A stretch of 64,000 bases of DNA from Daejeonella oryzae DSM 19973 (GTDB lineage Bacteria; Bacteroidota; Bacteroidia; Sphingobacteriales; Sphingobacteriaceae). Position 1 is the first letter of the stretch. Every line of letters begins with the position of its first letter. Under the pieces are notes generated by a model. It did not search any database. It was not told where the DNA came from and saw only the letters and a program-made list of their open reading frames with translations. The stretch is taken from NCBI RefSeq assembly GCF_000422945.1, contig NZ_KE383964.1, forward strand, positions 248,001-312,000, in the 5' to 3' direction. The position numbers were made by a program, and so were the translations under genes. Shown piece by piece: positions 1-64,000 of this stretch.

Positions 1-733
1 TAAAATGGATCGCTACACTGTAACTTATCGTGGCGATTCTACAGAAGGCGTGAATACATATTATCGGGTAAATTATCAGGTAATAGATGAAAAAACAGGT
101 AAGATAAAAGAGAATTTTGATCTCTATCCAAATGCGCAGCAAAATGCGAAGATGAAACAGATCATTGCCTCACCGGATACAAGACATTATCTGTTTCATG
201 ATATTTATACACACGTAAGCAGTGTTCCATTGAAAGAAGAAACACATGCCGATCATGAAGGACACACGGACGAAGAGAATTATGAAAAACCGGTTATTCA
301 TGAAGTTAACGTAGGAGATACGGTTCGCTATCGCGATGGATTTATGGTTGTAAAAGCCATTAACCGAAACGCCAGCATTCAAAATATTCCGGTTGCCAGT
401 GGCGATGTAGCTATCGGCATGCAGGTTGAAGTGAACACTGAGGGTAAAAAATATACTGCAGAGCCTGTGTATTTATTAAAAGGGGGCTCTCTGTATGATT
501 TCGGTAAAACTGTTGAAGAAGTTGGTTTGAAAGTAAGATTTACTAATGTATATCCAGACAGAGATAAATTGGAATTACAGGTTTATCAGAAACCCAAAGT
601 TGAAAAAACATGGATCGTGATGAAAGCCATCGAGTTTCCCTACATTAACCTGTTTTGGGGCGGTACTATAATCATGGTTGTTGGATTTTTACTTTCGATA
701 TTTAGAAGGAACAAGGAAAATAAAACTACCTGA
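1..733 (+). CDS. Cytochrome c assembly protein (CcmF/CcsA family), C-terminal fragment
   Basis: The reading frame is open through the left edge (the codon before the first ATG at 5 is AAA), so this is the 3' end of a longer gene. The visible 242 residues are a mostly soluble domain rich in beta-strand-like sequence, with an acidic His-rich linker near residues 80-97, followed by one membrane segment near residues 213-233 and a basic tail. From memory, Bacteroidota CcmF/CcsA proteins end with a VMKAIEFP-like motif, a final membrane helix and an RR tail, as seen here. Those proteins handle haem and ligate it to apocytochromes c at the outer face of the cytoplasmic membrane. The catalytic WWD region lies outside the window, so the family is inferred from the tail alone. 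Confidence 0.68.
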   Translation, partial: KMDRYTVTYRGDSTEGVNTYYRVNYQVIDEKTGKIKENFDLYPNAQQNAKMKQIIASPDTRHYLFHDIYTHVSSVPLKEETHADHEGHTDEENYEKPVIHEVNVGDTVRYRDGFMVVKAINRNASIQNIPVASGDVAIGMQVEVNTEGKKYTAEPVYLLKGGSLYDFGKTVEEVGLKVRFTNVYPDRDKLELQVYQKPKVEKTWIVMKAIEFPYINLFWGGTIIMVVGFLLSIFRRNKENKTT

Positions 734-802
734 TTTTCTTAGCTGATAATTCTTAGATCCAAAAAGGATAAAGATCGGCTGGATTACTACAATATTATTA
801 AG

Positions 803-1573
803 ATGAAAATTGTGCTTTTGGGAAGTGGAAATGTGGCCACACATCTGGGTCGCTCATTTAAAATGGCCGGTCAGGATATAGTGCAGGTTTACAGCCGCGA
901 ATTAGAAAATGCTTATCATCTTGCAGATTCATTAGCTGCCGAGGCGGTAGAAAAACTGGAAGACATTACCTCCACTGCTGACTTATATATTATTGCGGTA
1001 AAAGATGATGCTATCCGTGAAGTTGCCGCCGGTCTTTCATTAACAGATCAGCTGGTAATTCATACGTCCGGAACTACAGATATGAATATTCTGGATGGAA
1101 TATCTGACAGAATTGGAGTTTTTTATCCATTGCAAACTTTTTCTAAATCAAAGGCTGTTGATTTCAGACAAATTCCAATAGCTATAGAAGGAAATACGGA
1201 AGAAGTAACTTCAACTCTAAAGGGAATAGCAGACCGCTTGTCAGAAAAAGTGATCGAGTTAAATTCATTGGAAAGAAGAACATTGCACATCGCTGCTGTA
1301 TTTGCCTCAAATTTCAGCAACCACATGTATGCACTTGCCTCCAGGTTGTTGAAAACTCAAAATCTCAGTTTCGATGTGCTAAGACCATTAATTTTAGAAA
1401 CTGCATTAAAGGTGCAAACCAACGATCCGGCAGATATGCAAACCGGTCCGGCTGTTCGTAAAGACTACAATACACTTGAAAAGCAAAAAGAATTATTGCT
1501 TCAGGATGAATCAACTCTTGAATTGTATGAGAAAATAAGTCAGAGTATCATCAATTATGATAAGCAGGGCTAA
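803..1573 (+). CDS. Rossmann-fold DUF2520 oxidoreductase-like protein
   Basis: A 256-aa cytoplasmic protein. It opens with a dinucleotide-binding motif, GSGNVATHLG at residues 7-16, typical of NAD(P)-binding Rossmann domains, and has an IHTSGTT strand-turn near residue 86. The C-terminal half (about 130-250) is all-helical and matches the DUF2520 pattern, including the FASNFSNHMY and TGPAVRKD motifs. The family resembles F420/NADP oxidoreductases and ketopantoate reductase-like enzymes, but no substrate is established. It stands between the cytochrome c assembly gene and fdx on the same strand, and a redox role is plausible but not shown. Confidence 0.85.
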   Translation: MKIVLLGSGNVATHLGRSFKMAGQDIVQVYSRELENAYHLADSLAAEAVEKLEDITSTADLYIIAVKDDAIREVAAGLSLTDQLVIHTSGTTDMNILDGISDRIGVFYPLQTFSKSKAVDFRQIPIAIEGNTEEVTSTLKGIADRLSEKVIELNSLERRTLHIAAVFASNFSNHMYALASRLLKTQNLSFDVLRPLILETALKVQTNDPADMQTGPAVRKDYNTLEKQKELLLQDESTLELYEKISQSIINYDKQG

Positions 1574-1606
1574 CGACCCCGTTAAATTTGTTAATTTTGC
1601 GGCATA

Positions 1607-1939
1607 ATGAGTATTTATAAGATAAAAATCAATTTCGAGGAAGCGGGAAAAGAATCTGTGGAATTGCCTATTAGCCAGAACGAATCTGTTTTAGATGTTT
1701 GCCTTGATAATGGTATAGAATTACAGCATAATTGTGGCGGTGTTTGCGGATGCAGTACCTGCCATGTTTATGTGAATCAGGGCATGGATAATCTTCAGGA
1801 AATTTCAGATAAGGAAGAAGATTTTATTGACCGGGCAGTTAATCCACGTATCACTTCCAGGCTGGGTTGCCAATGCGTAGTGGTCGATGGAGATATTGAA
1901 GTAACCTTACCGGATCAAAACCAATTTTTAGGTCACTAA
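1607..1939 (+). CDS. fdx: Adrenodoxin-type 2Fe-2S ferredoxin
   Basis: A 110-aa soluble electron carrier. The cluster ligands are clear: Cys43, Cys49 and Cys52 in the C-x5-C-x2-C loop, and Cys88 about 35 residues later. This is the spacing of the adrenodoxin/Isc ferredoxin class rather than plant-type ferredoxins. Isc-type Fdx supplies electrons for [2Fe-2S] assembly on the scaffold protein. The next gene is iscX, an order also found at the end of the E. coli isc operon, which supports a role in Fe-S biogenesis. Two TAnnTTTG-like elements (1583-1590 and 1592-1599) lie just upstream; the second would leave almost no 5' leader, but no -33 element is evident. Confidence 0.93.
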   Translation: MSIYKIKINFEEAGKESVELPISQNESVLDVCLDNGIELQHNCGGVCGCSTCHVYVNQGMDNLQEISDKEEDFIDRAVNPRITSRLGCQCVVVDGDIEVTLPDQNQFLGH

Positions 1940-1981
1940 CCATCGTTTTACCAATATATTATAACCTAATTTACTAGCCAT

Positions 1982-2227
1982 ATGACTCAAAATAAATTTG
2001 AATTGCCTATTTATTGGAAAGATCATGAAGATATTGCCATGGGACTTTATGAGAAGTTTGGTGATGAATTCGGAGAATCAAAAATATATCGTATTCGTTT
2101 TACCGAATTAGTAGAATGGGTACTTACTTTGCCACATTTTGCAGGAACTCGTGAAGAATGTAATGAAGGCCATTTAGAGCAGATTCAATCTGCATGGGTT
2201 TATGAATGGCGTGATAATCAGAATTAA
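1982..2227 (+). CDS. iscX: Fe-S assembly protein IscX
   Basis: An 81-aa acidic protein with the IscX/YfhJ pattern: an N-terminal YWKDHEDIAMGL helix, a central RIRFTELVEWV helix, and a C-terminal EIQSAW-like motif (here HLEQIQSAWVYEW). IscX binds the cysteine desulfurase IscS and iron and modulates the rate of cluster assembly. The length equals the family norm (about 66-80 aa). It follows fdx by 42 bp on the same strand. The scaffold, desulfurase and HscA are not in this window; hscB is 34 kb away. Confidence 0.9.
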   Translation: MTQNKFELPIYWKDHEDIAMGLYEKFGDEFGESKIYRIRFTELVEWVLTLPHFAGTREECNEGHLEQIQSAWVYEWRDNQN

Positions 2228-2272
2228 TCAGCAGTAATGAATGTAAATCATTCCACTAAACTTCCTGTTTAA

Positions 2273-2806
2273 ATGGTGCTCGAAAAATTTAAATTCATCA
2301 AAGCATTCGTATTTGATGTGGATGGTGTTCTTACCGATGGGATAGTTCATGTAACCGAAAGTGGTGAGCAGTTGCGCCAGTTTAATATTAAAGATGGTTA
2401 TGCGTTACAACTCGCCATAAAACGGGGTTTCAAAATTGCTGTTATTTCTGGTGGGCATTCACAGGGTGTAAAGATTCGTCTTAATGGTTTAGGCATCGAT
2501 GAGGTTTTTTTAGGAGCCGATTCAAAAACTGAAATATATTCAGAATTCCTTTCCAAAAATTCGCTGTCAGCTGAACAGGTAATGTATATGGGAGATGATA
2601 TTCCTGATTTGCCCCCCATGCAAATGGCTGGTATACCGGTTTGTCCTGCAGATGCTGTATCAGAAATTAAAGAAATCTCACTTTACATTTCTCACAGAGA
2701 CGGTGGTAAAGGCTGTGTAAGAGATGTAATTGAAAAGGTTTTAAAGCTCCAGAATAAATGGATGAATGAAACTCCATCTGCTAAAGATGGCTTACCTTCT
2801 TCCTGA
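2273..2806 (+). CDS. kdsC: HAD-IIIA phosphatase, KdsC-like (KDO-8-phosphate phosphatase)
   Basis: A 177-aa HAD-superfamily hydrolase without a cap domain. The nucleophile motif is FVFDVDGVLTDG (Asp14 and Asp16), motif II lies near AVISGG, and motif III/IV is MYMGDDIPDLP. These features and the length match KdsC, which removes phosphate from 3-deoxy-D-manno-octulosonate 8-phosphate in lipid A/KDO synthesis and acts as a tetramer. YrbI-type sugar phosphatases cannot be separated from KdsC by eye. It starts an apparent run kdsC-maf-membrane protein, 18 bp before maf. Confidence 0.85.
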   Translation: MVLEKFKFIKAFVFDVDGVLTDGIVHVTESGEQLRQFNIKDGYALQLAIKRGFKIAVISGGHSQGVKIRLNGLGIDEVFLGADSKTEIYSEFLSKNSLSAEQVMYMGDDIPDLPPMQMAGIPVCPADAVSEIKEISLYISHRDGGKGCVRDVIEKVLKLQNKWMNETPSAKDGLPSS

Positions 2807-2824
2807 AAATTTTAAAATTTCTTT

Positions 2825-3400
2825 ATGATCAAAAACATACCTCCGGTTATTCTGGCTTCAAAATCTCCACGCCGTCAGGAACTTCTAAAATTAATGGGAA
2901 TTGATTTTCGGGTAGTTTTGAAAGAGGTAGATGAATCTTTTCCAGAAGAACTTTCTCCTGAAGAAATTGCGATATTTATTTCTGAGCAAAAAGCGAAAGC
3001 ATTTGATGAAACAATCAGCAATGAAATTGTAATTACGGCTGATACATTGGTTTGTATTGACGGGCGGATTTTGGGCAAACCGGAAAATGCTGAGCATGCA
3101 TTTGAAATATTATCTGCATTATCAGGTAATATGCACCAGGTAATCACCGCTGTAAGTTTGCTGAAAAATCACAAAATTCACAGCTTTTATGAAGTTTCTG
3201 AAGTTTATTTCAAAGCACTTACTCCAGAACAGATCAGATATTATATCTCAACAGGTCAGCCAATGGATAAAGCCGGGGCGTACGGTATACAGGAATGGAT
3301 TGGCTTAATAGGTATTGAAAAAATTGTTGGATCATATACCAATGTAGTTGGGTTGCCCACAGAACGGCTGTTTGCAGAATTGAACATTCTGGCGGACTAA
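2825..3400 (+). CDS. maf: Maf-family nucleoside triphosphate pyrophosphatase
   Basis: A 191-aa cytoplasmic protein starting with the substrate-binding signature LASKSPRRQELL (residues about 9-20). It also has the ADTLV motif carrying the catalytic Asp, a GKP loop, and the KAGAYGIQ motif near residue 150. Maf proteins hydrolyse non-canonical or damaged NTPs to NMP and pyrophosphate; the name comes from effects of overexpression on septum formation. Its stop codon is followed with no gap by a TTG-start membrane protein gene, which suggests co-transcription. Confidence 0.93.
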   Translation: MIKNIPPVILASKSPRRQELLKLMGIDFRVVLKEVDESFPEELSPEEIAIFISEQKAKAFDETISNEIVITADTLVCIDGRILGKPENAEHAFEILSALSGNMHQVITAVSLLKNHKIHSFYEVSEVYFKALTPEQIRYYISTGQPMDKAGAYGIQEWIGLIGIEKIVGSYTNVVGLPTERLFAELNILAD

Positions 3401-4105
3401 TTGAAAATCAGATTTCATTATATGGATGATATAATACAAAAAACAGGAAAGCTGAAAAAAGCAACCTTGCTTTTCCCTTTATTAATTTTTTCCTTCCTTA
3501 TCATATTATTTATTAATAAGTCAGTATACCTTTCTGTTCTGCAGGAAGACGGAATAGCTGAATGGCTGACTTTTGTTTGTTTACTTATTTCCGGAATTAT
3601 TTCGCTTTTAATTGCCATCCGGATTAAAAAAAAGTATCACTATTTTCATTGGTTTTTCATCTTATTTTTTGCATTTAATGTATTTGCCGGTCTCGAAGAA
3701 ATCAGCTATGGACAACGGGTTTTCGGTATGGAAACCACAGGTGTATTTGCTAAATACAGTGATCAGAATGAAATAAATCTGCATAATACTTTGCAGGGAA
3801 TGTTTAAGATGAAAACAAAACACGTGGCTTTATATGCTTTATTTATTTACGGAGTCATTCTTCCCTGGATGATTAGTAAGGGAAAATTTGCCTGGATAAA
3901 GAAAAGTCAAATAATAGTTCCACCGGCCTATCTAAGTATGGGATTTATTTTGGGCACCATCATGATGCTTGATTTTATTACCGGCCGGGAAGAAGAAATC
4001 GGAGAATTTATTTATAGTATCTGTTTTGTTTTTTTTATGCTTCATTATAATAATGTAAGCAAATATACCTCTGATTTTACTACTCAAAATCAATTAAGTA
4101 AATGA
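3401..4105 (+). CDS. Unrecognised multi-spanning membrane protein
   Basis: A 234-aa protein with about six predicted membrane segments (residues roughly 22-40, 46-68, 76-96, 145-162, 172-192 and 205-222). Between segments three and four is a conserved-looking polar loop, GLEEISYGQRVFG, followed by an NLHNTLQG stretch, which could form a site at the membrane face. I do not recognise a named family. The frame can start at TTG 3401, directly after the maf stop, or at ATG 3422 seven codons later; no ribosome-binding site decides between them. Its 3' end overlaps the convergent Ppx/GppA gene by 16 bp. Confidence 0.75.
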   Translation: MKIRFHYMDDIIQKTGKLKKATLLFPLLIFSFLIILFINKSVYLSVLQEDGIAEWLTFVCLLISGIISLLIAIRIKKKYHYFHWFFILFFAFNVFAGLEEISYGQRVFGMETTGVFAKYSDQNEINLHNTLQGMFKMKTKHVALYALFIYGVILPWMISKGKFAWIKKSQIIVPPAYLSMGFILGTIMMLDFITGREEEIGEFIYSICFVFFMLHYNNVSKYTSDFTTQNQLSK

Positions 4106-5013
4106 AATAAGGCTCCTTCCTTTAAGGCATAAGCAGAAAGTTTTAATTGGGTAAGTTGTAGTTTATCTAAAATATAAAGCGTTAATACAGTTGAAACAAT
4201 AATCATGTCTACTCTCACAGGAATTATTGCGGGATTTGAAGCCCGCTGATTATGGGTACTCCTGAGTAATTCTGAAGCCATTTCCTTAAACTGCCCTACA
4301 TTCATTTCAAATTCCTTTTGATAATGAGGGTTCTCTTCTTTCGCAAATTTTCGGGCAAGTAATTCTGCGAATGTCTCGAAAGCTCCCGATGAGCCTATCA
4401 ACAATTGAGGAGAATGTAAAGCGCATTCTTTCTGAAGTTCAACCAGAATTTCGTCAAGATGGTTTTGAATGGTCTTAATTTCATCCGGGCTTATAGGATC
4501 ACTGCGATGATATAAGGCCATCAATTTGGCGGCACCTATCGGATAACTTTTTTTCCAGATTAAGCCGGTAGAATTGCAGATGATAAACTCAACACTTCCG
4601 CCTCCTATATCCATAATAAGGCACTTTTCAGATTTTAGATTCAGACCCCATTTAACTCCTGTGTAAATGAGTTCTGCTTCTTCATTTCCGTTAACTATGT
4701 TAATCTTTAAACCTGTTTCGGTATAAACTCGGTCGATAAACTTTTGACCGTTAGAGGCGGATCTGACAGCTGCCGTAGCAATTATTTTAATGCTTGAAAT
4801 CTGATGATCTTCGATAATACCTTTAAATTTTTTGATTGCAGCAATCCCTCTTTCTATTGCCGCATCCGTCAAAATTCCTTTTGTAATTCCGCCTTCTCCT
4901 AACTTAACCGGGATTGTTTCCTGATGTAAAAAGTTATAGATGCCGGAACTTCTACCTTCAGCAATTAAAAGATGAAAAGTATTGGTCCCGATATCTATAA
5001 CTGCTGCTTTCAT
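4090..5013 (-). CDS. Ppx/GppA family phosphatase (exopolyphosphatase-like)
   Basis: A 307-aa protein of the sugar kinase/actin ATPase fold. It carries the two phosphate-binding loops of the family: IDIGTNTFHLL at residues 6-16 and MDIGGGSVEF near residue 138. The length equals the core Ppx/GppA domain alone, without the C-terminal HD-like domain of E. coli Ppx or GppA. Family members cleave polyphosphate or convert pppGpp to ppGpp; sequence alone does not tell which. It is the last gene of a minus-strand run behind the NatA/NatB-like ABC exporter, 15 bp after the permease gene. Confidence 0.88.
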   Translation of the reverse strand: MKAAVIDIGTNTFHLLIAEGRSSGIYNFLHQETIPVKLGEGGITKGILTDAAIERGIAAIKKFKGIIEDHQISSIKIIATAAVRSASNGQKFIDRVYTETGLKINIVNGNEEAELIYTGVKWGLNLKSEKCLIMDIGGGSVEFIICNSTGLIWKKSYPIGAAKLMALYHRSDPISPDEIKTIQNHLDEILVELQKECALHSPQLLIGSSGAFETFAELLARKFAKEENPHYQKEFEMNVGQFKEMASELLRSTHNQRASNPAIIPVRVDMIIVSTVLTLYILDKLQLTQLKLSAYALKEGALFHLLN

Positions 5014-5028
5014 TGATTAATATTTTAA

Positions 5029-6345
5029 TTACTCTTTATACATAAACCATTTCGCTATTTCTTTATAGCTGGTTTTCTTACCATACATTAAAATTCCTAC
5101 CCGGTAAATACGTGAAGCAACCCATGTGGTAAATATGAAGCCAGCAACCAGCAACGCCATTGATAAAGCCAATTCCCAAACCGGAACTCCAAAAGGAATT
5201 CGGATCATCATTGCTATTGGAGATGTAAATGGAATCATCGAAAGCCAGAAGGAGAGAGGACTATCCGGATTATTGACGATAAAATTCATCCCTATAATAA
5301 AAGTAAAAATGAGAGGAAGCGTAATGGGCAGCATGAATTGCTGCGTTTCTGTTTCATTGTCAACAGCCGAACCCACTGCGGCAAATAGTGCACTGTAAAT
5401 TAAATAACCACCTAAAAAATAAAACAGGAAAGTAGTAAGGATGTAGGGAAAATCTACCGTATCTGCTGCTTTGGAAAAGTTTAAAAATGCATCTGCCCGC
5501 CCGTCGCTTTGCTGTAAAGCCTGGTCCGGATTGTTTTTCATCTGTTCAATCTTTTCTTTACTTGAATCCGATTTTAAAATGAGCGTTCCCGCTACTGTTG
5601 CCAGTCCGACAGAAAGTATGATCCACAATAAAAACTGTGTTAAACCAACCATTCCAATTCCTAAAATTTTTCCCAGCATGAGCTGAAAAGGTTTAACGGA
5701 GGATACAATAACCTCAATAATACGGGTAGTTTTTTCTTCTATAACTCCCCGCATAACCTGCGTTCCATAAATAAATAATGAAATATAGATTAAAAATGCG
5801 GCGACAAATCCTACTACAAAAGTAGCACCTACGCTGGCATCTTTCTCGCCTTCAGCAGTTAATTGCTTTGCGCTGATGGATACCTTTGCTTTGGTTTTAT
5901 TAATAATGGCGGTGTCAATACCAGCTTCTATTAATCTTTTATTCTGAAGAACAGTTGCCATCTGACCTTCAATATCTCCCAGAATGGTTAAACCTGGTTT
6001 TTTTTCAGAAATAATTTCTATGCTATTTTTTGCCTCGTAGCTTTTAGGAATGTATAATAAAAAATCAGCATCTGATTTTAAAAGATCCTCCTTTGCCTGA
6101 TTATAAGAGCCACTTATATATTTAAAATCTAAGTTTTTCTTATTCTGAAGATTGTTGGCAAACACTCCGGATTCATCCAGTACGCGAATGTTTTTTATAT
6201 CATCGTCACCTTTTATGAAGATAAAAATAACCACCGCATACATAGCTATAAACAGTGTAGGCACCAGGAAAGTCATCAGTAAAAATGATTTCTTTTTAAC
6301 CCTGCTAAAATATTCTCTCTGTATAATGAGTAAGATTTTATTCAT
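5029..6345 (-). CDS. ABC-2 type transporter permease (NatB-like)
   Basis: A 438-aa membrane protein. One N-terminal helix (about 22-44) is followed by a large extracytoplasmic domain (about 45-170). Then come five or six helices (about 172-195, 223-252, 301-325, 335-357, 368-388 and 392-412). This is the NatB/ABC-2 permease layout, in which the permease pairs with a separately encoded ATPase. The ATPase gene lies 6 bp upstream, so the two are translated together. NatAB exports sodium in Bacillus, but relatives export other substrates, so the cargo is unknown. Confidence 0.88.
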   Translation of the reverse strand: MNKILLIIQREYFSRVKKKSFLLMTFLVPTLFIAMYAVVIFIFIKGDDDIKNIRVLDESGVFANNLQNKKNLDFKYISGSYNQAKEDLLKSDADFLLYIPKSYEAKNSIEIISEKKPGLTILGDIEGQMATVLQNKRLIEAGIDTAIINKTKAKVSISAKQLTAEGEKDASVGATFVVGFVAAFLIYISLFIYGTQVMRGVIEEKTTRIIEVIVSSVKPFQLMLGKILGIGMVGLTQFLLWIILSVGLATVAGTLILKSDSSKEKIEQMKNNPDQALQQSDGRADAFLNFSKAADTVDFPYILTTFLFYFLGGYLIYSALFAAVGSAVDNETETQQFMLPITLPLIFTFIIGMNFIVNNPDSPLSFWLSMIPFTSPIAMMIRIPFGVPVWELALSMALLVAGFIFTTWVASRIYRVGILMYGKKTSYKEIAKWFMYKE

Positions 6346-6351
6346 AATTTG

Positions 6352-7260
6352 CTAATTAAGAGTTGTTACATTTTGAATGAAAATATCATTGATACTTGGT
6401 ATCACTTCGTTCATCTGAGTAATCTGAACTTTTGGAATAAGATAGGCTAAAACATCATTTGAGTTCCTGCTATCGTTGATCTTTATCGTTATTTGTGTTC
6501 CTTCTTCAACCTCTTTTTGTTCAAGAATTTCAAAGATTTCTGTTTCAAGATTAAGGTCGCTGTTATGAGCAGAAAACTCTATCCGGTACGTATTATTGCG
6601 GTACGAATTCTTGATATCTTTTACCCGCCCGTCTAGTATTTTATGAGATTTATGAATGAGGGCAATATTGTCACACAGTTTCTCTACAGATTCCATACGG
6701 TGGGTAGAGAAAATAATGGTAGCGCCATTTTTATTCAGATCCAATATTTCTTTGGTAATGATTTCGACATTTACCGGATCAAACCCTGAAAATGGCTCAT
6801 CCAGAATAATTAATTGGGGATCATGAACAATAGTGGCCACAAACTGAACTTTTTGCTGCATCCCTTTACTCAAATCCTCAACCTTCTTTTTCCACCAGGT
6901 TTCCATTGACATTTTCTCAAACCAGTATTTTATCTTTTTGGTGGCCTCACTTTTTGACATACCTTTTAATTGGGCGAGGTATAACATTTGTTCGCCGATC
7001 TCCATTTTTTTATAAAGTCCGCGTTCTTCGGGCAAATAACCAATTTGAGAGATATGCGAAGAGTTTAATTTTTCACCATTGATGAGAATTTCACCTGAGT
7101 CCGGAGCAGTTATTTGATTAATAATCCGGATAAGAGAAGTTTTGCCTGCTCCATTAGGACCTAAAAGCCCAAAAATAGAGCCTTTTTCAATTTCAATACT
7201 CACATCATCTAAGGCACGATGATTAGCATATTGCTTTACAATATTTCGTATACTGAGCAT
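6352..7260 (-). CDS. ABC transporter ATP-binding protein (NatA-like)
   Basis: A 302-aa ATPase. Walker A is GPNGAGKTS near residues 34-42, the signature motif is LSKGMQQKV (a drug/Na-exporter style variant), Walker B is LIILDEPFSGFDP, and the switch His is in STHRMES. The region after about residue 215 matches the DUF4162 C-terminal domain common in NatA-type exporters. It is the first gene of the run ATPase-permease-Ppx/GppA. No substrate can be assigned. Confidence 0.92.
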   Translation of the reverse strand: MLSIRNIVKQYANHRALDDVSIEIEKGSIFGLLGPNGAGKTSLIRIINQITAPDSGEILINGEKLNSSHISQIGYLPEERGLYKKMEIGEQMLYLAQLKGMSKSEATKKIKYWFEKMSMETWWKKKVEDLSKGMQQKVQFVATIVHDPQLIILDEPFSGFDPVNVEIITKEILDLNKNGATIIFSTHRMESVEKLCDNIALIHKSHKILDGRVKDIKNSYRNNTYRIEFSAHNSDLNLETEIFEILEQKEVEEGTQITIKINDSRNSNDVLAYLIPKVQITQMNEVIPSINDIFIQNVTTLN

Positions 7261-7340
7261 AAAGTTTTGAGTTGTTTAAGTAGTTTTTGATTTTAGATTA
7301 ATTTTATTTTGATAAGTTACAGCATTGGAAATAATATTAG

Positions 7341-8093
7341 CTATACAATTCTTAAAATTCTGATGATTTCAGATGGCTGTCTCCATTCAAATATTCGTAT
7401 TATTTTGAGTGTTAAATGGAGCCATTTTCCTGGAAATGAAATGCAATTTCCTAAATAAGAAATTTTCTTATCCCTTTCAGCTATACATTGCACATATGCT
7501 TTACCTGTTTTGCCGGCCAGCTCAGTCGCAAATATCCATGCACCTTCCCGTGCTGTTTTAATACTAAATTGAACAAGCATTTCGTCATAATTCTTTTTGT
7601 GAAGATTAAGCAGGCGTATAGCAGGTGAAACTTTTCCTAAATTTTCCTCAACTTTACTGATCATGTCATTAAGGATATTATTTATACTGTTGAAATCCTG
7701 CCGTATATTTTGAAATGAATCATTTTGCATGGTTTCAACAGTGGCTATGCCTAAATCTAAATTGATGTGTGCATTTATTCCAAGCAGCAGATGCTGAATA
7801 ACAATGGGCTGAGGTAAAGTAGCAGTTCTAAAAACTATTTCCCAGGAAGCAGTTACTTGCTCAGATTTTTTCCAGGAATAATAAGCTTCAATAAACCTCT
7901 GTGCAAAAACGATATCCAGTTTTTCCATTCGTATGCAATCCTGGAAACTTTTTTTTGAAATTTCTTCTTTAACCCGGCAGGTAACTTTCAAATAGAGAAT
8001 AGCAAAGTAACCAATGCGGCTATTAGATTGAACGCAATTTTCTATGATAGTTTCTAACTCAAAAATTATCTCATCTATGTTAGTGTAGGTCAT
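7341..8093 (-). CDS. DUF5995 family protein
   Basis: A 250-aa soluble, helix-rich protein with no signal peptide. The central motif HLLLGINAHINLDLGIA (residues about 102-118) is the hallmark I associate with DUF5995, a bacterial family of unknown function. Two His residues and an Asp in that motif could bind metal or act in catalysis, which is inference only. It lies on the same strand as the NatA-like gene but is separated from it by 80 bp, and it diverges from the peptidase gene at 8383. Confidence 0.78.
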   Translation of the reverse strand: MTYTNIDEIIFELETIIENCVQSNSRIGYFAILYLKVTCRVKEEISKKSFQDCIRMEKLDIVFAQRFIEAYYSWKKSEQVTASWEIVFRTATLPQPIVIQHLLLGINAHINLDLGIATVETMQNDSFQNIRQDFNSINNILNDMISKVEENLGKVSPAIRLLNLHKKNYDEMLVQFSIKTAREGAWIFATELAGKTGKAYVQCIAERDKKISYLGNCISFPGKWLHLTLKIIRIFEWRQPSEIIRILRIV

Positions 8094-8382
8094 AAATCAT
8101 AGATATTAAATTGCACAATAAGGTAACAAAAAATCAACTTGCTAAGAGCCTCATGAGGTGGATATTCTCAATTTATAAAGTTTAATTCAGTTTTATTTCG
8201 CCAGTACTTAAAAAATTATTTTGTAAAAATCAGTTTTTCCGGATAGGTCATTTAAAGCCAGTTTCTAGTTTATCCAGAATTTCACATGTATGTACATTAT
8301 ATTGTTTTACAGGCTTTTACACAAATAAATTTCTTATTTATTTGTAAATTAATGATTATAAATTATTGCTTAAACAAAGGCT
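8094..8382. promoter_or_regulatory. Divergent intergenic region with inverted repeats
   Basis: A 289-bp AT-rich region between the DUF5995 gene and the peptidase gene. It holds a perfect 10-bp inverted repeat, ACAAATAAAT/ATTTATTTGT, at 8321-8345 with a 5-base spacer, 37 bp before the peptidase ATG. An 8-bp palindrome, ATGTACAT, lies near 8289-8296. Either could be an operator or an RNA hairpin in the peptidase leader. No convincing small gene is present. Confidence 0.4.
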
Positions 8383-9276
8383 ATGGAATACTCAATGGGA
8401 TGGATGAAGGATTACCCTGACTTCCGTGATTATGCTATTTCAACAGATCAGGTATCTGAAAAATTAAAAGTAAAAGGGCAAAAAGATTCTATAAAGGATA
8501 TGTTAAATTCCGTAGGGATTAAGAGTTCACGAAAAAAAGAAACAACGCCCTCAAAAATAGATTTAAGGCAATGGTGTTCTCCAATTGAAAATCAGGGGCC
8601 TTTAGGCTCATGTACCGCCCATGCCGGAATTGGAGTTGTAGAATATTATGAAAACAGGGCGTTTGGTAAACATCTGGATGGCTCTCATCTCTTTTTATAC
8701 AAGACAACACGCAATCTTTTAAACTGGAAAGGTGATACAGGAGCGTATTTGAGATCTACAATGGCGGCTATGGCAATGTTTGGTATTGCATTGGAAAAGT
8801 ATTGGCCGTATGATATCAAGCGATTCGAAGAAGAGCCGGGCGCATTTTTATATGCCATTGCTCAAAATTATCAGGCTTTATCCTATTACCGGCTTGACCC
8901 CATAGGAACAGATCCGCAGACTATATTAAATTCTGTAAAAATACATTTACAGGCTGGTTTACCTTCAATGTTTGGTTTTACCTGTTATTCATCTTTATAT
9001 ACCGGGCAGAATGGACAAATACCTTTCCCAGCTAAAACCGAGAAAGTAGTTGGAGGCCATGCAATTGTGGCTATTGGATATGATGATTCTATAGTTATTA
9101 AAAATGGAGATGTTAAAACAACCGGCGCTTTAATGATCAGAAATTCATGGGGTGAGCAATGGGGAATGGAAGGCTATGGTTATTTGCCTTATGAGTATAT
9201 TTTAAAAGGCCTGGCTGTTGATTTCTGGGTTCTGTTAAAATGTGAATGGGTTGATTCTGGAAAATTTGGATTGTAG
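8383..9276 (+). CDS. C1 family (papain-like) cysteine peptidase, cytoplasmic type
   Basis: A 297-aa protein with a complete papain catalytic set: Gln71 (oxyanion hole) in ENQGPLGSC, nucleophile Cys77, His226 in GGHAIVAIGY, and Asn254 in IRNSWGEQWG. There is no signal peptide, membrane segment or I29 inhibitory prodomain. Instead it starts with the GWMKDYPDFRDY motif seen in compact prokaryotic C1 peptidases, so it is probably made active in the cytoplasm unless restrained. The next gene, 13 bp downstream on the same strand, is a chagasin-like inhibitor of exactly this protease class. The physiological substrate is unknown. Confidence 0.92.
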   Translation: MEYSMGWMKDYPDFRDYAISTDQVSEKLKVKGQKDSIKDMLNSVGIKSSRKKETTPSKIDLRQWCSPIENQGPLGSCTAHAGIGVVEYYENRAFGKHLDGSHLFLYKTTRNLLNWKGDTGAYLRSTMAAMAMFGIALEKYWPYDIKRFEEEPGAFLYAIAQNYQALSYYRLDPIGTDPQTILNSVKIHLQAGLPSMFGFTCYSSLYTGQNGQIPFPAKTEKVVGGHAIVAIGYDDSIVIKNGDVKTTGALMIRNSWGEQWGMEGYGYLPYEYILKGLAVDFWVLLKCEWVDSGKFGL

Positions 9277-9289
9277 ATAAAATTATATT

Positions 9290-9601
9290 ATGGCATTTTT
9301 AGAAATTGGCGAAAAGGATGATGGAGCAAATCTGGATCTTCAGGCGGGCGACAGAATCAAAATTGAACTTAATGAAAATCCCACCACCGGGTATTTGTGG
9401 GAAATAGGGAACATTAACGTTAAAGACCTTAAAATCATTGGAAATGAATTTAAGACACCGGATGGAAATGCCGCCGGAGCCGGAGGTTTACGAAAAATGG
9501 TTTTCGAGGTTATAAAAAAATCTAAAGGTGATTTAGTACTCGAAAGCAGACAAAAATGGAGCAGGGAGATTTATAAAACTCTTAAACTTTCATATACCTG
9601 A
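9290..9601 (+). CDS. Chagasin-family (I42) cysteine protease inhibitor
   Basis: A 103-aa protein with the chagasin loops. These are NPTTGYLWE (L2, residues about 30-38), a GAGG turn near residue 60 (L4), and a degenerate RQKWSRE in place of the RPW-type L6 motif near the C-terminus. Chagasins insert these loops into the active-site cleft of papain-like (C1) peptidases. The ATG start fits the family length of about 110 aa. Unlike many bacterial chagasins it has no signal peptide, which matches the cytoplasmic peptidase encoded just upstream. Together they look like an enzyme/cognate-inhibitor pair in one transcript. Confidence 0.88.
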   Translation: MAFLEIGEKDDGANLDLQAGDRIKIELNENPTTGYLWEIGNINVKDLKIIGNEFKTPDGNAAGAGGLRKMVFEVIKKSKGDLVLESRQKWSREIYKTLKLSYT

Positions 9602-9615
9602 GTATATAGGTCAAA

Positions 9616-9647
9616 AAAAATCCTGTCATTTTGTAACAGGATTTTTG
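9616..9647. terminator. Bidirectional terminator between chagasin gene and dnaJ
   Basis: The inverted repeat AAAAATCCTGT/ACAGGATTTTT with a 9-base loop is flanked by an A-run on the left and a T-run on the right. It can therefore end transcription from both the chagasin gene (plus) and dnaJ (minus), whose 3' ends converge here. Confidence 0.85.
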
Positions 9648-9656
9648 ATTTTAATT

Positions 9657-10826
9657 TTATTCGAAATATTCCCTCATTTTGTCGAAGAAGCTTTTTTCGT
9701 TTTTACCGGGTTGTGGTTTAAAGTTCGGAGAGTTCTGCAACTTTTCAAGCAGATCTCTTTCATCTTTTGATAAAACCTTTGGTGTCCAGATGTTCACGTA
9801 AATCAGCTGATCTCCGCGGTGATATGAATTAACTTCGGGCACACCTTTAGCTTTCAGACGTAAGATTTTACCGCCCTGAGTTCCAGGCTCTATTTTAATT
9901 TTTGCTTTTCCATCAATAGTGGGAACTTCAACACTAGATCCAATTGCAGCATCAATAAAGCTGATATGCAAATCGTAAATTATATTATTTCCTTCCCGTT
10001 TAAGCTTTTCATGAGGTAATTCTTCAATCAGAATGATCAGATCTCCGGGAACGCCACCACGGGGGGCAGCATTACCTTTACCGCTCATAGAAAGCTGCAT
10101 TCCCTCACTTACCCCCGCAGGAATATTTATCGTGATGGTTTCTTCTCCTCTGGTAAGACCTTCGCCATGGCAAACGGTACATTTTCCGGTTATCTCCGTT
10201 CCTTCACCATTACACGTAGGGCAGGTGCTGGTAGTTTGCATTTGCCCCAAAATGGTATTGGTTACACGTCTTACCGCTCCGCTTCCGCCACAGGTATGGC
10301 ACGTATGAAAAGAAGATTTGTCTTTAGCTCCTGAGCCATCGCAATTATTACAAACTACCTGCTTATTAACTTTAACCTTTTTCTCTGTTCCTTTGGCTAT
10401 TTCTTCAAGAGTTAATTTAACCTTAATGCGCAGATTGCTTCCGCGGGAAACACGTCGGCCACCACCGCGAGATTGCTGACCACCTCCAAAGAAACTATCA
10501 AAAGGACTTCCTCCTCCGCCGCCAAAAATATCTCCAAACTGACTGAAAATATCATCCATGTTCATATTTCCGCCGCCGTATCCACCACCTGCTGCACTTC
10601 CTGCATTGGCAGCGTGACCATACTGGTCAAAGCGCTGTTTCTTCTCGGCATTGCTTAAAACTTCGTAAGCTTCTGCAGCCTCTTTAAAGTTTTCTTCGGC
10701 CTGTTTATCTCCGGGGTTTTTATCCGGATGGTATTTTATGGCCATTTTGCGATAAGCCTTTTTTATCTCATCAGCATTTGCACTTCTTGAAACACCCAGA
10801 ACGTCGTAATAATCTCTCTTCGCCAT
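9657..10826 (-). CDS. dnaJ: Chaperone protein DnaJ
   Basis: A 389-aa type I (class A) J-protein. The J domain (1-70) has the HPD motif at residues 33-35. It is followed by a Gly/Phe-rich linker (about 75-125) and a zinc-finger region with four CxxCxGxG repeats ([32 protein letters not shown]). Two C-terminal substrate-binding barrels complete the protein. It stimulates DnaK ATPase and delivers unfolded proteins. grpE lies 131 bp upstream on the same strand, forming a grpE-dnaJ pair; dnaK is not in this window. Confidence 0.98.
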
Positions 10827-10957
10827 TTTTTTGTTAGATTGATGATCTCTTTTTTGCTGTTTTAAGGCTCTGGATCATCAGATCAATATATATGAATTGT
10901 ACTCATCAAGGCAGATTTAAACAGTTATTTTATTCTCCTGACCCTGATATTTATTTT

Positions 10958-11581
10958 TTATGCTCCAATAACCACTTTCGCAAAACGGATAACTTTATCA
11001 TTTAAAAAGTATCCTTTTTCAAGTTCATCAATAATTTTACCCTTCATGTCATCAGAAGGAGCAGGAATACTCGTAATCCCTTCGTGGATGTCTGCATCAA
11101 AAGTTTTTCCTTTTGATTCCATTTCTTTCAATCCTTTTTGAGTAAGGATGTTTTTTAATTTATTCTGAACAAGTGTCATGCCTTCTTTCACTGCTTCAAT
11201 ATCTTTGGCAGTTTCCATCGCTTTTCCTGCTCTTTCAAAATCATCCAATACTGAAAGTAATTCTACAATTACATCTTTACCCGCAGTTTGTAATAATTCC
11301 ATTCTTTCTTTAACAGTACGACGTTTGTAATTGTCGAATTCTGCATATAGGCGAAGGTATTTATTGTTCCATTCTTCCACTTCCGCCTTTAATTTCTCTT
11401 CCTGAGAAGGAGAAATTTCCTTTTCGTCTTCTAGGCCTTCTTCCATATCATTTTTATGATTTTGAAGAGCATCATTTACAAACTGTATTTCTTCCAGAAT
11501 CTCCTGTTGTTCCTGAATGTCAGGATTTTGAGTTTCTTCGGCACTATTCTTTTTTTTCTTCAACATATCAGAAAATTTCAT
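10958..11581 (-). CDS. grpE: Nucleotide exchange factor GrpE
   Basis: A 207-aa protein with an acidic N-terminal coiled coil (about 20-100), the KRRTVKERMEL helix, and the C-terminal beta domain with the HEGITSIPAP motif. GrpE releases ADP from DnaK and works as a dimer with the DnaJ encoded downstream. The long leader upstream (11582-11813) has CTGTCAG/CTGACAG repeats and a sigma54-like element, reported separately. Confidence 0.96.
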   Translation of the reverse strand: MKFSDMLKKKKNSAEETQNPDIQEQQEILEEIQFVNDALQNHKNDMEEGLEDEKEISPSQEEKLKAEVEEWNNKYLRLYAEFDNYKRRTVKERMELLQTAGKDVIVELLSVLDDFERAGKAMETAKDIEAVKEGMTLVQNKLKNILTQKGLKEMESKGKTFDADIHEGITSIPAPSDDMKGKIIDELEKGYFLNDKVIRFAKVVIGA

Positions 11582-11689
11582 GAGTTAATGTATTTGTTGC
11601 TATATGTAACTCATACAGCAATTTATAAACAGAGATCATCTCTTATAAATCAGTTTCCAAAATCTGGCTTATTCTTTCACTCGATTGAC

Positions 11690-11704
11690 AATTTTTTTGC
11701 CAAG
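11690..11704 (-). promoter_or_regulatory. Possible sigma54-like promoter upstream of grpE
   Basis: On the minus strand the sequence reads TTGGC, seven A, TTGT. The GG is followed after exactly ten bases by GT, the spacing of a -24/-12 promoter, but the -12 dinucleotide is GT instead of the nearly invariant GC. It lies about 110 bp before the grpE start. The imperfect -12 box and the absence of an activator gene nearby make this a weak call. Confidence 0.25.
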
Positions 11705-11813
11705 TATGAATTTCAGTCAAGCTGTCAGCCAATTTGCATTCAAACAGCTTAATGTGGCTGATAAATTAATAAACTGACAGTATGATCGCTTTTGTTAAAA
11801 GGTGCTCCTATAA

Positions 11814-12497
11814 TTAAACAATTTGGGCACCTTCATGTACTAAGCCCCCTTCGCATTTGATAATCCTGGAAGGAAACGTACGGATGATATGATAATCATG
11901 TGAGGCCATTAACACAGCCGTACCGGATTGACTGATCTGTTTCAGAAGCATTACAATTTCTTCGGAAGTTTCCGGATCTAAGTTTCCTGTAGGCTCATCG
12001 GCAAGTAAAATTTCCGGGTCATTTAATAATGCACGGGCAATAACAATTCGCTGCTGTTCACCTCCTGAAAGTTCATGAGGCATTTTTTTTATTTTGGAAC
12101 GAAGTCCGACTTTATCAAGAACATCTCTAATTCGTTCGGCAATTAATGTTTTGTCATTCCAGCCGGTAGCCTTCATCACAAAATCAAGATTCTGCTCAAT
12201 AGTTCTGTCTGTTAACAACTGGAAATCCTGAAAAACAATTCCAAGCTTACGGCGTAAGTAGGGGATGTCTTTTTCATTTAATTTTTTTAGTTCAAATCCT
12301 GCTACGTTCCCTTCTCCGTTGGCAATTAATAAGTCGCCGTAAATAATTTTCAATAAGCTACTTTTACCCGATCCGGTTTGCCCGATTAAGAAAACAAATT
12401 CGCCTTTATCAATTTGAAGATTAACATTGGTTAAAACCAGGTGTTTTTGCTGATATACATCAACTCCGTCAAGTTTAATTATAGAATTACCACTCAT
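11814..12497 (-). CDS. ftsE: Cell division ATP-binding protein FtsE
   Basis: A 227-aa ABC ATPase of the FtsE/LolD type. Walker A is GQTGSGKSS (residues about 38-46), the signature is LSGGEQQR, Walker B is ILLADEPTGNLDP, and the switch His is in MASHDYHI. FtsE with the membrane protein FtsX controls cell-wall hydrolases at the septum. No ftsX is adjacent here, which is common in Bacteroidota where the permease gene sits elsewhere, so LolD/MacB-type function cannot be excluded. The gene begins 2 bp after the stop of a 67-aa ORF, implying translational coupling. Confidence 0.85.
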   Translation of the reverse strand: MSGNSIIKLDGVDVYQQKHLVLTNVNLQIDKGEFVFLIGQTGSGKSSLLKIIYGDLLIANGEGNVAGFELKKLNEKDIPYLRRKLGIVFQDFQLLTDRTIEQNLDFVMKATGWNDKTLIAERIRDVLDKVGLRSKIKKMPHELSGGEQQRIVIARALLNDPEILLADEPTGNLDPETSEEIVMLLKQISQSGTAVLMASHDYHIIRTFPSRIIKCEGGLVHEGAQIV

Positions 12498-12499
12498 TC

Positions 12500-12703
12500 T
12501 TAAATATCTAATTTTAAAATCTTACCAAATGGTAAATCTTTAATTTGGTTCATTATGTAGTCAGTATGGCTGCCCAGCCCAACTTTATCTAATGCTTTTT
12601 CAGGTCTGTCAACTCTGAAATAAGCTAAAAGTGTAAATTTTTCATCCCGAAGCTGAACGTAATCAGGTATTTTGGCTACCCCTTTTACTTTGATGATATA
12701 CAT
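12500..12703 (-). CDS. Small conserved-looking hypothetical protein upstream of ftsE
   Basis: A 67-aa protein beginning MYIIKVKG, with no signal peptide or membrane helix. The pattern of alternating hydrophobic residues and the LGSHTDYIMNQIKDLPFGKILKLDI tail suggest a small alpha/beta domain. It is translated immediately before ftsE (2-bp gap). I know no function for it. The tight coupling suggests it works with or regulates FtsE, or at least shares its promoter. Confidence 0.7.
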   Translation of the reverse strand: MYIIKVKGVAKIPDYVQLRDEKFTLLAYFRVDRPEKALDKVGLGSHTDYIMNQIKDLPFGKILKLDI

Positions 12704-12778
12704 AAGCCGGTAAAGTTATAGTTTTCTGTATAAGAACAGCATCTTAGGTTTAAATTCTGGAATATGAATTTAGGGAAA

Positions 12779-13825
12779 TCAATTTGGTAAATCTTTCAAA
12801 AATTCCAAAGTATTAATGCTGTCTGCATAGTCCCAAAGTTTAGGTTGCTGGCTTTGGCCGAAATTAACCTGGTTAGAACCTAAGTCCAGATTTTCTGAAC
12901 ATACTAAACATTGAATTTGCCCCGCAATAATATTCAGATTGCTTTTAAGATCATTTAGATTGTCATATTCTTCATAATACAAAACTGCAAGGGGCGAAGC
13001 TAAACGCGTATCTTCTTTCAATAATAAGAAGCCATTGTCCAGGTGCTTGTCCTGATTAACCAGATAAATCGACTTATTGTAATCATAGTTATTGATGTAC
13101 TTGTGATGATCTGCAATACCTTTAAACTTTTCAATTGATTCGAAAAAATAATTGAAATTGTAATTTTTTGGTACGTATAATTTTGAAACATTTCTGCAGC
13201 CCAACCCAAAGTAATCAAAGATGTCATTTCCAAGTTCTGCCAGTTGATCTGCATTTTCTGTTCCTTGAATAACCGCTGCACTATTTCGATTTTTACGGAT
13301 AATATGCGGAACATGCTTAAAATAATATTCAAAATATCTTGCGGTATTGTTGCTTCCTGTAGCTATTACAGCATCGAAGTTTTTTAGGCGGTCTATATAT
13401 TCAACTTGATCTGCAATAGCGGGTTCAATACTAATTAGCTGGTTTAATATATAGGGTATAAGCTTTTGATCCTGAGAAGACAGTTTTATTAATGCCTTTT
13501 TACCCGTGGCAAGAACGCAAAGGATATCATGAAAACCTACCAGGGGAATGTTTCCGGCCAGCACCAATCCAACTGACTGAATTCGATTGGCTTTTTCGGG
13601 TTCAATATCTATAGAATCACTCAACCATTTTTGAAGATCTTTTTCATTAAGCATTGCTGCGATTGATTCAATGGCCTTCCCTGTGCTTTCAGGTGTAAAC
13701 CAGGCATTGAAGTGTTTTGCAGAATCTATCAGATTGGTTAATTCTGCATCCGGGTTTCTTAATTTTAAGCCGAGTTGAACCAGCGCATTAATCTTATTTT
13801 TGCTTGTCAAAATTGTATTCATCAA
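12779..13825 (-). CDS. Acyl-CoA reductase (LuxC family)
   Basis: A 348-aa protein of the LuxC/aldehyde dehydrogenase-like superfamily. Diagnostic stretches are GLVLAGNIPLVGFHDIL (residues about 86-102), ALIKLSSQDQ, VIATGSNNTARYFEYYF and a catalytic-region motif LGCRNVSKLYVP with the nucleophile Cys near residue 209. LuxC-type enzymes reduce acyl-CoA to fatty aldehyde with NADPH. No LuxD or LuxE partner is present, so light production is not implied. It diverges from a 4Fe-4S ferredoxin gene with a 104-bp shared promoter region. Confidence 0.85.
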   Translation of the reverse strand: MMNTILTSKNKINALVQLGLKLRNPDAELTNLIDSAKHFNAWFTPESTGKAIESIAAMLNEKDLQKWLSDSIDIEPEKANRIQSVGLVLAGNIPLVGFHDILCVLATGKKALIKLSSQDQKLIPYILNQLISIEPAIADQVEYIDRLKNFDAVIATGSNNTARYFEYYFKHVPHIIRKNRNSAAVIQGTENADQLAELGNDIFDYFGLGCRNVSKLYVPKNYNFNYFFESIEKFKGIADHHKYINNYDYNKSIYLVNQDKHLDNGFLLLKEDTRLASPLAVLYYEEYDNLNDLKSNLNIIAGQIQCLVCSENLDLGSNQVNFGQSQQPKLWDYADSINTLEFLKDLPN

Positions 13826-13847
13826 ACTTTAATCCCTCAAATAATGT

Positions 13848-13855
13848 TATATTTG
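13848..13855 (+). promoter_or_regulatory. Bacteroidota -7 element upstream of the 4Fe-4S ferredoxin
   Basis: TATATTTG matches the TAnnTTTG -7 consensus of the Bacteroidota primary sigma factor. It would give a leader of about 65-70 bases before the ferredoxin ATG at 13930. No clear -33 TTG lies at the expected distance. Confidence 0.45.
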
Positions 13856-13929
13856 TGCCGTTTTAACAGTAACGTGGCAATGATTGTTACGCTACAAAAA
13901 TAACTTTAGAATTAGACTTTTAGACACAC

Positions 13930-14280
13930 ATGGCAATTAAAATCACCGACGAGTGTATTAACTGTGGAGCTTGCGAACCTGAATGCCCCAATAATGCTAT
14001 TTACGATGCGGGAGCCGCATGGCGTTTCTCCGATGGTACCAATTTAAAAGGGATGATTAATTTCCCGACTGGTGAAGTTATGGATGCAGGGGAAGTGCAG
14101 CCGGCAATCTCAGATGAAGTATATTATATCGTTTCTGATAAATGTACAGAATGCGTTGGATTTCATGATGAACCTCAATGTGCTGCTGTTTGTCCGGTAG
14201 ACTGTTGCGTTGATAATGAGGATGTTCGCGAAACTGAAGAGGAATTACTTGCCAAAAAAGCATGGCTTCATGTGGAATAA
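13930..14280 (+). CDS. 4Fe-4S dicluster ferredoxin
   Basis: A 116-aa ferredoxin with two cluster motifs. The first, CINCGACEPECP, places ligands at Cys9, 12, 15 and 19. The second, CTECVGFHDEPQCAAVCP, has an eight-residue insertion between its second and third Cys, as in the YfhL/Allochromatium type with a shifted redox potential. Between them is a Trp-containing insert (WRFSDGTNLKG). It is a low-potential electron carrier; its partner is unknown. It diverges from the LuxC-type reductase, a pairing that may be functional. Confidence 0.93.
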   Translation: MAIKITDECINCGACEPECPNNAIYDAGAAWRFSDGTNLKGMINFPTGEVMDAGEVQPAISDEVYYIVSDKCTECVGFHDEPQCAAVCPVDCCVDNEDVRETEEELLAKKAWLHVE

Positions 14281-14301
14281 ATAAATAATTAACCCCTTAA
14301 C

Positions 14302-14333
14302 AAAAAAAGCTTTGAGTCATCAAAGCTTTTTTT
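14302..14333. terminator. Bidirectional terminator after the ferredoxin
   Basis: A perfect 14-bp stem (seven A plus GCTTTGA, then TCAAAGC plus seven T) with a GTCA loop. It is placed between the converging ferredoxin and uspA genes and serves both strands. Confidence 0.93.
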
Positions 14334-14342
14334 GTACAATGA

Positions 14343-14831
14343 TTATTCATCATCGGTATGGTCTTTATCTTTACTTGGAATGATTAATACCGGGCATTTA
14401 CTTTTGCGAAGTACACTTTCAGAAACGCTTCCGGAAATAAAATGATCAAAGCCGGTTCTGCCGTGCGTACCTAATATAATCAGATCAGCATTGCATTCAT
14501 CTGCGGTAGCTAAAATTTCAACTTTTGGCGTTCCTATTTTACTGTAAGTATGCAATACAATTCCTTCTCCGGCCTGAGCCTGAATTCTTTCAAACAGTTT
14601 TTTGCTGGCTTCCTCCTGAATATTCATCATTTCGGGCATCATAAATGAAGTTTCATTTAACATGGGGTCGGCAATATATGGGGTAGCCGTTGGGATTTCA
14701 TTTACATGAACCAGAACTACTTCTGCCCCAAATTTGCGAGCCAGCGCCAGGCCATAATTCACAGCACTGTCAGAGTAAATACTGTCTTCAACAGCAATTA
14801 AAATTTTTTTAAGGTTATCCGGACTAATCAT
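14343..14831 (-). CDS. Universal stress protein (UspA family)
   Basis: A single-domain 162-aa Usp. It has the N-terminal ILIAVEDSIYSDSAVNYGLALA strand-helix and the ATP-binding motif LGTHGRTGFDHFISGSVSESVLRKSKCPVLII (G-x2-G-x9-G-S type) near residues 121-152. This suggests the ATP-binding subclass. A C-terminal acidic tail KDKDHTDDE follows. Such proteins help survival under starvation or stress, usually as dimers. It is monocistronic, convergent with the ferredoxin and divergent from the NlpC/P60 gene. Confidence 0.93.
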   Translation of the reverse strand: MISPDNLKKILIAVEDSIYSDSAVNYGLALARKFGAEVVLVHVNEIPTATPYIADPMLNETSFMMPEMMNIQEEASKKLFERIQAQAGEGIVLHTYSKIGTPKVEILATADECNADLIILGTHGRTGFDHFISGSVSESVLRKSKCPVLIIPSKDKDHTDDE

Positions 14832-14924
14832 AAATTCCTAACAGATGTTTTAAGGTAAAGTTTATATTAATTCCCAGGAGATTATTACTCCTATGTTTAA
14901 TCTAAATTTAGTTTATTTGCGACT

Positions 14925-15716
14925 ATGAATCAAATTTTTGGTGTTTGTAATCTTTCTTTAATACCCTTAAGAGCCGCTGCTTCAGATAAAAGTGAAATGA
15001 TCTCACAGCTTTTGTTCGGAGATAATTTTGAAGTATTAGAAATGACTGAAAAATGGACCCGCATTATTACCTCCTATGATCAGTATGAAGGTTGGATTGA
15101 TTCAAAACAGTTTGTTGAAACAGATTTGGCAAGCTTTAATGCGTTGAATTACCTGCAAAATATTTTAAGGCCTTTTGTATATCATCCTGTTAAAAATATT
15201 AAGGCAAATGAAGTTTTAAATTTAGTGGCCGGAAGTAATTTGCCGGCATATAATGACGGTGTTTTTGTGATTAATGCCACTAAATATTCTATCGGGAAGG
15301 AAGCAGTCATCCATCCGGTTTTAGATACATTTAAAGATGAGATTGAGAATGTTGCTAAGCTTTATCTCCATACACCTTATTTGTGGGGCGGGCGCTCAGT
15401 TTTCGGAATTGATTGTTCCGGATTTACTCAAATGGTTTTTAAGCAATTTGGCATCCGTATTCAGCGGGATGCCTGGCAACAAGCTTTGCAGGGATTTCCG
15501 GTAGATTTTTTACAGGAAACGAAACCCGGCGACCTTGCTTTTTTTGATAATGAAGAAGGAAGAATAATTCACGTAGGAATTATGCTGGATAATGAACATA
15601 TCATTCATGCTTCGGGCCGGGTTAAAATTGATAAGATTGATACTACCGGAATTTATAGTGAAGAATTAAAGCGCTACACTCACCAGTTACGGATCATAAA
15701 GCGCTTTAAAAACTGA
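14925..15716 (+). CDS. NlpC/P60 family peptidoglycan hydrolase with SH3-like domains
   Basis: A 263-aa protein. One or two bacterial SH3-like domains (about 1-130) precede an NlpC/P60 papain-like domain (about 135-263). The catalytic Cys164 is in DCSGFTQMV and His216 in IIHVGIM, and the third polar residue is likely His in the HIIHASG strand. Relatives such as YkfC cleave the gamma-D-Glu-diaminopimelate bond of murein peptides during cell-wall recycling. No signal peptide is visible, which favours cytoplasmic peptide recycling. Its stop directly abuts that of the convergent lipoprotein gene. Confidence 0.9.
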   Translation: MNQIFGVCNLSLIPLRAAASDKSEMISQLLFGDNFEVLEMTEKWTRIITSYDQYEGWIDSKQFVETDLASFNALNYLQNILRPFVYHPVKNIKANEVLNLVAGSNLPAYNDGVFVINATKYSIGKEAVIHPVLDTFKDEIENVAKLYLHTPYLWGGRSVFGIDCSGFTQMVFKQFGIRIQRDAWQQALQGFPVDFLQETKPGDLAFFDNEEGRIIHVGIMLDNEHIIHASGRVKIDKIDTTGIYSEELKRYTHQLRIIKRFKN

Positions 15717-16007
15717 TTACCTGATTTCTTCAATAATTGCAGAAGATGCATTGGAGCAAGGCGAAGCATAGTCTGAAGCTGTACGATAGCTAACAGTAAC
15801 CCGTCGGCCTTCCGATAAATAGCTTTCTACTTTATCAGCATTTACTGGATAAATATTTTGGCCGCCATCTAACTGGATATACACATTGCATGCTGAATTA
15901 CTAAATAAGCGAATAGTTCCCTGCTGATTTTCAATTACTGATTCCTTTTTATCACACGCACTGAATAATAAAGAAGCACCCAAAAGGATAGTTGTTAAAA
16001 TTTTCAT
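15717..16007 (-). CDS. Small lipoprotein of unknown function
   Basis: A 96-aa protein with a type II signal peptide: a hydrophobic N-terminus ending in the lipobox LFSAC, with the acylated Cys at residue 18 followed by DKKE. The mature part is short and contains two further Cys (in SACNVY and SPCSNA), which could form a disulfide. I do not recognise a family. It is the last gene in the his transcription unit, 15 bp after the WD40 gene, with no terminator seen between. Confidence 0.72.
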   Translation of the reverse strand: MKILTTILLGASLLFSACDKKESVIENQQGTIRLFSNSACNVYIQLDGGQNIYPVNADKVESYLSEGRRVTVSYRTASDYASPCSNASSAIIEEIR

Positions 16008-16022
16008 AAGATATTATTGAGA

Positions 16023-16949
16023 TTAAACATCGATCTGAACATCCCAGATCATGACTAGTTTATCATCACTAACGGATATCAGCTGTTCATTATTGGCATC
16101 CCATATTACTTTATTTATAGAATGCCGATGGCTTTGATAACCTTTTTCAATACTTATAATCTTTTTGAGAGAAAAATCTTCTGTGCTCCATATCTTTATA
16201 TTCTTATCACGGCTGGCACTTGCAAAGAATGGTTTGCTGGGATGAAGAGCTAAAGAATAGATTGCAAATAAATGTGCAGGAATTGAATTTTCAAGAGAGA
16301 AATCGCTGGTGTTCCATATATTTATCTGAGCATCTCTGCTACCGGAGAATAAATATTTCCCATCCGGAGAAAACTGAATAGAGGTAACAGGAAGACTGTG
16401 GGCCTGGAAATTATATACTAAACTGTAATCTTCGAGAGCGTAAATCCTGATACTGTTATCCTTACATGCAAAAGCCGCCAGTTTTTCATCAGGACTGATA
16501 CTGATGGCCCGCACCATTTCGTTCGAAACTTTGAAACTGTATAAAAGGGGATAATCAGTTTGATTTGAATCAAGATTATACACCGAAACAGTTCCATCTT
16601 CTGATGAAGCCAGTAATTCTTTTTTAGAACTGACAGATTTTATGTCAAATATGGGTTTATGGTGATGCAAGGGAATACGCTGTAAACTTTGCAGATCGAA
16701 ATTCCATATACTTATTTGCCCGCTGCGTTCTCCCGAAATTAATAATGGCGCAAAATTTGGACAGTGTAATGCATAAACAGACGTTTGAACGGGGAAAATT
16801 ACCTTAATAAACTCTTTTCTATCCAGACTCCATTCCACAACACCTTTATCATTTCCTCCGGTAAAAATAATGCCTGATTTTTGAGAAGCTTCTACTGTAT
16901 AAACCGGATTTTGATGTCCCGCCAATATTCCGGATTGTTCAACTTTCAT
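16023..16949 (-). CDS. WD40 repeat protein
   Basis: A 308-aa protein made almost entirely of WD40 repeats, about seven. Typical pieces are GHQNPVYTVEASQKSGIIFTGG, SVYNLDS, HSLPVTSIQFSPDGKYLFSGSRDAQINIW, HLFAIYSLALHPSKPFFASASRDKNIKIW and a C-terminal HRHSINKVIWDANNEQLISVSDDKLVMIWD. It has no signal peptide. A seven-bladed propeller is expected, serving as a protein-binding platform. It follows hisIE by only 10 bp on the same strand and is very probably transcribed with the his operon, although no link to histidine synthesis is known to me. Confidence 0.9.
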   Translation of the reverse strand: MKVEQSGILAGHQNPVYTVEASQKSGIIFTGGNDKGVVEWSLDRKEFIKVIFPVQTSVYALHCPNFAPLLISGERSGQISIWNFDLQSLQRIPLHHHKPIFDIKSVSSKKELLASSEDGTVSVYNLDSNQTDYPLLYSFKVSNEMVRAISISPDEKLAAFACKDNSIRIYALEDYSLVYNFQAHSLPVTSIQFSPDGKYLFSGSRDAQINIWNTSDFSLENSIPAHLFAIYSLALHPSKPFFASASRDKNIKIWSTEDFSLKKIISIEKGYQSHRHSINKVIWDANNEQLISVSDDKLVMIWDVQIDV

Positions 16950-16959
16950 TCGGGAATAA

Positions 16960-17553
16960 TTATTTTATAGTATGTCTTCTTTCCAGATTTTCGGCGATTG
17001 TTTTCAGCTTCAAATCCTTGGCTCTGAGCAATACTAAAAGATGGAAAAGTAAATCTGAGGCCTCATTAATCAGGTCTTCTTCGGTTTCATTTAAGGCGGC
17101 AATTACAGTTTCAACACCTTCTTCGCCAACTTTCTGAGCAATTTTATTCAGACCTTTTTTTTGTAATTTATTAACATAAGATCCTTCGGCAGGATTTGTA
17201 AAACGATCATCAATGATCTCTTCCAGTTTAAAAAGAAAGTTTTGGTTAAAATCTGTAGAAAAGCAACTTCTGGATCCGGTATGGCAGGTTGGTCCGTGTG
17301 GGTTGGCTTTTATCAGTAAAGTATCGTTGTCACAATCCAGCTTTATGGAAGTTACTTTTAAAATATTTCCGCTTTCTTCTCCCTTGGTCCACAACCGGTT
17401 TTTAGTACGTGAAAAAAAGGTGACTACATTTTCAGAAAGAGTTTGTTCATAGGCTTCTTCATTCATATAGCCAAGCATCAGCACTTCCAGAGTTTGGTCA
17501 TCCTGAATAATAACAGGTATAAGCCCTCCGCTTTTATTAAAATCGATGTTCAT
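16960..17553 (-). CDS. hisIE: Bifunctional phosphoribosyl-AMP cyclohydrolase / phosphoribosyl-ATP pyrophosphatase
   Basis: A 197-aa fusion. The N-terminal HisI domain (1-105) has the zinc/metal motifs KLDCDNDTLL and GPTCHTGSRSCF. The C-terminal HisE domain (about 110-197) has the VGEEGVETVIAAL and EASDLLFHLLVLL metal-binding helices. It carries out steps 2 and 3 of histidine synthesis, from phosphoribosyl-ATP to ProFAR. It lies 10 bp after hisF and 10 bp before the WD40 gene. Confidence 0.97.
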   Translation of the reverse strand: MNIDFNKSGGLIPVIIQDDQTLEVLMLGYMNEEAYEQTLSENVVTFFSRTKNRLWTKGEESGNILKVTSIKLDCDNDTLLIKANPHGPTCHTGSRSCFSTDFNQNFLFKLEEIIDDRFTNPAEGSYVNKLQKKGLNKIAQKVGEEGVETVIAALNETEEDLINEASDLLFHLLVLLRAKDLKLKTIAENLERRHTIK

Positions 17554-17563
17554 GATATAATAT

Positions 17564-18319
17564 TTAGGATCTGATTTCGATCTGTTTGTCTTTTAAAATC
17601 ATTTTTAATTCGGGTATTAGAATCTCTCCGTAATGAAAAACAGAAGCCGCTAATGCAGCATCCACATCGCATTGCTGAAACACATCTACAAAATGCTGAC
17701 TGTTTCCGGCTCCGCCGGATGCTATAACTGGTATTGAAACCATGCTATTCACTTTTTTTAATAAGTCGCAATCAAACCCGGCTTTCGTTCCATCGTGATC
17801 CATAGATGTGAGGAGAATCTCGCCTGCACCTCTTTCTTGTGCCTGCATGATCCAATCTTCGGTTTCCATTTCGGTAGCAATACGCCCGCCATTTAAATGG
17901 ACATAGTTTTTCCCGTTAATATTTTTAGTGTCAACTGCAACCACAATAAATTGCTTTCCGAAAGCAGCAGCAAATTCATCAATTAGGTTGGCATTGCGAA
18001 CGGCAGCAGAATTAATTGAAATCTTATCAGCTCCTGAATTCAAAAGGATGTCTGCATCGGCTATTTCATTAATACCGCCACCAATAGTAAAAGGAATATT
18101 AATTTGCCGGGCCACTGATTTAACAAGCTCTACAAGGGTTTTGCGGCGTTCGTGCGTGGCAGTTATATCCAGAAACACCAACTCATCAGCACCTTGTTGA
18201 GAATATTGCCAGGCCAGTTCCACCGGATCGCCGGCATCTTTCAGATCTACAAAATTAACGCCCTTAACGGTTCTGCCATCTTTTACATCCAGGCAGGGGA
18301 TTATTCTTTTTGCTAACAT
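17564..18319 (-). CDS. hisF: Imidazole glycerol phosphate synthase, cyclase subunit HisF
   Basis: A TIM-barrel protein of about 251 aa. The start chosen is the ATG at 18319, giving [16 protein letters not shown], the conserved N-terminus with catalytic Asp11. The frame stays open to an ATG at 18397, but those extra 26 residues do not resemble the family. The second catalytic Asp is in [11 protein letters not shown]. HisF uses ammonia from HisH to turn PRFAR into IGP and AICAR. It forms a heterodimer with HisH, encoded two genes upstream. Confidence 0.96.
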
Positions 18320-18405
18320 TATTCTTTCATTTGTCATCCAGTTTAGAACAGAATCTTTAAAATTCAGATTAAATTCTAAAGAACAGGGATGACTCAATTT
18401 TCTGA

Positions 18406-19155
18406 CTAAAAACTGATTAAAGCTTTCAGGTTCCAGGCTTTAATTTCATCTATAGAAATACGGTTTTCATAAATGGCTTTACCAACCACACATGATTCTA
18501 CTTTGATTTTTTGTAAATCTTCGATATCAGCCATCGAGCTGATTCCGCCGGATGCAATCAGCTTAATAAATGGTGAATGATCCAACAGTTTCTGGTAAAG
18601 TTCTACCGAAGCGCCACCAAGCTTTCCGTCTTTATTTATATCAGTACATAGAAAGCGAAAAAATCCTAAATCAAGACAACGGTCAACATATTCCATCAGT
18701 TTGATAGGAGAGCTTTCCATCCATCCCGAATATTTAATCACTTCATCCAATACATCAATAGCTACAACTATTTGATCCGAGCATTTCTCGGTTCCGCAAA
18801 TTTGAGAACTGAGATCCTTAAGAAATTCGGGATTCGTAATGGCCTGTGTTCCCACTATAACCCGGTGGATGCCTAAATCAATGAGTTCTTTTACTTTCTC
18901 AATACTCCGGACACCGCCGCCATACTGAACTTTGATCTCAGATTTATTGATGATATCAAAAAGGAATTTTTGATTGCTAAAATCGCCTTTTGCTCCGTTT
19001 AAATCTATAATATGAATAAACTCAGTGCCTTTGCTCTGATATTTCTCTATCATTTCTTCAAGAGTTACACCATAAAAAGTGGCTTGTTCATAATCTCCTT
19101 CACGTAAACGAACTACTTTGCCGTTAAGGATATCAATTGCTGGTATGATGTACAT
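18406..19155 (-). CDS. hisA: ProFAR isomerase HisA
   Basis: A 249-aa TIM barrel with the N-terminal [17 protein letters not shown] motif (catalytic Asp8), the second catalytic Asp in [14 protein letters not shown], and the phosphate-binding [12 protein letters not shown] loop. It carries out the Amadori rearrangement of ProFAR to PRFAR, step 4 of the pathway. It is placed between hisH (4-bp gap) and hisF. Confidence 0.97.
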
Positions 19156-19159
19156 GTAT

Positions 19160-19753
19160 TTAAACTAAGAGTGAGAAATTTTTTAAAAGTTGTTCCCCTG
19201 CTAAACCTGATTTTTCGGGATGAAACTGGACACCATAATAGTTGTCTTTTTGAATTACTGCCGAAAATTTTATCCCGTATTCAGTTGAGGCGATAGTAAA
19301 TTTAGGATTAAATTCAATAAAAAAGGAGTGTACAAAATAAAAGTATGCAACAGCAGGAATATCATCAAATAAATGATTGTTTGAGGAATATTCTACTGTA
19401 TTCCAGCCGGTGTGAGGCACTTTCAACTTTATACTGTTTTCAAAATGAATAGTTTTTAACGGAATTATTCCGGTGAGAACGGAATTACCCTCTTCAGAAA
19501 AATTAGTCAAAAGCTGCATACCAACGCATATCCCCAAAACCGGCTTTTTTATCTCACGGATAAATGGAACCATGCCGCTGTCATTTAGTTTTTGCATGGC
19601 AGCACCGGCATGCCCAACTCCCGGAATGATATACCGGTCGTATTTTTCCAGTTCCCCGGGCTCATTAATCATCCCGTAAGGAATGCCGAGTCGGTTTAAA
19701 GCGGCAGTTAATGAGAATATATTTCCGGCTCCGTAGTTTATAATTCCTGTCAT
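19160..19753 (-). CDS. hisH: Imidazole glycerol phosphate synthase, glutaminase subunit HisH
   Basis: A 197-aa class I glutamine amidotransferase. The nucleophile Cys is in GICVGMQLL (residue about 76) and the His/Glu pair is in FHPEKSG near the C-terminus. The N-terminus, TGIINYGAGNIFSL, is the standard HisH start. It supplies ammonia through the HisF barrel. It lies between hisB and hisA, on the same strand. Confidence 0.97.
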   Translation of the reverse strand: MTGIINYGAGNIFSLTAALNRLGIPYGMINEPGELEKYDRYIIPGVGHAGAAMQKLNDSGMVPFIREIKKPVLGICVGMQLLTNFSEEGNSVLTGIIPLKTIHFENSIKLKVPHTGWNTVEYSSNNHLFDDIPAVAYFYFVHSFFIEFNPKFTIASTEYGIKFSAVIQKDNYYGVQFHPEKSGLAGEQLLKNFSLLV

Positions 19754-19774
19754 TTTTTTGCGGATGATTTGTGA

Positions 19775-20866
19775 CTATAATACTCCTTTGGTGCTTGGTA
19801 ACTCGGTTCCGGTTATTTGAATTGCCTGTTTAATGCATTTGGCAAGGGCTTTAAAACTGGCCTCTATCTGGTGATGTGTGTTGGTTCCATCAATGATCTT
19901 TAAATTTAAATTCATGCCGGCATGTTCTGAAAACGACTTCATCCAGTGTTCGAACATTTCTGTAGGGAAATCCCCAACATATTCACGGTTAAATTCGCCT
20001 TCGTAAATAAAATAAGCCCGGTCAGAAAAGTCGATTGCGCATTGAACCAATGATTCATCCATAGGTAATAAAAAACCATACCGTTCAATTCCTTTTTTAT
20101 CTCCTAAAGCTTGCTTAAAAGCTTTTCCCAATGCGATGGCGCTGTCTTCTATTGTATGATGTTCGTCAATTTCAAGATCTCCCTTTACCTTCAGGCTCAG
20201 ATCAATTCCTGAGTGCTTCGCCAGCTGATCAAGCATGTGGTCATAAAACTTGAGGCCGGTATCCATATCGTGTTTTCCGCTTCCATCGAGGTTCAATTCG
20301 AGCTTTATACTGGTTTCTTTGGTATTTCTTTCAACTTTAACTAGCCGATCTTTTTTTGCTGTGAGGTAGTTGGTTATGAGTAGCCAATCTGAACTAGACA
20401 AAACTGCTCTCGGATCATTTTCTGACGCAAACCGAATGGCTTTACAACCTAAATTGAATGCTAGCTGCGTATCGGTTTCGCGGTCGCCGATGGTATATGA
20501 ATTCCAAAGATCTATAGAATTTCCAATCAGATATTGGGTAAGCATGCCTGTATTGGGTTTTCTGTTAGGACTGTTTTCTGCCGGCATTGAAGGATCAATA
20601 AAAATCTCGGCAAAAGTTATTCCTTCATTTTCCAGAATATCCATCATCTTTTGATGAGGCTTGATAAAAGTTTCTTCGGGAAAACTCGAGGTGCCGCGTC
20701 CATCCTGATTACTTACCATAACCAGCTCGTATCCAAAATCCTGAAGGCGTTTTAGTGAAGAAATAGCATAGGGGAAAAACTCCAGTTTCTCCAGACTGTC
20801 AATCTGCTCATCAGCAGGTTCTTTAATAATAGTACCATCACGGTCTATAAAAAGTACTTTCTTCAT
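19775..20866 (-). CDS. hisB: Bifunctional histidinol-phosphatase / imidazoleglycerol-phosphate dehydratase
   Basis: A 363-aa fusion. The N-terminal HAD phosphatase (about 1-165) starts KKVLFIDRDGTI with Asp8 and Asp10 as nucleophile and acid. The C-terminal dehydratase (about 170-363) has the metal-binding HHTIEDSAIALG and HHQIEASFKALA motifs. It covers steps 6 and 8 of the pathway. The two-domain form is known from Enterobacteria and Bacteroidota. Its ATG overlaps the hisC stop by 4 bp, indicating coupling. Confidence 0.97.
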   Translation of the reverse strand: MKKVLFIDRDGTIIKEPADEQIDSLEKLEFFPYAISSLKRLQDFGYELVMVSNQDGRGTSSFPEETFIKPHQKMMDILENEGITFAEIFIDPSMPAENSPNRKPNTGMLTQYLIGNSIDLWNSYTIGDRETDTQLAFNLGCKAIRFASENDPRAVLSSSDWLLITNYLTAKKDRLVKVERNTKETSIKLELNLDGSGKHDMDTGLKFYDHMLDQLAKHSGIDLSLKVKGDLEIDEHHTIEDSAIALGKAFKQALGDKKGIERYGFLLPMDESLVQCAIDFSDRAYFIYEGEFNREYVGDFPTEMFEHWMKSFSEHAGMNLNLKIIDGTNTHHQIEASFKALAKCIKQAIQITGTELPSTKGVL

Positions 20867-21933
20867 TTTAAAAGGTTTGTAGTTTTGGGTGTATAAGTTT
20901 GAAGATTTTGAATCAATAAATTATTTTCTTCAGGAGTTCCAACGGTTATGCGGAGACATCCCTCACATAATTCTATTTTCGATCGGTCTCTGACGATGAT
21001 TCCTTTATCAACAAGAAACTGGTAGATTTCCCGGGGGCTAGAACATTTAACCAACAGAAAATTTGCATCCGAAGGGAATATCTTGTTTACAAATTCAAGT
21101 TTTAAAAGATTACTGACCAGCTTTTCACGTTCAGAAATAGTTTGTCTGATCCACTCATTAACCTGATCTATATTTTGTAATGCATCCAGAGCCAGTTGCT
21201 GAGAGGCTTGATTAATATTGTATGGAGCTTTGACCTTGTTCAACACCTCAATGATCTCTTCGCTGGCGAAAGCCATTCCAACCCGTAATCCGGCAAGGCC
21301 CCAGGCTTTAGAAAGAGTTTGCAGAACAACCAGATTTGAAAACTCGGTCAGTTCCTGAATAAAAGTCTTTTGTCTGGAAAAGTTAATGTATGCTTCATCC
21401 ACAATGACTAAACCTGAGAAATTAGTGAGGATGGTTTGAATGGCATCCCGGTCTATGGAATTTCCGGTTGGATTATTTGGAGAACATATAAAAATCAGCT
21501 TTGTATGTTCATCAATAGCTTCAGCAATCCCTTCCAGATTTAACTGGAAATCGGGTAATAAATTGACTTTCCTGATTTCTATATCATTAATATTTGCCGA
21601 AACTTCATACATTCCGTAAGTAGGAGGAACGGTAATTACGTTGTCAATACCCGGACGGCAAAATGCCCGGAACAAGAGGTCAATCGCCTCATCGCTTCCA
21701 TTTCCAAGAAATATATTTTTGGCAGGAACGCCTTTAATTTCCGTAATTCTTTGTTTTACTTTCAGTTGTAAAGGATCGGGGTACCGGTTGTAATTTGTCT
21801 CAAGCGGAGATCCAAAACTGTTTTCATTAGCATCTAAAAATACAGAAGCTTCACCCTTATACTCATCTCTGGCAGAAGAGTAGGGGATTAGTTTTTTAAT
21901 ATTTTCCCGAAGGATATCATTTAGATTAAACAT
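20863..21933 (-). CDS. hisC: Histidinol-phosphate aminotransferase
   Basis: A 356-aa class I/II PLP aminotransferase. The cofactor Lys is in QTLSKAWGLAGLRVG, the substrate/cofactor loop is CSPNNPTGN, and the PLP-pyridine Asp is in VIVDEAYINF. It transfers an amino group from glutamate to imidazole-acetol phosphate, step 7. It follows hisD by 28 bp and overlaps hisB by 4 bp. Confidence 0.97.
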   Translation of the reverse strand: MFNLNDILRENIKKLIPYSSARDEYKGEASVFLDANENSFGSPLETNYNRYPDPLQLKVKQRITEIKGVPAKNIFLGNGSDEAIDLLFRAFCRPGIDNVITVPPTYGMYEVSANINDIEIRKVNLLPDFQLNLEGIAEAIDEHTKLIFICSPNNPTGNSIDRDAIQTILTNFSGLVIVDEAYINFSRQKTFIQELTEFSNLVVLQTLSKAWGLAGLRVGMAFASEEIIEVLNKVKAPYNINQASQQLALDALQNIDQVNEWIRQTISEREKLVSNLLKLEFVNKIFPSDANFLLVKCSSPREIYQFLVDKGIIVRDRSKIELCEGCLRITVGTPEENNLLIQNLQTYTPKTTNLLK

Positions 21934-21961
21934 TTTATTTATTTTTTTGAGGAACCGGATC

Positions 21962-23248
21962 TTATTTTAGACGCACACTTACCGCATTTTTATGTGCCTG
22001 TAACTGTTCCATATTTGCTAAAATTTCAACTGTGGGTCCCAAATTTTTAATTCCGCTTTGGGTAATATGCTGGAAGGTAATCTTCTTAACAAAAGAATCA
22101 ACTGAAACTCCTGAATACGCTTTAGCATAAGAACTTGTCGGAAGCGTATGATTAGTTCCTGAGGCATAATCTCCAACACTTTCAGGAGTTAAATGTCCCA
22201 GAAAAACTGAACCGGCATTGATGATACTTTCTGTAATAGTTTCCCATTGATCTGTTGCCAGGATCAGGTGCTCCGGGGCATATTCATTACTAAAATTCAT
22301 CGCTTCGCTAAGATCATCTACCAAAAGGGCATATGAATTGGAAATAGCTTTTGCAGCAATCTCAGCACGGGGCAAAGCCTGAATTTGCAATTGCAGCTCC
22401 CTGATAGTTTTAGTTATCAGATCAGTTGAAGTGCTTACTAAAACCGCCTGACTATCAATCCCGTGTTCGCACTGTGCCAGCATATCTGCAGCTACAAATA
22501 CCGGATTGGCACTCTCATCTGCAATTACCAAAACTTCTGAGGGCCCGGCTGGCATATCAATTGCAGTTTGTGAATTGGCCTGGATAAAGGTTTTTGCCCT
22601 TGTTACAAACTGGTTTCCCGGCCCATAAATCTTATCTACTTTTGGGATGCTTTCAGTTCCATAGGCCATAGCAGCAACAGCTTGTGCACCACCTGCTAAA
22701 AAGATTTTATCTATCCCGAGTAACTGCGCACTAAAGGCGAGGTAACCGTTTATTTTTCCGTCTTTTTGAGGAGGAGAACAAACTACTATTTGCTTGCAGC
22801 CGGCTAACTTAGCTGGTATACCAAGCATTAAGAAAGTGCTTGGCAGAACGGCGGTTCCTCCCGGAATATAAAGCCCAACCCGTTCAATCGCCCGGTTTTC
22901 ACGCCAGCAGGTAACACCGGGAGTTGTTTCTACTTTTGGCTCCGCAAATATCTGACTCTCATGAAACTTTTTAATGTTGTTATAGGCTGTGATGATGGCC
23001 TTTTTTTCATCGTCAGCAACAGATTCAGCAAGAGATGCTAGCTCTGATTCTTCCAGATATAATTTCTCCAAATCTACTCTGTCAAATTGTTTGGCGAAGT
23101 TCCTTAATGCCTCATCTCCCTTCTCTCTCACAGTTGAAATAATGTTCTCAACAGCTGACGAAATCGAATGATCAGAATCAATGTTCCGCTGACATAAGTC
23201 CTGAACTTTTGATTTAGTTAATTCATTTAAGTTGTAGATTTTAAGCAT
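21962..23248 (-). CDS. hisD: Histidinol dehydrogenase
   Basis: A 428-aa zinc-dependent NAD enzyme. Family motifs include YIPGGTAVLPSTFLMLGIPA, YGPGNQFVTRAK, IDMPAGPSEVLVIAD, the zinc/catalytic AQCEHGIDSQ stretch and EYAPEHL with its general-base His. It carries out the last two oxidations from histidinol to histidine. The length is standard. It is the second gene of the operon, 36 bp after hisG. Confidence 0.98.
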   Translation of the reverse strand: MLKIYNLNELTKSKVQDLCQRNIDSDHSISSAVENIISTVREKGDEALRNFAKQFDRVDLEKLYLEESELASLAESVADDEKKAIITAYNNIKKFHESQIFAEPKVETTPGVTCWRENRAIERVGLYIPGGTAVLPSTFLMLGIPAKLAGCKQIVVCSPPQKDGKINGYLAFSAQLLGIDKIFLAGGAQAVAAMAYGTESIPKVDKIYGPGNQFVTRAKTFIQANSQTAIDMPAGPSEVLVIADESANPVFVAADMLAQCEHGIDSQAVLVSTSTDLITKTIRELQLQIQALPRAEIAAKAISNSYALLVDDLSEAMNFSNEYAPEHLILATDQWETITESIINAGSVFLGHLTPESVGDYASGTNHTLPTSSYAKAYSGVSVDSFVKKITFQHITQSGIKNLGPTVEILANMEQLQAHKNAVSVRLK

Positions 23249-23284
23249 TTTAAATGTATGTATTAACTATTGGTTAATATGCAA

Positions 23285-24136
23285 TTAAAGGATAATTTTC
23301 TCTATCGGCATCACGACAATACCCTGTGCTCCGGCAGCCTTTAATAAGGTTATTTTCTCCCAAAAGTCTCTTTCTGGAATAACAGTATGGATGGCAACCC
23401 AGCCCTCTTCGGCTAATGGAACTATAGTTGGACTCTTAACTCCGGGTAACAATTTAATGATTTGTTCAACATTTTCAGCGGCGGCATTCAGTACTACATA
23501 TTTAGTTTCTTTAGCCCTCAACACCGACTGTATTCTCTGAATTAATTCCTGAATCAGCGGATTGTCTTCTTCGCCTTTTCGGCCTATTAAAATCGCCTGG
23601 GAGGACATCACATCTGCAAATGGTTTTAAGCCGTTGCTTTTTAAGGTACCACCTGTAGAAACAATATCAAAAATGGCATCACTTAATCCCAGTCCGGGAG
23701 AGATTTCAACTGAACCGGATATCGTTCTGATTTCAGCATCGATCTGATTTTTATCAAGAAATTTTTTAAGGATTACCGGATAGGAGGTAGCAATTGCCTT
23801 GCCTTCCAGATCCTGTAAAGTTTCTATTTCAGTATTGTTCTGAACAGCTAATTTTAAGGTGCATTTGCCAAAACCCAGCAGCTGTAAAAAGCTTACTTCA
23901 ACTTCAGTTTCGCTGATGACATTTTCACCAACTATTCCAAGATCGGCAATGCCATCCTGTACGTATTCAGGAATATCATCATCACGTAAGAAAAGTATTT
24001 CTAAAGGGAAATTTGATACTGTTGAGATTAGGGAGCTTTTATAGTTTTCGAAACTTAAGCCACAATTTTTAAGAAGTTCAACAGATTTTTCGTTCAACCT
24101 ACCCGATTTTTGGATAGCAATTTTGAGTGTTTTCAA
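23285..24136 (-). CDS. hisG: ATP phosphoribosyltransferase (long form)
   Basis: A 283-aa HisG of the long, self-sufficient type. The catalytic domain has DLGIVGENV and the PRPP-binding loop DIVSTGGTLKSNGL. The C-terminal regulatory domain (about 210-283) ends with GAQGIVVMPIEKII, as in histidine-inhibited enzymes. No separate HisZ is needed. The start is TTG at 24136, because an in-frame stop lies two codons upstream and the resulting N-terminus fits the family. It is the first structural gene, behind the leader peptide at 24205-24276. Confidence 0.96.
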   Translation of the reverse strand: MKTLKIAIQKSGRLNEKSVELLKNCGLSFENYKSSLISTVSNFPLEILFLRDDDIPEYVQDGIADLGIVGENVISETEVEVSFLQLLGFGKCTLKLAVQNNTEIETLQDLEGKAIATSYPVILKKFLDKNQIDAEIRTISGSVEISPGLGLSDAIFDIVSTGGTLKSNGLKPFADVMSSQAILIGRKGEEDNPLIQELIQRIQSVLRAKETKYVVLNAAAENVEQIIKLLPGVKSPTIVPLAEEGWVAIHTVIPERDFWEKITLLKAAGAQGIVVMPIEKIIL

Positions 24137-24200
24137 TTTTTATATGAATTAGACCAGAAAATATATTAAGAAAGAGTTTCACTTAGAAACGTACAAATTT

Positions 24201-24227
24201 ATCATTAACGCCACTCGTGGCGATGAT
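24201..24227 (-). promoter_or_regulatory. Hairpin over the end of the his leader ORF
   Basis: On the minus strand, ATCATCGCCA pairs with TGGCG...ATGAT around a CGAG loop: a 5-bp GC-rich stem plus a 5-bp lower stem separated by a TTA bulge. It covers the last His codons and the stop of the leader ORF. There is no T-run after it, so it is not a classical intrinsic terminator; it may be a pause or anti-terminator stem. Confidence 0.6.
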
Positions 24228-24276
24228 GCAGATGTAGTTGATGAGTAAAAACTGTATTCATAATTTCTGGTCCCAT
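24205..24276 (-). CDS. hisL: his operon leader peptide (attenuator)
   Basis: A short ORF of 23 codons from ATG 24276, or 18 codons from ATG 24261 (MNTVFTHQLHLHHRHEWR). Nine consecutive codons contain five His (HQLHLHHRH), far above chance, directly upstream of hisG. Ribosome stalling at these codons under histidine shortage would change folding of the leader RNA. Two structures are visible: a hairpin over the last His codons and stop (24201-24227), and a 9-bp long-range repeat, TTTCTGGTC at 24264-24272 with GACCAGAAA at 24152-24160 (plus-strand letters). The second joins the leader start to the region just before hisG. No classical poly-U terminator is evident, so the exact mechanism is inferred. 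Confidence 0.85.
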   Translation of the reverse strand: MGPEIMNTVFTHQLHLHHRHEWR

Positions 24277-24292
24277 ATAAACAGGAAGTGTG

Positions 24293-24300
24293 CAAATATA
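24293..24300 (-). promoter_or_regulatory. -7 promoter element of the his operon
   Basis: On the minus strand this reads TATATTTG, a full match to the Bacteroidota -7 consensus TAnnTTTG. Transcription would begin near 24287, about 10-25 bases before the leader ORF. No good -33 TTG occurs at 19-21 bases. The position supports the leader ORF being transcribed ahead of hisG. Confidence 0.55.
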
Positions 24301-24428
24301 CTAATTGAAACTAAAAACATGCATAATAATTGATATTCAAGCAATTTTGACTTTTCTATGTTCTTTGTAGTTAATTTGTATTGCTATTAAAAATTTGGGT
24401 ACAAGCGAAATATCATTAGTTTTGATCA

Positions 24429-26522
24429 ATGAGATTCCTCTTCCCCGGATTTTTATTTGCCTTACTGACGGTAGCCATTCCAATTATTATCCATCTTTTT
24501 AATTTCCGGAAATTTAAAAAAGTGTATTTCAGCAATGTTCAGTTTCTTAAAGAGATAGAACAGCAAACATCATCCAGTAAAAATTTACGCAACCTCCTGG
24601 TTTTAGCTTCGCGAATTCTGGCTATTATATTTCTGGTTTTTGCCTTTGCCCAGCCCTATTTTCCAGCGAAAAACAACGCAAGCGCATATAATTCACAAAT
24701 TGTTAGTGTATTTATCGACAATTCTTACAGTATGGAAACTGTAAGCAAGCAGGGTTCATTACTAGATGAAGCGAAAAGAAGAGCCAAAGAAATTGCTGCG
24801 GCTTACAATCTGAATGATAAATTTCAGGTAATAAATAATGATTTTGAAGGCAGACATCAGCGGCTGTTAAATTTGGATGAGTTTAATAATGCGGTTGATG
24901 AAATTAAGATCAGTCCAAATAATCGCACTATTTCAGATATTATAGAACGGCAGAAAGATATTTTTGATGGCAATCCTAATTCATTAAAAACAAGCTATGT
25001 TATTTCTGATTTTCAGAAAAACATGTTAAGCCAAACTGATTTACCTGGAGATAGTTCTGTGAAATTTCGTTTATTGAGATTAAAATCGAATACATTACCC
25101 AATATTTCAATTGATTCTGTTTGGTTTACATCTCCCATACACCGAACCGGTCAGGCTGAAAAGCTGGTTGTTAAACTTCGGAATAACTCGGATGTTAAAT
25201 CTGAAAATATTCCGATTAAGCTTTTAATAAATAAACAGCAAAAGGCAATTGGCAGCATTCGCTTAGAACCCAGGGCGAGCAGCTCAGATACACTTTCGTT
25301 CAGTTCTTCAACTGCCGGATGGCAGGGAGCAGAAATTAATATAACTGATTATCCGGTGATATTTGATGACCGCTTTTATTTTTCTTACCATGTTCAGGAA
25401 AGTTTAAAGATATTGGCCATAAACGGTGTTAAATTCAATCCTTTTTTACAGGCGGTTTATCAGTCAGATCCTTTTTTCAGGCTCGAGAACGTCTCCTCAG
25501 GAAATATCAATTATTCTAATTTGGGCAATTATCCGCTGATTATCTTAAATGAAATCAGCGAATTTTCATCCGGTTTAATTCAACAGTTAAAAATTTATGC
25601 CGAACGTGGTGGAAGCATTATAGTTTTTCCGGCTTTAAATTCTGATTTCGTACAGCTCTCTAATTTTTTAAACACTTTAGGAACTGATATTCCTGAACAG
25701 ATAATTGATTCAGAAACCAGGGTTGCTTCTATAAACTTAAGTCATCTGGTTTTCAAAGATGTTTTTGAACGGCTGCCTCAAAAGATGGATCTTCCGGCAG
25801 TCAAAAAATATATTCGCTTTTCATCCAGGAGCCGGTCTGGCAGACAAACTATTTTAGAGCTTCCGGGAAAACGGGTTTTTATGGGAGAGTATGCTCTTGG
25901 AAAAGGGAAAATTTATATTTCTGCAGTTCCTTTACAGGATGAGGCGGGAAATTTCGCCCGGCATTCGGTATTTGTACCATTAATGTATCGTGTGGCCTTA
26001 TTAGGTTTGCAGGATAGCCGTTTGTTTTACACTATCGGAAAGGATCAAAGTATAGAAATTCCCAGATTAAATTTAAATGCCAACCAAACACTCCGTATTA
26101 AAAATAAAGAATTTGAGGCAATACCTGATGTTCGCCAAACCGAAAATGCCACACGCTTATTCATCGCCGACCAGATAAAAGATGCAGGAAATTATGAAAT
26201 AACAAAAGGCGACAGTGTGATGGTGAACATTTCATTTAATAATTCGGGGTCAGAATCTGATCTGACTTATGCTTCAGACGGTGATTTACGTAAACAATTT
26301 GATGGAAATAAGCCTGATATACTGAATTCTGCAGAAGGCTCTATTCAAAATCAGGTTAAAACGGCAAACCTCGGAACTCAGTTGTGGAAACTTTGTCTAA
26401 TTTTGTCATTGATATGTCTTGCCGCAGAAATTTTATTAATTCGTTTTTACACAACAACTTCGACTCATCCTGTTATTAATTATGAAAAGAATTCTCCTTC
26501 AACACGTAACTATCCTGGATAA
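24429..26522 (+). CDS. BatA-domain membrane protein (N-terminal double-TM family)
   Basis: A 697-aa protein. The N-terminus (FLFALLTVAIPIIIHLFNFRKFKKVYFSNVQFL, two helices near 5-22 and 58-78) is the double-transmembrane BatA signature of Bacteroidota. A periplasmic part follows, with a vWA-like SVFIDNSYSM MIDAS-style strand near residue 98 and a glutamine-amidotransferase-like YAERGGSIIVFP region near residue 395. A single helix lies at about 650-672. Such proteins are linked to aerotolerance operons, but no moxR or other bat gene is next to this one. It overlaps the following gene by 41 bp. Confidence 0.85.
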   Translation: MRFLFPGFLFALLTVAIPIIIHLFNFRKFKKVYFSNVQFLKEIEQQTSSSKNLRNLLVLASRILAIIFLVFAFAQPYFPAKNNASAYNSQIVSVFIDNSYSMETVSKQGSLLDEAKRRAKEIAAAYNLNDKFQVINNDFEGRHQRLLNLDEFNNAVDEIKISPNNRTISDIIERQKDIFDGNPNSLKTSYVISDFQKNMLSQTDLPGDSSVKFRLLRLKSNTLPNISIDSVWFTSPIHRTGQAEKLVVKLRNNSDVKSENIPIKLLINKQQKAIGSIRLEPRASSSDTLSFSSSTAGWQGAEINITDYPVIFDDRFYFSYHVQESLKILAINGVKFNPFLQAVYQSDPFFRLENVSSGNINYSNLGNYPLIILNEISEFSSGLIQQLKIYAERGGSIIVFPALNSDFVQLSNFLNTLGTDIPEQIIDSETRVASINLSHLVFKDVFERLPQKMDLPAVKKYIRFSSRSRSGRQTILELPGKRVFMGEYALGKGKIYISAVPLQDEAGNFARHSVFVPLMYRVALLGLQDSRLFYTIGKDQSIEIPRLNLNANQTLRIKNKEFEAIPDVRQTENATRLFIADQIKDAGNYEITKGDSVMVNISFNNSGSESDLTYASDGDLRKQFDGNKPDILNSAEGSIQNQVKTANLGTQLWKLCLILSLICLAAEILLIRFYTTTSTHPVINYEKNSPSTRNYPG

Positions 26523-27747
26523 ACAAAGCCCGCATCATGGTAAACAAGTTGATGTTTTAATTGAGAATGGCAGCATTTCTGAAATTTCGAAAAAGCTTAT
26601 TGCCAAAGACAACGATGCTACCCTTATCGATGGAAAAGGACAATACCTTTCAGCAGGCTTTTTTGATCTGAATGTTAATTTCGGAGAACCTGGTCTGGAA
26701 ACAAAAGAAGATATTCAATCAGGATGCGCTGCTGCAGCGGCAGGAGGAATTACAGGTTTGACTTTAATGCCGAATACCGAGCCTCCAATTCATTCTAAAG
26801 CTGAAATTTCTTACATAGTTAATAAAACCCGAAACAGCCTTGTTGACGTGCTGCCCGTTGGAACTATTAGTGCAAACAGGGAAGGCAAAAATCTTGCTGA
26901 ATTGTACGATATGCAGCAGAACGGTGCTATTGCTTTTAGTGACGGCAACAGGCCGGTTTGTGATGCAGGTTTAATGAGCCGGGCGTTATTGTATGTCAAA
27001 GGTTTTGGAGGATTAATTTTTTCAAACGCAGAAGATCCTGGGCTCTCCGCTAAAGGAAAAATGAATGAAGGGGTAATGAGCACATTACTTGGCATGAAAG
27101 GAAATCCCGCTTTAGCGGAAGAATTAATGGTTGCCCGTGATCTTTATTTAGCGGAATACAACGAGGCTCGGATTCATTTCTCTGCAATAAGTACAGAACG
27201 CAGTGTTGAACTAATTCGCCAGGCACGCAAAAATGGTGTTAAAGTTACCTGTGATGTAGCGGCACATCATTTACTGTTTTCAGATGAAGATTTGGAAGGT
27301 TTCGACAGCAATTATAAAGTGAAGCCGCCACTCAGAACCAAAGTTAATATCAAAGCTCTTCTTAAAGGACTTCGTGACGGAACCATTGATGCCATCGTGT
27401 CTCAGCATACTCCTCATGAAATTGAATTTAAAAATGTGGAGTTTGAGATTGCTGAAGATGGGATTACCGGCTTACAAACCTTGTTGAGTACCGTTTTAAA
27501 AGCAGGATTGTCTGTGGAAGAGATCGTCGAAAAATTGGCAGTCAATCCCCGGAAAATTTTGAATCTTGCTATTCCAACGATTAAAGAAGGCGAGAAAGCA
27601 AATCTGGTTTTATTTGATCCGGAAGCCGAATGGGAATTTAATAACCTAACAAACCAATCCAAATCTAAAAACTCGCCTTTATTTGGGCAATCATTAAAAG
27701 GGAAAGTCAATATGGTTTTCAATAATGATGAATATATATTATTTTAA
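26482..27747 (+). CDS. Dihydroorotase-like amidohydrolase, probably not catalytic
   Basis: A 421-aa TIM-barrel amidohydrolase clearly of the class I dihydroorotase family (DLNVNFGEPGLETKED, LMPNTEPPIHS, DGITGLQT). The zinc-binding His-x-His is replaced by Asn64 and Asn66, and the catalytic Asp of the TDHAPH motif is replaced by Gln308 (SQHTPHE). His262/His263 of the HH motif remain. Loss of these residues is known in PyrC-like (PyrX) subunits that only support assembly of aspartate transcarbamoylase, so this is likely a structural or repurposed paralogue. A true PyrC should exist elsewhere. Its start overlaps the BatA-domain gene by 41 bp. Confidence 0.87.
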   Translation: MKRILLQHVTILDKQSPHHGKQVDVLIENGSISEISKKLIAKDNDATLIDGKGQYLSAGFFDLNVNFGEPGLETKEDIQSGCAAAAAGGITGLTLMPNTEPPIHSKAEISYIVNKTRNSLVDVLPVGTISANREGKNLAELYDMQQNGAIAFSDGNRPVCDAGLMSRALLYVKGFGGLIFSNAEDPGLSAKGKMNEGVMSTLLGMKGNPALAEELMVARDLYLAEYNEARIHFSAISTERSVELIRQARKNGVKVTCDVAAHHLLFSDEDLEGFDSNYKVKPPLRTKVNIKALLKGLRDGTIDAIVSQHTPHEIEFKNVEFEIAEDGITGLQTLLSTVLKAGLSVEEIVEKLAVNPRKILNLAIPTIKEGEKANLVLFDPEAEWEFNNLTNQSKSKNSPLFGQSLKGKVNMVFNNDEYILF

Positions 27748-27758
27748 CTATTAATATT

Positions 27759-28427
27759 ATGAATACAAAAGTAGAAAGTGCCTTGAAAGCTGCTTTAAAG
27801 CAGTTTGCAGAAATAGGTGGTCAGGATAGTGCTGACTTATATACCAGATTGCAAATGGTTTTTGACAAGGATGCTTCTTATCTTGATAAAGTTGCCGAAA
27901 TGGACGACGCATTTGATGACCAACCTGCATTTGAGGCTTTACGCGAAGTTGTATTTGACCTTTTACTCATTAATTTTTTTACAGAAGACGTCCAGAAATT
28001 GGAAGAAGATTATCTAGATTCTGAGGAATGGGAAGACATCGAAGAGGAAACGCTTGATCGTGGTACAGAACTTTTAAATGTTCTTTTATACATTAAAGAA
28101 TGTGAAGATGAAGATCTGGAGCCGGAACTGGGAGATTTTCTGAAAGAATTTTTGTTGGTGGATGAGGATGAATTTCAGGACGAGCACCGCATATATGAAG
28201 ATGTAATTGCCAATCAGGTATTGGTAGACAGTTCTTTGGAAGAAGTTGCCCGTGTTGCCAATGATCTTCCTGAATTTTCAGAGCTTAAAGAATTATTTTA
28301 TCCTTTAATCAGTTTCTTCCGGGATCAAAAACCTGCTGACGCAGAGTTTGAAAGCTTTAAAAAATACAGTCAGAACGCCGCTTTCGATGCTGCTGTTTAT
28401 TCCTTGCTGATCTCTTATAATAAATAA
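27759..28427 (+). CDS. Acidic hypothetical protein
   Basis: A 222-aa very acidic, helix-rich cytoplasmic protein. A strongly acidic segment (KLEEDYLDSEEWEDIEEETLDRG) lies at about residues 81-103, and there are no Cys motifs, signal peptide or membrane helices. I do not recognise a family. It lies 11 bp after the dihydroorotase-like gene and 48 bp before the DUF4199 gene on the same strand, so it is probably part of that run. Confidence 0.7.
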   Translation: MNTKVESALKAALKQFAEIGGQDSADLYTRLQMVFDKDASYLDKVAEMDDAFDDQPAFEALREVVFDLLLINFFTEDVQKLEEDYLDSEEWEDIEEETLDRGTELLNVLLYIKECEDEDLEPELGDFLKEFLLVDEDEFQDEHRIYEDVIANQVLVDSSLEEVARVANDLPEFSELKELFYPLISFFRDQKPADAEFESFKKYSQNAAFDAAVYSLLISYNK

Positions 28428-28475
28428 ATTTTAATCAACTTAACCAATCATAAACCTTAACCAAACCCTAAACAA

Positions 28476-29048
28476 ATGGAATTAACCGAACAAACTATTA
28501 ATCCAAAGAAACTTGCCATTAATAATGCACTTATTTGGGCCGCTATTAACATTGCTATTTTTTTACTGATCTATTATGTAAAGCCGGAATTGATGGGCTC
28601 ATTTGTCTTCACCGGAATTCAAATTTTGATAGGTATTGGTCTGGCAGTTTATTTTTGCTTAGATATGCGCAAGCAGGTGGGAGGATACTGGTCTTTTAAA
28701 GAAGCTTTAGGGAGTATATTTTTGATGTTTTTTGTACAGGCAATCATCGTTTTCTTTTTCACAATTATTTTTGCAAAATTTTTAGAGCCTGATTATGCTG
28801 TTAAAATGAAAGAAATTGTTTCTGTAAGCACCCAGGAAATGCTTGAAAAGATGGGTATGGATCAGGATAAGATTGATGAAGCTATGGCAGAAAGTGATAA
28901 GCGCCTGGAGGAACAATTTAACCCGGGTATCAAGCAAATATTAATTGGTCTGGCTACGGTAGCAATTATGTATTTTGTGGGAGCCCTGATTTTTGCAGCG
29001 ATTTTTAAAAAGGATCGGCCTGTATTTTTAAATAGTCCCGAAGAATAA
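28476..29048 (+). CDS. DUF4199 membrane protein
   Basis: A 190-aa integral membrane protein with four helices (about 15-33, 40-60, 75-103 and 151-172). Between helices three and four is a charged loop, EMLEKMGMDQDKIDEAMAESDKRLEEQF. This matches the DUF4199 pattern frequent in Bacteroidota; function unknown. It often stands next to a DPM1-like glycosyltransferase, as it does here (29188). A strong hairpin terminator follows the stop. Confidence 0.82.
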   Translation: MELTEQTINPKKLAINNALIWAAINIAIFLLIYYVKPELMGSFVFTGIQILIGIGLAVYFCLDMRKQVGGYWSFKEALGSIFLMFFVQAIIVFFFTIIFAKFLEPDYAVKMKEIVSVSTQEMLEKMGMDQDKIDEAMAESDKRLEEQFNPGIKQILIGLATVAIMYFVGALIFAAIFKKDRPVFLNSPEE

Positions 29049-29068
29049 TATATTTTCAATATTTTCCC

Positions 29069-29116
29069 GTGCAGATTTTATCAATTTTATTGATGAAATT
29101 TGCACGTTTTTGTTTG
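29069..29116 (+). terminator. Strong hairpin terminator after the DUF4199 gene
   Basis: A 16-bp stem (5' arm 29069-29084, 3' arm 29090-29105) with two G-U wobbles and a five-base loop, followed by GTTTTTGTTTG. It ends the run that started at the BatA-domain gene. Confidence 0.85.
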
Positions 29117-29147
29117 TAAAGGAGAATGGTCTCCTTTCTGATAAACT

Positions 29148-29165
29148 GCCTGCCGCAGGGCGGGT
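29148..29165. repeat. GC-rich imperfect palindrome
   Basis: CTGCCTGCCGCAGGGCGG stands out in AT-rich intergenic DNA. GC-rich CCTGCCGCAGG-type palindromes are scattered in many Bacteroidota genomes. Only this one copy is in the window, so its repeat nature is recalled, not shown. Confidence 0.4.
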
Positions 29166-29187
29166 CTTAAATTTTCACAGCCCTTAA

Positions 29188-30141
29188 ATGGATATTTCTG
29201 TAATAGTGCCTTTATATAATGAGGTTGAATCTTTGCCCGAACTTACTGAGTGGATCAGAAGGGTAATGAATAAAGCCGGTTTTAGTTATGAAATAATCCT
29301 GGTTGATGATGGCAGTGATGACGGTTCCTGGGAAAAGATCGAGGAATTAAAATATAATCACCCCAATATTCTGGGAATTAAATTCAGGCGCAACTACGGT
29401 AAATCTGCAGCTCTGAATGTAGGGTTTGAGGCTTCACAGGGTGATGTTATAATTACCATGGATGCCGATCTTCAGGACAGCCCGGATGAAATACCGGAAC
29501 TTTACCGACGCATTCGCGAAGAAAAATTTGATCTTATATCCGGATGGAAGCAAAAAAGATATGATCCTTTAACCAAAACTATCCCAACCAAATTTTTCAA
29601 TTCGGTAACACGCCAGATGTCCGGCATTCATAATCTGCATGATTTCAATTGCGGATTAAAAGCTTATCGCAGTGAGGTTGTTAAAAGCATAGAGGTTTAC
29701 GGAGAAATGCACCGCTACATTCCGGTAATTGCGAAATGGGCAGGTTTTAAAAATATTGGAGAGCAGGTGGTAGAGCACCGTGCACGGAAATACGGAAAAA
29801 CAAAGTTCGGTTTCAGTCGCTTTGTAAACGGATTTCTGGATCTTCTTTCCATATTCTTTGTCGGTAAATTCGCCAAAAGGCCAATGCACTTTTTTGGAAC
29901 TCTGGGTGTTTTAAGTTTCTTCACCGGAACGGTTATCGCCTTATGGATTATCGGCGAAAAGTTGTTTCATATTGCAAATCATATAAAATACAGCCGGGAA
30001 GTAACTTCACAACCTTTATTTTTTATAGCTCTTGTTGCTATAATTGTTGGTTTTCAACTTTTCCTGACGGGCTTTATTGCTGAATTAGTTTCCAGAAATG
30101 CACCCGAGCGTAATTCATATCAAATTGCAAAAACAGTATAA
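29188..30141 (+). CDS. GT2 glycosyltransferase, polyprenyl-phosphate hexose synthase type
   Basis: A 317-aa enzyme with a DPM1/GtrB-like GT2 domain (1-225): VIVPLYNE, VDDGSDDGS, and the metal-binding TMDADLQDSPDE. Two C-terminal membrane helices follow (about 233-257 and 277-300). Such enzymes move a hexose or amino sugar from a nucleotide sugar to undecaprenyl phosphate on the cytoplasmic side, feeding lipid or glycan decoration. It begins a run with a second GT2, a membrane protein and the GH3-like gene. Confidence 0.9.
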   Translation: MDISVIVPLYNEVESLPELTEWIRRVMNKAGFSYEIILVDDGSDDGSWEKIEELKYNHPNILGIKFRRNYGKSAALNVGFEASQGDVIITMDADLQDSPDEIPELYRRIREEKFDLISGWKQKRYDPLTKTIPTKFFNSVTRQMSGIHNLHDFNCGLKAYRSEVVKSIEVYGEMHRYIPVIAKWAGFKNIGEQVVEHRARKYGKTKFGFSRFVNGFLDLLSIFFVGKFAKRPMHFFGTLGVLSFFTGTVIALWIIGEKLFHIANHIKYSREVTSQPLFFIALVAIIVGFQLFLTGFIAELVSRNAPERNSYQIAKTV

Positions 30142-30202
30142 AAATATTAGCAGTTTAATTCAGTTTCTTCCTTAATCAATTTCTATAATACCCGAATCAA
30201 GA

Positions 30203-31171
30203 ATGTTTTTTTCCATCATTATCCCTTTATATAATCGTCCGCAGGAAATTGATGAATTACTCCATACATTAACCCAGCAGGAATACACTCAGTTTGAGGT
30301 GCTGATTATTGAAGACGGATCTACAACAGACGCCAGGGGAATTGTAGAAAGCTACAGCGATAAACTGGATATCAGTTATTATTTTAAAGAAAATGCCGGA
30401 CAGGGATTTGCCCGCAATTATGGTTTTGAGCGAGCCAAGGGAGATTATTTTATTGTATTTGATTCTGATTGCCTGATTCCGAAAAACTATCTGGAAACTG
30501 TTAAAAATTCGCTCCTGAACAATCACCTCGATGCATTTGGTGGTCCGGATGCAGCGCATGAATCTTTTACTCCCACACAAAAAGCAATCAGTTATTCCAT
30601 GACTTCTCCTTTTACAACAGGAGGAATTCGCGGAAATAAAAAACATATCGGAACTTTTCATCCCAGAAGCTTTAATATGGGTATATCACGGGAAGTATGG
30701 GAAAAAAGTCATGGCTTTATTTTAACCCGTCTGGGTGAGGATATTGAATTTAGTATTCGCATCCATTCTCTGGGATTTAAAATTGGTTTAATTGCCGATG
30801 CGATAGTTTACCATAAGCGACGTACAGATTTCCCGCAATTTTTTAAGCAATTACATTTTTTCGGCAGAGCACGCATAAATATTTATAAACATTTTCCTTC
30901 CGAATTAAAGATGGTGCATTTTTTTCCTGCATTATTTACTCTCTTCCTTGCAGCAAGCATAGTTCTCAATCTGGTTAAAAGCCCTTTGGCCGAATTATGC
31001 AATGTTTTTCTGGCAATTTATATTTTGTTGATATTTTTTCACTCCTGGAGTACAAACAAATCAGCAAAAGTTGCATTTTTGAGCATTATAGCTGCATTTG
31101 TTCAGCTAACTGCTTACGGCTTGGGTTTTTTGCAGGATTTTTGGAAGCGCATTATATTAAAACAAGGATAA
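30203..31171 (+). CDS. GT2 family glycosyltransferase
   Basis: A 322-aa protein with an N-terminal GT-A domain (SIIIPLYNRPQE, IEDGSTTDARG and the metal site VFDSDCLIP), an acceptor-region LGEDIEFSIRI motif near residue 180, and two membrane helices at about 240-258 and 264-285. It is probably a membrane-attached inverting glycosyltransferase; donor and acceptor are not predictable. It follows the DPM1-like gene by 61 bp and precedes a membrane protein gene by 6 bp. Confidence 0.88.
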   Translation: MFFSIIIPLYNRPQEIDELLHTLTQQEYTQFEVLIIEDGSTTDARGIVESYSDKLDISYYFKENAGQGFARNYGFERAKGDYFIVFDSDCLIPKNYLETVKNSLLNNHLDAFGGPDAAHESFTPTQKAISYSMTSPFTTGGIRGNKKHIGTFHPRSFNMGISREVWEKSHGFILTRLGEDIEFSIRIHSLGFKIGLIADAIVYHKRRTDFPQFFKQLHFFGRARINIYKHFPSELKMVHFFPALFTLFLAASIVLNLVKSPLAELCNVFLAIYILLIFFHSWSTNKSAKVAFLSIIAAFVQLTAYGLGFLQDFWKRIILKQG

Positions 31172-31177
31172 ATTACT

Positions 31178-31927
31178 ATGAATAAGCCCTTCTCGGTGAA
31201 CGAGATTTTAGCAGATGCCTGGAGCTTTGCAAAAAAGAATATTTGGATTTTAATTGGGTTTACAGCCGTACAGTTCGTAGTAATTATTATGATAACCACC
31301 CTGCTGAGAGGCATTTTTGGTGGCGAAACGGGGGCGGGCGTAATAGCTCAGAACTTAATACTGGCCTTATTCGATGCATTTTTTACAGTTGCATTTTATC
31401 AGGTTATTTTTAAATTAATTGACGAGGAAGGCGAACCCGAACTCCCGGATTTCATTCCCAACCTGATGAAAGCGTTAAACTTTCTCCTTGTAAAATTAAT
31501 TATAGGACTGATACTGGTTTTTATTATTGCCATCATCAGCTCTGTTTATTTTTTCAATACGCCTCATATTGATACGACAAATACGTTTAGCTGGGAATTA
31601 CTTCCGGTATTCATCCTGATTGCAATTCCTATCGCTTATTTTACAGTTCGTTTGTGCTTTGTGGTTTGCTTTATTGTTGATCAGGATTCCGGTTCATCAG
31701 AATCCATCAGTCAGAGCTGGACGCTTACAAGCGGAAATTTTTGGATGATTCTGGTTTTATTCCTGGTGATTCTTGGATTAAATATTTTAGGAGCTATGGC
31801 ACTTTTTGTCGGATTGTTATTTACTGTTCCTTTCTCTAGCCTTATCATTATCATCGCTTATCGACATATGGTAAATAATTATACAGATGAAGAAGAGGTT
31901 TTACTGGAAAATCCAGAAAACAAATAG
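31178..31927 (+). CDS. Polytopic membrane protein of unknown function
   Basis: A 249-aa protein with about six membrane segments: roughly 20-43, 58-82, 100-124, 140-165, 185-205 and 207-230. The N-terminal cytoplasmic motif NEILADAWSFAKKNIW and the SISQSWTLTSGNFW stretch resemble the DUF975 / glycerophosphodiester phosphodiesterase membrane-domain style of protein, but I cannot place it firmly. It lies 6 bp after a GT2 gene and 15 bp before the GH3-like gene. Confidence 0.72.
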   Translation: MNKPFSVNEILADAWSFAKKNIWILIGFTAVQFVVIIMITTLLRGIFGGETGAGVIAQNLILALFDAFFTVAFYQVIFKLIDEEGEPELPDFIPNLMKALNFLLVKLIIGLILVFIIAIISSVYFFNTPHIDTTNTFSWELLPVFILIAIPIAYFTVRLCFVVCFIVDQDSGSSESISQSWTLTSGNFWMILVLFLVILGLNILGAMALFVGLLFTVPFSSLIIIIAYRHMVNNYTDEEEVLLENPENK

Positions 31928-31942
31928 TGTGTTTAACATATA

Positions 31943-33448
31943 ATGATGAACATCAAATCGGCTTTAAGTAAACCGTTTGCTGCCTTTGTAGTATGGCAAA
32001 TTAACAAATGGAAGAAAAATGCGCTTACTGCTCAGCAGAATGTTTTCAAAATGCTGCTCATTACAGCCAAATCAACAGAATTTGGTAAGGATCATGGTTT
32101 TGAAAATATAAAAACGTACGACGATTTTAAAAAGGCAGTCCCGATTCGTGAATATGAAGATCTGCGGCCATATATTGATCGGGTCGTAAAAGGCGAAAAA
32201 AATATTTTATGGCCGGGTAAACCGCTGTATTTCGCAAAAACTTCGGGTACTACTTCCGGAATGAAATATATTCCCATATCCAAAGAATCTATGCCCGAGC
32301 ATATTAAAGCTGCACGCAATGCGCTTTTATGTTACATCAATGAGACGGGTAAAGCTGATTTTGTGAACCGCAAAATGATCTTTCTGCAGGGAAGCCCGAT
32401 TATGGATGAAACTGCCGGTATTCAAACAGGTCGTTTATCTGGTATTGTAGCTCATCATGTTCCGGATTATCTCCAAAAAAACAGGATGCCATCCTATAAA
32501 ACCAATTGTATCGAAGATTGGGAACAAAAGGTTGAAGCAATTGTGGATGAAACTCTTCATTCAGACATGAGTCTGATCGGAGGAATTCCGCCATGGGTTC
32601 AAATGTATTTCGATAAGCTCATCTCCAAATCAGGTTCTAAAAAGATCAAGGATATTTTCCCGAATTTAAAACTCTTTGTATACGGAGGAGTAAATTTTGA
32701 ACCTTACCGGGCAAAACTTGAGGAAAGTATTGGTCGAAAGGTAGATTCTATAGAAACTTATCCTGCTTCAGAAGGCTTTATTGCTTTCCAGGATTCGCAA
32801 AAAGAGCCGGGATTATTACTGTTGGCAGATGCAGGGATTTTTTACGAATTTATTCCAACAGATGAATATTTTAATGAAAACCCAGCTCGTTTATCTTTGC
32901 AGGATGTAGAACTGGATAAAAATTATGCGCTTATTTTAAATACCAGTGCAGGTTTATGGGGATATAGTATTGGCGATACAATAAAGTTTATTTCAAAGGA
33001 TCCCTATAGAATTTTGGTAACCGGCCGTATTAAACATTATATTTCCGCATTCGGCGAACATGTTATTGCCGAAGAAGTGGAACATGCCCTTTTAACTGAA
33101 GCAAAAAAAGAAGGAATTGAAATAACAGAATTTACAGTGGCTCCACAGGTGAATCCGGAAGATGGATCCTTGCCATATCACGAATGGTTTGTTGAGTTTG
33201 CAAAAGCTCCGGAAAATGCAGAAGCATTTCGCTTAAAAGTAGATGCTGCATTGCAAAAGAAAAATAGTTATTACTTTGATCTGATAGAAGGAAAAATTCT
33301 ACAGCCATTAATTATTCGTAATCTTGAAAAAGATGCGTTTATTAATTACATGAGATCGCAGGGAAAGCTTGGTGGCCAGAATAAAGTCCCCAGACTCAGC
33401 AATGACCGAAAAATTGCAAACGAGCTGAAACCGTATATAATAAAATAA
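31943..33448 (+). CDS. GH3 family acyl-adenylate-forming protein
   Basis: A 501-aa protein of the GH3 family (ANL superfamily). Its motifs are FAKTSGTTSGMKYIP (ATP-binding P-loop, near residue 96), YPASEGFIAFQD, and a C-terminal hinge region VTGRIKHYISAFGEHV. Plant GH3 enzymes adenylate auxin or jasmonate and link them to amino acids. The bacterial members have no established substrate, though adenylation of a carboxylic acid is likely. Two ATGs stand in tandem at the start. It lies 46 bp before the dxr start. Confidence 0.92.
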   Translation: MMNIKSALSKPFAAFVVWQINKWKKNALTAQQNVFKMLLITAKSTEFGKDHGFENIKTYDDFKKAVPIREYEDLRPYIDRVVKGEKNILWPGKPLYFAKTSGTTSGMKYIPISKESMPEHIKAARNALLCYINETGKADFVNRKMIFLQGSPIMDETAGIQTGRLSGIVAHHVPDYLQKNRMPSYKTNCIEDWEQKVEAIVDETLHSDMSLIGGIPPWVQMYFDKLISKSGSKKIKDIFPNLKLFVYGGVNFEPYRAKLEESIGRKVDSIETYPASEGFIAFQDSQKEPGLLLLADAGIFYEFIPTDEYFNENPARLSLQDVELDKNYALILNTSAGLWGYSIGDTIKFISKDPYRILVTGRIKHYISAFGEHVIAEEVEHALLTEAKKEGIEITEFTVAPQVNPEDGSLPYHEWFVEFAKAPENAEAFRLKVDAALQKKNSYYFDLIEGKILQPLIIRNLEKDAFINYMRSQGKLGGQNKVPRLSNDRKIANELKPYIIK

Positions 33449-33494
33449 TCATTTGCCGTTCATTAACGCCGGGAATGAAATAGAAAATACAATT

Positions 33495-34658
33495 TTGATA
33501 AAAAGGAATATAGCGATCCTGGGTTCTACCGGGAGTATAGGAACACAAGCTTTAGAAGTGATCAGGCAAAATCCGGATCGGTTTTCGGTTTTTGTGCTTA
33601 CCGCCCAGTCTAATGCAGCATTACTTATTCAGCAGGCTCTGGAATTTCATCCGGCGTATGTAGTTATCGGTGATGAGTCTAAATGCCGCGAAATTGAAAC
33701 TGCACTTGCTGGCACAAATTCAAAAGTTCTGTGTGGTTTGAATGAACTGGCCGCTGTAGTAACCAGTCCCGAAATAGATATTGTTCTTACCGCCCTGGTA
33801 GGTTTTGCAGGCTTACAACCCACATTATCCGCCATCCGGGCCGGCAAAGATATCGCGTTAGCAAATAAGGAAACATTAGTGGTAGCCGGCGAACTGGTTA
33901 CATCCATGGCTTCAAAATATAATGTCAGGATTCTTCCGGTTGATTCTGAGCATTCGGCAATTTTTCAGTGCCTTGCCGGCGAAGAAAATAATCCGATCGA
34001 AAAGATTTATCTCACCGCTTCCGGCGGACCTTTCCGTGGCAAAACCTCTGAATTTTTGTCAACAGTAACTAAAACTGAAGCTTTAAAGCATCCCAACTGG
34101 GTAATGGGAGCTAAAATTACCATTGACTCGGCTACGCTGATGAATAAAGGGCTGGAAGTTATCGAAGCCAAATGGCTGTTCGATCTGGATGTTTCGCAGA
34201 TTGATGTCATCGTTCATCCGCAATCTATCGTTCATTCTATCGTTCAGTTTAAAGATGGTTCCATGAAAGCACAGATGGGACTTCCCGATATGAAACTGCC
34301 CATTCAATATGCTTTAGCTTACCCCGAAAGGATAGAAAATACATTTCCACGCTTTAATTTTCTGAATTATCCCAATCTTACTTTTGAGCAGGCCGACAGC
34401 AAAACATTCAGGAATTTAAGTCTTGCCTTCGAGGCGCTGCACTCGGGCGGAAACATGCCTTGTGTCATAAATGCTGCCAATGAGGTGGTTGTGGCAGAGT
34501 TTTTGAACAATCGGGTTGGGTTTTTACAAATGAGCGATGTGATAGAGAGCTGCATGGCAAAGGCCTCATTGGTTAAAAATCCTTCATTAGAAGATTACCT
34601 TGAAACCGACCGCGAGACCCGGATCTACGCACAAGAATTAGTAACAAATCGTTGGTAA
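33495..34658 (+). CDS. dxr: 1-deoxy-D-xylulose 5-phosphate reductoisomerase
   Basis: A protein of about 387 aa converting DXP to MEP with NADPH in the non-mevalonate isoprenoid pathway. Motifs are NIAILGSTGSIGTQALEV (NADPH), the substrate/metal motif LPVDSEHSAIFQCL, and SGGPFRG. The start is TTG at 33495, which places the first beta-strand as in the family; an upstream TTG at 33453 would add 14 residues without family resemblance, and no ATG is available. rseP follows 30 bp downstream, the usual dxr-rseP neighbourhood. Confidence 0.95.
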   Translation: MIKRNIAILGSTGSIGTQALEVIRQNPDRFSVFVLTAQSNAALLIQQALEFHPAYVVIGDESKCREIETALAGTNSKVLCGLNELAAVVTSPEIDIVLTALVGFAGLQPTLSAIRAGKDIALANKETLVVAGELVTSMASKYNVRILPVDSEHSAIFQCLAGEENNPIEKIYLTASGGPFRGKTSEFLSTVTKTEALKHPNWVMGAKITIDSATLMNKGLEVIEAKWLFDLDVSQIDVIVHPQSIVHSIVQFKDGSMKAQMGLPDMKLPIQYALAYPERIENTFPRFNFLNYPNLTFEQADSKTFRNLSLAFEALHSGGNMPCVINAANEVVVAEFLNNRVGFLQMSDVIESCMAKASLVKNPSLEDYLETDRETRIYAQELVTNRW

Positions 34659-34688
34659 AAATATCCAATATAAAATTTAAATAAACGC

Positions 34689-36014
34689 ATGGACGGATTA
34701 GTAATGGCAGGACAACTGCTGCTTGGATTATCTATTTTAATTATTTTACATGAAGCAGGGCACTTTTTTGCAGCCCGTGCTTTCGGAATCAAAGTAGAGA
34801 AGTTCTATTTGTTTTTTGATGCCTGGGGTTTTAAACTTTTCAGTTTCAATTATAAAGGTTGTGAATACGGCATCGGATGGTTGCCTCTGGGCGGCTATGT
34901 GAAAATTGCCGGAATGATAGATGAATCTATGGATACCGATCAGCTGGCAGGCCCGGCGCAACCATGGGAGTTCAGATCTAAACCAGCCTGGCAACGACTT
35001 ATTGTCATGCTTGGAGGTGTAACTGTAAATATTGTATTAGGTATTTTCATTTTCTGGATGCTTACCTTGAAATTTGGTGAAACCTTTACACCGAATGATA
35101 AACTTGAATATGGAATTGCTCCCGGCATAATCGGCAGAAACATTGGTTTACAGGCCGGAGATAATATAACGGCAGTTAATGGAAAAAAAATTGTACGATT
35201 TGAAGAATTGATCAGCTCCAAAGTGTTGTTCGGTAATACCGAGTTAACAGTGAACAGGGGCGGAAAGACTAAAATGATTACTGTTCCAGGTGATATTATT
35301 GAAGAACTTTCTGATTATGGAATCAACCAGTTTATCAGTCCGCGTGCTATTATAGGTAAAGTATCTGCAATTGCTCCTGCAAGTAATGCCGAGAAAGCTG
35401 GTATTCAGGTTGGCGACAGTATTTTAGCTGTAAACGCCAAGCCTGTAAAATTCTTTGATGAATTTCAAACCGAGGTGCAGGCACAAAGTGGTAAATCAGT
35501 TGCGCTGTCAGTTTTACGTAATAACCAGCCGATTGCTCTAAACTCCCGCGTTACCGATGAGGGAACTTTAGGAGTGGTAATTCCGCAATTAGGTGTTCCG
35601 CATGAAAATCAGCAATATGGTTTTCTGGCCGCATTGCCGGTAGGAGCGTCCAAAGCATGGGGTTCATTTATGGATAATGCCAAAGGTTTGGGCAAGGTCG
35701 TGAGCGGCGAAGTGAAAGCGAATAAAGCATTTACCGGTCCGATTGGTATTGCCACTATGTTTGGTAAAACGGTTGACTGGGTTAAATTCTGGAGTTTGGT
35801 AGGATTGCTTTCTATGGCGCTAGCTTTAATGAACTTATTGCCTATTCCTGCTCTGGATGGCGGACATGCTGTATTTTTATTAATTGAAATGGTTAAAGGA
35901 AAGCCTTTAAGTGATAAATTTATGGAGCGGGCACAAATGGTAGGTTTTGTAATCCTGATTACCCTCATGGTATTTGTGTTCGGTAATGATATTATTAAAC
36001 ACGTAATCAACTAA
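34689..36014 (+). CDS. rseP: Site-2 RIP metalloprotease RseP
   Basis: A 441-aa intramembrane zinc protease. The HEAGH motif is at residues 21-25 in the first helix. Two PDZ domains (about 130-215 and 220-305) follow, and the third zinc ligand is in MNLLPIPALDGGH near residue 393. It cleaves anti-sigma factors or signal peptides within the membrane. Its place after dxr is conserved across many phyla. Confidence 0.95.
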   Translation: MDGLVMAGQLLLGLSILIILHEAGHFFAARAFGIKVEKFYLFFDAWGFKLFSFNYKGCEYGIGWLPLGGYVKIAGMIDESMDTDQLAGPAQPWEFRSKPAWQRLIVMLGGVTVNIVLGIFIFWMLTLKFGETFTPNDKLEYGIAPGIIGRNIGLQAGDNITAVNGKKIVRFEELISSKVLFGNTELTVNRGGKTKMITVPGDIIEELSDYGINQFISPRAIIGKVSAIAPASNAEKAGIQVGDSILAVNAKPVKFFDEFQTEVQAQSGKSVALSVLRNNQPIALNSRVTDEGTLGVVIPQLGVPHENQQYGFLAALPVGASKAWGSFMDNAKGLGKVVSGEVKANKAFTGPIGIATMFGKTVDWVKFWSLVGLLSMALALMNLLPIPALDGGHAVFLLIEMVKGKPLSDKFMERAQMVGFVILITLMVFVFGNDIIKHVIN

Positions 36015-36067
36015 TAGTATCCGATCGGTTCGATTGGTATTTTAAGCTGGTTCATCCACTTATAATA

Positions 36068-36099
36068 AGAAGCAGATTTGATTTCCTGAATCTGCTTCT
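36068..36099 (+). terminator. Hairpin between rseP and hscB
   Basis: AGAAGCAGATT/AATCTGCTTCT forms a perfect 11-bp stem with a 10-base loop, ending 20 bp before the hscB ATG. The following CAAATTTCTATTTT is only partly T-rich. It may be a weak terminator for rseP or a structure in the hscB leader. Confidence 0.6.
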
Positions 36100-36118
36100 C
36101 AAATTTCTATTTTAAAGA

Positions 36119-36652
36119 ATGAATTATTTTGAGTTTTACGAGTTGCCGGTTTTGTTCCATGTAAATGAAACAGAGGTGAAAAAGAAGTTTTACGAATTGA
36201 GCAAAAAATATCATCCCGACTTTTTTGCCAATGAAAGTGAAGCCAGGCAACAGGAAATACTCGAGCTCTCTACATTAAATAATAAAGCTTACCAGGTTCT
36301 ATCGCATCCCTTAAAAAGAATAGAATATATATTGGGATTAAATAACCTGATGGCCGAAGGTGATAAGTACCAGCTTCCGCAGGATTTTCTGATGGATATG
36401 ATGGATGTGAATGAAGCCTTGATGGAACAGGAATTCGAGCCTGATGCTGCAGCTCTTGATTCAATAAGCCGTCAGGTGGATGAAATTGAAAAGAAATTGT
36501 TTGATGAATTAAAGGTCAATACAGAGAGTTTTGACCGCGAACCTTTGGAGCAGCATGAAAACACTTTGCTGAAAATCAAAGACATCTGGTATCGGCAAAA
36601 GTATTTGTTGCGAATTAGAGAGAGTTTACATAAGTTTGCAACCCGCATATAA
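36119..36652 (+). CDS. hscB: Fe-S cluster co-chaperone HscB
   Basis: A 177-aa J-protein: N-terminal J domain with HPD at residues 32-34, then the three-helix C-terminal domain (about 85-177) that binds the scaffold IscU. It lacks the Gly/Phe and zinc-finger parts of DnaJ. HscB delivers IscU to the Hsp70 HscA for cluster transfer. It sits apart from fdx/iscX and is followed 7 bp later by tRNA-Leu(CAA), probably in the same transcript. Confidence 0.9.
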   Translation: MNYFEFYELPVLFHVNETEVKKKFYELSKKYHPDFFANESEARQQEILELSTLNNKAYQVLSHPLKRIEYILGLNNLMAEGDKYQLPQDFLMDMMDVNEALMEQEFEPDAAALDSISRQVDEIEKKLFDELKVNTESFDREPLEQHENTLLKIKDIWYRQKYLLRIRESLHKFATRI

Positions 36653-36659
36653 GGAAAAT

Positions 36660-36739
36660 GCCCAGCTGGCGGAACTGGTAGACGCGTCGGTCTCAAACAC
36701 CGATAGGAAACTGTGCCGGTTCGATTCCGGCGCTGGGTA
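36660..36739 (+). tRNA. tRNA-Leu (anticodon CAA)
   Basis: An 80-nt class II tRNA. Acceptor stem GCCCAGC/GCTGGGT (one G-U pair), anticodon stem TCGGT/ACCGA with loop CTCAAAC giving anticodon CAA, and T-arm GCCGG/CCGGC around TTCGATT. CCA is not encoded. It starts 7 bp after the hscB stop. Confidence 0.95.
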
Positions 36740-36744
36740 CATTA

Positions 36745-36779
36745 ACCGCCTTTAGAATTATCTGAAGGCGGTTTTTATT
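36745..36779 (+). terminator. Terminator of the hscB-tRNA-Leu transcript
   Basis: ACCGCCTTTAGA and TCTGAAGGCGGT pair with one mismatch around an ATTA loop, followed by TTTTTATTTT. It lies directly after the tRNA 3' end. Confidence 0.9.
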
Positions 36780-37157
36780 TTCTACGGAAGACATACTATT
36801 TAATGGATTCTCTATGTAGTCGGCAATACCTACAAGAAAGACTTCCATTTATAAAGGGCTTATCTAAAAAGCCCTGCATGATGGCAAGGCTTTGAAAGTA
36901 TAATAACACTCGAATTTTCAAAAATTTCCGCTGTTGCCAAATAGAGCCGCCAAACTGGGGTAATTAGGATCTGACACATGCATCGCCTAAAGGGATATGC
37001 GGTAGTGGCATTAAGATTTTATGTTCAGGGATTTGGGATGCAGATGTCTTATTGCGCCAGTCGGCCCGTTGCTAAGTCATCCCACCATTAATTTTTCAGG
37101 TAATTAGTGAAATTAGTTTTCGTAGCTGGTTTCGCCTTCTCAAATCTAACTGGATAA
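36780..37157. other. Non-coding region, possible mobile-element relic
   Basis: About 378 bp without a gene, just behind a tRNA and its terminator. The part at about 36950-37080 looks richer in G+C than the neighbouring intergenic DNA. It contains stop-ridden fragments in all frames I checked. On the minus strand a stretch near 36941-36979 begins TGTCAGATCC and continues with CCAGTTTGGCGG, wording that reminds me of the ends of IS21-like elements, but I cannot confirm this. A 7-bp stem AGGGCTT/AAGCCCT lies at 36855-36875. Confidence 0.3.
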
Positions 37158-37835
37158 TTAGGACTTATCCAGAATTTTAAACAGCATATCATCCATAAAT
37201 AATGCTGTGAATTCCTTATTTTCTACTGTTCCCACATCTGTAAGTCTCGGGAGGAAATTACTGAAAAACTGCTGATGATGTGCAGTTTCAATCAGTGTGC
37301 TGCTCAACGATTTGGGATATTGGTAATCCGGGTTGTAAGCAGTTATTACATCAGCAATATTAGCGCATAAATCTTTATAGGGTTTAAATACTTCATTTTT
37401 ATTAATCTCCCTTACTTCTTTAACCAAATAAACTTTGCTGCTCTCGGCAATTACAATTTTGTTAAGATAATTTTTGTTATAGTCGAGCCTGCCACCGCTA
37501 TCCGGGAGTTCATGGGTGAGTAAATGAACAATAGTTTTCAGTTTAGCTTTTGTATCGCTTACGTTCTGAAGCTGAAACATAACTAAATAGGCCAGATAAG
37601 ACCAGTACCAGTTAAGAATGTACAAAAGCAGGCGATGCTTATTTTCAAAATACCTGTAAATAGTTGCTTCGGTAGTTTTTATTTCGAGCGCCAGTTTTTT
37701 AAAAGTAAAGTGTTCAAACCCCAATTCATAAATCAGGTCAATGGCACTTTTTATTATATGCTTACCTAATTCGCTGCTTTCCGGATCCCGTAAATAGATC
37801 TTTTCATTTACTTTAAAAATTACCTGAAAATCCAT
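37158..37835 (-). CDS. TetR/AcrR family transcriptional regulator
   Basis: A 225-aa regulator. The N-terminal helix-turn-helix is near residues 22-65 (AIDLIYELGFEHFTFKKLALEIKTTEATIYRYFENKHRLL pattern), with the typical TxxTIYRYFxxKxxLL recognition helix. The remaining all-helical part is a ligand and dimer domain. It diverges from a DUF2490 / carbonic anhydrase / P-type ATPase / Usp cluster and probably represses it. AT-rich palindromes in the shared promoter (37920-37948) are candidate operators. Confidence 0.92.
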   Translation of the reverse strand: MDFQVIFKVNEKIYLRDPESSELGKHIIKSAIDLIYELGFEHFTFKKLALEIKTTEATIYRYFENKHRLLLYILNWYWSYLAYLVMFQLQNVSDTKAKLKTIVHLLTHELPDSGGRLDYNKNYLNKIVIAESSKVYLVKEVREINKNEVFKPYKDLCANIADVITAYNPDYQYPKSLSSTLIETAHHQQFFSNFLPRLTDVGTVENKEFTALFMDDMLFKILDKS

Positions 37836-37919
37836 ATAAACATTTTTTACCCAAAGATACTATAATATATAATTTAAAAAGTAATTGTTTTATAAAAGAT
37901 ATAAAAACAATTATTTACA

Positions 37920-37948
37920 ATAGTATTACTACTATTAAAAATAGTAAT
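37920..37948. promoter_or_regulatory. Candidate TetR operator palindromes
   Basis: ATAGTA-TTAC-TACTAT (37920-37935) is a perfect 6+6 palindrome. Its right half continues into ACTATT-AAA-AATAGT and ATTACT...AGTAAT pairings up to 37948. These overlapping inverted repeats lie between the divergent TetR and DUF2490 genes, where a TetR operator is expected. Confidence 0.5.
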
Positions 37949-38115
37949 CATATATTTACAGAAATAAATTAAAAGAATGTTACTGAATAAATGAATCCTT
38001 TTCTATTGCATTTTCAATAAGGTAAAAGTTGTTTGGGAGGCTTCAGCAACAGAAATTTATGAACAAAAGAAATGAACCTAATCTTTACGCTGCTAAACAT
38101 TTAAAGTAAATATTT

Positions 38116-38820
38116 ATGAAATCCGATTGCTCTATGCGAATACAATTCCCGAAAACATTAATTCTAATTTCATTTCTACTGTTGTCTAATTTTGCCCATG
38201 CCCAAAAATCAGATGTTGGAAATTGGTTTATCTACTTTGGCAATCAAAAAATAAATAGCAAATGGAATTGGTGGAATGAAGCCCAATACCGCAATTACAA
38301 TTTTGCCGGCGATTTGCAGCAATTGCTTTTAAGAACTGGAATTGGTTATAACCTTACCGAAGACAACAATAATGTTTTACTGGGTTATGCTTTTATTAAT
38401 TCTCAAAATTATCTGCCGGATTCAGATGAAAAAATCGGTATAAAAGAACATAGAATTTACCAGCAGTTTATCACGCGGCAAAACTTCGGGAGAGCCTTTG
38501 TACAACATCGGTACAGGGTTGAAGAACGATTTTTACCAGATGATTTTCAAACGCGCTTCCGGTATTTTTTATCGATAAATATCCCGGTCAATAAAAAAAC
38601 GATGACTGAAAAAACAATTTATGCTTCGGCTTATAATGAGATTTTTCTGAATGCTCAGAATGCCATTTTCGACAGAAACCGCTTGTATGGAGGATTGGGA
38701 TATATAATTAACAAAAATTTTAGAGTAGAAGGTGGGTTTATGGCACAAACTCTGGAAAACACAAACCGTAATCAATTTCAGATAATACTTTTTAACAATT
38801 TACCATTTAATAAGAAATAA
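38116..38820 (+). CDS. DUF2490 outer-membrane-type protein
   Basis: A 234-aa exported protein. The signal peptide ends near AHAQ (residue 30 from ATG 38116; ATG 38134 is an alternative start giving a tidier signal). The mature part begins KSDVGNWFIYFGNQKINSKWNWWNEAQYRNYNF, the DUF2490 hallmark, and is rich in alternating aromatic beta strands, consistent with an outer-membrane beta-barrel ending in an aromatic-rich region. Function is unknown. It heads the cluster divergent from the TetR gene. Confidence 0.85.
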   Translation: MKSDCSMRIQFPKTLILISFLLLSNFAHAQKSDVGNWFIYFGNQKINSKWNWWNEAQYRNYNFAGDLQQLLLRTGIGYNLTEDNNNVLLGYAFINSQNYLPDSDEKIGIKEHRIYQQFITRQNFGRAFVQHRYRVEERFLPDDFQTRFRYFLSINIPVNKKTMTEKTIYASAYNEIFLNAQNAIFDRNRLYGGLGYIINKNFRVEGGFMAQTLENTNRNQFQIILFNNLPFNKK

Positions 38821-38874
38821 TGCAGAAAGGCCGGAAACCCGATTAGGTAATAGGTAGATTAAATTTTAAGAAAA

Positions 38875-39630
38875 GTGAAAAATGCAGCAGTTACATTCGG
38901 AATGATGCTAACAATAGCATCAACTTTAAGTGCTTGTAATTCGGGCACGAACAAACAGAACGTTTCCTCAGCCGAAACCATAGTATCTAATGAAGATAGG
39001 GTGGTGAACAGCGTAATGACAAAAGAAGAACAAGAAAAACTCACACCTGATGTAGTATTGCAGGACTTTAAGGCCGGCAATACCCGCTTTCACAATAAAG
39101 ATATCACTAAAAGAGACCACTCGGAGCAAGTTCGAAAATCTGCTGTAGGCCAGTTTCCAAAAGCAGTAGTATTAAGTTGCCTGGACAGTCGAGTCACGGT
39201 TGAAGATGTATTCGATCAGGGAATTGGGGATGTTTTTGTAGGCAGAGTGGCAGGAAATTTTATTAATGAGGACCTCTTGGGAAGTTTGGAATTTGCTTCT
39301 AAAGTGGCTGGCGCTAAACTCATTTTGGTAATGGGTCATCAACATTGCGGTGCTGTAAAAGCTGCTATAGATGATGTTAAGTTAGGAAATATTACAGTGA
39401 TGCTTTCTAAAATCAAGCCAGCTGTAGCAATGAGTCAGGATTTTAAAGGGGAAAAAACATCAAAAAATGAGGAATTTGTGAAATATGTTTCTGAGAATAA
39501 TGTACGCTATGCGATGAATCAAATTCGCGAAAAGAGTCCCATCATCAAAGAATTGGAAGAAAAAGGCCAGGTAAAAATTGTGGGGGTATTTTACAGACTA
39601 ACAGATGGAACTATAGAATTTTTAAATTAA
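38875..39630 (+). CDS. Beta-class carbonic anhydrase with lipoprotein signal
   Basis: A 251-aa enzyme starting with GTG. The N-terminus has a lipobox TLSAC (Cys21), so the enzyme is probably anchored at the cell envelope. The zinc ligands of beta carbonic anhydrases are complete: Cys102 with the Asp104/Arg106 dyad in SCLDSRV, and His155 and Cys158 in GHQHCGAVK. It converts CO2 and bicarbonate. Most bacterial beta-class enzymes are cytoplasmic, so an envelope location is notable. It lies between the DUF2490 protein and a P-type cation ATPase on the same strand. Confidence 0.92.
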   Translation: MKNAAVTFGMMLTIASTLSACNSGTNKQNVSSAETIVSNEDRVVNSVMTKEEQEKLTPDVVLQDFKAGNTRFHNKDITKRDHSEQVRKSAVGQFPKAVVLSCLDSRVTVEDVFDQGIGDVFVGRVAGNFINEDLLGSLEFASKVAGAKLILVMGHQHCGAVKAAIDDVKLGNITVMLSKIKPAVAMSQDFKGEKTSKNEEFVKYVSENNVRYAMNQIREKSPIIKELEEKGQVKIVGVFYRLTDGTIEFLN

Positions 39631-39780
39631 ACCTTCCACGTACGATATGAGTTCGAAAAGGCACAGATGTGACTCAAATTATTTAACTCAGATTGACATA
39701 GAATGCGTAGATTGAATCAGTTAAATGAATAACTAGTAAGACCTGTTTTTGTGAATTAAAGAGTTAGCAATTTAGTAATC
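39631..39780. other. Intergenic gap before the P-type ATPase gene
   Basis: About 150 bp. I see no gene, hairpin terminator or clear promoter element in it. Confidence 0.5.
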
Positions 39781-42507
39781 ATGAATAGTGTGCAGCAAAG
39801 CGAAGACTGGCATCGGCTTCCATACAGTCAGGTGTTAGAAATTCTCAACACCTCTTCGAATGGTCTTTCTTCAAATGAAGCTGCTATACGGTTAAAGAAG
39901 ACCGGACCAAACATTCTGATGAGGCAAGGTGGGGAAAGCGCCATTAAGATCTTTCTAAGGCAATTTTTTAATCCTTTAATCTATATTCTACTTGCTTCAA
40001 CAGTTCTGGCCTTTTCGCTGGGTAAGGTTACCGATGGCATCGTGGTGTTTACAGTAATCATGGTTAATGCCATCATCGGGTTTATTCAGGAGTACCAGGC
40101 CGGGAAGACCATTGAGGGTTTGCTAAAGCTGGTGCCAGAAAATGCAACCGTTATGCGGGATGGCAAGAAGAAAAACAGTGCAGCTGCGGAAATAGTACCG
40201 GGGGATTATATTTTGCTTCAGGCGGGCGACAAGGTGTCTGCAGACATGAGGCTCACATTTGTAAAAAACATGCAGTGTAATGAGTCTATTCTTACCGGAG
40301 AATCTTTGCCGGTGGAGAAATACACGGAGGCGACGAATGCGGATGCTGGAATCGCAGATCGAAAGTGCATGGTTTTTAGCGGGACATTAGTGACTTCAGG
40401 AACAGCGGAAGGCGTGGTAGTAGCAACAGGCTCTGAAACAGAGATCGGTAAAATCTCCAAACTCCTGCAAAACACGACTTCAGTAAAATCTCCACTTACC
40501 AAATCTTTGGAAAAGATTGCTAAAGGAATTACCTATTCAATATTACTGGTTGGTATTTTAGTCACCCTCATCGGTATCTTTCGTGGACATACCATTATCG
40601 ATGCGGTATTTTCTGCAATAACACTTGCTGTAGCCGCTATTCCTGAAGGACTACCGGCAATAATTACCATTGCATCAGCAATTGGTGTGATGAGAATGGC
40701 CAAAAGGCAGGCGATCATCCGGCACTTATCTGCCGTTGAAACCCTGGGAAGCACCACGGTTATCTGTTCTGACAAAACCGGAACGCTCACTCTCAATGAA
40801 ATGACCGTCCGCGAACTCTGGAATGGAAAGCAGAAATTCAAAGTCAGTGGAGCAGGCATTAATCCCGATGGAAAAATTATAAATTTAGATACGGACCAGG
40901 TTGCTACTGGGGAAGAAATAGAAGAACTTATACGGGCGGCTGCTTTGTGCAATGACTCTACACTACAATATAAAGAAGGCCATTGGACAGCAGTTGGAGA
41001 TCCGACGGAAGTGGCTCTGATAGCCGCCGCCGGAAAGTTTGGACTAAAAGAAGAACATCTGAAGAATGAGTGGCAGCGGCTGGATGAATTACCTTTTGAC
41101 TCCGCAAGAAAAATAATGGCTACACTCCACAAGTCTCCTTCAGGAGAAAAAATAATTTACCTCAAAGGCGCACCCGAGTCTGTTATTCCGCTGTTAAAGC
41201 ATTCTGAAAAATTATCCGGAAGAGCTATAAAAGATGAGGTGAGGGCAGAGTCCCTCAGACTGGCAGAAACCGGGATGAGAGTATTAGCCTTTGCTTCAAA
41301 AAAACTACAGAATGCCAATTCATCAGTCATTACGGAAGATGAGCTTAATGAATTTGATTTTTTGGGAATTCAGGCTATGAGCGACCCGACCAGGCTGGAA
41401 GTAAAAGAGGCGATTAATGCCTGTCATCATGCCGGAATTACAGTAAAAATGATCACCGGCGATCACCCGGCAACGGCCGTAGCCATAGGAAAAGAGCTTC
41501 GTTTGATAAATCCAGAGCGTGTAGTTACAGGGAAAGAGCTTCAGAATATGAGCGAAGAAGAACTTGCTTATGAGGTAAAAAATACCAATATCTTTGCACG
41601 TGTATCTCCGGAAGATAAGCTGAACCTGGTTAAAGCACTCCAGTCTGATGGTCAAGTTGTTGCGATGACTGGCGACGGGGTGAATGATGCACCTGCACTT
41701 AAGCGGGCTGATATTGGCGTGGCAATGGGCATTACAGGAACAGCTGTTTCCAAAGAAGCGTCAGATATGATTCTGGCCAATGATAATTTTGAAAGTATTA
41801 AAGCAGCCGTGGAGGAAGGTCGCCGGGTATTTGATAATCTTTTAAAATCTATCATTTTTGTGCTGCCCACCAGCATCGGACTGGGTCTCGTCATTTTTAT
41901 CGCCGTGTTATTTTTCCCTTCTGAAAATGGCCTCTTATTGTTGCCAATGCAGCCCGTGCAGGTATTATGGATTAACCTGATTACTGCTGTGTCACTGGCA
42001 TTACCACTGGCAATGGAGGTAATGGAACCTGATGTGATGAACCGTCCGCCACGTAAACCTGACAAACCGCTTTTGAGTCCGTTTATAATTTTCAGAATGA
42101 TTCTCGTCTCTATGATTATGGCAGGGGGAACCATTGGGCTATTTCTTTGGGAATATCATATCGAACTTTCAAGAGGGACGGAACAATCTCTGGCCGTTTC
42201 AGAAGCTCAAACGATGGCTGTAACCTCAATGGTTCTATTCCAGGTATTCTATCTGATTGATTGCCGTTCGCTTAAGTTTTCGGTCAGGAAAATCGGAATT
42301 TTCTCTAATCCAACAATTTACCTTGGAATTAGCCTGGTATTGCTGGCGCAGATAGCCTTTGTATACGCACCATTCATGAATCGCTGGTTTCACTCATCAC
42401 CATTAAAGGCCGACGCCTGGGGATTATCAACTGTTGTAGCTTTTTCCATTATGATCATTATTGGTATTGAGAAATGGCTAAGGCAAAAATATTATCAAAA
42501 ACATTAA
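39781..42507 (+). CDS. P-type cation-transporting ATPase (P2 type)
   Basis: A 908-aa pump. The N-terminal cation-ATPase domain (about 10-75) precedes the actuator with LTGESLPVEK. The M4 motif is AIPEGLPA, the phosphorylation site is Asp331 in SDKTGTLT, and the nucleotide domain has KGAPESV. The hinge is MTGDGVNDAPALKRADIG, followed by the C-terminal helices. PEGLPA is typical of Ca2+-type (P2A/P2B) pumps. However, M6 reads NLITAVSLALPLAMEV, lacking the Asp of the SERCA NLVTDGLPA motif, so the ion is uncertain. It lies 4 bp before a Usp gene, so coupled synthesis is expected. Confidence 0.93.
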   Translation: MNSVQQSEDWHRLPYSQVLEILNTSSNGLSSNEAAIRLKKTGPNILMRQGGESAIKIFLRQFFNPLIYILLASTVLAFSLGKVTDGIVVFTVIMVNAIIGFIQEYQAGKTIEGLLKLVPENATVMRDGKKKNSAAAEIVPGDYILLQAGDKVSADMRLTFVKNMQCNESILTGESLPVEKYTEATNADAGIADRKCMVFSGTLVTSGTAEGVVVATGSETEIGKISKLLQNTTSVKSPLTKSLEKIAKGITYSILLVGILVTLIGIFRGHTIIDAVFSAITLAVAAIPEGLPAIITIASAIGVMRMAKRQAIIRHLSAVETLGSTTVICSDKTGTLTLNEMTVRELWNGKQKFKVSGAGINPDGKIINLDTDQVATGEEIEELIRAAALCNDSTLQYKEGHWTAVGDPTEVALIAAAGKFGLKEEHLKNEWQRLDELPFDSARKIMATLHKSPSGEKIIYLKGAPESVIPLLKHSEKLSGRAIKDEVRAESLRLAETGMRVLAFASKKLQNANSSVITEDELNEFDFLGIQAMSDPTRLEVKEAINACHHAGITVKMITGDHPATAVAIGKELRLINPERVVTGKELQNMSEEELAYEVKNTNIFARVSPEDKLNLVKALQSDGQVVAMTGDGVNDAPALKRADIGVAMGITGTAVSKEASDMILANDNFESIKAAVEEGRRVFDNLLKSIIFVLPTSIGLGLVIFIAVLFFPSENGLLLLPMQPVQVLWINLITAVSLALPLAMEVMEPDVMNRPPRKPDKPLLSPFIIFRMILVSMIMAGGTIGLFLWEYHIELSRGTEQSLAVSEAQTMAVTSMVLFQVFYLIDCRSLKFSVRKIGIFSNPTIYLGISLVLLAQIAFVYAPFMNRWFHSSPLKADAWGLSTVVAFSIMIIIGIEKWLRQKYYQKH

Positions 42508-42511
42508 TATT

Positions 42512-43354
42512 ATGGGCAAAATACTTGTAACAACCGATTTTTCGTCAAACTCAAAGGCCGGTATCCGCTTTGCGATACAATTAGCATCTCAGGCCGGGCA
42601 CGAACTGGTTTTTTACTATGCCGCTGAAATCCTCAAACCAACATCGTGGAGCCCCGAAAGATATAAAAACTACGCTGCAAGCGAAATTGCCCGGCATCAG
42701 AAAAAACTTGAACAATTTATAGCGGTAATCTGCAAAAAAAGCAATCTATCTCCGGTTAAATATACTTGCGTAGTCCAAATCGCGGTAGAATTTGGAAGTT
42801 ATGTAGTTTCTTATGCAGAAAAAATCAAAGCTGATTTTATTTGTATAAGTACCAGAGGTGCCGGAAAAATAGAAAAGCTTTTTGGCACCAACGCTTCAAC
42901 ACTTATTGCCACATCAAGTGTACCCGTAATTGTGGTTCCATACACTTACCGCGTAAAATCAATTAATAATATCTGGTACGCTTCAGATTTGCAAAATTTT
43001 GAGTTGGAGATTAAAAGCGTTGGTAAATTTGCAAGTGCTTTAAAAGCAAAAATTAAAGTGCTTCATTACGAAATTTTGCTGCACTTAAAAGAAAATAAAG
43101 ACAAATTTGCGGAATTAGAGTCAAAATATTCATCAGAAGTTATCCATTTTCAGTTCAAAAAATTGGATATCGAATATCCTTTAACTTACCATATACAAAG
43201 AGATATTAAGAAAGCTAAACCGTCATTATTAATATTGTTTACAAAACAAGATCGTAGTTGGTTTGATCGTTTTTTTCTATCAAGCGACGCTGCCGAGATA
43301 GCTTTTGACAGCAAAACGCCCATGCTGGTTTACAGAAAAAATAAACTTAAGTGA
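42512..43354 (+). CDS. Tandem-type universal stress protein
   Basis: A 280-aa protein with two Usp-like halves. The first (1-150) has ILVTTDFSSNSKAGIRFAIQLA and the ATP-site-like STRGAGKIEKLFGTNASTLIATSSVPVIVVP. The second (about 155-280) has a similar fold pattern but no clear nucleotide motif. It starts 4 bp after the P-type ATPase stop and probably regulates or supports that pump or its stress response. Confidence 0.88.
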   Translation: MGKILVTTDFSSNSKAGIRFAIQLASQAGHELVFYYAAEILKPTSWSPERYKNYAASEIARHQKKLEQFIAVICKKSNLSPVKYTCVVQIAVEFGSYVVSYAEKIKADFICISTRGAGKIEKLFGTNASTLIATSSVPVIVVPYTYRVKSINNIWYASDLQNFELEIKSVGKFASALKAKIKVLHYEILLHLKENKDKFAELESKYSSEVIHFQFKKLDIEYPLTYHIQRDIKKAKPSLLILFTKQDRSWFDRFFLSSDAAEIAFDSKTPMLVYRKNKLK

Positions 43355-43443
43355 TCGTGCTTATCCATCCTCTTCCTAGGTTATTGCTTTTCGAAAATTG
43401 AATTGGATTTTGAAGAGGATTATTTAAAGTGATCGGGGTTTTA

Positions 43444-43488
43444 ATAAAAAAGCCTGTAAATATTCTTTACAGGCTCTTATTTAATAGT
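43444..43488. terminator. Bidirectional terminator between the Usp gene and a minus-strand gene
   Basis: The perfect 10-bp stem AGCCTGTAAA/TTTACAGGCT (43451-43475, loop TATTC) has an A-run on its left and a T-rich stretch on its right. It separates two convergent genes. Confidence 0.88.
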
Positions 43489-43503
43489 AGATTTTCTAAT
43501 TGA

Positions 43504-43839
43504 TTATCCGGCCTTTTCGTTCAGAAAATTAATTAAATGCTGCTCAAGCAATTCGGTATTGTATTCAGATTCTTCAGCATTATTTAATAAAGTAATTTCA
43601 TTATCAGAAACGGTAACCGTAAATGCATTTCCTTCTAAAACTTCCGGAAAGAGTATGTTAATCACATCGTATACGTGACCATACTCAATAGTCAGGTTGG
43701 AATCTAACTTCGCATTGATGTAGTCTGCAAATTCCTTTTTTAAAAGGTCGAATAATGTTTCTGCACTTAATGGTTGAATATTTTCTATAGTTGTCACATG
43801 GAATTTTTTTAAATATATGACAAAAGAGACTGAACCCAC
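43504..43839 (-). CDS. Small hypothetical protein
   Basis: A protein of up to 111 aa, acidic and soluble. The first 14 residues from ATG 43839 look unlike the rest, and a GTG at 43797 would give the cleaner N-terminus MTTIENIQPLSAETLF. The core holds two amphipathic helices and beta strands (AFTVTVSDNEITLL). No family recognised. It is monocistronic, behind a shared terminator. Confidence 0.6.
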   Translation of the reverse strand: MGSVSFVIYLKKFHVTTIENIQPLSAETLFDLLKKEFADYINAKLDSNLTIEYGHVYDVINILFPEVLEGNAFTVTVSDNEITLLNNAEESEYNTELLEQHLINFLNEKAG

Positions 43840-43962
43840 TTTATAATCTTAAAGCTTGCATTGCAAAGACATTCAGTTCAATAATCAAAGCAAAGCCGGG
43901 TTTATTAGTGCCACTTGCCCGCATTTTAATTCTTTTAGTATATTTAAGCCTCAGCAATTTCG

Positions 43963-44343
43963 ATGAAAGACTTTAAAAATTATTATACGATTCCAGCAAG
44001 CCCGGCAGAAGTATATCTGGCTTTAACAAACCCTTTAACGCTGCATTTGTGGACCGGTTCTGAAGCGGTGATGAGTACCGAGCCCGGTTCTGAATTTTCC
44101 TTATGGGATGACAGTATAACCGGTCAAAACATCTCTTTTGAAGAGAACCGAAAGATTGTCCAGAAATGGCATTTCGGAGATCAGCCAGAAGATTCTATTG
44201 TAACCATTATTCTGCACCCGGACATGAAAGGAACTTCGGTGGAACTGAAACACACCAATATTCCGGATGAGGATTATGAGGATATTGTGGAAGGCTGGAA
44301 CGATAGCTACTTCGGCGCACTGCAGGAATTTTACGAAGACTAG
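43963..44343 (+). CDS. SRPBCC/START-like domain protein (AHSA1 type)
   Basis: A 126-aa single-domain protein with the AHSA1-type SRPBCC pattern: an initial YYTIPASPAEVYLALTNPLTLHLWTGS strand-helix, the beta sheet GSEFSLWDDSITGQNI and VQKWHFGD, and a long C-terminal helix EGWNDSYFGALQEFYED. Members bind hydrophobic ligands or, in AHSA1, Hsp90. The ligand is not predictable. It is followed 41 bp later by the acylase gene. Confidence 0.85.
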   Translation: MKDFKNYYTIPASPAEVYLALTNPLTLHLWTGSEAVMSTEPGSEFSLWDDSITGQNISFEENRKIVQKWHFGDQPEDSIVTIILHPDMKGTSVELKHTNIPDEDYEDIVEGWNDSYFGALQEFYED

Positions 44344-44384
44344 ATTGTCATTTTCAACATGTTCCTTCTTAATTTCATTTTTTA

Positions 44385-46418
44385 ATGTTCCGCTGCTTTA
44401 TAGTGTTTATAATGCTTTGCGGAATTTCCTCCGCGGCGCAAACAATTGATCCGCAGAATGTTCAGATAGCCAGAGATTCATGGGGTGTTCCACATATTTT
44501 TGGGAAAACTGATGCCGATGTAGCTTATGGTCTGGCATGGGCGCATTCTGAAGATGATTTTGCTACTATTCAGACATCTTACCTGGCAGGTAAAGGTATT
44601 TTAGGTCTTCTTAAAGGTAAAGAAGGATTAAGTATCGATTATGTAGTTCAGCTTTTAAGAGCCCGCGAATTGGTAGAAGCCCGCTATGAAACGGATATTT
44701 CATCTGATTATAAAAAAGTGCTCGAAGGATATGTGCAGGGTTTTAACAGTTATGCAGCCAAACATCCCAATGAAGTATTGGTTAAAAGACTTTTTCCGGT
44801 AAGTCCGAAAGATATTTTGACTTTCTCTGTATTGCAGTTGTGTGTTCTTTCCGGAGCTGATCAGGCCCTGAAAAGCATTTTTGACAATTCTGTGCTCAAC
44901 ACTGATTTCCTGAAACCGGGCGGCTCAAACGCCTATGCTTTTAACTCTAATAAAACCGCTGATGGCAGTGTGTATCTCAACATTAATTCACATCAGCCAT
45001 TAGAAGGACCGGTCTCCTGGTACGAGGCACATTTAAACAGTGAAGAAGGGTGGAATATTCTGGGTGCATTATTTCCCGGAGCACCCAGCATTTTACACGG
45101 CGTAAATGAAAACCTTGGCTGGGCTCATACGGTAAATTATCCCGATAAAGTGGATACTTATCAACTGGAGATGAATCCCAAAAATCGTCTTCAATATAAG
45201 TTTGACGGAAACTGGATCAACCTGGAAGTGCAAAAAGCGAAGTTAAAGTTTAAGCTGGCAGGCATTCCTCTGGGAATCACAAAGAAAACGTATTGGAGTA
45301 AATATGGACCTACTGTAATTACCAAAAAAGGAACCTATAGCATTCGTCTGGGTGCGCAGGAAGATATCCGCGGACTGGAAGAATGGTATCGGATGAATAA
45401 AGCGAGGAACTTTACTGAATTTAAAGCCGCCCTGGATATGGGCGCTATACCCGGATATAATGTAGTTTATGCCGATAAATTTGATACAATCTATTATTTA
45501 AGCAACGGAAAACTGCCTGTACGTGATTCGGCTTATAACTGGATCGGAACGTTACCGGGCAACACCTCAAAAACTTTATGGACAACGTATCATCCGGTAG
45601 CAGATCTGCCGCAGGTTTTAAATCCACCTTCCGGTTATCTTTTTAATTCCAATCATTCGCCTTTTAATGCCACGGCCAAAAACGACAATATCAAAGCATC
45701 TGATTATGATCAGAGCATGAATTATGAGACATATAATAACAACCGCAGCAATCGCTTTATGGAACTGATTTCTTCCAGAGATAAGATTTCGTACAGTGAT
45801 TTTAAACAGATTAAGTATGATCTGCAGCTTCCTCAAAAACTGGCTTATGCGGTGAAACTCGACAGCTTGTTTATGCTGGATGAGAAAAAATATCCCGCTG
45901 CGGCGGATTTAATCAACTTATTAAATTCCTGGGATAAAAAAGCCGATACACTGAGTGCAGGTGCAACTGTGTTTGTGATGGCTTATACCAGGCTGAAAGG
46001 AGAAAAATCAATTCCCACCATAGCCGATTGCTACCGCGTATTATTGGAAATCAAATCAGAATTGCAGCAAAATTTTAAAGCAATACATGTTCCCCTGGGG
46101 CAATATCAGCGATTGGTTAGAGGAAACAAAAGTCTGGCTGTTCCCGGTTTGCCCGATGTAATTGCTTCTATGGAATCTGAACCTTTTACCGGCGGCCGCG
46201 TAAAAGCCCGACAAGGAGAATCATATATTGAATTGGTTCGCTTTACTAAAGATGGTCCGGAAATAGAAACTATAAATTGTTACGGAGCTTCTAATAATCC
46301 GGGTACTAAGCATTATGACGATCAGATGGAACTTTTTGTACAGCAGAAAACGAAGAAAATGACCCTAAATAAAGAACAGGTTTTACGCGAAGCCGTTAAA
46401 GTGTATCATCCCCGCTAA
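44385..46418 (+). CDS. Penicillin acylase family (Ntn hydrolase) protein
   Basis: A 677-aa exported enzyme precursor. A signal peptide of about 18 residues ends near ISSAAQ. The proposed alpha chain covers about 19-180 and the beta chain starts at Ser181 in KPGGSNAYAF, the autocatalytic cleavage and nucleophile site. An Asn and other oxyanion residues are expected in the HGVNENLGWAHT region near residue 240. The family cleaves penicillin G, N-acyl-homoserine lactones (QuiP/PvdQ) or similar amides. A role in quorum-signal or lipopeptide cleavage in the periplasm is possible but unproven. Confidence 0.9.
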   Translation: MFRCFIVFIMLCGISSAAQTIDPQNVQIARDSWGVPHIFGKTDADVAYGLAWAHSEDDFATIQTSYLAGKGILGLLKGKEGLSIDYVVQLLRARELVEARYETDISSDYKKVLEGYVQGFNSYAAKHPNEVLVKRLFPVSPKDILTFSVLQLCVLSGADQALKSIFDNSVLNTDFLKPGGSNAYAFNSNKTADGSVYLNINSHQPLEGPVSWYEAHLNSEEGWNILGALFPGAPSILHGVNENLGWAHTVNYPDKVDTYQLEMNPKNRLQYKFDGNWINLEVQKAKLKFKLAGIPLGITKKTYWSKYGPTVITKKGTYSIRLGAQEDIRGLEEWYRMNKARNFTEFKAALDMGAIPGYNVVYADKFDTIYYLSNGKLPVRDSAYNWIGTLPGNTSKTLWTTYHPVADLPQVLNPPSGYLFNSNHSPFNATAKNDNIKASDYDQSMNYETYNNNRSNRFMELISSRDKISYSDFKQIKYDLQLPQKLAYAVKLDSLFMLDEKKYPAAADLINLLNSWDKKADTLSAGATVFVMAYTRLKGEKSIPTIADCYRVLLEIKSELQQNFKAIHVPLGQYQRLVRGNKSLAVPGLPDVIASMESEPFTGGRVKARQGESYIELVRFTKDGPEIETINCYGASNNPGTKHYDDQMELFVQQKTKKMTLNKEQVLREAVKVYHPR

Positions 46419-46469
46419 TCTTTTATAATCTTAACGCCGCTCTATAAATAAAAATTTATTAACGCTTTT

Positions 46470-49400
46470 ATGTCTAAATTTAATTTCCAGCAACGAGTTC
46501 TGGCTGGTTTTGCTTTCACCCTGGCCTTCGTTTTTTTCATGGCCATTGTTTCTTACCTCAGCATAAAAGAGCTTCAGAGCTCTGCTTCAGAAGTTTACGA
46601 TACAGAACAAATTGTGACCCGATCATACGATGTTTTTGAAGCCCTGGTAAATTCCGAAACTTCTGTAAGAGGATTTGTTATAACGGGAAATCCTGCATTT
46701 TTAGATCCTTATAATAATTCGGTTGGTAAAGTGCCCTTTATAATGCAGGAGTTACGGCAGATGCTTAAAAGCAAACCCGCACAATTAAAGCGTCTGGATT
46801 CTCTGGATGTATATTCCGGACAAAAGATGGTGGATATGCGGGGTTTAATTGAACTGCGTAAACAGAATTATGAACTAGCCAGAGTAAAGGTTTCATCAGG
46901 AGTAGGCAGGTTATTAATGAACCAAACCAGAAACGTTATAAAGCAAATCAAACAGGAAGAATCACTTCAGTCTGCTCAGCTTAAGTTGAAAAGTGATGCA
47001 AATACCCGTAAAACTATAGCAATCATTATTGCGGGTTCTGTAATAATTTTAACGCTGGTGCTGATCCTATTGTACTTTATCAACAAAACATTTAAAAAAC
47101 AAAAAATGGTTGAGGAGCGGGTTAGGCATACTAATTCTCAGCTACTTAAAATATCCAAAGAAAATGAAGATCAGAACTGGTTGTTAAAAGGAACTGCCGC
47201 CTTGGATGACAGTATGCGTGGAGAGCAGAGTGTTCAGTCGCTGGCTACAACCATCATTGAAAAAATCTCTGATTATGTGGATGCTCACGTTGCGGCAATC
47301 TATGTATATAATGAGAATGACAGCAGTTTGCATCTATCGGGAAGTTATGCCTTCAGATTTCAAAAAGGAAATAATGCGGTAATTAAGATTGGCGACGGGT
47401 TTGTCGGGCAGGCAGCTTTAGATAAAAAACCATTCGTTTTTACCGATGTGCCGGCAAATTATGTAAAAGTTTGTTCAGGTTTGGGAGAAGTGACTCCGCA
47501 TACCATATTAGTTCAGCCGTTTTTGTTTAACGGCCATGTAAAAGGCGTTATTGAATTTGGATTTGTATCTGAACTTAGTCAGCTTAAAATGGATTTTATC
47601 ACCATGGTTCTTGATGGATTGGGTGTGGCAATTAATACTGCACAATCCAGGCTGCAATTAAATATTCTGCTTGAAGAAACTCAGCAGCAGGCTGAAGAAC
47701 TGGAAAGTCAGCAGGAAGAGCTCAGAACTACAAACGATGATTTGATTGTTAAAACTGCCGCACTGCAGGCTTCCGAAGAAGAATTGCGTGTTCAGCAGGA
47801 AGAGTTAAGACAAATTAACTCTGAGCTGGAAGAAAAAGCCGAACAGCTTGAAGAGAAAAATAATTCTATTGAGCAGGCCCGTGAAGCAATCAGCTTAAAA
47901 GCTTTGGAGCTGGAGCAAACGAGTAAATATAAGTCTGAATTTTTGGCCAATATGAGTCACGAATTAAGAACTCCGCTGAATAGTATTTTAATTCTGGCCC
48001 GTATTCTTAGCGATAATAAAACAGATAATTTAAATGAAGAACAGCTGAAATATTCAAGCGTGATTTACAATGCAGGAAATGACTTGCTTACGCTGATTAA
48101 TGATATTCTGGATCTGTCTAAAATTGAATCCGGAAAAATTGATCTGGACATTGAACAGGTTCAGGTAGATTCAATTAAAACTGATCTGGAGCTTTTGTTC
48201 AGCGAAGTAGCCAACAATAAAAAAATAGAATATCAGATTACTATTGGGGATGATGTTCCCTCATTTTTAACCACTGACAGAATGAGATTGCAGCAGATTC
48301 TTAAGAACCTGCTTTCAAACGCATTTAAATTTACACCGCATCAGGGTTCAGTCTCTGTAAATATCACTGCATCAAATTCTGCTGCAAACTACCTCAGCGA
48401 TAATTTGAATTTATTAAAAGATAAAAAAGTTTTAAAGTTTGAGGTTAAAGATTCAGGTATCGGCATTCCTGCAGATAAGCAAAAAGTAATTTTCGAGGCA
48501 TTTCAGCAAGCCGATGGCTCTACCAGCAGAAAATACGGAGGTACCGGTTTAGGCTTGTCTATAAGTCGTGAACTAACCAATATTTTGGGCGGTGAAATTC
48601 AGATAGAGAGTAAAGCGGGCGAAGGCAGCTCCTTCTCTTTGTTCGTACCGGTTGATTTTAGTAAAGATTATGATTTGCAGCCTTCTGCAGATTCAGAAGT
48701 GAAGAGCCTGGAATCATTGGATATTCATTTTGCAGAACCTGCTCAGTTTTCAGAACCCGAAAAGGAACACGTGATGCTGATTATTGAAGATGATGAAAAT
48801 TTTGCAGAAGTATTAAAGGATTATGCCATTAACCGTGGCTTTAAACCTATGGTAGCATTCCAGGGAGATACAGGTCTGGAAATGGCCCTGCAACATTTGC
48901 CGGATGCTATTGTATTGGATATCATGCTTCCGGTAATGGATGGCTGGGCGGTTTTGAAGAAATTGAAAGAGAATCCGGCAACCAAAAATATCCCGGTGCA
49001 TATGATGTCGGCAAGTGATGAAATGCCGGCAAGTGTGAAACAAAATGGAGCTATTGGCTTTCTTAAAAAACCTGTAGAAAAGGAGAAACTGGATGAAGCG
49101 TTTGATAAGCTTATCAGAAATTCTGATTTCAAGCTCACCAAAGTTTTGATTATCGAGGATCATGAGATACAGAGTGAAAATCTGAGGCGGCAATTAAGTG
49201 AGCATTCGGTAGAAGTCGTTCAGGCATTTGATGGCCGGCAGGCTCTGCAGGCTTTGGGAATAGATAATCAGTTTGACTGCATCATTCTGGACATGAATCT
49301 TCCGGATATTTCAGGCCTGGAATTGCTGGATAAAATTAAGAAGGACCCGGATCTTGAAAAAATTCCGGTCATAATTAATACAGCAATGGAACTGGATAAG

Positions 49401-49949
49401 GATACGATGGCACAGGTTTTAAAGCATACGCACGCCATGGTTCTTAAAAATAATAAATCAAATGAGCGCCTGCTTGATGAAGTAAACCTGTTTATGAATA
49501 AGCTGAATTCATCAAAAAATACTACTCCCAAAAGTTCGGCGGTTGTTGTTAAAAGCGCTCTCACTTTAGAGAAATCATTGATGAATAAAACTGTTCTGAT
49601 AGTTGATGACGATATGCGGAACATTTTTGCATTATCCAGCGCATTGCAGGATTACAATATGCAGATAGAGATTGCCAATAACGGATTGGAAGCGCTTCAA
49701 AAGCTGGATGAAAATCCGGATATCAATTTGGTGCTGATGGATATTATGATGCCCGAAATGGATGGATATGAAGCCATGCAGGAAATCAGGAAGCAAAGTC
49801 GCTTTGCAAAACTGCCGCTTATGGCTTTAACGGCCAAGGCAATGAAAAACGACCGTGAAAAATGCATCGAAGCAGGTGCAAATGATTATATATCAAAACC
49901 GGTGGATATTAATAAATTGGTTTCTATGATGCGGGTATGGCTAAGCTAA
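46470..49949 (+). CDS. Hybrid sensor histidine kinase (CHASE3-GAF-HisKA-HATPase-3xREC)
   Basis: A 1159-aa protein. Helices near 10-33 and 183-206 flank a CHASE3 sensor domain. A GAF domain (about 240-395) is followed by a long Glu/Gln-rich coiled coil (about 405-490). HisKA has phospho-acceptor His497 in NMSHELRTPLN. The HATPase has DSGIGIP and GGTGLGLSIS. Three receiver domains follow, with phospho-Asp at about 817, 941 and 1091. The repeated EE/QQ pairs in the coiled coil (such as SQQEELR and VQQEELRQ) resemble receptor methylation regions. This is notable because cheR and cheB come next (13 bp). Confidence 0.95.
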   Translation: MSKFNFQQRVLAGFAFTLAFVFFMAIVSYLSIKELQSSASEVYDTEQIVTRSYDVFEALVNSETSVRGFVITGNPAFLDPYNNSVGKVPFIMQELRQMLKSKPAQLKRLDSLDVYSGQKMVDMRGLIELRKQNYELARVKVSSGVGRLLMNQTRNVIKQIKQEESLQSAQLKLKSDANTRKTIAIIIAGSVIILTLVLILLYFINKTFKKQKMVEERVRHTNSQLLKISKENEDQNWLLKGTAALDDSMRGEQSVQSLATTIIEKISDYVDAHVAAIYVYNENDSSLHLSGSYAFRFQKGNNAVIKIGDGFVGQAALDKKPFVFTDVPANYVKVCSGLGEVTPHTILVQPFLFNGHVKGVIEFGFVSELSQLKMDFITMVLDGLGVAINTAQSRLQLNILLEETQQQAEELESQQEELRTTNDDLIVKTAALQASEEELRVQQEELRQINSELEEKAEQLEEKNNSIEQAREAISLKALELEQTSKYKSEFLANMSHELRTPLNSILILARILSDNKTDNLNEEQLKYSSVIYNAGNDLLTLINDILDLSKIESGKIDLDIEQVQVDSIKTDLELLFSEVANNKKIEYQITIGDDVPSFLTTDRMRLQQILKNLLSNAFKFTPHQGSVSVNITASNSAANYLSDNLNLLKDKKVLKFEVKDSGIGIPADKQKVIFEAFQQADGSTSRKYGGTGLGLSISRELTNILGGEIQIESKAGEGSSFSLFVPVDFSKDYDLQPSADSEVKSLESLDIHFAEPAQFSEPEKEHVMLIIEDDENFAEVLKDYAINRGFKPMVAFQGDTGLEMALQHLPDAIVLDIMLPVMDGWAVLKKLKENPATKNIPVHMMSASDEMPASVKQNGAIGFLKKPVEKEKLDEAFDKLIRNSDFKLTKVLIIEDHEIQSENLRRQLSEHSVEVVQAFDGRQALQALGIDNQFDCIILDMNLPDISGLELLDKIKKDPDLEKIPVIINTAMELDKDTMAQVLKHTHAMVLKNNKSNERLLDEVNLFMNKLNSSKNTTPKSSAVVVKSALTLEKSLMNKTVLIVDDDMRNIFALSSALQDYNMQIEIANNGLEALQKLDENPDINLVLMDIMMPEMDGYEAMQEIRKQSRFAKLPLMALTAKAMKNDREKCIEAGANDYISKPVDINKLVSMMRVWLS

Positions 49950-49962
49950 ATTCTATAAAAGT

Positions 49963-50787
49963 ATGCCATTAAATAACCTGTTAACTCTCGAGCTGGTCGA
50001 AGAAATAATTGACCTGGTACGCAAAGTTTATGGTTTCGATTTTGGAGGATATTCCCGTGCATCCTTAAAGCGCCGCATGGTCAGAATTATGATTTTGAAA
50101 AACCTTTCGGTGTTTGATCTTAAATCTCAGATCATAAATGACAGCGATTTTTTCGAAGAATTTTTACTCGAAATTACTGTGAATGTAACGGAGATGTTTC
50201 GCGATGCAGGATTTTACAAAGCAGTTAGAGAAAAGGTATTGCCATATCTATCATCTTATCCAAGAATAAAAGTGTGGAATGCAGGCTGCTCATCCGGCGA
50301 AGAGTTGTATTCTTTTGCTATTTTGCTTGATGAAGAGAAACTTTACGGCAGATCATTTTTGTATGGAACAGATATCAATTCTGAAGTTCTGGAAACTGCC
50401 CGAAAGGGAATTTATGACCTCCGCAAAATGAAACAGAATTCTGAGAATTACATTGCTTCCGGATCAATTAATACACTGGCTGATTACTATGTGGCAAAAT
50501 ACGATGCAGCAATTATCAACAGTTCTTTAAAAAAGAATACTTTATTTTCTATTCATAATTTAGTTAGCGACAGCGTTTTTAATGAGTTTCAAATCATATC
50601 ATGCAGAAATGTATTAATCTATTTTAATGTAGAACTTCAGGAAAAAGTTTTAAACCTTTTTTACGAAAGTTTATGTCCGCTGGGCTTTCTTTGTCTGGGT
50701 TCCAAAGAATTTCTGAGGGATGAAAACCTGGCCCGTAAATTTAGAATAATCGACAAAACCGAAAATATTTATCAAAAAATTGAATAA
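49963..50787 (+). CDS. CheR-type protein-glutamate methyltransferase
   Basis: A 274-aa enzyme. The N-terminal helical domain (1-75) precedes a SAM-binding Rossmann domain with VWNAGCSSGEELYSFAI near residues 105-121, and the conserved ISCRNVLIYF motif lies near 215. CheR adds methyl groups to Glu side chains of chemoreceptors. No receptor gene is nearby, so the likely target is the coiled coil of the neighbouring kinase or an unlinked protein. It ends 8 bp inside cheB. Confidence 0.93.
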   Translation: MPLNNLLTLELVEEIIDLVRKVYGFDFGGYSRASLKRRMVRIMILKNLSVFDLKSQIINDSDFFEEFLLEITVNVTEMFRDAGFYKAVREKVLPYLSSYPRIKVWNAGCSSGEELYSFAILLDEEKLYGRSFLYGTDINSEVLETARKGIYDLRKMKQNSENYIASGSINTLADYYVAKYDAAIINSSLKKNTLFSIHNLVSDSVFNEFQIISCRNVLIYFNVELQEKVLNLFYESLCPLGFLCLGSKEFLRDENLARKFRIIDKTENIYQKIE

Positions 50788-51397
50788 TTTAAATCCAGCC
50801 ATAAGCGCCAAAATAAAGAATGCGAAGATCCTGTTAATAGGCGGTTCAGCAGGCGGTTTTGCTATTATTTATGATTTGCTGCTTCGGCTTCCGCAAAGTT
50901 TTCCCTTACCGGTTTTGGTGGTTATTCACCGAAGTAAAAAATACAAGTCTGTAATTGAAGAGCAGTTAGATATAAAAGGCAAGCTGAGAGTGAAAATGGC
51001 GGAAGATAAGGAACGGATACAAAAAGGAACTGTGTATTTTGCTCCTCCGGATTACCACTTGCTGGTTGAGCAGGATGGTTCATTATCTTTAGATAATTCG
51101 GAGCCGGTTCATTATTCCCGGCCCGCTATTGATGCTACATTTCAGGCTGCTGCCGATGTTTATAAAAAAAATGTCATTGCTGTATTACTTTCAGGGGCAA
51201 ATGAAGATGGTGCCGAAGGAATTGCGTATGTTTCAGAACTTAATGGATTAACCATAGTGCAGGATCCGCAGGTTGCCGAAGTAAAGGTGATGCCCCAAGC
51301 CGCAATAAATAAAGCCAATGTCGATTTGATATTGAATAATGAACAGATTGCCGGAATAATGAATACAATAAATAAGATTAATACAACTATACTATAA
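50780..51397 (+). CDS. CheB-type methylesterase domain protein
   Basis: A 205-aa protein that is only the CheB catalytic domain, lacking the receiver domain of classical CheB. The catalytic triad is Ser in IGGSAGGFAI (about residue 19), His in VVIHRSKK, and Asp in LSGANEDGAEG. It would remove methyl groups or deamidate Gln. The start is TTG 50780, overlapping cheR by 8 bp. Without a receiver, control must come from elsewhere, possibly from receiver domains of the flanking kinases. Confidence 0.92.
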   Translation: MNNLNPAISAKIKNAKILLIGGSAGGFAIIYDLLLRLPQSFPLPVLVVIHRSKKYKSVIEEQLDIKGKLRVKMAEDKERIQKGTVYFAPPDYHLLVEQDGSLSLDNSEPVHYSRPAIDATFQAAADVYKKNVIAVLLSGANEDGAEGIAYVSELNGLTIVQDPQVAEVKVMPQAAINKANVDLILNNEQIAGIMNTINKINTTIL

Positions 51398-51399
51398 TT

Positions 51400-53019
51400 A
51401 TGAGCCGAGACGAAACCGATATTGTGAATATTTTGCTGGTTGATGACCGACCAGAAAATATCATTTCATTAGAAGCTTTGTTAAAAAGTGATCAGGTGAA
51501 CCTGATTAGTACAACGTCACCAAATCATGCTTTGAAATTATGCTGGGAAAATGATATCTCTATTGCGTTAATAGATGTTCAGATGCCCGAAATGGATGGT
51601 TTTGAACTAGTTGAAATCTTAAAAAGTAATCCCAAAACCAAAGATATTATCGTTGTTTTTGTAACCGCCATATCTAAAGAAACTAAATACGTGGTTAAAG
51701 GTCTTGGCTCAGGAGCAATAGATTATTTATACAAACCACTGGATCCGTATGTAACGATCGCAAAAATTGATTCCTTAATTACCATCGTTAAAACTCAGCG
51801 TGAAATAAAAAAGAAGAATAGCGAATTAGAGATTTTTCAGAAGCAGCTGATTGCCGCTAAAGAACTGGCCGAGCGTGAAAAAAGAATTAAGGAAAATTTT
51901 CTTGCCAATATGAGCCACGAAATAAGAACGCCTATAGGCGGGATTATCGGATTAACACATTTGCTTAAGAAGACAGACTTAAATTCAGAACAGTCTGATA
52001 TGGTAGATCTGCTCGATGTATCTTCAAAATCACTTTTAGGAGTTATTAATGATATTTTGGATATTTCTAAAATAGAAGCCGGAAAATTTAAAATTGTAAG
52101 GTCTCAAATAGATCTGAATGAATTATGTAAATCGGTTACCGGATTAATGAAATATCGTGCAATTGAGAAAGGTATCGAATTAACTCTTCATGTAGATCCG
52201 GCAATCCCCAAACTTATTCTGGCAGATTCATTGCGCTTAAACCAGATATTAATGAACCTGCTTAGTAATGCCATTAAATTTACTGAAGCAGGAAATGTTG
52301 ATCTCAGCGTCATGCTTCTTGATAAAAAGCAGGATACTGTAGACCTCAAATTTTTAGTTAGCGATACCGGAATTGGTATAGCACCCAATCATGTTAATAA
52401 TGTTTTTAATTCCTTTGAACAGGCTGATGAGGATACCGCAAGAAAGTTTGGAGGAACAGGTTTGGGACTTTCTATTGTTAAAAAAATGGTTGAACTCAAA
52501 GGAGGCACACTGTCTTTAACTACCGAATTAAATAAGGGAAGCACTTTTTCTTTCAGTAATACCTACCAATTTGTAAATCAAGAATTATCTGAATCAACTC
52601 CATCTGAAAATTATATACCAATGCTTGAAAATCTATTTGTTTTAGTTGCTGAGGATAATAAAATCAATCAGTTCATGATCACCAAAATGCTTAAAAACTG
52701 GGGTGTAAATGTCGAAGTAGTGGATAACGGGAGCAAGGCAGTAGAGAGTTTAAGGAATAATAATTACGATGTGATTTTAATGGATATGCACATGCCAGTA
52801 ATGAATGGTTTGGAAGCTACCGTAAAAATCAGGAGCGAATTTGAGGAGCCGAAAAGAAATACCCCGATTATATCACTTTCTGCTGCTGTTATGGAAGATG
52901 AACAGCAGGCCGCTATGGATGCGGGAGTAAATGATGTGCTGACCAAGCCTTTTGATCCCGATGTACTTCGTCAAAAGATTATTCAGCTTGTTCAAAAAAA
53001 CCTTTCGGTACTTTCCTGA
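51400..53019 (+). CDS. Hybrid kinase (REC-HisKA-HATPase-REC)
   Basis: A 539-aa soluble protein. N-terminal receiver (Asp59 in LIDVQMPEMDGF), short coiled coil (about 128-165), HisKA with His173 in NMSHEIRTP, HATPase with SDTGIGI and GGTGLGLSIV, and a C-terminal receiver (Asp462 in LMDMHMPVMNG). With no sensor domain it probably receives phosphate on its first receiver from the CHASE3 kinase and passes it on. It starts 2 bp after cheB, completing a four-gene signalling operon. Confidence 0.94.
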   Translation: MSRDETDIVNILLVDDRPENIISLEALLKSDQVNLISTTSPNHALKLCWENDISIALIDVQMPEMDGFELVEILKSNPKTKDIIVVFVTAISKETKYVVKGLGSGAIDYLYKPLDPYVTIAKIDSLITIVKTQREIKKKNSELEIFQKQLIAAKELAEREKRIKENFLANMSHEIRTPIGGIIGLTHLLKKTDLNSEQSDMVDLLDVSSKSLLGVINDILDISKIEAGKFKIVRSQIDLNELCKSVTGLMKYRAIEKGIELTLHVDPAIPKLILADSLRLNQILMNLLSNAIKFTEAGNVDLSVMLLDKKQDTVDLKFLVSDTGIGIAPNHVNNVFNSFEQADEDTARKFGGTGLGLSIVKKMVELKGGTLSLTTELNKGSTFSFSNTYQFVNQELSESTPSENYIPMLENLFVLVAEDNKINQFMITKMLKNWGVNVEVVDNGSKAVESLRNNNYDVILMDMHMPVMNGLEATVKIRSEFEEPKRNTPIISLSAAVMEDEQQAAMDAGVNDVLTKPFDPDVLRQKIIQLVQKNLSVLS

Positions 53020-53049
53020 GAGGAATATTAAATTTAAAAAAAGGCTGAT

Positions 53050-53898
53050 ATGAAACCTGTTTTTTTTAGTTTTTTAGTTGTGCTTTTCATTTTTCAGGGC
53101 TGTAAACAAGCTGCTGAATCATCTGCAGATGAATCTGTGAGTTTCAAAAGCATTGAACAAAATTTTAATAATCAGTGGGCAGATAGCTCGTATTGGGATG
53201 ACGGCAAGGCCGAGGTAGCCCATTACGATGCCAGCAGGGAAATTTATAAAAAGAAGCGGCTTTTTGATTATACTTTTATTACCGTCTCAGAAGATTTTAA
53301 TAAAGAGTTTATGGTTAAAACAGATGATTATAGCCGTAAAGATCTCATTAGGGTGATGAAAATTAATGCTTTCGCGGAGATTCAAACCGATAATTATCCT
53401 TATCACTTTTTAAGCAGCATTTTCGTATTGAGAAATGATCCCTTGTTTTTACAAAAAATGACCATGGGTTCTCAGGAATGGTGCGGTAATTCGTTTAAGG
53501 AATTTCTAAATCAAGCCAATGGGTTTAAATTACTTTACCATAGTTACTGGGATGGGGAAGGAGATGGAGAAAAGAAAATTCCGGCCAATGTCCTTTTTGA
53601 AGATCAGCTTATTTATACTTTACGGAGTCTGAATTTTAAAAACGACCTTAAGTTTTCTGCCCGGGTTTTGGCTTCACAGGTTAGCAGTAAAGTAGGAAAA
53701 CTAGAATTGTATGACGCAGATTTCAGGGTGTCTGAAAGCGACAGTTCATGGAAAGTAACGGTTCAGCTGGATCGGGAAAAAAGGAATGTATACGAGTTTA
53801 AGAAAGAATACCCTAATATTCTGTTGAAAAAAACTTCATGGGATAAGCAGGATCTGGTTTTGAAAAAAACATCCAGATATGCTTACTGGCAGAATTAA
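53050..53898 (+). CDS. Lipoprotein of unknown function
   Basis: A 282-aa lipoprotein with lipobox IFQGC (Cys17). The mature part has a distinctive EWCGNSFKEF motif near residue 142 and a YWDGEGDGEKKIP loop, an acidic Gly turn that could bind metal. I recall similar Bacteroidota proteins mislabelled as Maf-like septum inhibitors, but it shows no Maf motif. It lies 30 bp after the signalling operon on the same strand and overlaps the convergent mannosyltransferase gene by 4 bp. Confidence 0.75.
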   Translation: MKPVFFSFLVVLFIFQGCKQAAESSADESVSFKSIEQNFNNQWADSSYWDDGKAEVAHYDASREIYKKKRLFDYTFITVSEDFNKEFMVKTDDYSRKDLIRVMKINAFAEIQTDNYPYHFLSSIFVLRNDPLFLQKMTMGSQEWCGNSFKEFLNQANGFKLLYHSYWDGEGDGEKKIPANVLFEDQLIYTLRSLNFKNDLKFSARVLASQVSSKVGKLELYDADFRVSESDSSWKVTVQLDREKRNVYEFKKEYPNILLKKTSWDKQDLVLKKTSRYAYWQN

Positions 53899-55241
53899 TT
53901 TAGTGTTTTCGCAGAGGGTTCAATTGTACAGATTTTTACTCCCCTTAATGAACTTTTTTCCTTGTTCATTATTTGCCATTCGTACACAAGGAAAATAAGC
54001 ACCATGCTATATTCAAAGGCAATAATCCAATAATTTTGCTGGTAGTTACGGGTTTGATAAGTTATATACGTCAGGGGTATTAATGCTGTCCACAGCAAGG
54101 CAAATCTAAAACGTACAAAGGGACTTAAAGCAATTAATGCAGCGAGATACCAGGGATGGACTATTGCTGAGAACAACAGATATACGATTAAGAGCCAGAA
54201 CATCCCGGAAAGGAAATGCCTATTTTTATAGTAGACCAGGGCAAAACCTCCCAGGCTTAAACCAATCATGATTTTGCTGACCGTTTCAATTGGATTATGC
54301 CCGATTTTATACCAGCCAATTCCTCGCAAAATGCTGTATATACTTCCGTTAAATTCAAATTTGCCATAATATAATTTCAGGCTTGTCAGGAAGTTGAGAT
54401 AACTTTCAGGTCCGCCCCACAAATACGGGCTTATAACCAAAAATAAAATCAAACAAGCCAATCCGTAAAGCAAAGTTTTCCAAAACCCGATCTCACGAAT
54501 TAAAAGAGGTATTCCAATAGCAGGAATCAGTTTGGCCTGAATAGCCATCACCATCGCTGCAATAGAGGTTTTATATTTTTTCTGGCTGATGAAAATAGCT
54601 GCAAGCAGTATGAAGAAGATCATGATTGCTTCGAAATGAATGTTGCCCGTTAATTCAATAATTACAAGCGGATTCAAAAGGTATATATAAACCCCATTGG
54701 GATTTAAATTATTGAGCTTAAGCAGCTTAATTATTAGAAATATGGATCCCGCTTCAAAAAATAAGATAATTAACTTTAGAATAAAGGAAGTTGCCGCCAT
54801 ACTATCACCTGCAATTTCTACTGCGATTCTGAAAAATGCCTGCAGAATTTGAGGGTAAACACTATGATAATCCGGAGAATTTAAATGGGGGAAAATGCTT
54901 TGCAAATACGTATCCTGCTGAATACTGATTAGTTGCCGCGGCGTATACGTAAAAGGATTAATGCCCAGTTGCTGTATTCGTCCATCCCAGATAAATCTGT
55001 AAATGTCATCAGAAAGGTTAGGGATACAGAACAAAAAAACAACTCTGAAAATCATCCCGGCAAAAACTGCTGTTTTTAAATTTAAGCATTCCGGAAAACG
55101 TATGAGGTAAAAGTAGATGATAAATAAGCTGCCGTATATACTAAACAGATAGAGAAAATTGCTTCTTTCTAAATCATATCCCATCAGAATATAAGCCGGC
55201 AGAGATAATAATAAAAGGGAATAGCTAAGCCTTTGAGGCAT
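53895..55241 (-). CDS. GT-C fold mannosyltransferase-like membrane protein
   Basis: A polytopic protein of about 448 aa with eleven or more helices. The first extracytoplasmic loop has LSDDIYRFIWDGRIQQLGINPFTYTP, whose Asp pair is the catalytic signature of polyprenyl-phosphate-sugar-dependent GT-C enzymes. The start is set at ATG 55241 (MPQRLSYSLLLLS). The ATG at 55298 would place 19 polar residues before the first helix and overlap the divergent gene. It likely adds mannose or a similar sugar outside the membrane. Confidence 0.82.
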   Translation of the reverse strand: MPQRLSYSLLLLSLPAYILMGYDLERSNFLYLFSIYGSLFIIYFYLIRFPECLNLKTAVFAGMIFRVVFLFCIPNLSDDIYRFIWDGRIQQLGINPFTYTPRQLISIQQDTYLQSIFPHLNSPDYHSVYPQILQAFFRIAVEIAGDSMAATSFILKLIILFFEAGSIFLIIKLLKLNNLNPNGVYIYLLNPLVIIELTGNIHFEAIMIFFILLAAIFISQKKYKTSIAAMVMAIQAKLIPAIGIPLLIREIGFWKTLLYGLACLILFLVISPYLWGGPESYLNFLTSLKLYYGKFEFNGSIYSILRGIGWYKIGHNPIETVSKIMIGLSLGGFALVYYKNRHFLSGMFWLLIVYLLFSAIVHPWYLAALIALSPFVRFRFALLWTALIPLTYITYQTRNYQQNYWIIAFEYSMVLIFLVYEWQIMNKEKSSLRGVKICTIEPSAKTLN

Positions 55242-55264
55242 TCGTAAATTTTGCTTTAGATTTG
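55232..55264 (+). promoter_or_regulatory. Promoter of the BtuF-like gene (possibly leaderless)
   Basis: TTTG at 55232-55235 and TAGATTTG at 55257-55264, 21 bases apart, match the Bacteroidota -33/-7 consensus. Transcription would start about 55269-55272, at or next to the ATG at 55272, so the mRNA may be leaderless. Confidence 0.6.
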
Positions 55265-55271
55265 TAAAAGT

Positions 55272-56078
55272 ATGCAAAACAGAACATTTACCGATCAAAT
55301 GAATCGGCAGGTTTCAATTTCCTATCCTCCGGTCCGGATAATATCTTTAGTTCCATCACAATCAGAATTGTTGTTTTACCTTGGTTTGGATAAAGAAATA
55401 GTGGGCATTACCAAGTTTTGCATCCATCCCGCAGAAAAATTTAAAACCGTTTCAAAGGTTGGAGGAACAAAAAAACTCAATCTTGAGATGATCAGTAAAT
55501 TGAAGCCTGATCTGGTCATCGGGAATAAAGAGGAAAATGATCAGGCTCAGATTGAAGAATTAATTAAGGAATTTCCGGTGTGGATGAGCGATATTTATAC
55601 GTTGGATGATGCACTGGATATGATTGTTAGAACAGGTAAGCTGGTTAATAAATCTGCTGAATCAGAAAATCTTGCTTCCGGAATCCGGTCCCAATTTGAT
55701 GAATTTAATTTCAATCAGCTTTCCGTTTCTACAAAGTCAGTGCGGGTTGCTTATTTTATCTGGAAAGATCCATATATGGTTGCGGCTTCCGGAACATTTA
55801 TAAATGATATTTTACATAGACTGGGATTTGAAAATGCATTTGATCTGAAAAGATATCCTGAGATTAAAATATCTGATCTGGCGTATTCAAATCCGGATGT
55901 TATATTTTTATCGTCAGAACCTTATCCCTTTAAGGATAAACATATTAAAGAGTTCAGGGAAATTTGCCCTCAGGCCGAAATCAGGATTGTTGACGGAGAA
56001 ATGTTTTCATGGTATGGAAGCCGCTTGCTACAAGCGACATCATATTATAAAAACCTTATTAATGAATTTAAGTTATAG
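55272..56078 (+). CDS. BtuF-like periplasmic-binding-fold protein
   Basis: A 268-aa class III (helical backbone) binding protein: RIISLVPSQSELLFYLGLDKEIVGIT, KVGGTKKLNLEMISKLKPDLVIGNKEEN, and the C-terminal lobe with DPYMVAASGTFINDILHRLGFENAF. Such proteins bind vitamin B12, haem or Fe-siderophores. It has no signal peptide in this frame, and neither an ABC permease nor an ATPase is adjacent, which is odd for a transport component. A DUF2007 gene follows 20 bp later. Confidence 0.86.
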   Translation: MQNRTFTDQMNRQVSISYPPVRIISLVPSQSELLFYLGLDKEIVGITKFCIHPAEKFKTVSKVGGTKKLNLEMISKLKPDLVIGNKEENDQAQIEELIKEFPVWMSDIYTLDDALDMIVRTGKLVNKSAESENLASGIRSQFDEFNFNQLSVSTKSVRVAYFIWKDPYMVAASGTFINDILHRLGFENAFDLKRYPEIKISDLAYSNPDVIFLSSEPYPFKDKHIKEFREICPQAEIRIVDGEMFSWYGSRLLQATSYYKNLINEFKL

Positions 56079-56098
56079 CTTACTTATAATTACACATC

Positions 56099-56347
56099 AT
56101 GAATATTGAAAAGGAACCGATCGAAGTTTTTTCCGGAACAATCTGGGAATCAGAAATGGTAAAGTCTTTACTGGAAAGTGAGGGGATTAACGGATTTCTG
56201 ATAAATAATGCCGGAACGGTTTTTCCGTTTGATGTTACAGAGTCTGGAACTGCGGCCGTTAAAATAATGGTTGACGCCGAGGATTATGCTGCATCAAGCA
56301 TCATAGTAGAAAAATATCTGGCCAATAAAGCTGATTCTGAAAACTAG
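56099..56347 (+). CDS. DUF2007 family protein
   Basis: An 82-aa protein with the DUF2007 core: EVFSGTIWESEMVKSLLESEGINGFL, then a VKIMVDAEDYAASSIIVEKY helix. The fold is small and PII-like alpha/beta, proposed to be involved in signalling. It follows the BtuF-like gene by 20 bp and is probably co-transcribed with it. Confidence 0.85.
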   Translation: MNIEKEPIEVFSGTIWESEMVKSLLESEGINGFLINNAGTVFPFDVTESGTAAVKIMVDAEDYAASSIIVEKYLANKADSEN

Positions 56348-56423
56348 AAATAGCTGGATGATTGTGTCTTATCTTTTTAGAATCCACTCTTCCGGCAAAT
56401 TGCCAAATTAATACAACATAACA

Positions 56424-56455
56424 TTTGGCATTAATAGAGAATTATGTTAGTTTTG
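56424..56455 (+). promoter_or_regulatory. Promoter of tRNA-Leu(TAG)
   Basis: TTTG at 56424-56427, then 20 bases, then TAGTTTTG at 56448-56455: a full match to the Bacteroidota -33/-7 consensus, 25 bp before the tRNA 5' end. It is the best promoter match I found in the window. Confidence 0.82.
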
Positions 56456-56479
56456 CCGACCTGAAATAATCCTAATAAT

Positions 56480-56564
56480 GCGGATGTGGCGTAATTGGTA
56501 GCCGCACCAGACTTAGGATCTGGCGCTGAGAGGCGTGTGGGTTCGAGTCCCTCCATCCGCACCA
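56480..56564 (+). tRNA. tRNA-Leu (anticodon TAG)
   Basis: A class II tRNA of 85 nt including an encoded CCA. Acceptor stem GCGGATG/CATCCGC, anticodon stem CCAGA/TCTGG with loop CTTAGGA giving TAG, long variable arm CGCTGAGAGGCG, and T-loop TTCGAGT. It has its own promoter and terminator. Confidence 0.96.
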
Positions 56565-56570
56565 TGAAAT

Positions 56571-56603
56571 AATTCCCCGGCTTCAAAACCGGGGAATTTT
56601 TGT
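56571..56603 (+). terminator. Terminator after tRNA-Leu(TAG)
   Basis: AATTCCCCGG/CCGGGGAATT, a perfect 10-bp stem with an 8-base loop, followed by TTTTG. It lies 7 bp after the tRNA and 31 bp before tig. Confidence 0.92.
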
Positions 56604-56634
56604 ATAAACGCAAACGATATATAAACCTCAAAAG

Positions 56635-57981
56635 ATGAACATCACACAGGACAAAATTGACAACCTGAATTCGGTGGTAACTGTAAAAATAAACCCTGAA
56701 GACTACAAAGCTCGAGTTGAAAAAGCGATTAAAGATCAGGCTAAGAAAGCAAAACTTCCAGGCTTTCGCCCGGGAATGGTTCCTCCTGCTCATATCAAGA
56801 GAATGTATGGTAAAAGCATTTTAGTGGATGAGATTAATAATATGCTGAATGATTCTTTAACTAATTATATTAAAGAAAATAAACTTGAGGTTTTAGGTCA
56901 GCCATTACCCAGACTTGATGATAGTAAAGAATTCAACTGGGATTATAATGACGAGTTTGAGTTTATTTATGAATTAGGTCTGGCTCCGGAGTTTACTTTG
57001 GATTTCTCTGATAAAGATAAGATTGATCAATATACCATTAAAGTGGATGAAGAAACACTGGCATCCCGTATTACAAACCTGCGAAAAAGTTATGGCAAAA
57101 TGTCTAACCCGGACGTATCGGCAGAAAATGATGTTATTTATTCTGAATTAAAACAGCTTTCTGCAGATGGTTCTGTTTTTGAAGATGGCATTAGCAATAA
57201 AGGATCGGTAAGACTGGATCTGATTAATGACGAAACTATTAACAAATCGTTAATTGGTTTGAAAAAAGGAGACGTGGTAACTTTTGATATTCAGAAAGCA
57301 TTTAACAATGATGCCGTTCAGGTAGCCAAAGTATTAGGTATTTCTGAGGAAGATGCCGCAGAACTTAAATCACAATTCCAGTTAACGGTAGAAAATATAA
57401 ATCGTTTAGAAGAAGGAGATTTAAATCAGGAGTTCTACGATAAATTATTTGGGGCAGATATCGTTAAATCTGAAGAGGAATTCAGAGCGAAGATTACTGA
57501 AGAATTAGAATCAATGATGGTTCAGAATTCAGAACAAAAACTTCAGAATGATTTGTTCAAATTCAGCTTAGATAAAGTGAATATGGATTTACCTGACGAG
57601 TTTTTGAAACGTTGGTTAAAGGCTACCAATGAAAAAATATCTGCAGAAGAATTAGAAAACGGATATGAGGATTTTGCCCGTAACCTGAGATGGACGCTGA
57701 TAGAAAACAAGATTATAAAAGACAACAGCATTGAAATAAAATATGAAGAAGTTTTCCAGACTGCTAAAAAACGGCTGGAAGCCCAATTCAAAATGTATAG
57801 TCCTCAGCCGGTATCAGAAGAACAATTAGGGCAATACACTGTTCAGTTTCTTCAGGACAAGGAAAATGCTAATCGTATTTTCGAAGAAGTGAAGGCACAA
57901 AAAGTATTTGATCATCTGAAAACTGTAGTAACATTAGATAACAAAGAAATAGCTTACAATAGATTTAACGAATTGGCTTAA
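56635..57981 (+). CDS. tig: Trigger factor
   Basis: A 448-aa ribosome-associated chaperone. The N-terminal domain has the ribosome-binding signature KLPGFRPGMVPPAHIKRMYG (about residues 40-60; family GFRxGKxP). The middle region (about 155-235) is a degenerate FKBP-like domain, and the C-terminal helices form the chaperone cavity. The FKBP part seems to lack several active-site aromatics, as is usual in Bacteroidota. The tig-clpP-clpX order follows. Confidence 0.94.
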   Translation: MNITQDKIDNLNSVVTVKINPEDYKARVEKAIKDQAKKAKLPGFRPGMVPPAHIKRMYGKSILVDEINNMLNDSLTNYIKENKLEVLGQPLPRLDDSKEFNWDYNDEFEFIYELGLAPEFTLDFSDKDKIDQYTIKVDEETLASRITNLRKSYGKMSNPDVSAENDVIYSELKQLSADGSVFEDGISNKGSVRLDLINDETINKSLIGLKKGDVVTFDIQKAFNNDAVQVAKVLGISEEDAAELKSQFQLTVENINRLEEGDLNQEFYDKLFGADIVKSEEEFRAKITEELESMMVQNSEQKLQNDLFKFSLDKVNMDLPDEFLKRWLKATNEKISAEELENGYEDFARNLRWTLIENKIIKDNSIEIKYEEVFQTAKKRLEAQFKMYSPQPVSEEQLGQYTVQFLQDKENANRIFEEVKAQKVFDHLKTVVTLDNKEIAYNRFNELA

Positions 57982-58151
57982 GCATAGCGGGAGAGGAGTA
58001 TAGCCTGAGCAAAAAGATTTTAATAATTTGACATTTAAGTTCAGAAATCTTTTCAGGAATTAGTTAAATTGGCTTGCAAGATTTAAGTTTTAAAACATTT
58101 TAAATTTTATATTAATTAAACAGGCGCTTGCGCCATGCTCCACGCAGAAAT
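57982..58151 (+). promoter_or_regulatory. tig-clpP intergenic region with a hairpin
   Basis: A 170-bp AT-rich gap. The palindrome GGCGCTTGCGCC at 58123-58134 lies 17 bp before the clpP ATG, where a hairpin could affect translation initiation. No intrinsic terminator is visible, so read-through from tig is possible. Confidence 0.4.
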
Positions 58152-58850
58152 ATGAATATTGATAAAAACGAATTCCGTAAATATGCTGTCAAACATCACC
58201 GTATTGGCAGCCAGCATGTAGATAGTTTTATTGGCAGAGTAGAAAGTGCAATGCCAACCTCTATGACACCATATATAATTGAGGAACGTCAGTTAAACGT
58301 TGCTCAAATGGATGTTTTTTCCAGATTAATGATGGATCGCATTATCTTTTTAGGCGATGCTGTTCATGAGGGAATTGCAAACATTATACAGGCTCAGTTA
58401 TTATTTCTGCAGTCAACAGATAATAAACGCGATATCCAGATTTACATTAATTCTCCCGGAGGTTCGGTTTATGCCGGATTAGGTATTTATGATACCATGC
58501 AATACATCACTCCGGATGTAGCGACTATCTGTACTGGTATGGCGGCTTCTATGGCTGCAGTTTTACTATGTGCAGGTACTAAAGGAAAAAGAGCAGCTTT
58601 ACCGCACTCTCGTGTGATGATTCACCAGCCTTCCGGAGGTGCTCAGGGAGTAGCATCAGATATGGAGATTAATCTTCGTGAAATGCTTAAGATTAAAAAG
58701 GAATTATACGATATTATTTCCAAGCATTCGGGACAGTCGTATGAGTGGGTGGAAAAAGCTTCGGACCGCGATTACTGGATGATCTCTACAGAAGCAAAGG
58801 AATTTGGTATGATTGATGAGGTGCTTGGGAGTACTGCAGATAAAAAATAA
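58152..58850 (+). CDS. clpP: ATP-dependent Clp protease proteolytic subunit
   Basis: A 232-aa serine protease. The start is ATG 58152; a TTG at 58128 would add eight residues. The triad is Ser133 in [11 protein letters not shown], His158 in VMIHQPSGG and Asp207 in SDRDYWM. ClpP forms a double seven-membered barrel that degrades substrates fed by ClpX. It overlaps clpX by one base (TAATG), so translation is coupled. Confidence 0.96.
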
Positions 58851-60085
58851 TGAGTAAAAGTAATAAAGAGATTAAATGTTCATTTTGCGGTTCGGGCAAG
58901 CAGGATACACTTATGCTGATTGCCGGTCTGGACGCTCACATTTGCGACAAATGTGTAACCCAGGCTAATCAGATTCTGGCCGAAGAGCTGAATGTTCGTA
59001 AAACTAAGTCGACTACTGCAGTAACTTTACTGAAACCGATGGAGATTAAATCTCACCTGGATCAGTACGTTATTGGTCAGGATCAGGCGAAGAAAATATT
59101 ATCTGTATCTGTTTACAATCACTACAAAAGACTTAACCAGAAAGTTGAGAAGGATGAAGTGGAAATTGAAAAGTCCAATATCATCATGGTTGGAGAAACA
59201 GGTACAGGTAAAACATTATTAGCCAAAACCATCTCCAAAATATTAAATGTTCCTTTCTGTATTTGTGATGCAACGGTTCTTACCGAAGCCGGATATGTGG
59301 GAGAAGATGTGGAAAGTATTTTAACCCGTTTATTACAGGCTGCGGATTATGATGTTGCTGCTGCAGAAAGAGGTATTGTGTACATTGATGAGGTTGACAA
59401 AATTGCCCGCAAAAGTGACAATCCTTCCATAACGCGTGACGTATCCGGAGAAGGTGTTCAGCAGGCTTTGCTGAAAATTCTGGAAGGTACAATGGTAAAT
59501 GTTCCGCCTCAGGGTGGGCGTAAGCATCCTGATCAGAAAATGATTGCGGTTAATACCAGCAATATTTTATTTATTGCCGGAGGAGCTTTTGATGGGATTG
59601 AGAAAAAAATTGCCAATCGTTTGCGCACCCAGACCGTTGGATATAAAGTTGATAAGGAAGATGAGGATATAGATATGGATAATCTCTATAAATACATTAC
59701 TCCTCAGGATTTAAAATCCTTCGGATTGATTCCTGAACTTATCGGACGTTTGCCGGTAATTACGCACTTAAATCCATTGGATCGCGAAACGTTACTGAGC
59801 ATTTTAAAAGAGCCTAAAAACTCGTTAATCAAGCAATATAAAAAGCTTTTTGAATACGAAAATGTAAAGCTTGAATTTGATGAAGAAGTATTAAACTTTA
59901 TTGTAGATAAGGCAATGGAATTTATGCTTGGAGCCAGAGGATTAAGATCCATCTGTGAAGCCATCATGATTGACGCGATGTATGAATCTCCTTCAGAAAA
60001 AAATGGCAAGGAGCTTTTCATAACGCTCGATTATGCAATGAATAAATTTGAAAAATCCGATCTCAAAAAATTAAAAGTAGCATAA
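58850..60085 (+). CDS. clpX: Clp protease ATP-binding subunit ClpX
   Basis: A 411-aa AAA+ unfoldase. The N-terminal zinc-binding domain CSFCGSG...CDKC is at residues about 11-38. Walker A is GETGTGKT, the pore loop is GYVGED, Walker B is VYIDEVDKI, and the IGF-type ClpP-binding loop region is near [13 protein letters not shown]. It recognises tagged substrates, unfolds them and threads them into ClpP. It is the last gene of the pair and is followed by a strong terminator. Confidence 0.97.
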
Positions 60086-60091
60086 AAAGAG

Positions 60092-60115
60092 CCCCGGAAA
60101 TACCGGGGTTTTTTG
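60092..60115 (+). terminator. Terminator after clpX
   Basis: CCCCGG-AAATA-CCGGGG followed by TTTTTTG, 7 bp after the clpX stop. A classical intrinsic terminator. Confidence 0.92.
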
Positions 60116-60178
60116 TATAATTAAATATTTTGCAGGCAAGTTCATACAGGATTTGCTTATTAACCTAAATGAATAAAT

Positions 60179-61042
60179 ATGAATGAAGAAAAAGAGGTAA
60201 AACAAGATCCTGAAATTGAGAAAATCTCTAAAAAGATTAAAGAGGTAAATTCTCCCGTTAAAAAAGGGTTAAAGAAAAAAGAAGATATTGTAGAAAACTG
60301 GCTTCCGCGATATACCGGGCGTCCTTTGAAAGACTTTACCGGCTTTATTCTGCTGACCAATTTTTCAGGATACTTAAAACTCTTTTCTGAATGGCATGAT
60401 AATGCGCCTATCATTGGCTTAGATAAACCTATGCAAAGTGTCTCTGCGGATGGAATTACCTTAATTAATTTTGGAATGGGAAGCCCAATGGCGGCTACCA
60501 TGATGGATTTATTAACCGCTATTCATCCTAAAGCCGTTTTGTTTTTAGGTAAATGCGGAGGTTTAAAAAAGAAAAATAATATTGGCGATTTAATTTTGCC
60601 TATTGCGGCGATCAGGGGGGAGGGAACTTCCAATGATTATTTTCCGCCTGAGGTTCCGGCGCTTCCTGCATTTGCTTTGCAAAAGGCGATTTCAACCACC
60701 ATTCGCGATCTTTCAAGAGATTATTGGACTGGAACGGTTTATACCACCAACAGAAGGGTATGGGAGCATGATAAAAGCTTTAAAAAATATTTAAAAAGTT
60801 TGCGAGCCATGGCGGTAGACATGGAAACAGCAACTATTTTCACTACGGGATTTGCTAATAAAATTCCTACAGGTGCATTATTGCTTGTTTCAGATCAGCC
60901 GATGATTCCGGAAGGCGTAAAAACTGCTGAGAGTGATTCTAAAGTAACTGAAGTGTATGTAGAAACGCATTTAAAAGTTGGAATAGATTCATTAAAGCAA
61001 CTTATTAATCACGGTTTAACCGTTAAACATTTGAAATTCTAA
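60179..61042 (+). CDS. amn: AMP nucleosidase
   Basis: A 287-aa protein with a charged N-terminal extension (1-40, Lys/Glu-rich) and a nucleoside phosphorylase-like fold: NWLPRYTGRPLKDF, NFGMGSPMAATMMDLL, LFLGKCGGLKK, and the substrate-binding VDMETATIF near residue 219. This matches the Bacteroidota AMP nucleosidase form, which splits AMP to adenine and ribose 5-phosphate and is shorter than the E. coli enzyme. It is monocistronic. Confidence 0.88.
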   Translation: MNEEKEVKQDPEIEKISKKIKEVNSPVKKGLKKKEDIVENWLPRYTGRPLKDFTGFILLTNFSGYLKLFSEWHDNAPIIGLDKPMQSVSADGITLINFGMGSPMAATMMDLLTAIHPKAVLFLGKCGGLKKKNNIGDLILPIAAIRGEGTSNDYFPPEVPALPAFALQKAISTTIRDLSRDYWTGTVYTTNRRVWEHDKSFKKYLKSLRAMAVDMETATIFTTGFANKIPTGALLLVSDQPMIPEGVKTAESDSKVTEVYVETHLKVGIDSLKQLINHGLTVKHLKF

Positions 61043-61128
61043 AATAGATAGGAGATTTGTAATATGAGATTGGAGCCCTTGGATTTCAATTTCTATATCT
61101 CACATCTCACATCTTAAATCTTAAAAAA

Positions 61129-62490
61129 ATGTGGTATAATAATATTTTAGAAACCATTGGCAATACGCCCCTGGTTAAGCTAAACAAAATTACAAAGGAT
61201 GTAAAAGCTACTGTTCTGGCTAAAATTGAAACAACAAATCCCGGTAATTCTATTAAAGATCGTATGGCGATCAAAATGATTGACGATGCGGAAAAAGCCG
61301 GTTTACTTAAACCGGGTGGAACAATTATCGAAGGAACTTCAGGAAATACTGGTATGGGACTGGCCATTGCAGCTGTGGTTAGAGGATATAAATGTATTTT
61401 CACTACTACTGATAAGCAGTCAAAAGAGAAAGTAGATGCTTTGCGTGCTTTCGGCGCCGAAGTTATTGTTTGTCCCACCAATGTAGAACCTGAAGATCCA
61501 CGTTCTTATTATTCAGTTTCCAGCCGATTGGAGAAAGAAGTGAAAAATTCATGGAAACCCAATCAGTATGATAATTTATCTAATTCACAGGCGCACTACG
61601 AACAAACCGGTCCGGAAATATGGGAGCAGACAGAAGGTAAAATAACGCATTTGGTGGTAGGTGTGGGTACCGGAGGAACAATTTCCGGAGCAGGAAAATA
61701 TCTGAAAGAGAAAAATCCGAACATTAAAGTTTGGGGAATTGATACTTACGGTTCGGTTTTTAAAAAATATAAAGAAACCGGTGTAATGGATAAAAATGAG
61801 ATCTATCCATACATAACCGAAGGTATAGGAGAGGATTTCTTACCTCAGAACGTAAACTTTGATGTTATTGACCGTTTTGAAAAGGTTACTGATAAAGATG
61901 CAGCACTGATGACCAGAGAAATTGCTAGAAAAGAAGGCATATTCGCCGGAAATTCAGCAGGTTCAGCTGTCGCCGGATTACTGCAGCTTAAAAATGAATT
62001 GAAAGAAGATGACGTTGTGGTAATTATTTTTCATGATCACGGATCGCGTTACATGGGGAAAATGTATAATGATGATTGGTTGCGTGAGCGTGGTTTTTTA
62101 AAGGATGAAAAACTTACGGCAGGTTCTATCTTATCTAAAAGAGAGAGCCATGAAATTGTAACCATTGACTGTGAGAAATCTGTTTTGGAAGCAGTAAACA
62201 CCATCAGAAGCCTTAATATTTCTCAAATGCCGGTTACTCAGCAGGGAATGTTTGTGGGCAAGATCACAGAAAATGATATTCTTCATGCTTTGATTGAGAA
62301 TCCTTCATTAAAATCGAGCAGCGTTAAAGATATAATGACCGCTTCTTTTCCTTTTGTTGATATCAATACGTCCATTGAAAAAATCTCAGGATTGATTAAC
62401 CGTGAAAATTCAGCGGTTTTGGTTGAAGATGAAAATGGCCAGATTCAGATCATCACGCAATGTGATGTTATCAGTGCTATTTCAGAATAA
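61129..62490 (+). CDS. Cystathionine beta-synthase-type PLP enzyme with CBS domains
   Basis: A 453-aa protein. Residues 1-315 form a fold type II PLP domain: Lys43 in NPGNSIKDRMA, the substrate loop EGTSGNTGMG and the phosphate-binding GVGTGGTISGAG. Two CBS motifs occupy about 335-453 (for example VLEAVNTIRSLNISQMPV and SVKDIMTASFPFV), which likely bind an adenosyl ligand and regulate activity. The layout matches cystathionine beta-synthase. O-acetylserine or O-phosphoserine-dependent cysteine synthase activity cannot be excluded. Confidence 0.9.
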   Translation: MWYNNILETIGNTPLVKLNKITKDVKATVLAKIETTNPGNSIKDRMAIKMIDDAEKAGLLKPGGTIIEGTSGNTGMGLAIAAVVRGYKCIFTTTDKQSKEKVDALRAFGAEVIVCPTNVEPEDPRSYYSVSSRLEKEVKNSWKPNQYDNLSNSQAHYEQTGPEIWEQTEGKITHLVVGVGTGGTISGAGKYLKEKNPNIKVWGIDTYGSVFKKYKETGVMDKNEIYPYITEGIGEDFLPQNVNFDVIDRFEKVTDKDAALMTREIARKEGIFAGNSAGSAVAGLLQLKNELKEDDVVVIIFHDHGSRYMGKMYNDDWLRERGFLKDEKLTAGSILSKRESHEIVTIDCEKSVLEAVNTIRSLNISQMPVTQQGMFVGKITENDILHALIENPSLKSSSVKDIMTASFPFVDINTSIEKISGLINRENSAVLVEDENGQIQIITQCDVISAISE

Positions 62491-62508
62491 AAAATTTATA
62501 AATTTATT

Positions 62509-62546
62509 AAGCCTGGTTTCGTGAAAACGATTCCGGGCTTTTTTAT
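62509..62546. terminator. Terminator between the CBS-type gene and the GT2 gene
   Basis: AAGCCTGG/CCGGGCTT with an inner TCGT/ACGA stem and GAAA loop, followed by six T. The T-run overlaps the stop codon of the convergent GT2 gene at 62543. Confidence 0.88.
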
Positions 62547-64000
62547 TCCGTTTTTAATTTGGATTGACTGAAAGCATAATATAAAATCAGCCCGAATCCG
62601 GATAACATGATCAAATGATAAGGCAGGAAACCAAAATCCATAAAATAGATTCCGGCAAAAACAGCAAAGAGAAAATAGATAAATAAAATGATCTCCGGGA
62701 GTTCTTTAAATATGCTTTTTTTACTGAGATATTGATTGCTGATCAACGCATTTTTCCCCGTATCAATACTGAATTTAGGCGTGCGGATAAATGATGTTTT
62801 CTTCCCGATAACGCCCTGAAATATGGCCGTGGTATTATGATATGATAATCCCAGAGAAACTAAAATAGCAATAGGGAACACCTGAACTATTTCTCTCAAA
62901 GCTTCCCTCAACGTATTTTTTTCTGTCCAGATGGTTGTTAAACAATAACTGAAATTTATAATAAATACAGAAAAGAAGATTGCATTCAGTTTAAAAAATA
63001 AGTCGAAATCGGGATCGAGGTTTTTCACAAACATAGCCGGAACACTCAAAACACTGCTCATTAATATAAACAGATATACATAGTTACTAAGCAGGTGAAA
63101 GGAGCCGAAAATCTTTACGCTTAAAGATACCTCTGATTTCCAGAGGTCGGTAATAATTTTTTTAGAGGTTTCAATACCACCTTTAATCCACCGGAATTGC
63201 TGAGTTTTTACTCCATTTAATAAAAATGGGAGCTCAGCCGGTGTAACTATATGAGGACAATAGCAAAGTTTCCATCCTTTCATTTGAGCACGGTAACTTA
63301 AGTCCAGATCTTCTGTAAGTGTGTCATATTGCCAGCCTCCCGCATCAACAATGCAGGATTTACGCCATATGCCCGCTGTTCCGTTAAAATTAATGAAGAG
63401 GTTAGATTTATTACGCCCTTCCTGGTCAATGATAAAATGCCCGTTTAAGCCCAGTTCCTGAGCACGTGTTAGCCAGGACTGATTTCCGTTAATATGTCCC
63501 CAACGTGTTTGAACAAGCCCGATATTCGGCGTGCTGAAATAGGGTAGTGCTTTGAGTAAGAAATCAGGTTCAGGAATAAAATCAGCGTCAAAAATCGCAA
63601 GGAAGTCGCCTTTGGCAATCAGCAATCCTTCCTGTAAAGCTCCGGCTTTAAAGCCTATTCGATTTGCTCTTTTAATATGCCGGATGTTGAAACCTGATTT
63701 TTGTAACTGCTTAATTTTATTGCTGCAAATTAAAACAGATTCATCTGTAGAATCATCCAAAACCTGAATTTCTAATTTTTCTTTAGGATAATTAAGTTTT
63801 GAAACTGCATCCAATAAGCGTTCGATAACAAATTTTTCATTGTATAAAGGTAGCTGCACAGTTAAAAGCGGGAGAAACTGCCTTTTTAACTTCGGCTGTT
63901 TTTTATGCCGATTTTTAAAAAATTTATATAGCAATGCCAGTTGTCCAACACTAAACAGAATGACAAAAAAAACTGAAATTGAATATAAAATAACAATGCT
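62543..64000 (-). CDS. Processive GT2 glycosyltransferase (cellulose synthase-like), 5' end outside window
   Basis: At least 485 aa. The frame remains open past the TTG at 63934 to the right edge, where it encodes the membrane helix YSISVFFVILFSVGQLALLY, so the true start is beyond the window. The catalytic domain has VQLPLYNE, LDDSTDES, IFDADFIPEPDF, TEDLDLS and the QxxRW-type QQFRWIKG, the signature of processive beta-glycosyltransferases. Four or more C-terminal helices follow. It may make a beta-linked polysaccharide or a glycolipid; substrate unknown. Confidence 0.88.
   Translation of the reverse strand, partial: SIVILYSISVFFVILFSVGQLALLYKFFKNRHKKQPKLKRQFLPLLTVQLPLYNEKFVIERLLDAVSKLNYPKEKLEIQVLDDSTDESVLICSNKIKQLQKSGFNIRHIKRANRIGFKAGALQEGLLIAKGDFLAIFDADFIPEPDFLLKALPYFSTPNIGLVQTRWGHINGNQSWLTRAQELGLNGHFIIDQEGRNKSNLFINFNGTAGIWRKSCIVDAGGWQYDTLTEDLDLSYRAQMKGWKLCYCPHIVTPAELPFLLNGVKTQQFRWIKGGIETSKKIITDLWKSEVSLSVKIFGSFHLLSNYVYLFILMSSVLSVPAMFVKNLDPDFDLFFKLNAIFFSVFIINFSYCLTTIWTEKNTLREALREIVQVFPIAILVSLGLSYHNTTAIFQGVIGKKTSFIRTPKFSIDTGKNALISNQYLSKKSIFKELPEIILFIYFLFAVFAGIYFMDFGFLPYHLIMLSGFGLILYYAFSQSKLKTE

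Follow-up and report, generated by a model that had tools for sequence, protein, structure and literature searches.

The region upstream of hisG in this Daejeonella genome raises the question of how a histidine-rich leader peptide could control a biosynthetic operon when no terminator lies between the two. The leader has 18 codons and is encoded on the minus strand of the window (the whole stretch of DNA that was analysed, 64 kb in length), upstream of a hisG-D-C-B-H-A-F-IE operon. Our analysis of the leader, its RNA helices and its relatives suggests that the element is probably a ribosome-mediated His attenuator, the output of which is the initiation of hisG translation without a Shine-Dalgarno sequence and not the termination of transcription.

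The leader peptide and its conservation in the Sphingobacteriaceae

A check of the sequence located all of the elements of the earlier note at the minus-strand positions given there (Table 1). Between the −7 element and hisG lies the short His-rich ORF that it had described, which reads as 18 codons from the ATG at 24261 to the stop at 24207–24205, or as 23 codons from an alternative in-frame ATG at 24276. The peptide includes the stretch HQLHLHHRH, with five His in nine codons, and its adjacent His pair occupies codons 12–13. So dense a stretch of His with no stop (five in nine codons) occurred only once in the six frames of the 64-kb window, against an average of 0.15 in mononucleotide shuffles. 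Two tRNA genes (Rfam) were also seen in the window, at 36660–36739 and 56480–56561 on the plus strand.

Table 1. Positions in the window of the his leader element and the operon downstream of it.
Feature	Position	Strand	Basis
−7 promoter element TATATTTG, Bacteroidota TAnnTTTG type	24293..24300	−	sequence; family conservation
P0 5′ arm (leader 5′ UTR and start codon), pairs with 24139–24165	24259..24281	−	fold; co-evolution with pre-hisG arm
Leader peptide ORF, 18 codons, MNTVFTHQLHLHHRHEWR and stop	24205..24261	−	sequence; conserved in family
P2 5′ strand (leader codons 3–10), pairs with 24173–24195	24233..24253	−	fold; co-evolution
P1 hairpin with last His codons and leader stop	24201..24227	−	fold; 96% of cells paired, 40 diverse sequences
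P2 3′ strand, contains HP2	24173..24195	−	fold; co-evolution; compensatory changes
HP2 hairpin GUUUC-UAAGU-GAAAC	24176..24190	−	98.5% of cells paired; compensatory changes
P0 3′ arm, ending 2 nt before hisG start codon	24139..24165	−	fold; co-evolution
hisG, ATP phosphoribosyltransferase, TTG start	23285..24136	−	TIGR00070 and TIGR03455 above cut-off
hisD, hisC, hisB (bifunctional), hisH, hisA, hisF, hisIE	16960..23248	−	NCBIfam

Among named relatives, those whose hisG is closest to that of the window belong to Daejeonella (Sphingobacteriaceae). The hisG upstream regions collected from relatives yielded a non-redundant set of 165 sequences from the Sphingobacteriaceae, spread over more than 20 genera, with a His-rich leader of the same build before hisG; a few members of the family have no His leader. 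The leader is usually 15–20 codons long, and its stop lies ∼55–87 nt before hisG in most sequences. Of 160 family sequences, 141 have the adjacent His pair at codon 12 or 13, whereas its positions are scattered in other families, a fixity that is partly explained by relatedness within one family. The earlier note had named two outcomes that would count against the leader, the lack of conserved His codons in close relatives and a transcription start downstream of 24205. So far neither has come up: the His codons are kept in the relatives, and a predicted TAnnTTTG box lies upstream of the leader in 159 of the 165 sequences. The observation of the His-rich leader is real, and its conservation across a bacterial family is confirmed.

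A covariance model built on the leader, P1 and HP2 matched 78 of the 81 genomes of the order, all of them inside the Sphingobacteriaceae. In 149 genomes of the class, its only matches outside the family were two leaders of one other family and one unrelated site. The two leader matches were weak and belonged to Flavobacterium-type genomes with classical terminators, and the third match (G334) has, to judge from its sequence, no hisG downstream of it. Genomes that have the HP2 core carry a single copy, which lay beside hisG wherever coordinates were compared. A different arrangement was seen in genus g5 (L021, L131, L183 and L187), where the leader has 10–11 His, HP2 is missing, the spacer is long and hisG starts with ATG.

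Long-range and mutually exclusive helices

The leader RNA of the window folds with z = −4.05 relative to dinucleotide shuffles, none of 200 shuffles being as stable. Across 154 family sequences the mean z was −3.3, with P0 predicted in 147 and P2 in 152. Both helices were formed together in 93% of real sequences (n = 60) and in only 8% of position-keeping shuffles. The perfect 9-bp inverted repeat of the earlier note, 24272–24264 with 24160–24152, is present and forms the core of P0, a 22-bp interrupted helix of the minimum-energy fold (24281–24259 with 24165–24139); the two hairpins that it had pointed out are P1 and HP2. P0 covers the hisG upstream region to −3 in the window, and across 145 sequences the median distance from its end to the hisG start is 14 nt. 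The arms vary widely between species, from GACCAGAAA/UUUCUGGUC in the window to AAUCAGGAACCAA/UUGGUCUGAUU, UUAUUAAUA/UAUUAAUAA and AAAAGAC/GUCUUUU in others, and alignments of sequence groups made from sequence alone recovered P1 and HP2 but mostly misaligned P0 and P2.

Co-evolution was analysed by pairing a segment either with the partner from its own species or with partners swapped from other genera, for 13 segment pairs in 17 genera. The leader 5′ UTR paired better with the pre-hisG arm (P0) within species than when swapped (p = 7.6e-5), and so did the leader codons with the HP2 region (P2; p about 1e-4); the signal was weak in a first test in which the 3′ segment included HP2 and became clear after the segments had been separated, a split chosen post hoc. 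Base composition could inflate such a signal, for which the other 11 of the 13 segment pairs serve as controls, and none of these showed a gain within species over the swaps in the 17 genera. P0 was no better than swaps in Mucilaginibacter (g31) or genus g3. Two other pairings were considered and set aside. Base pairs that the leader could form directly with the start codon of hisG (in Daejeonella, AGUUUUCA with UGAAAACU) displayed no co-evolution (leader against start, p = 0.96), and CCAGAAA in hisG codons 8–10, picked by eye as an alternative partner of the pre-hisG arm, is not shared by other genera.

HP2 has the family consensus GUUUC-UACGU-GAAAC and presented changes on both sides in four of its five pairs, including C-G to G-C and G-C to U-A. 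Compensatory changes were found in HP2 and in P2 alike. These two helices are mutually exclusive because they use the same bases, and a conserved pair of alternatives of this kind is the hallmark of a switch. The leader and its RNA structures are solid.

Missing terminator and the start codon of hisG

The earlier claim that no GC stem with a U-run follows the leader was borne out, as there is no terminator-like site in 24100–24420 of the window and a permissive scan of the 165 family elements found no GC-rich stem with a T-run, only weak matches in 13 of them, all at P1. These matches, together with the GC hairpin that P1 forms in many species, are what could be said for classical transcription attenuation with P1 or HP2 acting as an intrinsic terminator that is weak or cryptic. 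The Ts that follow P1, however, are scattered and show no conservation, HP2 is rich in A and U and in many genera has C-rich sequence after it, and strong terminators do exist at trp in the same genus and at the His leaders of most related families, all of which renders such a terminator highly improbable.

In related families, a GC stem with a T-run and an ATG start of hisG accompany most of the His leaders, the terminator-bearing ones being L022, L024–L028 and most of L214–L235 in other Bacteroidia families, and L279 and L284 in Flavobacterium. In the genome of the window itself, the trp operon (L247) has a Trp-Trp leader, followed ahead of trpE by a hairpin of 10 bp, GC-rich in its core, and a T-run, as in a classical attenuator; the pattern scan misses this hairpin because its loop is 9 nt. 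Several of the ilvD upstream regions of Daejeonella (L254–L264) carry an Ile/Leu/Val-rich leader ORF with a hairpin and T-run, and no such leader was found directly upstream of the window genome's own ilvD. Since terminators are kept at trp in the same genome and at ilv in other Daejeonella, the change concerns the his operon of the family and not attenuation in the organism generally. The conserved leader and the terminator that is absent here, yet present in most sister families and at trp, support what the earlier note had proposed, namely attenuation through a His leader whose read-out is not a terminator. In another family, one His-rich leader (L234, genome G333) has no obvious GC terminator and a possible TTG start of hisG, and is perhaps an independent case.

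A translational alternative had been among the suggestions of that note, and the start codon of hisG points to it. In the window this codon is the TTG at 24136. TTG or GTG starts occur in 149 of the 150 family sequences in which hisG directly abuts the element (short spacer), whereas 13 of the 14 with extra intervening sequence (long spacer) start with ATG. A weak start codon has no obvious use in transcription attenuation. Its tie to direct abutment points to a translational read-out, and the putative inhibitory helix P0 overlaps the initiation region of hisG, as is characteristic of a translational attenuator. Against this stands a Daejeonella with a 2.3-Mb genome (L020), in which hisG has kept its TTG start and the upstream His leader is missing.

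Among the long-spacer sequences, L019 and L130 (also L125 and L129; relatives from genus g4) have ∼70–100 nt extra between the P0 arm and a hisG that starts with ATG. In L019 and L130 the extra sequence, as read by eye, includes a small ORF, the stop codon of which either overlaps the start of hisG (ATGA) or lies directly next to it (TAA-ATG), and TTGAA is still found at the ancestral start position of hisG. The joining of this small ORF to the ATG of hisG would be expected if translation were handed on from one to the other.

Rho-dependent attenuation would be another read-out, in which the position of the leader ribosome decides whether Rho loads after the leader and terminates transcription before or within hisG, the rod of P1, P2 and P0, together with HP2, controlling access. 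It would fit the family's element, in which an intrinsic terminator was not found, and the C-rich stretches that follow HP2 in many genera, and Rho has been proposed for terminator-less leader peptides in Actinobacteria (PMC1262725). The Daejeonella element, however, has no C-rich stretch, the distance between leader stop and hisG is short for Rho in most sequences, and the tie between a TTG/GTG start and direct abutment would be left unexplained. We therefore consider Rho unlikely as the read-out, although it could still act as polarity after a translational shut-off.

Ribosome position and comparison with known systems

Under the preferred reading, control of hisG translation initiation, the leader RNA would by default zip into one long rod from P1 through P2 to P0. 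The rod would hide the leader's own start as well as the AU-rich initiation region just upstream of the weak hisG TTG, and the operon would be off. When charged His-tRNA runs short, ribosomes would stall on the His codons of the leader; the stalled ribosome would block P1 and P2, HP2 would form and P0 would stay open. A second ribosome at the leader start, ∼30 nt behind the one at His codons 12–13, may then mask the 5′ arm of P0 directly, so that the hisG initiation region would be freed and the operon turned on. An alternative route would be kinetic, P0 forming late where the P2 zipper is missing. To our knowledge, Bacteroidota ribosomes do not use Shine-Dalgarno pairing. Initiation without Shine-Dalgarno in Flavobacterium is tuned by structure between −20 and +20 and favours start codons whose first base is adenine (PMC6847099).

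Ribosome positions were modelled on equilibrium folds. A ribosome anywhere in the His codons of the window leader leaves P0 intact, and on the family average, too, a single ribosome stalled there did not open it. The block by the leader ribosome of one of the alternative helices is a step seen in folding models. As a stalled ribosome alone leaves P0 closed in these folds, the sign of the regulation would have to come from kinetics or from a queued ribosome. When a ribosome was placed on the leader AUG of the window, P0 was abolished and the modelled accessibility around the hisG start doubled, from 0.32 to about 0.66–0.67. Averaged over the family, P0 responded in the same way, whereas the queued ribosome gave a small gain in modelled accessibility from −20 to +3 (0.55 to 0.58), with 0.44 to 0.61 from −30 to −10. 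The ∼30 nt spacing between the leader start and the fixed His pair would allow a second parked ribosome. We infer the sign of regulation, the queued ribosome and the translational read-out from this picture, and its most specific form is tentative: a family-wide attenuator that counts queued ribosomes, with one stalled at codons 12–13 and a second on the leader start masking the P0 that hides the SD-less hisG start, in which control of translation initiation may have replaced an ancestral terminator read-out.

The leader start is more hidden in the full fold (accessibility 0.25) than the hisG start region (0.5–0.6). This would agree with P0 mainly shutting off the leader ORF after transcription of hisG, as a self-timer that confines translation of the leader to pioneer rounds, with hisG output set by re-initiation or by decay of the rod mRNA. 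P0 in the window, however, covers the region upstream of hisG as well, and the start-codon pattern points to hisG initiation, which makes such a timer quite improbable.

The textbook his switch thus seems to have been rewired in the Sphingobacteriaceae to act on protein synthesis. The element bears on how leader RNAs could switch translation in Bacteroidota; it is short, conserved over the whole family and, as far as seen, without ligands or accessory proteins, and it makes clear predictions. With a terminator at his in most related families and at trp in the same genome, it also offers a natural comparison in which a change of read-out during evolution can be studied directly. The element is absent from Rfam, and we found no description of it in the literature searched, which for attenuation in Bacteroidetes comprised the openly readable papers.

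The enterobacterial his attenuator (hisL; Rfam His_leader) shares with it the His-rich leader peptide, the mutually exclusive helices and the position upstream of hisG. Of the features of that classical type, the intrinsic terminator is the one not found: the element behaves like a leader-peptide attenuator, yet has no terminator hairpin with U-run, and its long-range helix extends as far as the start region of hisG and spans the start of the leader itself as well. The Rfam His_leader model gave no match at the gathering score or at E values up to 5. In translational attenuators of the ermC type, which sense a drug and hide a Shine-Dalgarno sequence, the leader ribosome governs the start of the next gene through alternative helices. 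The proposed his element would share this control of start access, whereas its signal would be charged His-tRNA and no Shine-Dalgarno sequence is involved. Other Bacteroidia families, from the same taxonomic class, also have a His-rich leader before hisG, mostly with a GC stem with T-run and an ATG hisG, neither of which is present in the short-spacer form of the Sphingobacteriaceae; a structured hisG leader and leader-peptide attenuation have been reported in Flavobacterium psychrophilum (PMC9723704). Among described leaders with no terminator, the one closest to it is the LEU element of actinobacterial leuA, which likewise combines an amino acid leader peptide with a base stem reaching the region where translation of the biosynthetic gene starts (PMC1262725). 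Its mechanism is debated, a protein-binding site being favoured in that study, and it uses a pseudoknot and has Leu codons paired with a Shine-Dalgarno box, whereas the partner of the leader 5′ UTR in the present element is a region with no SD.
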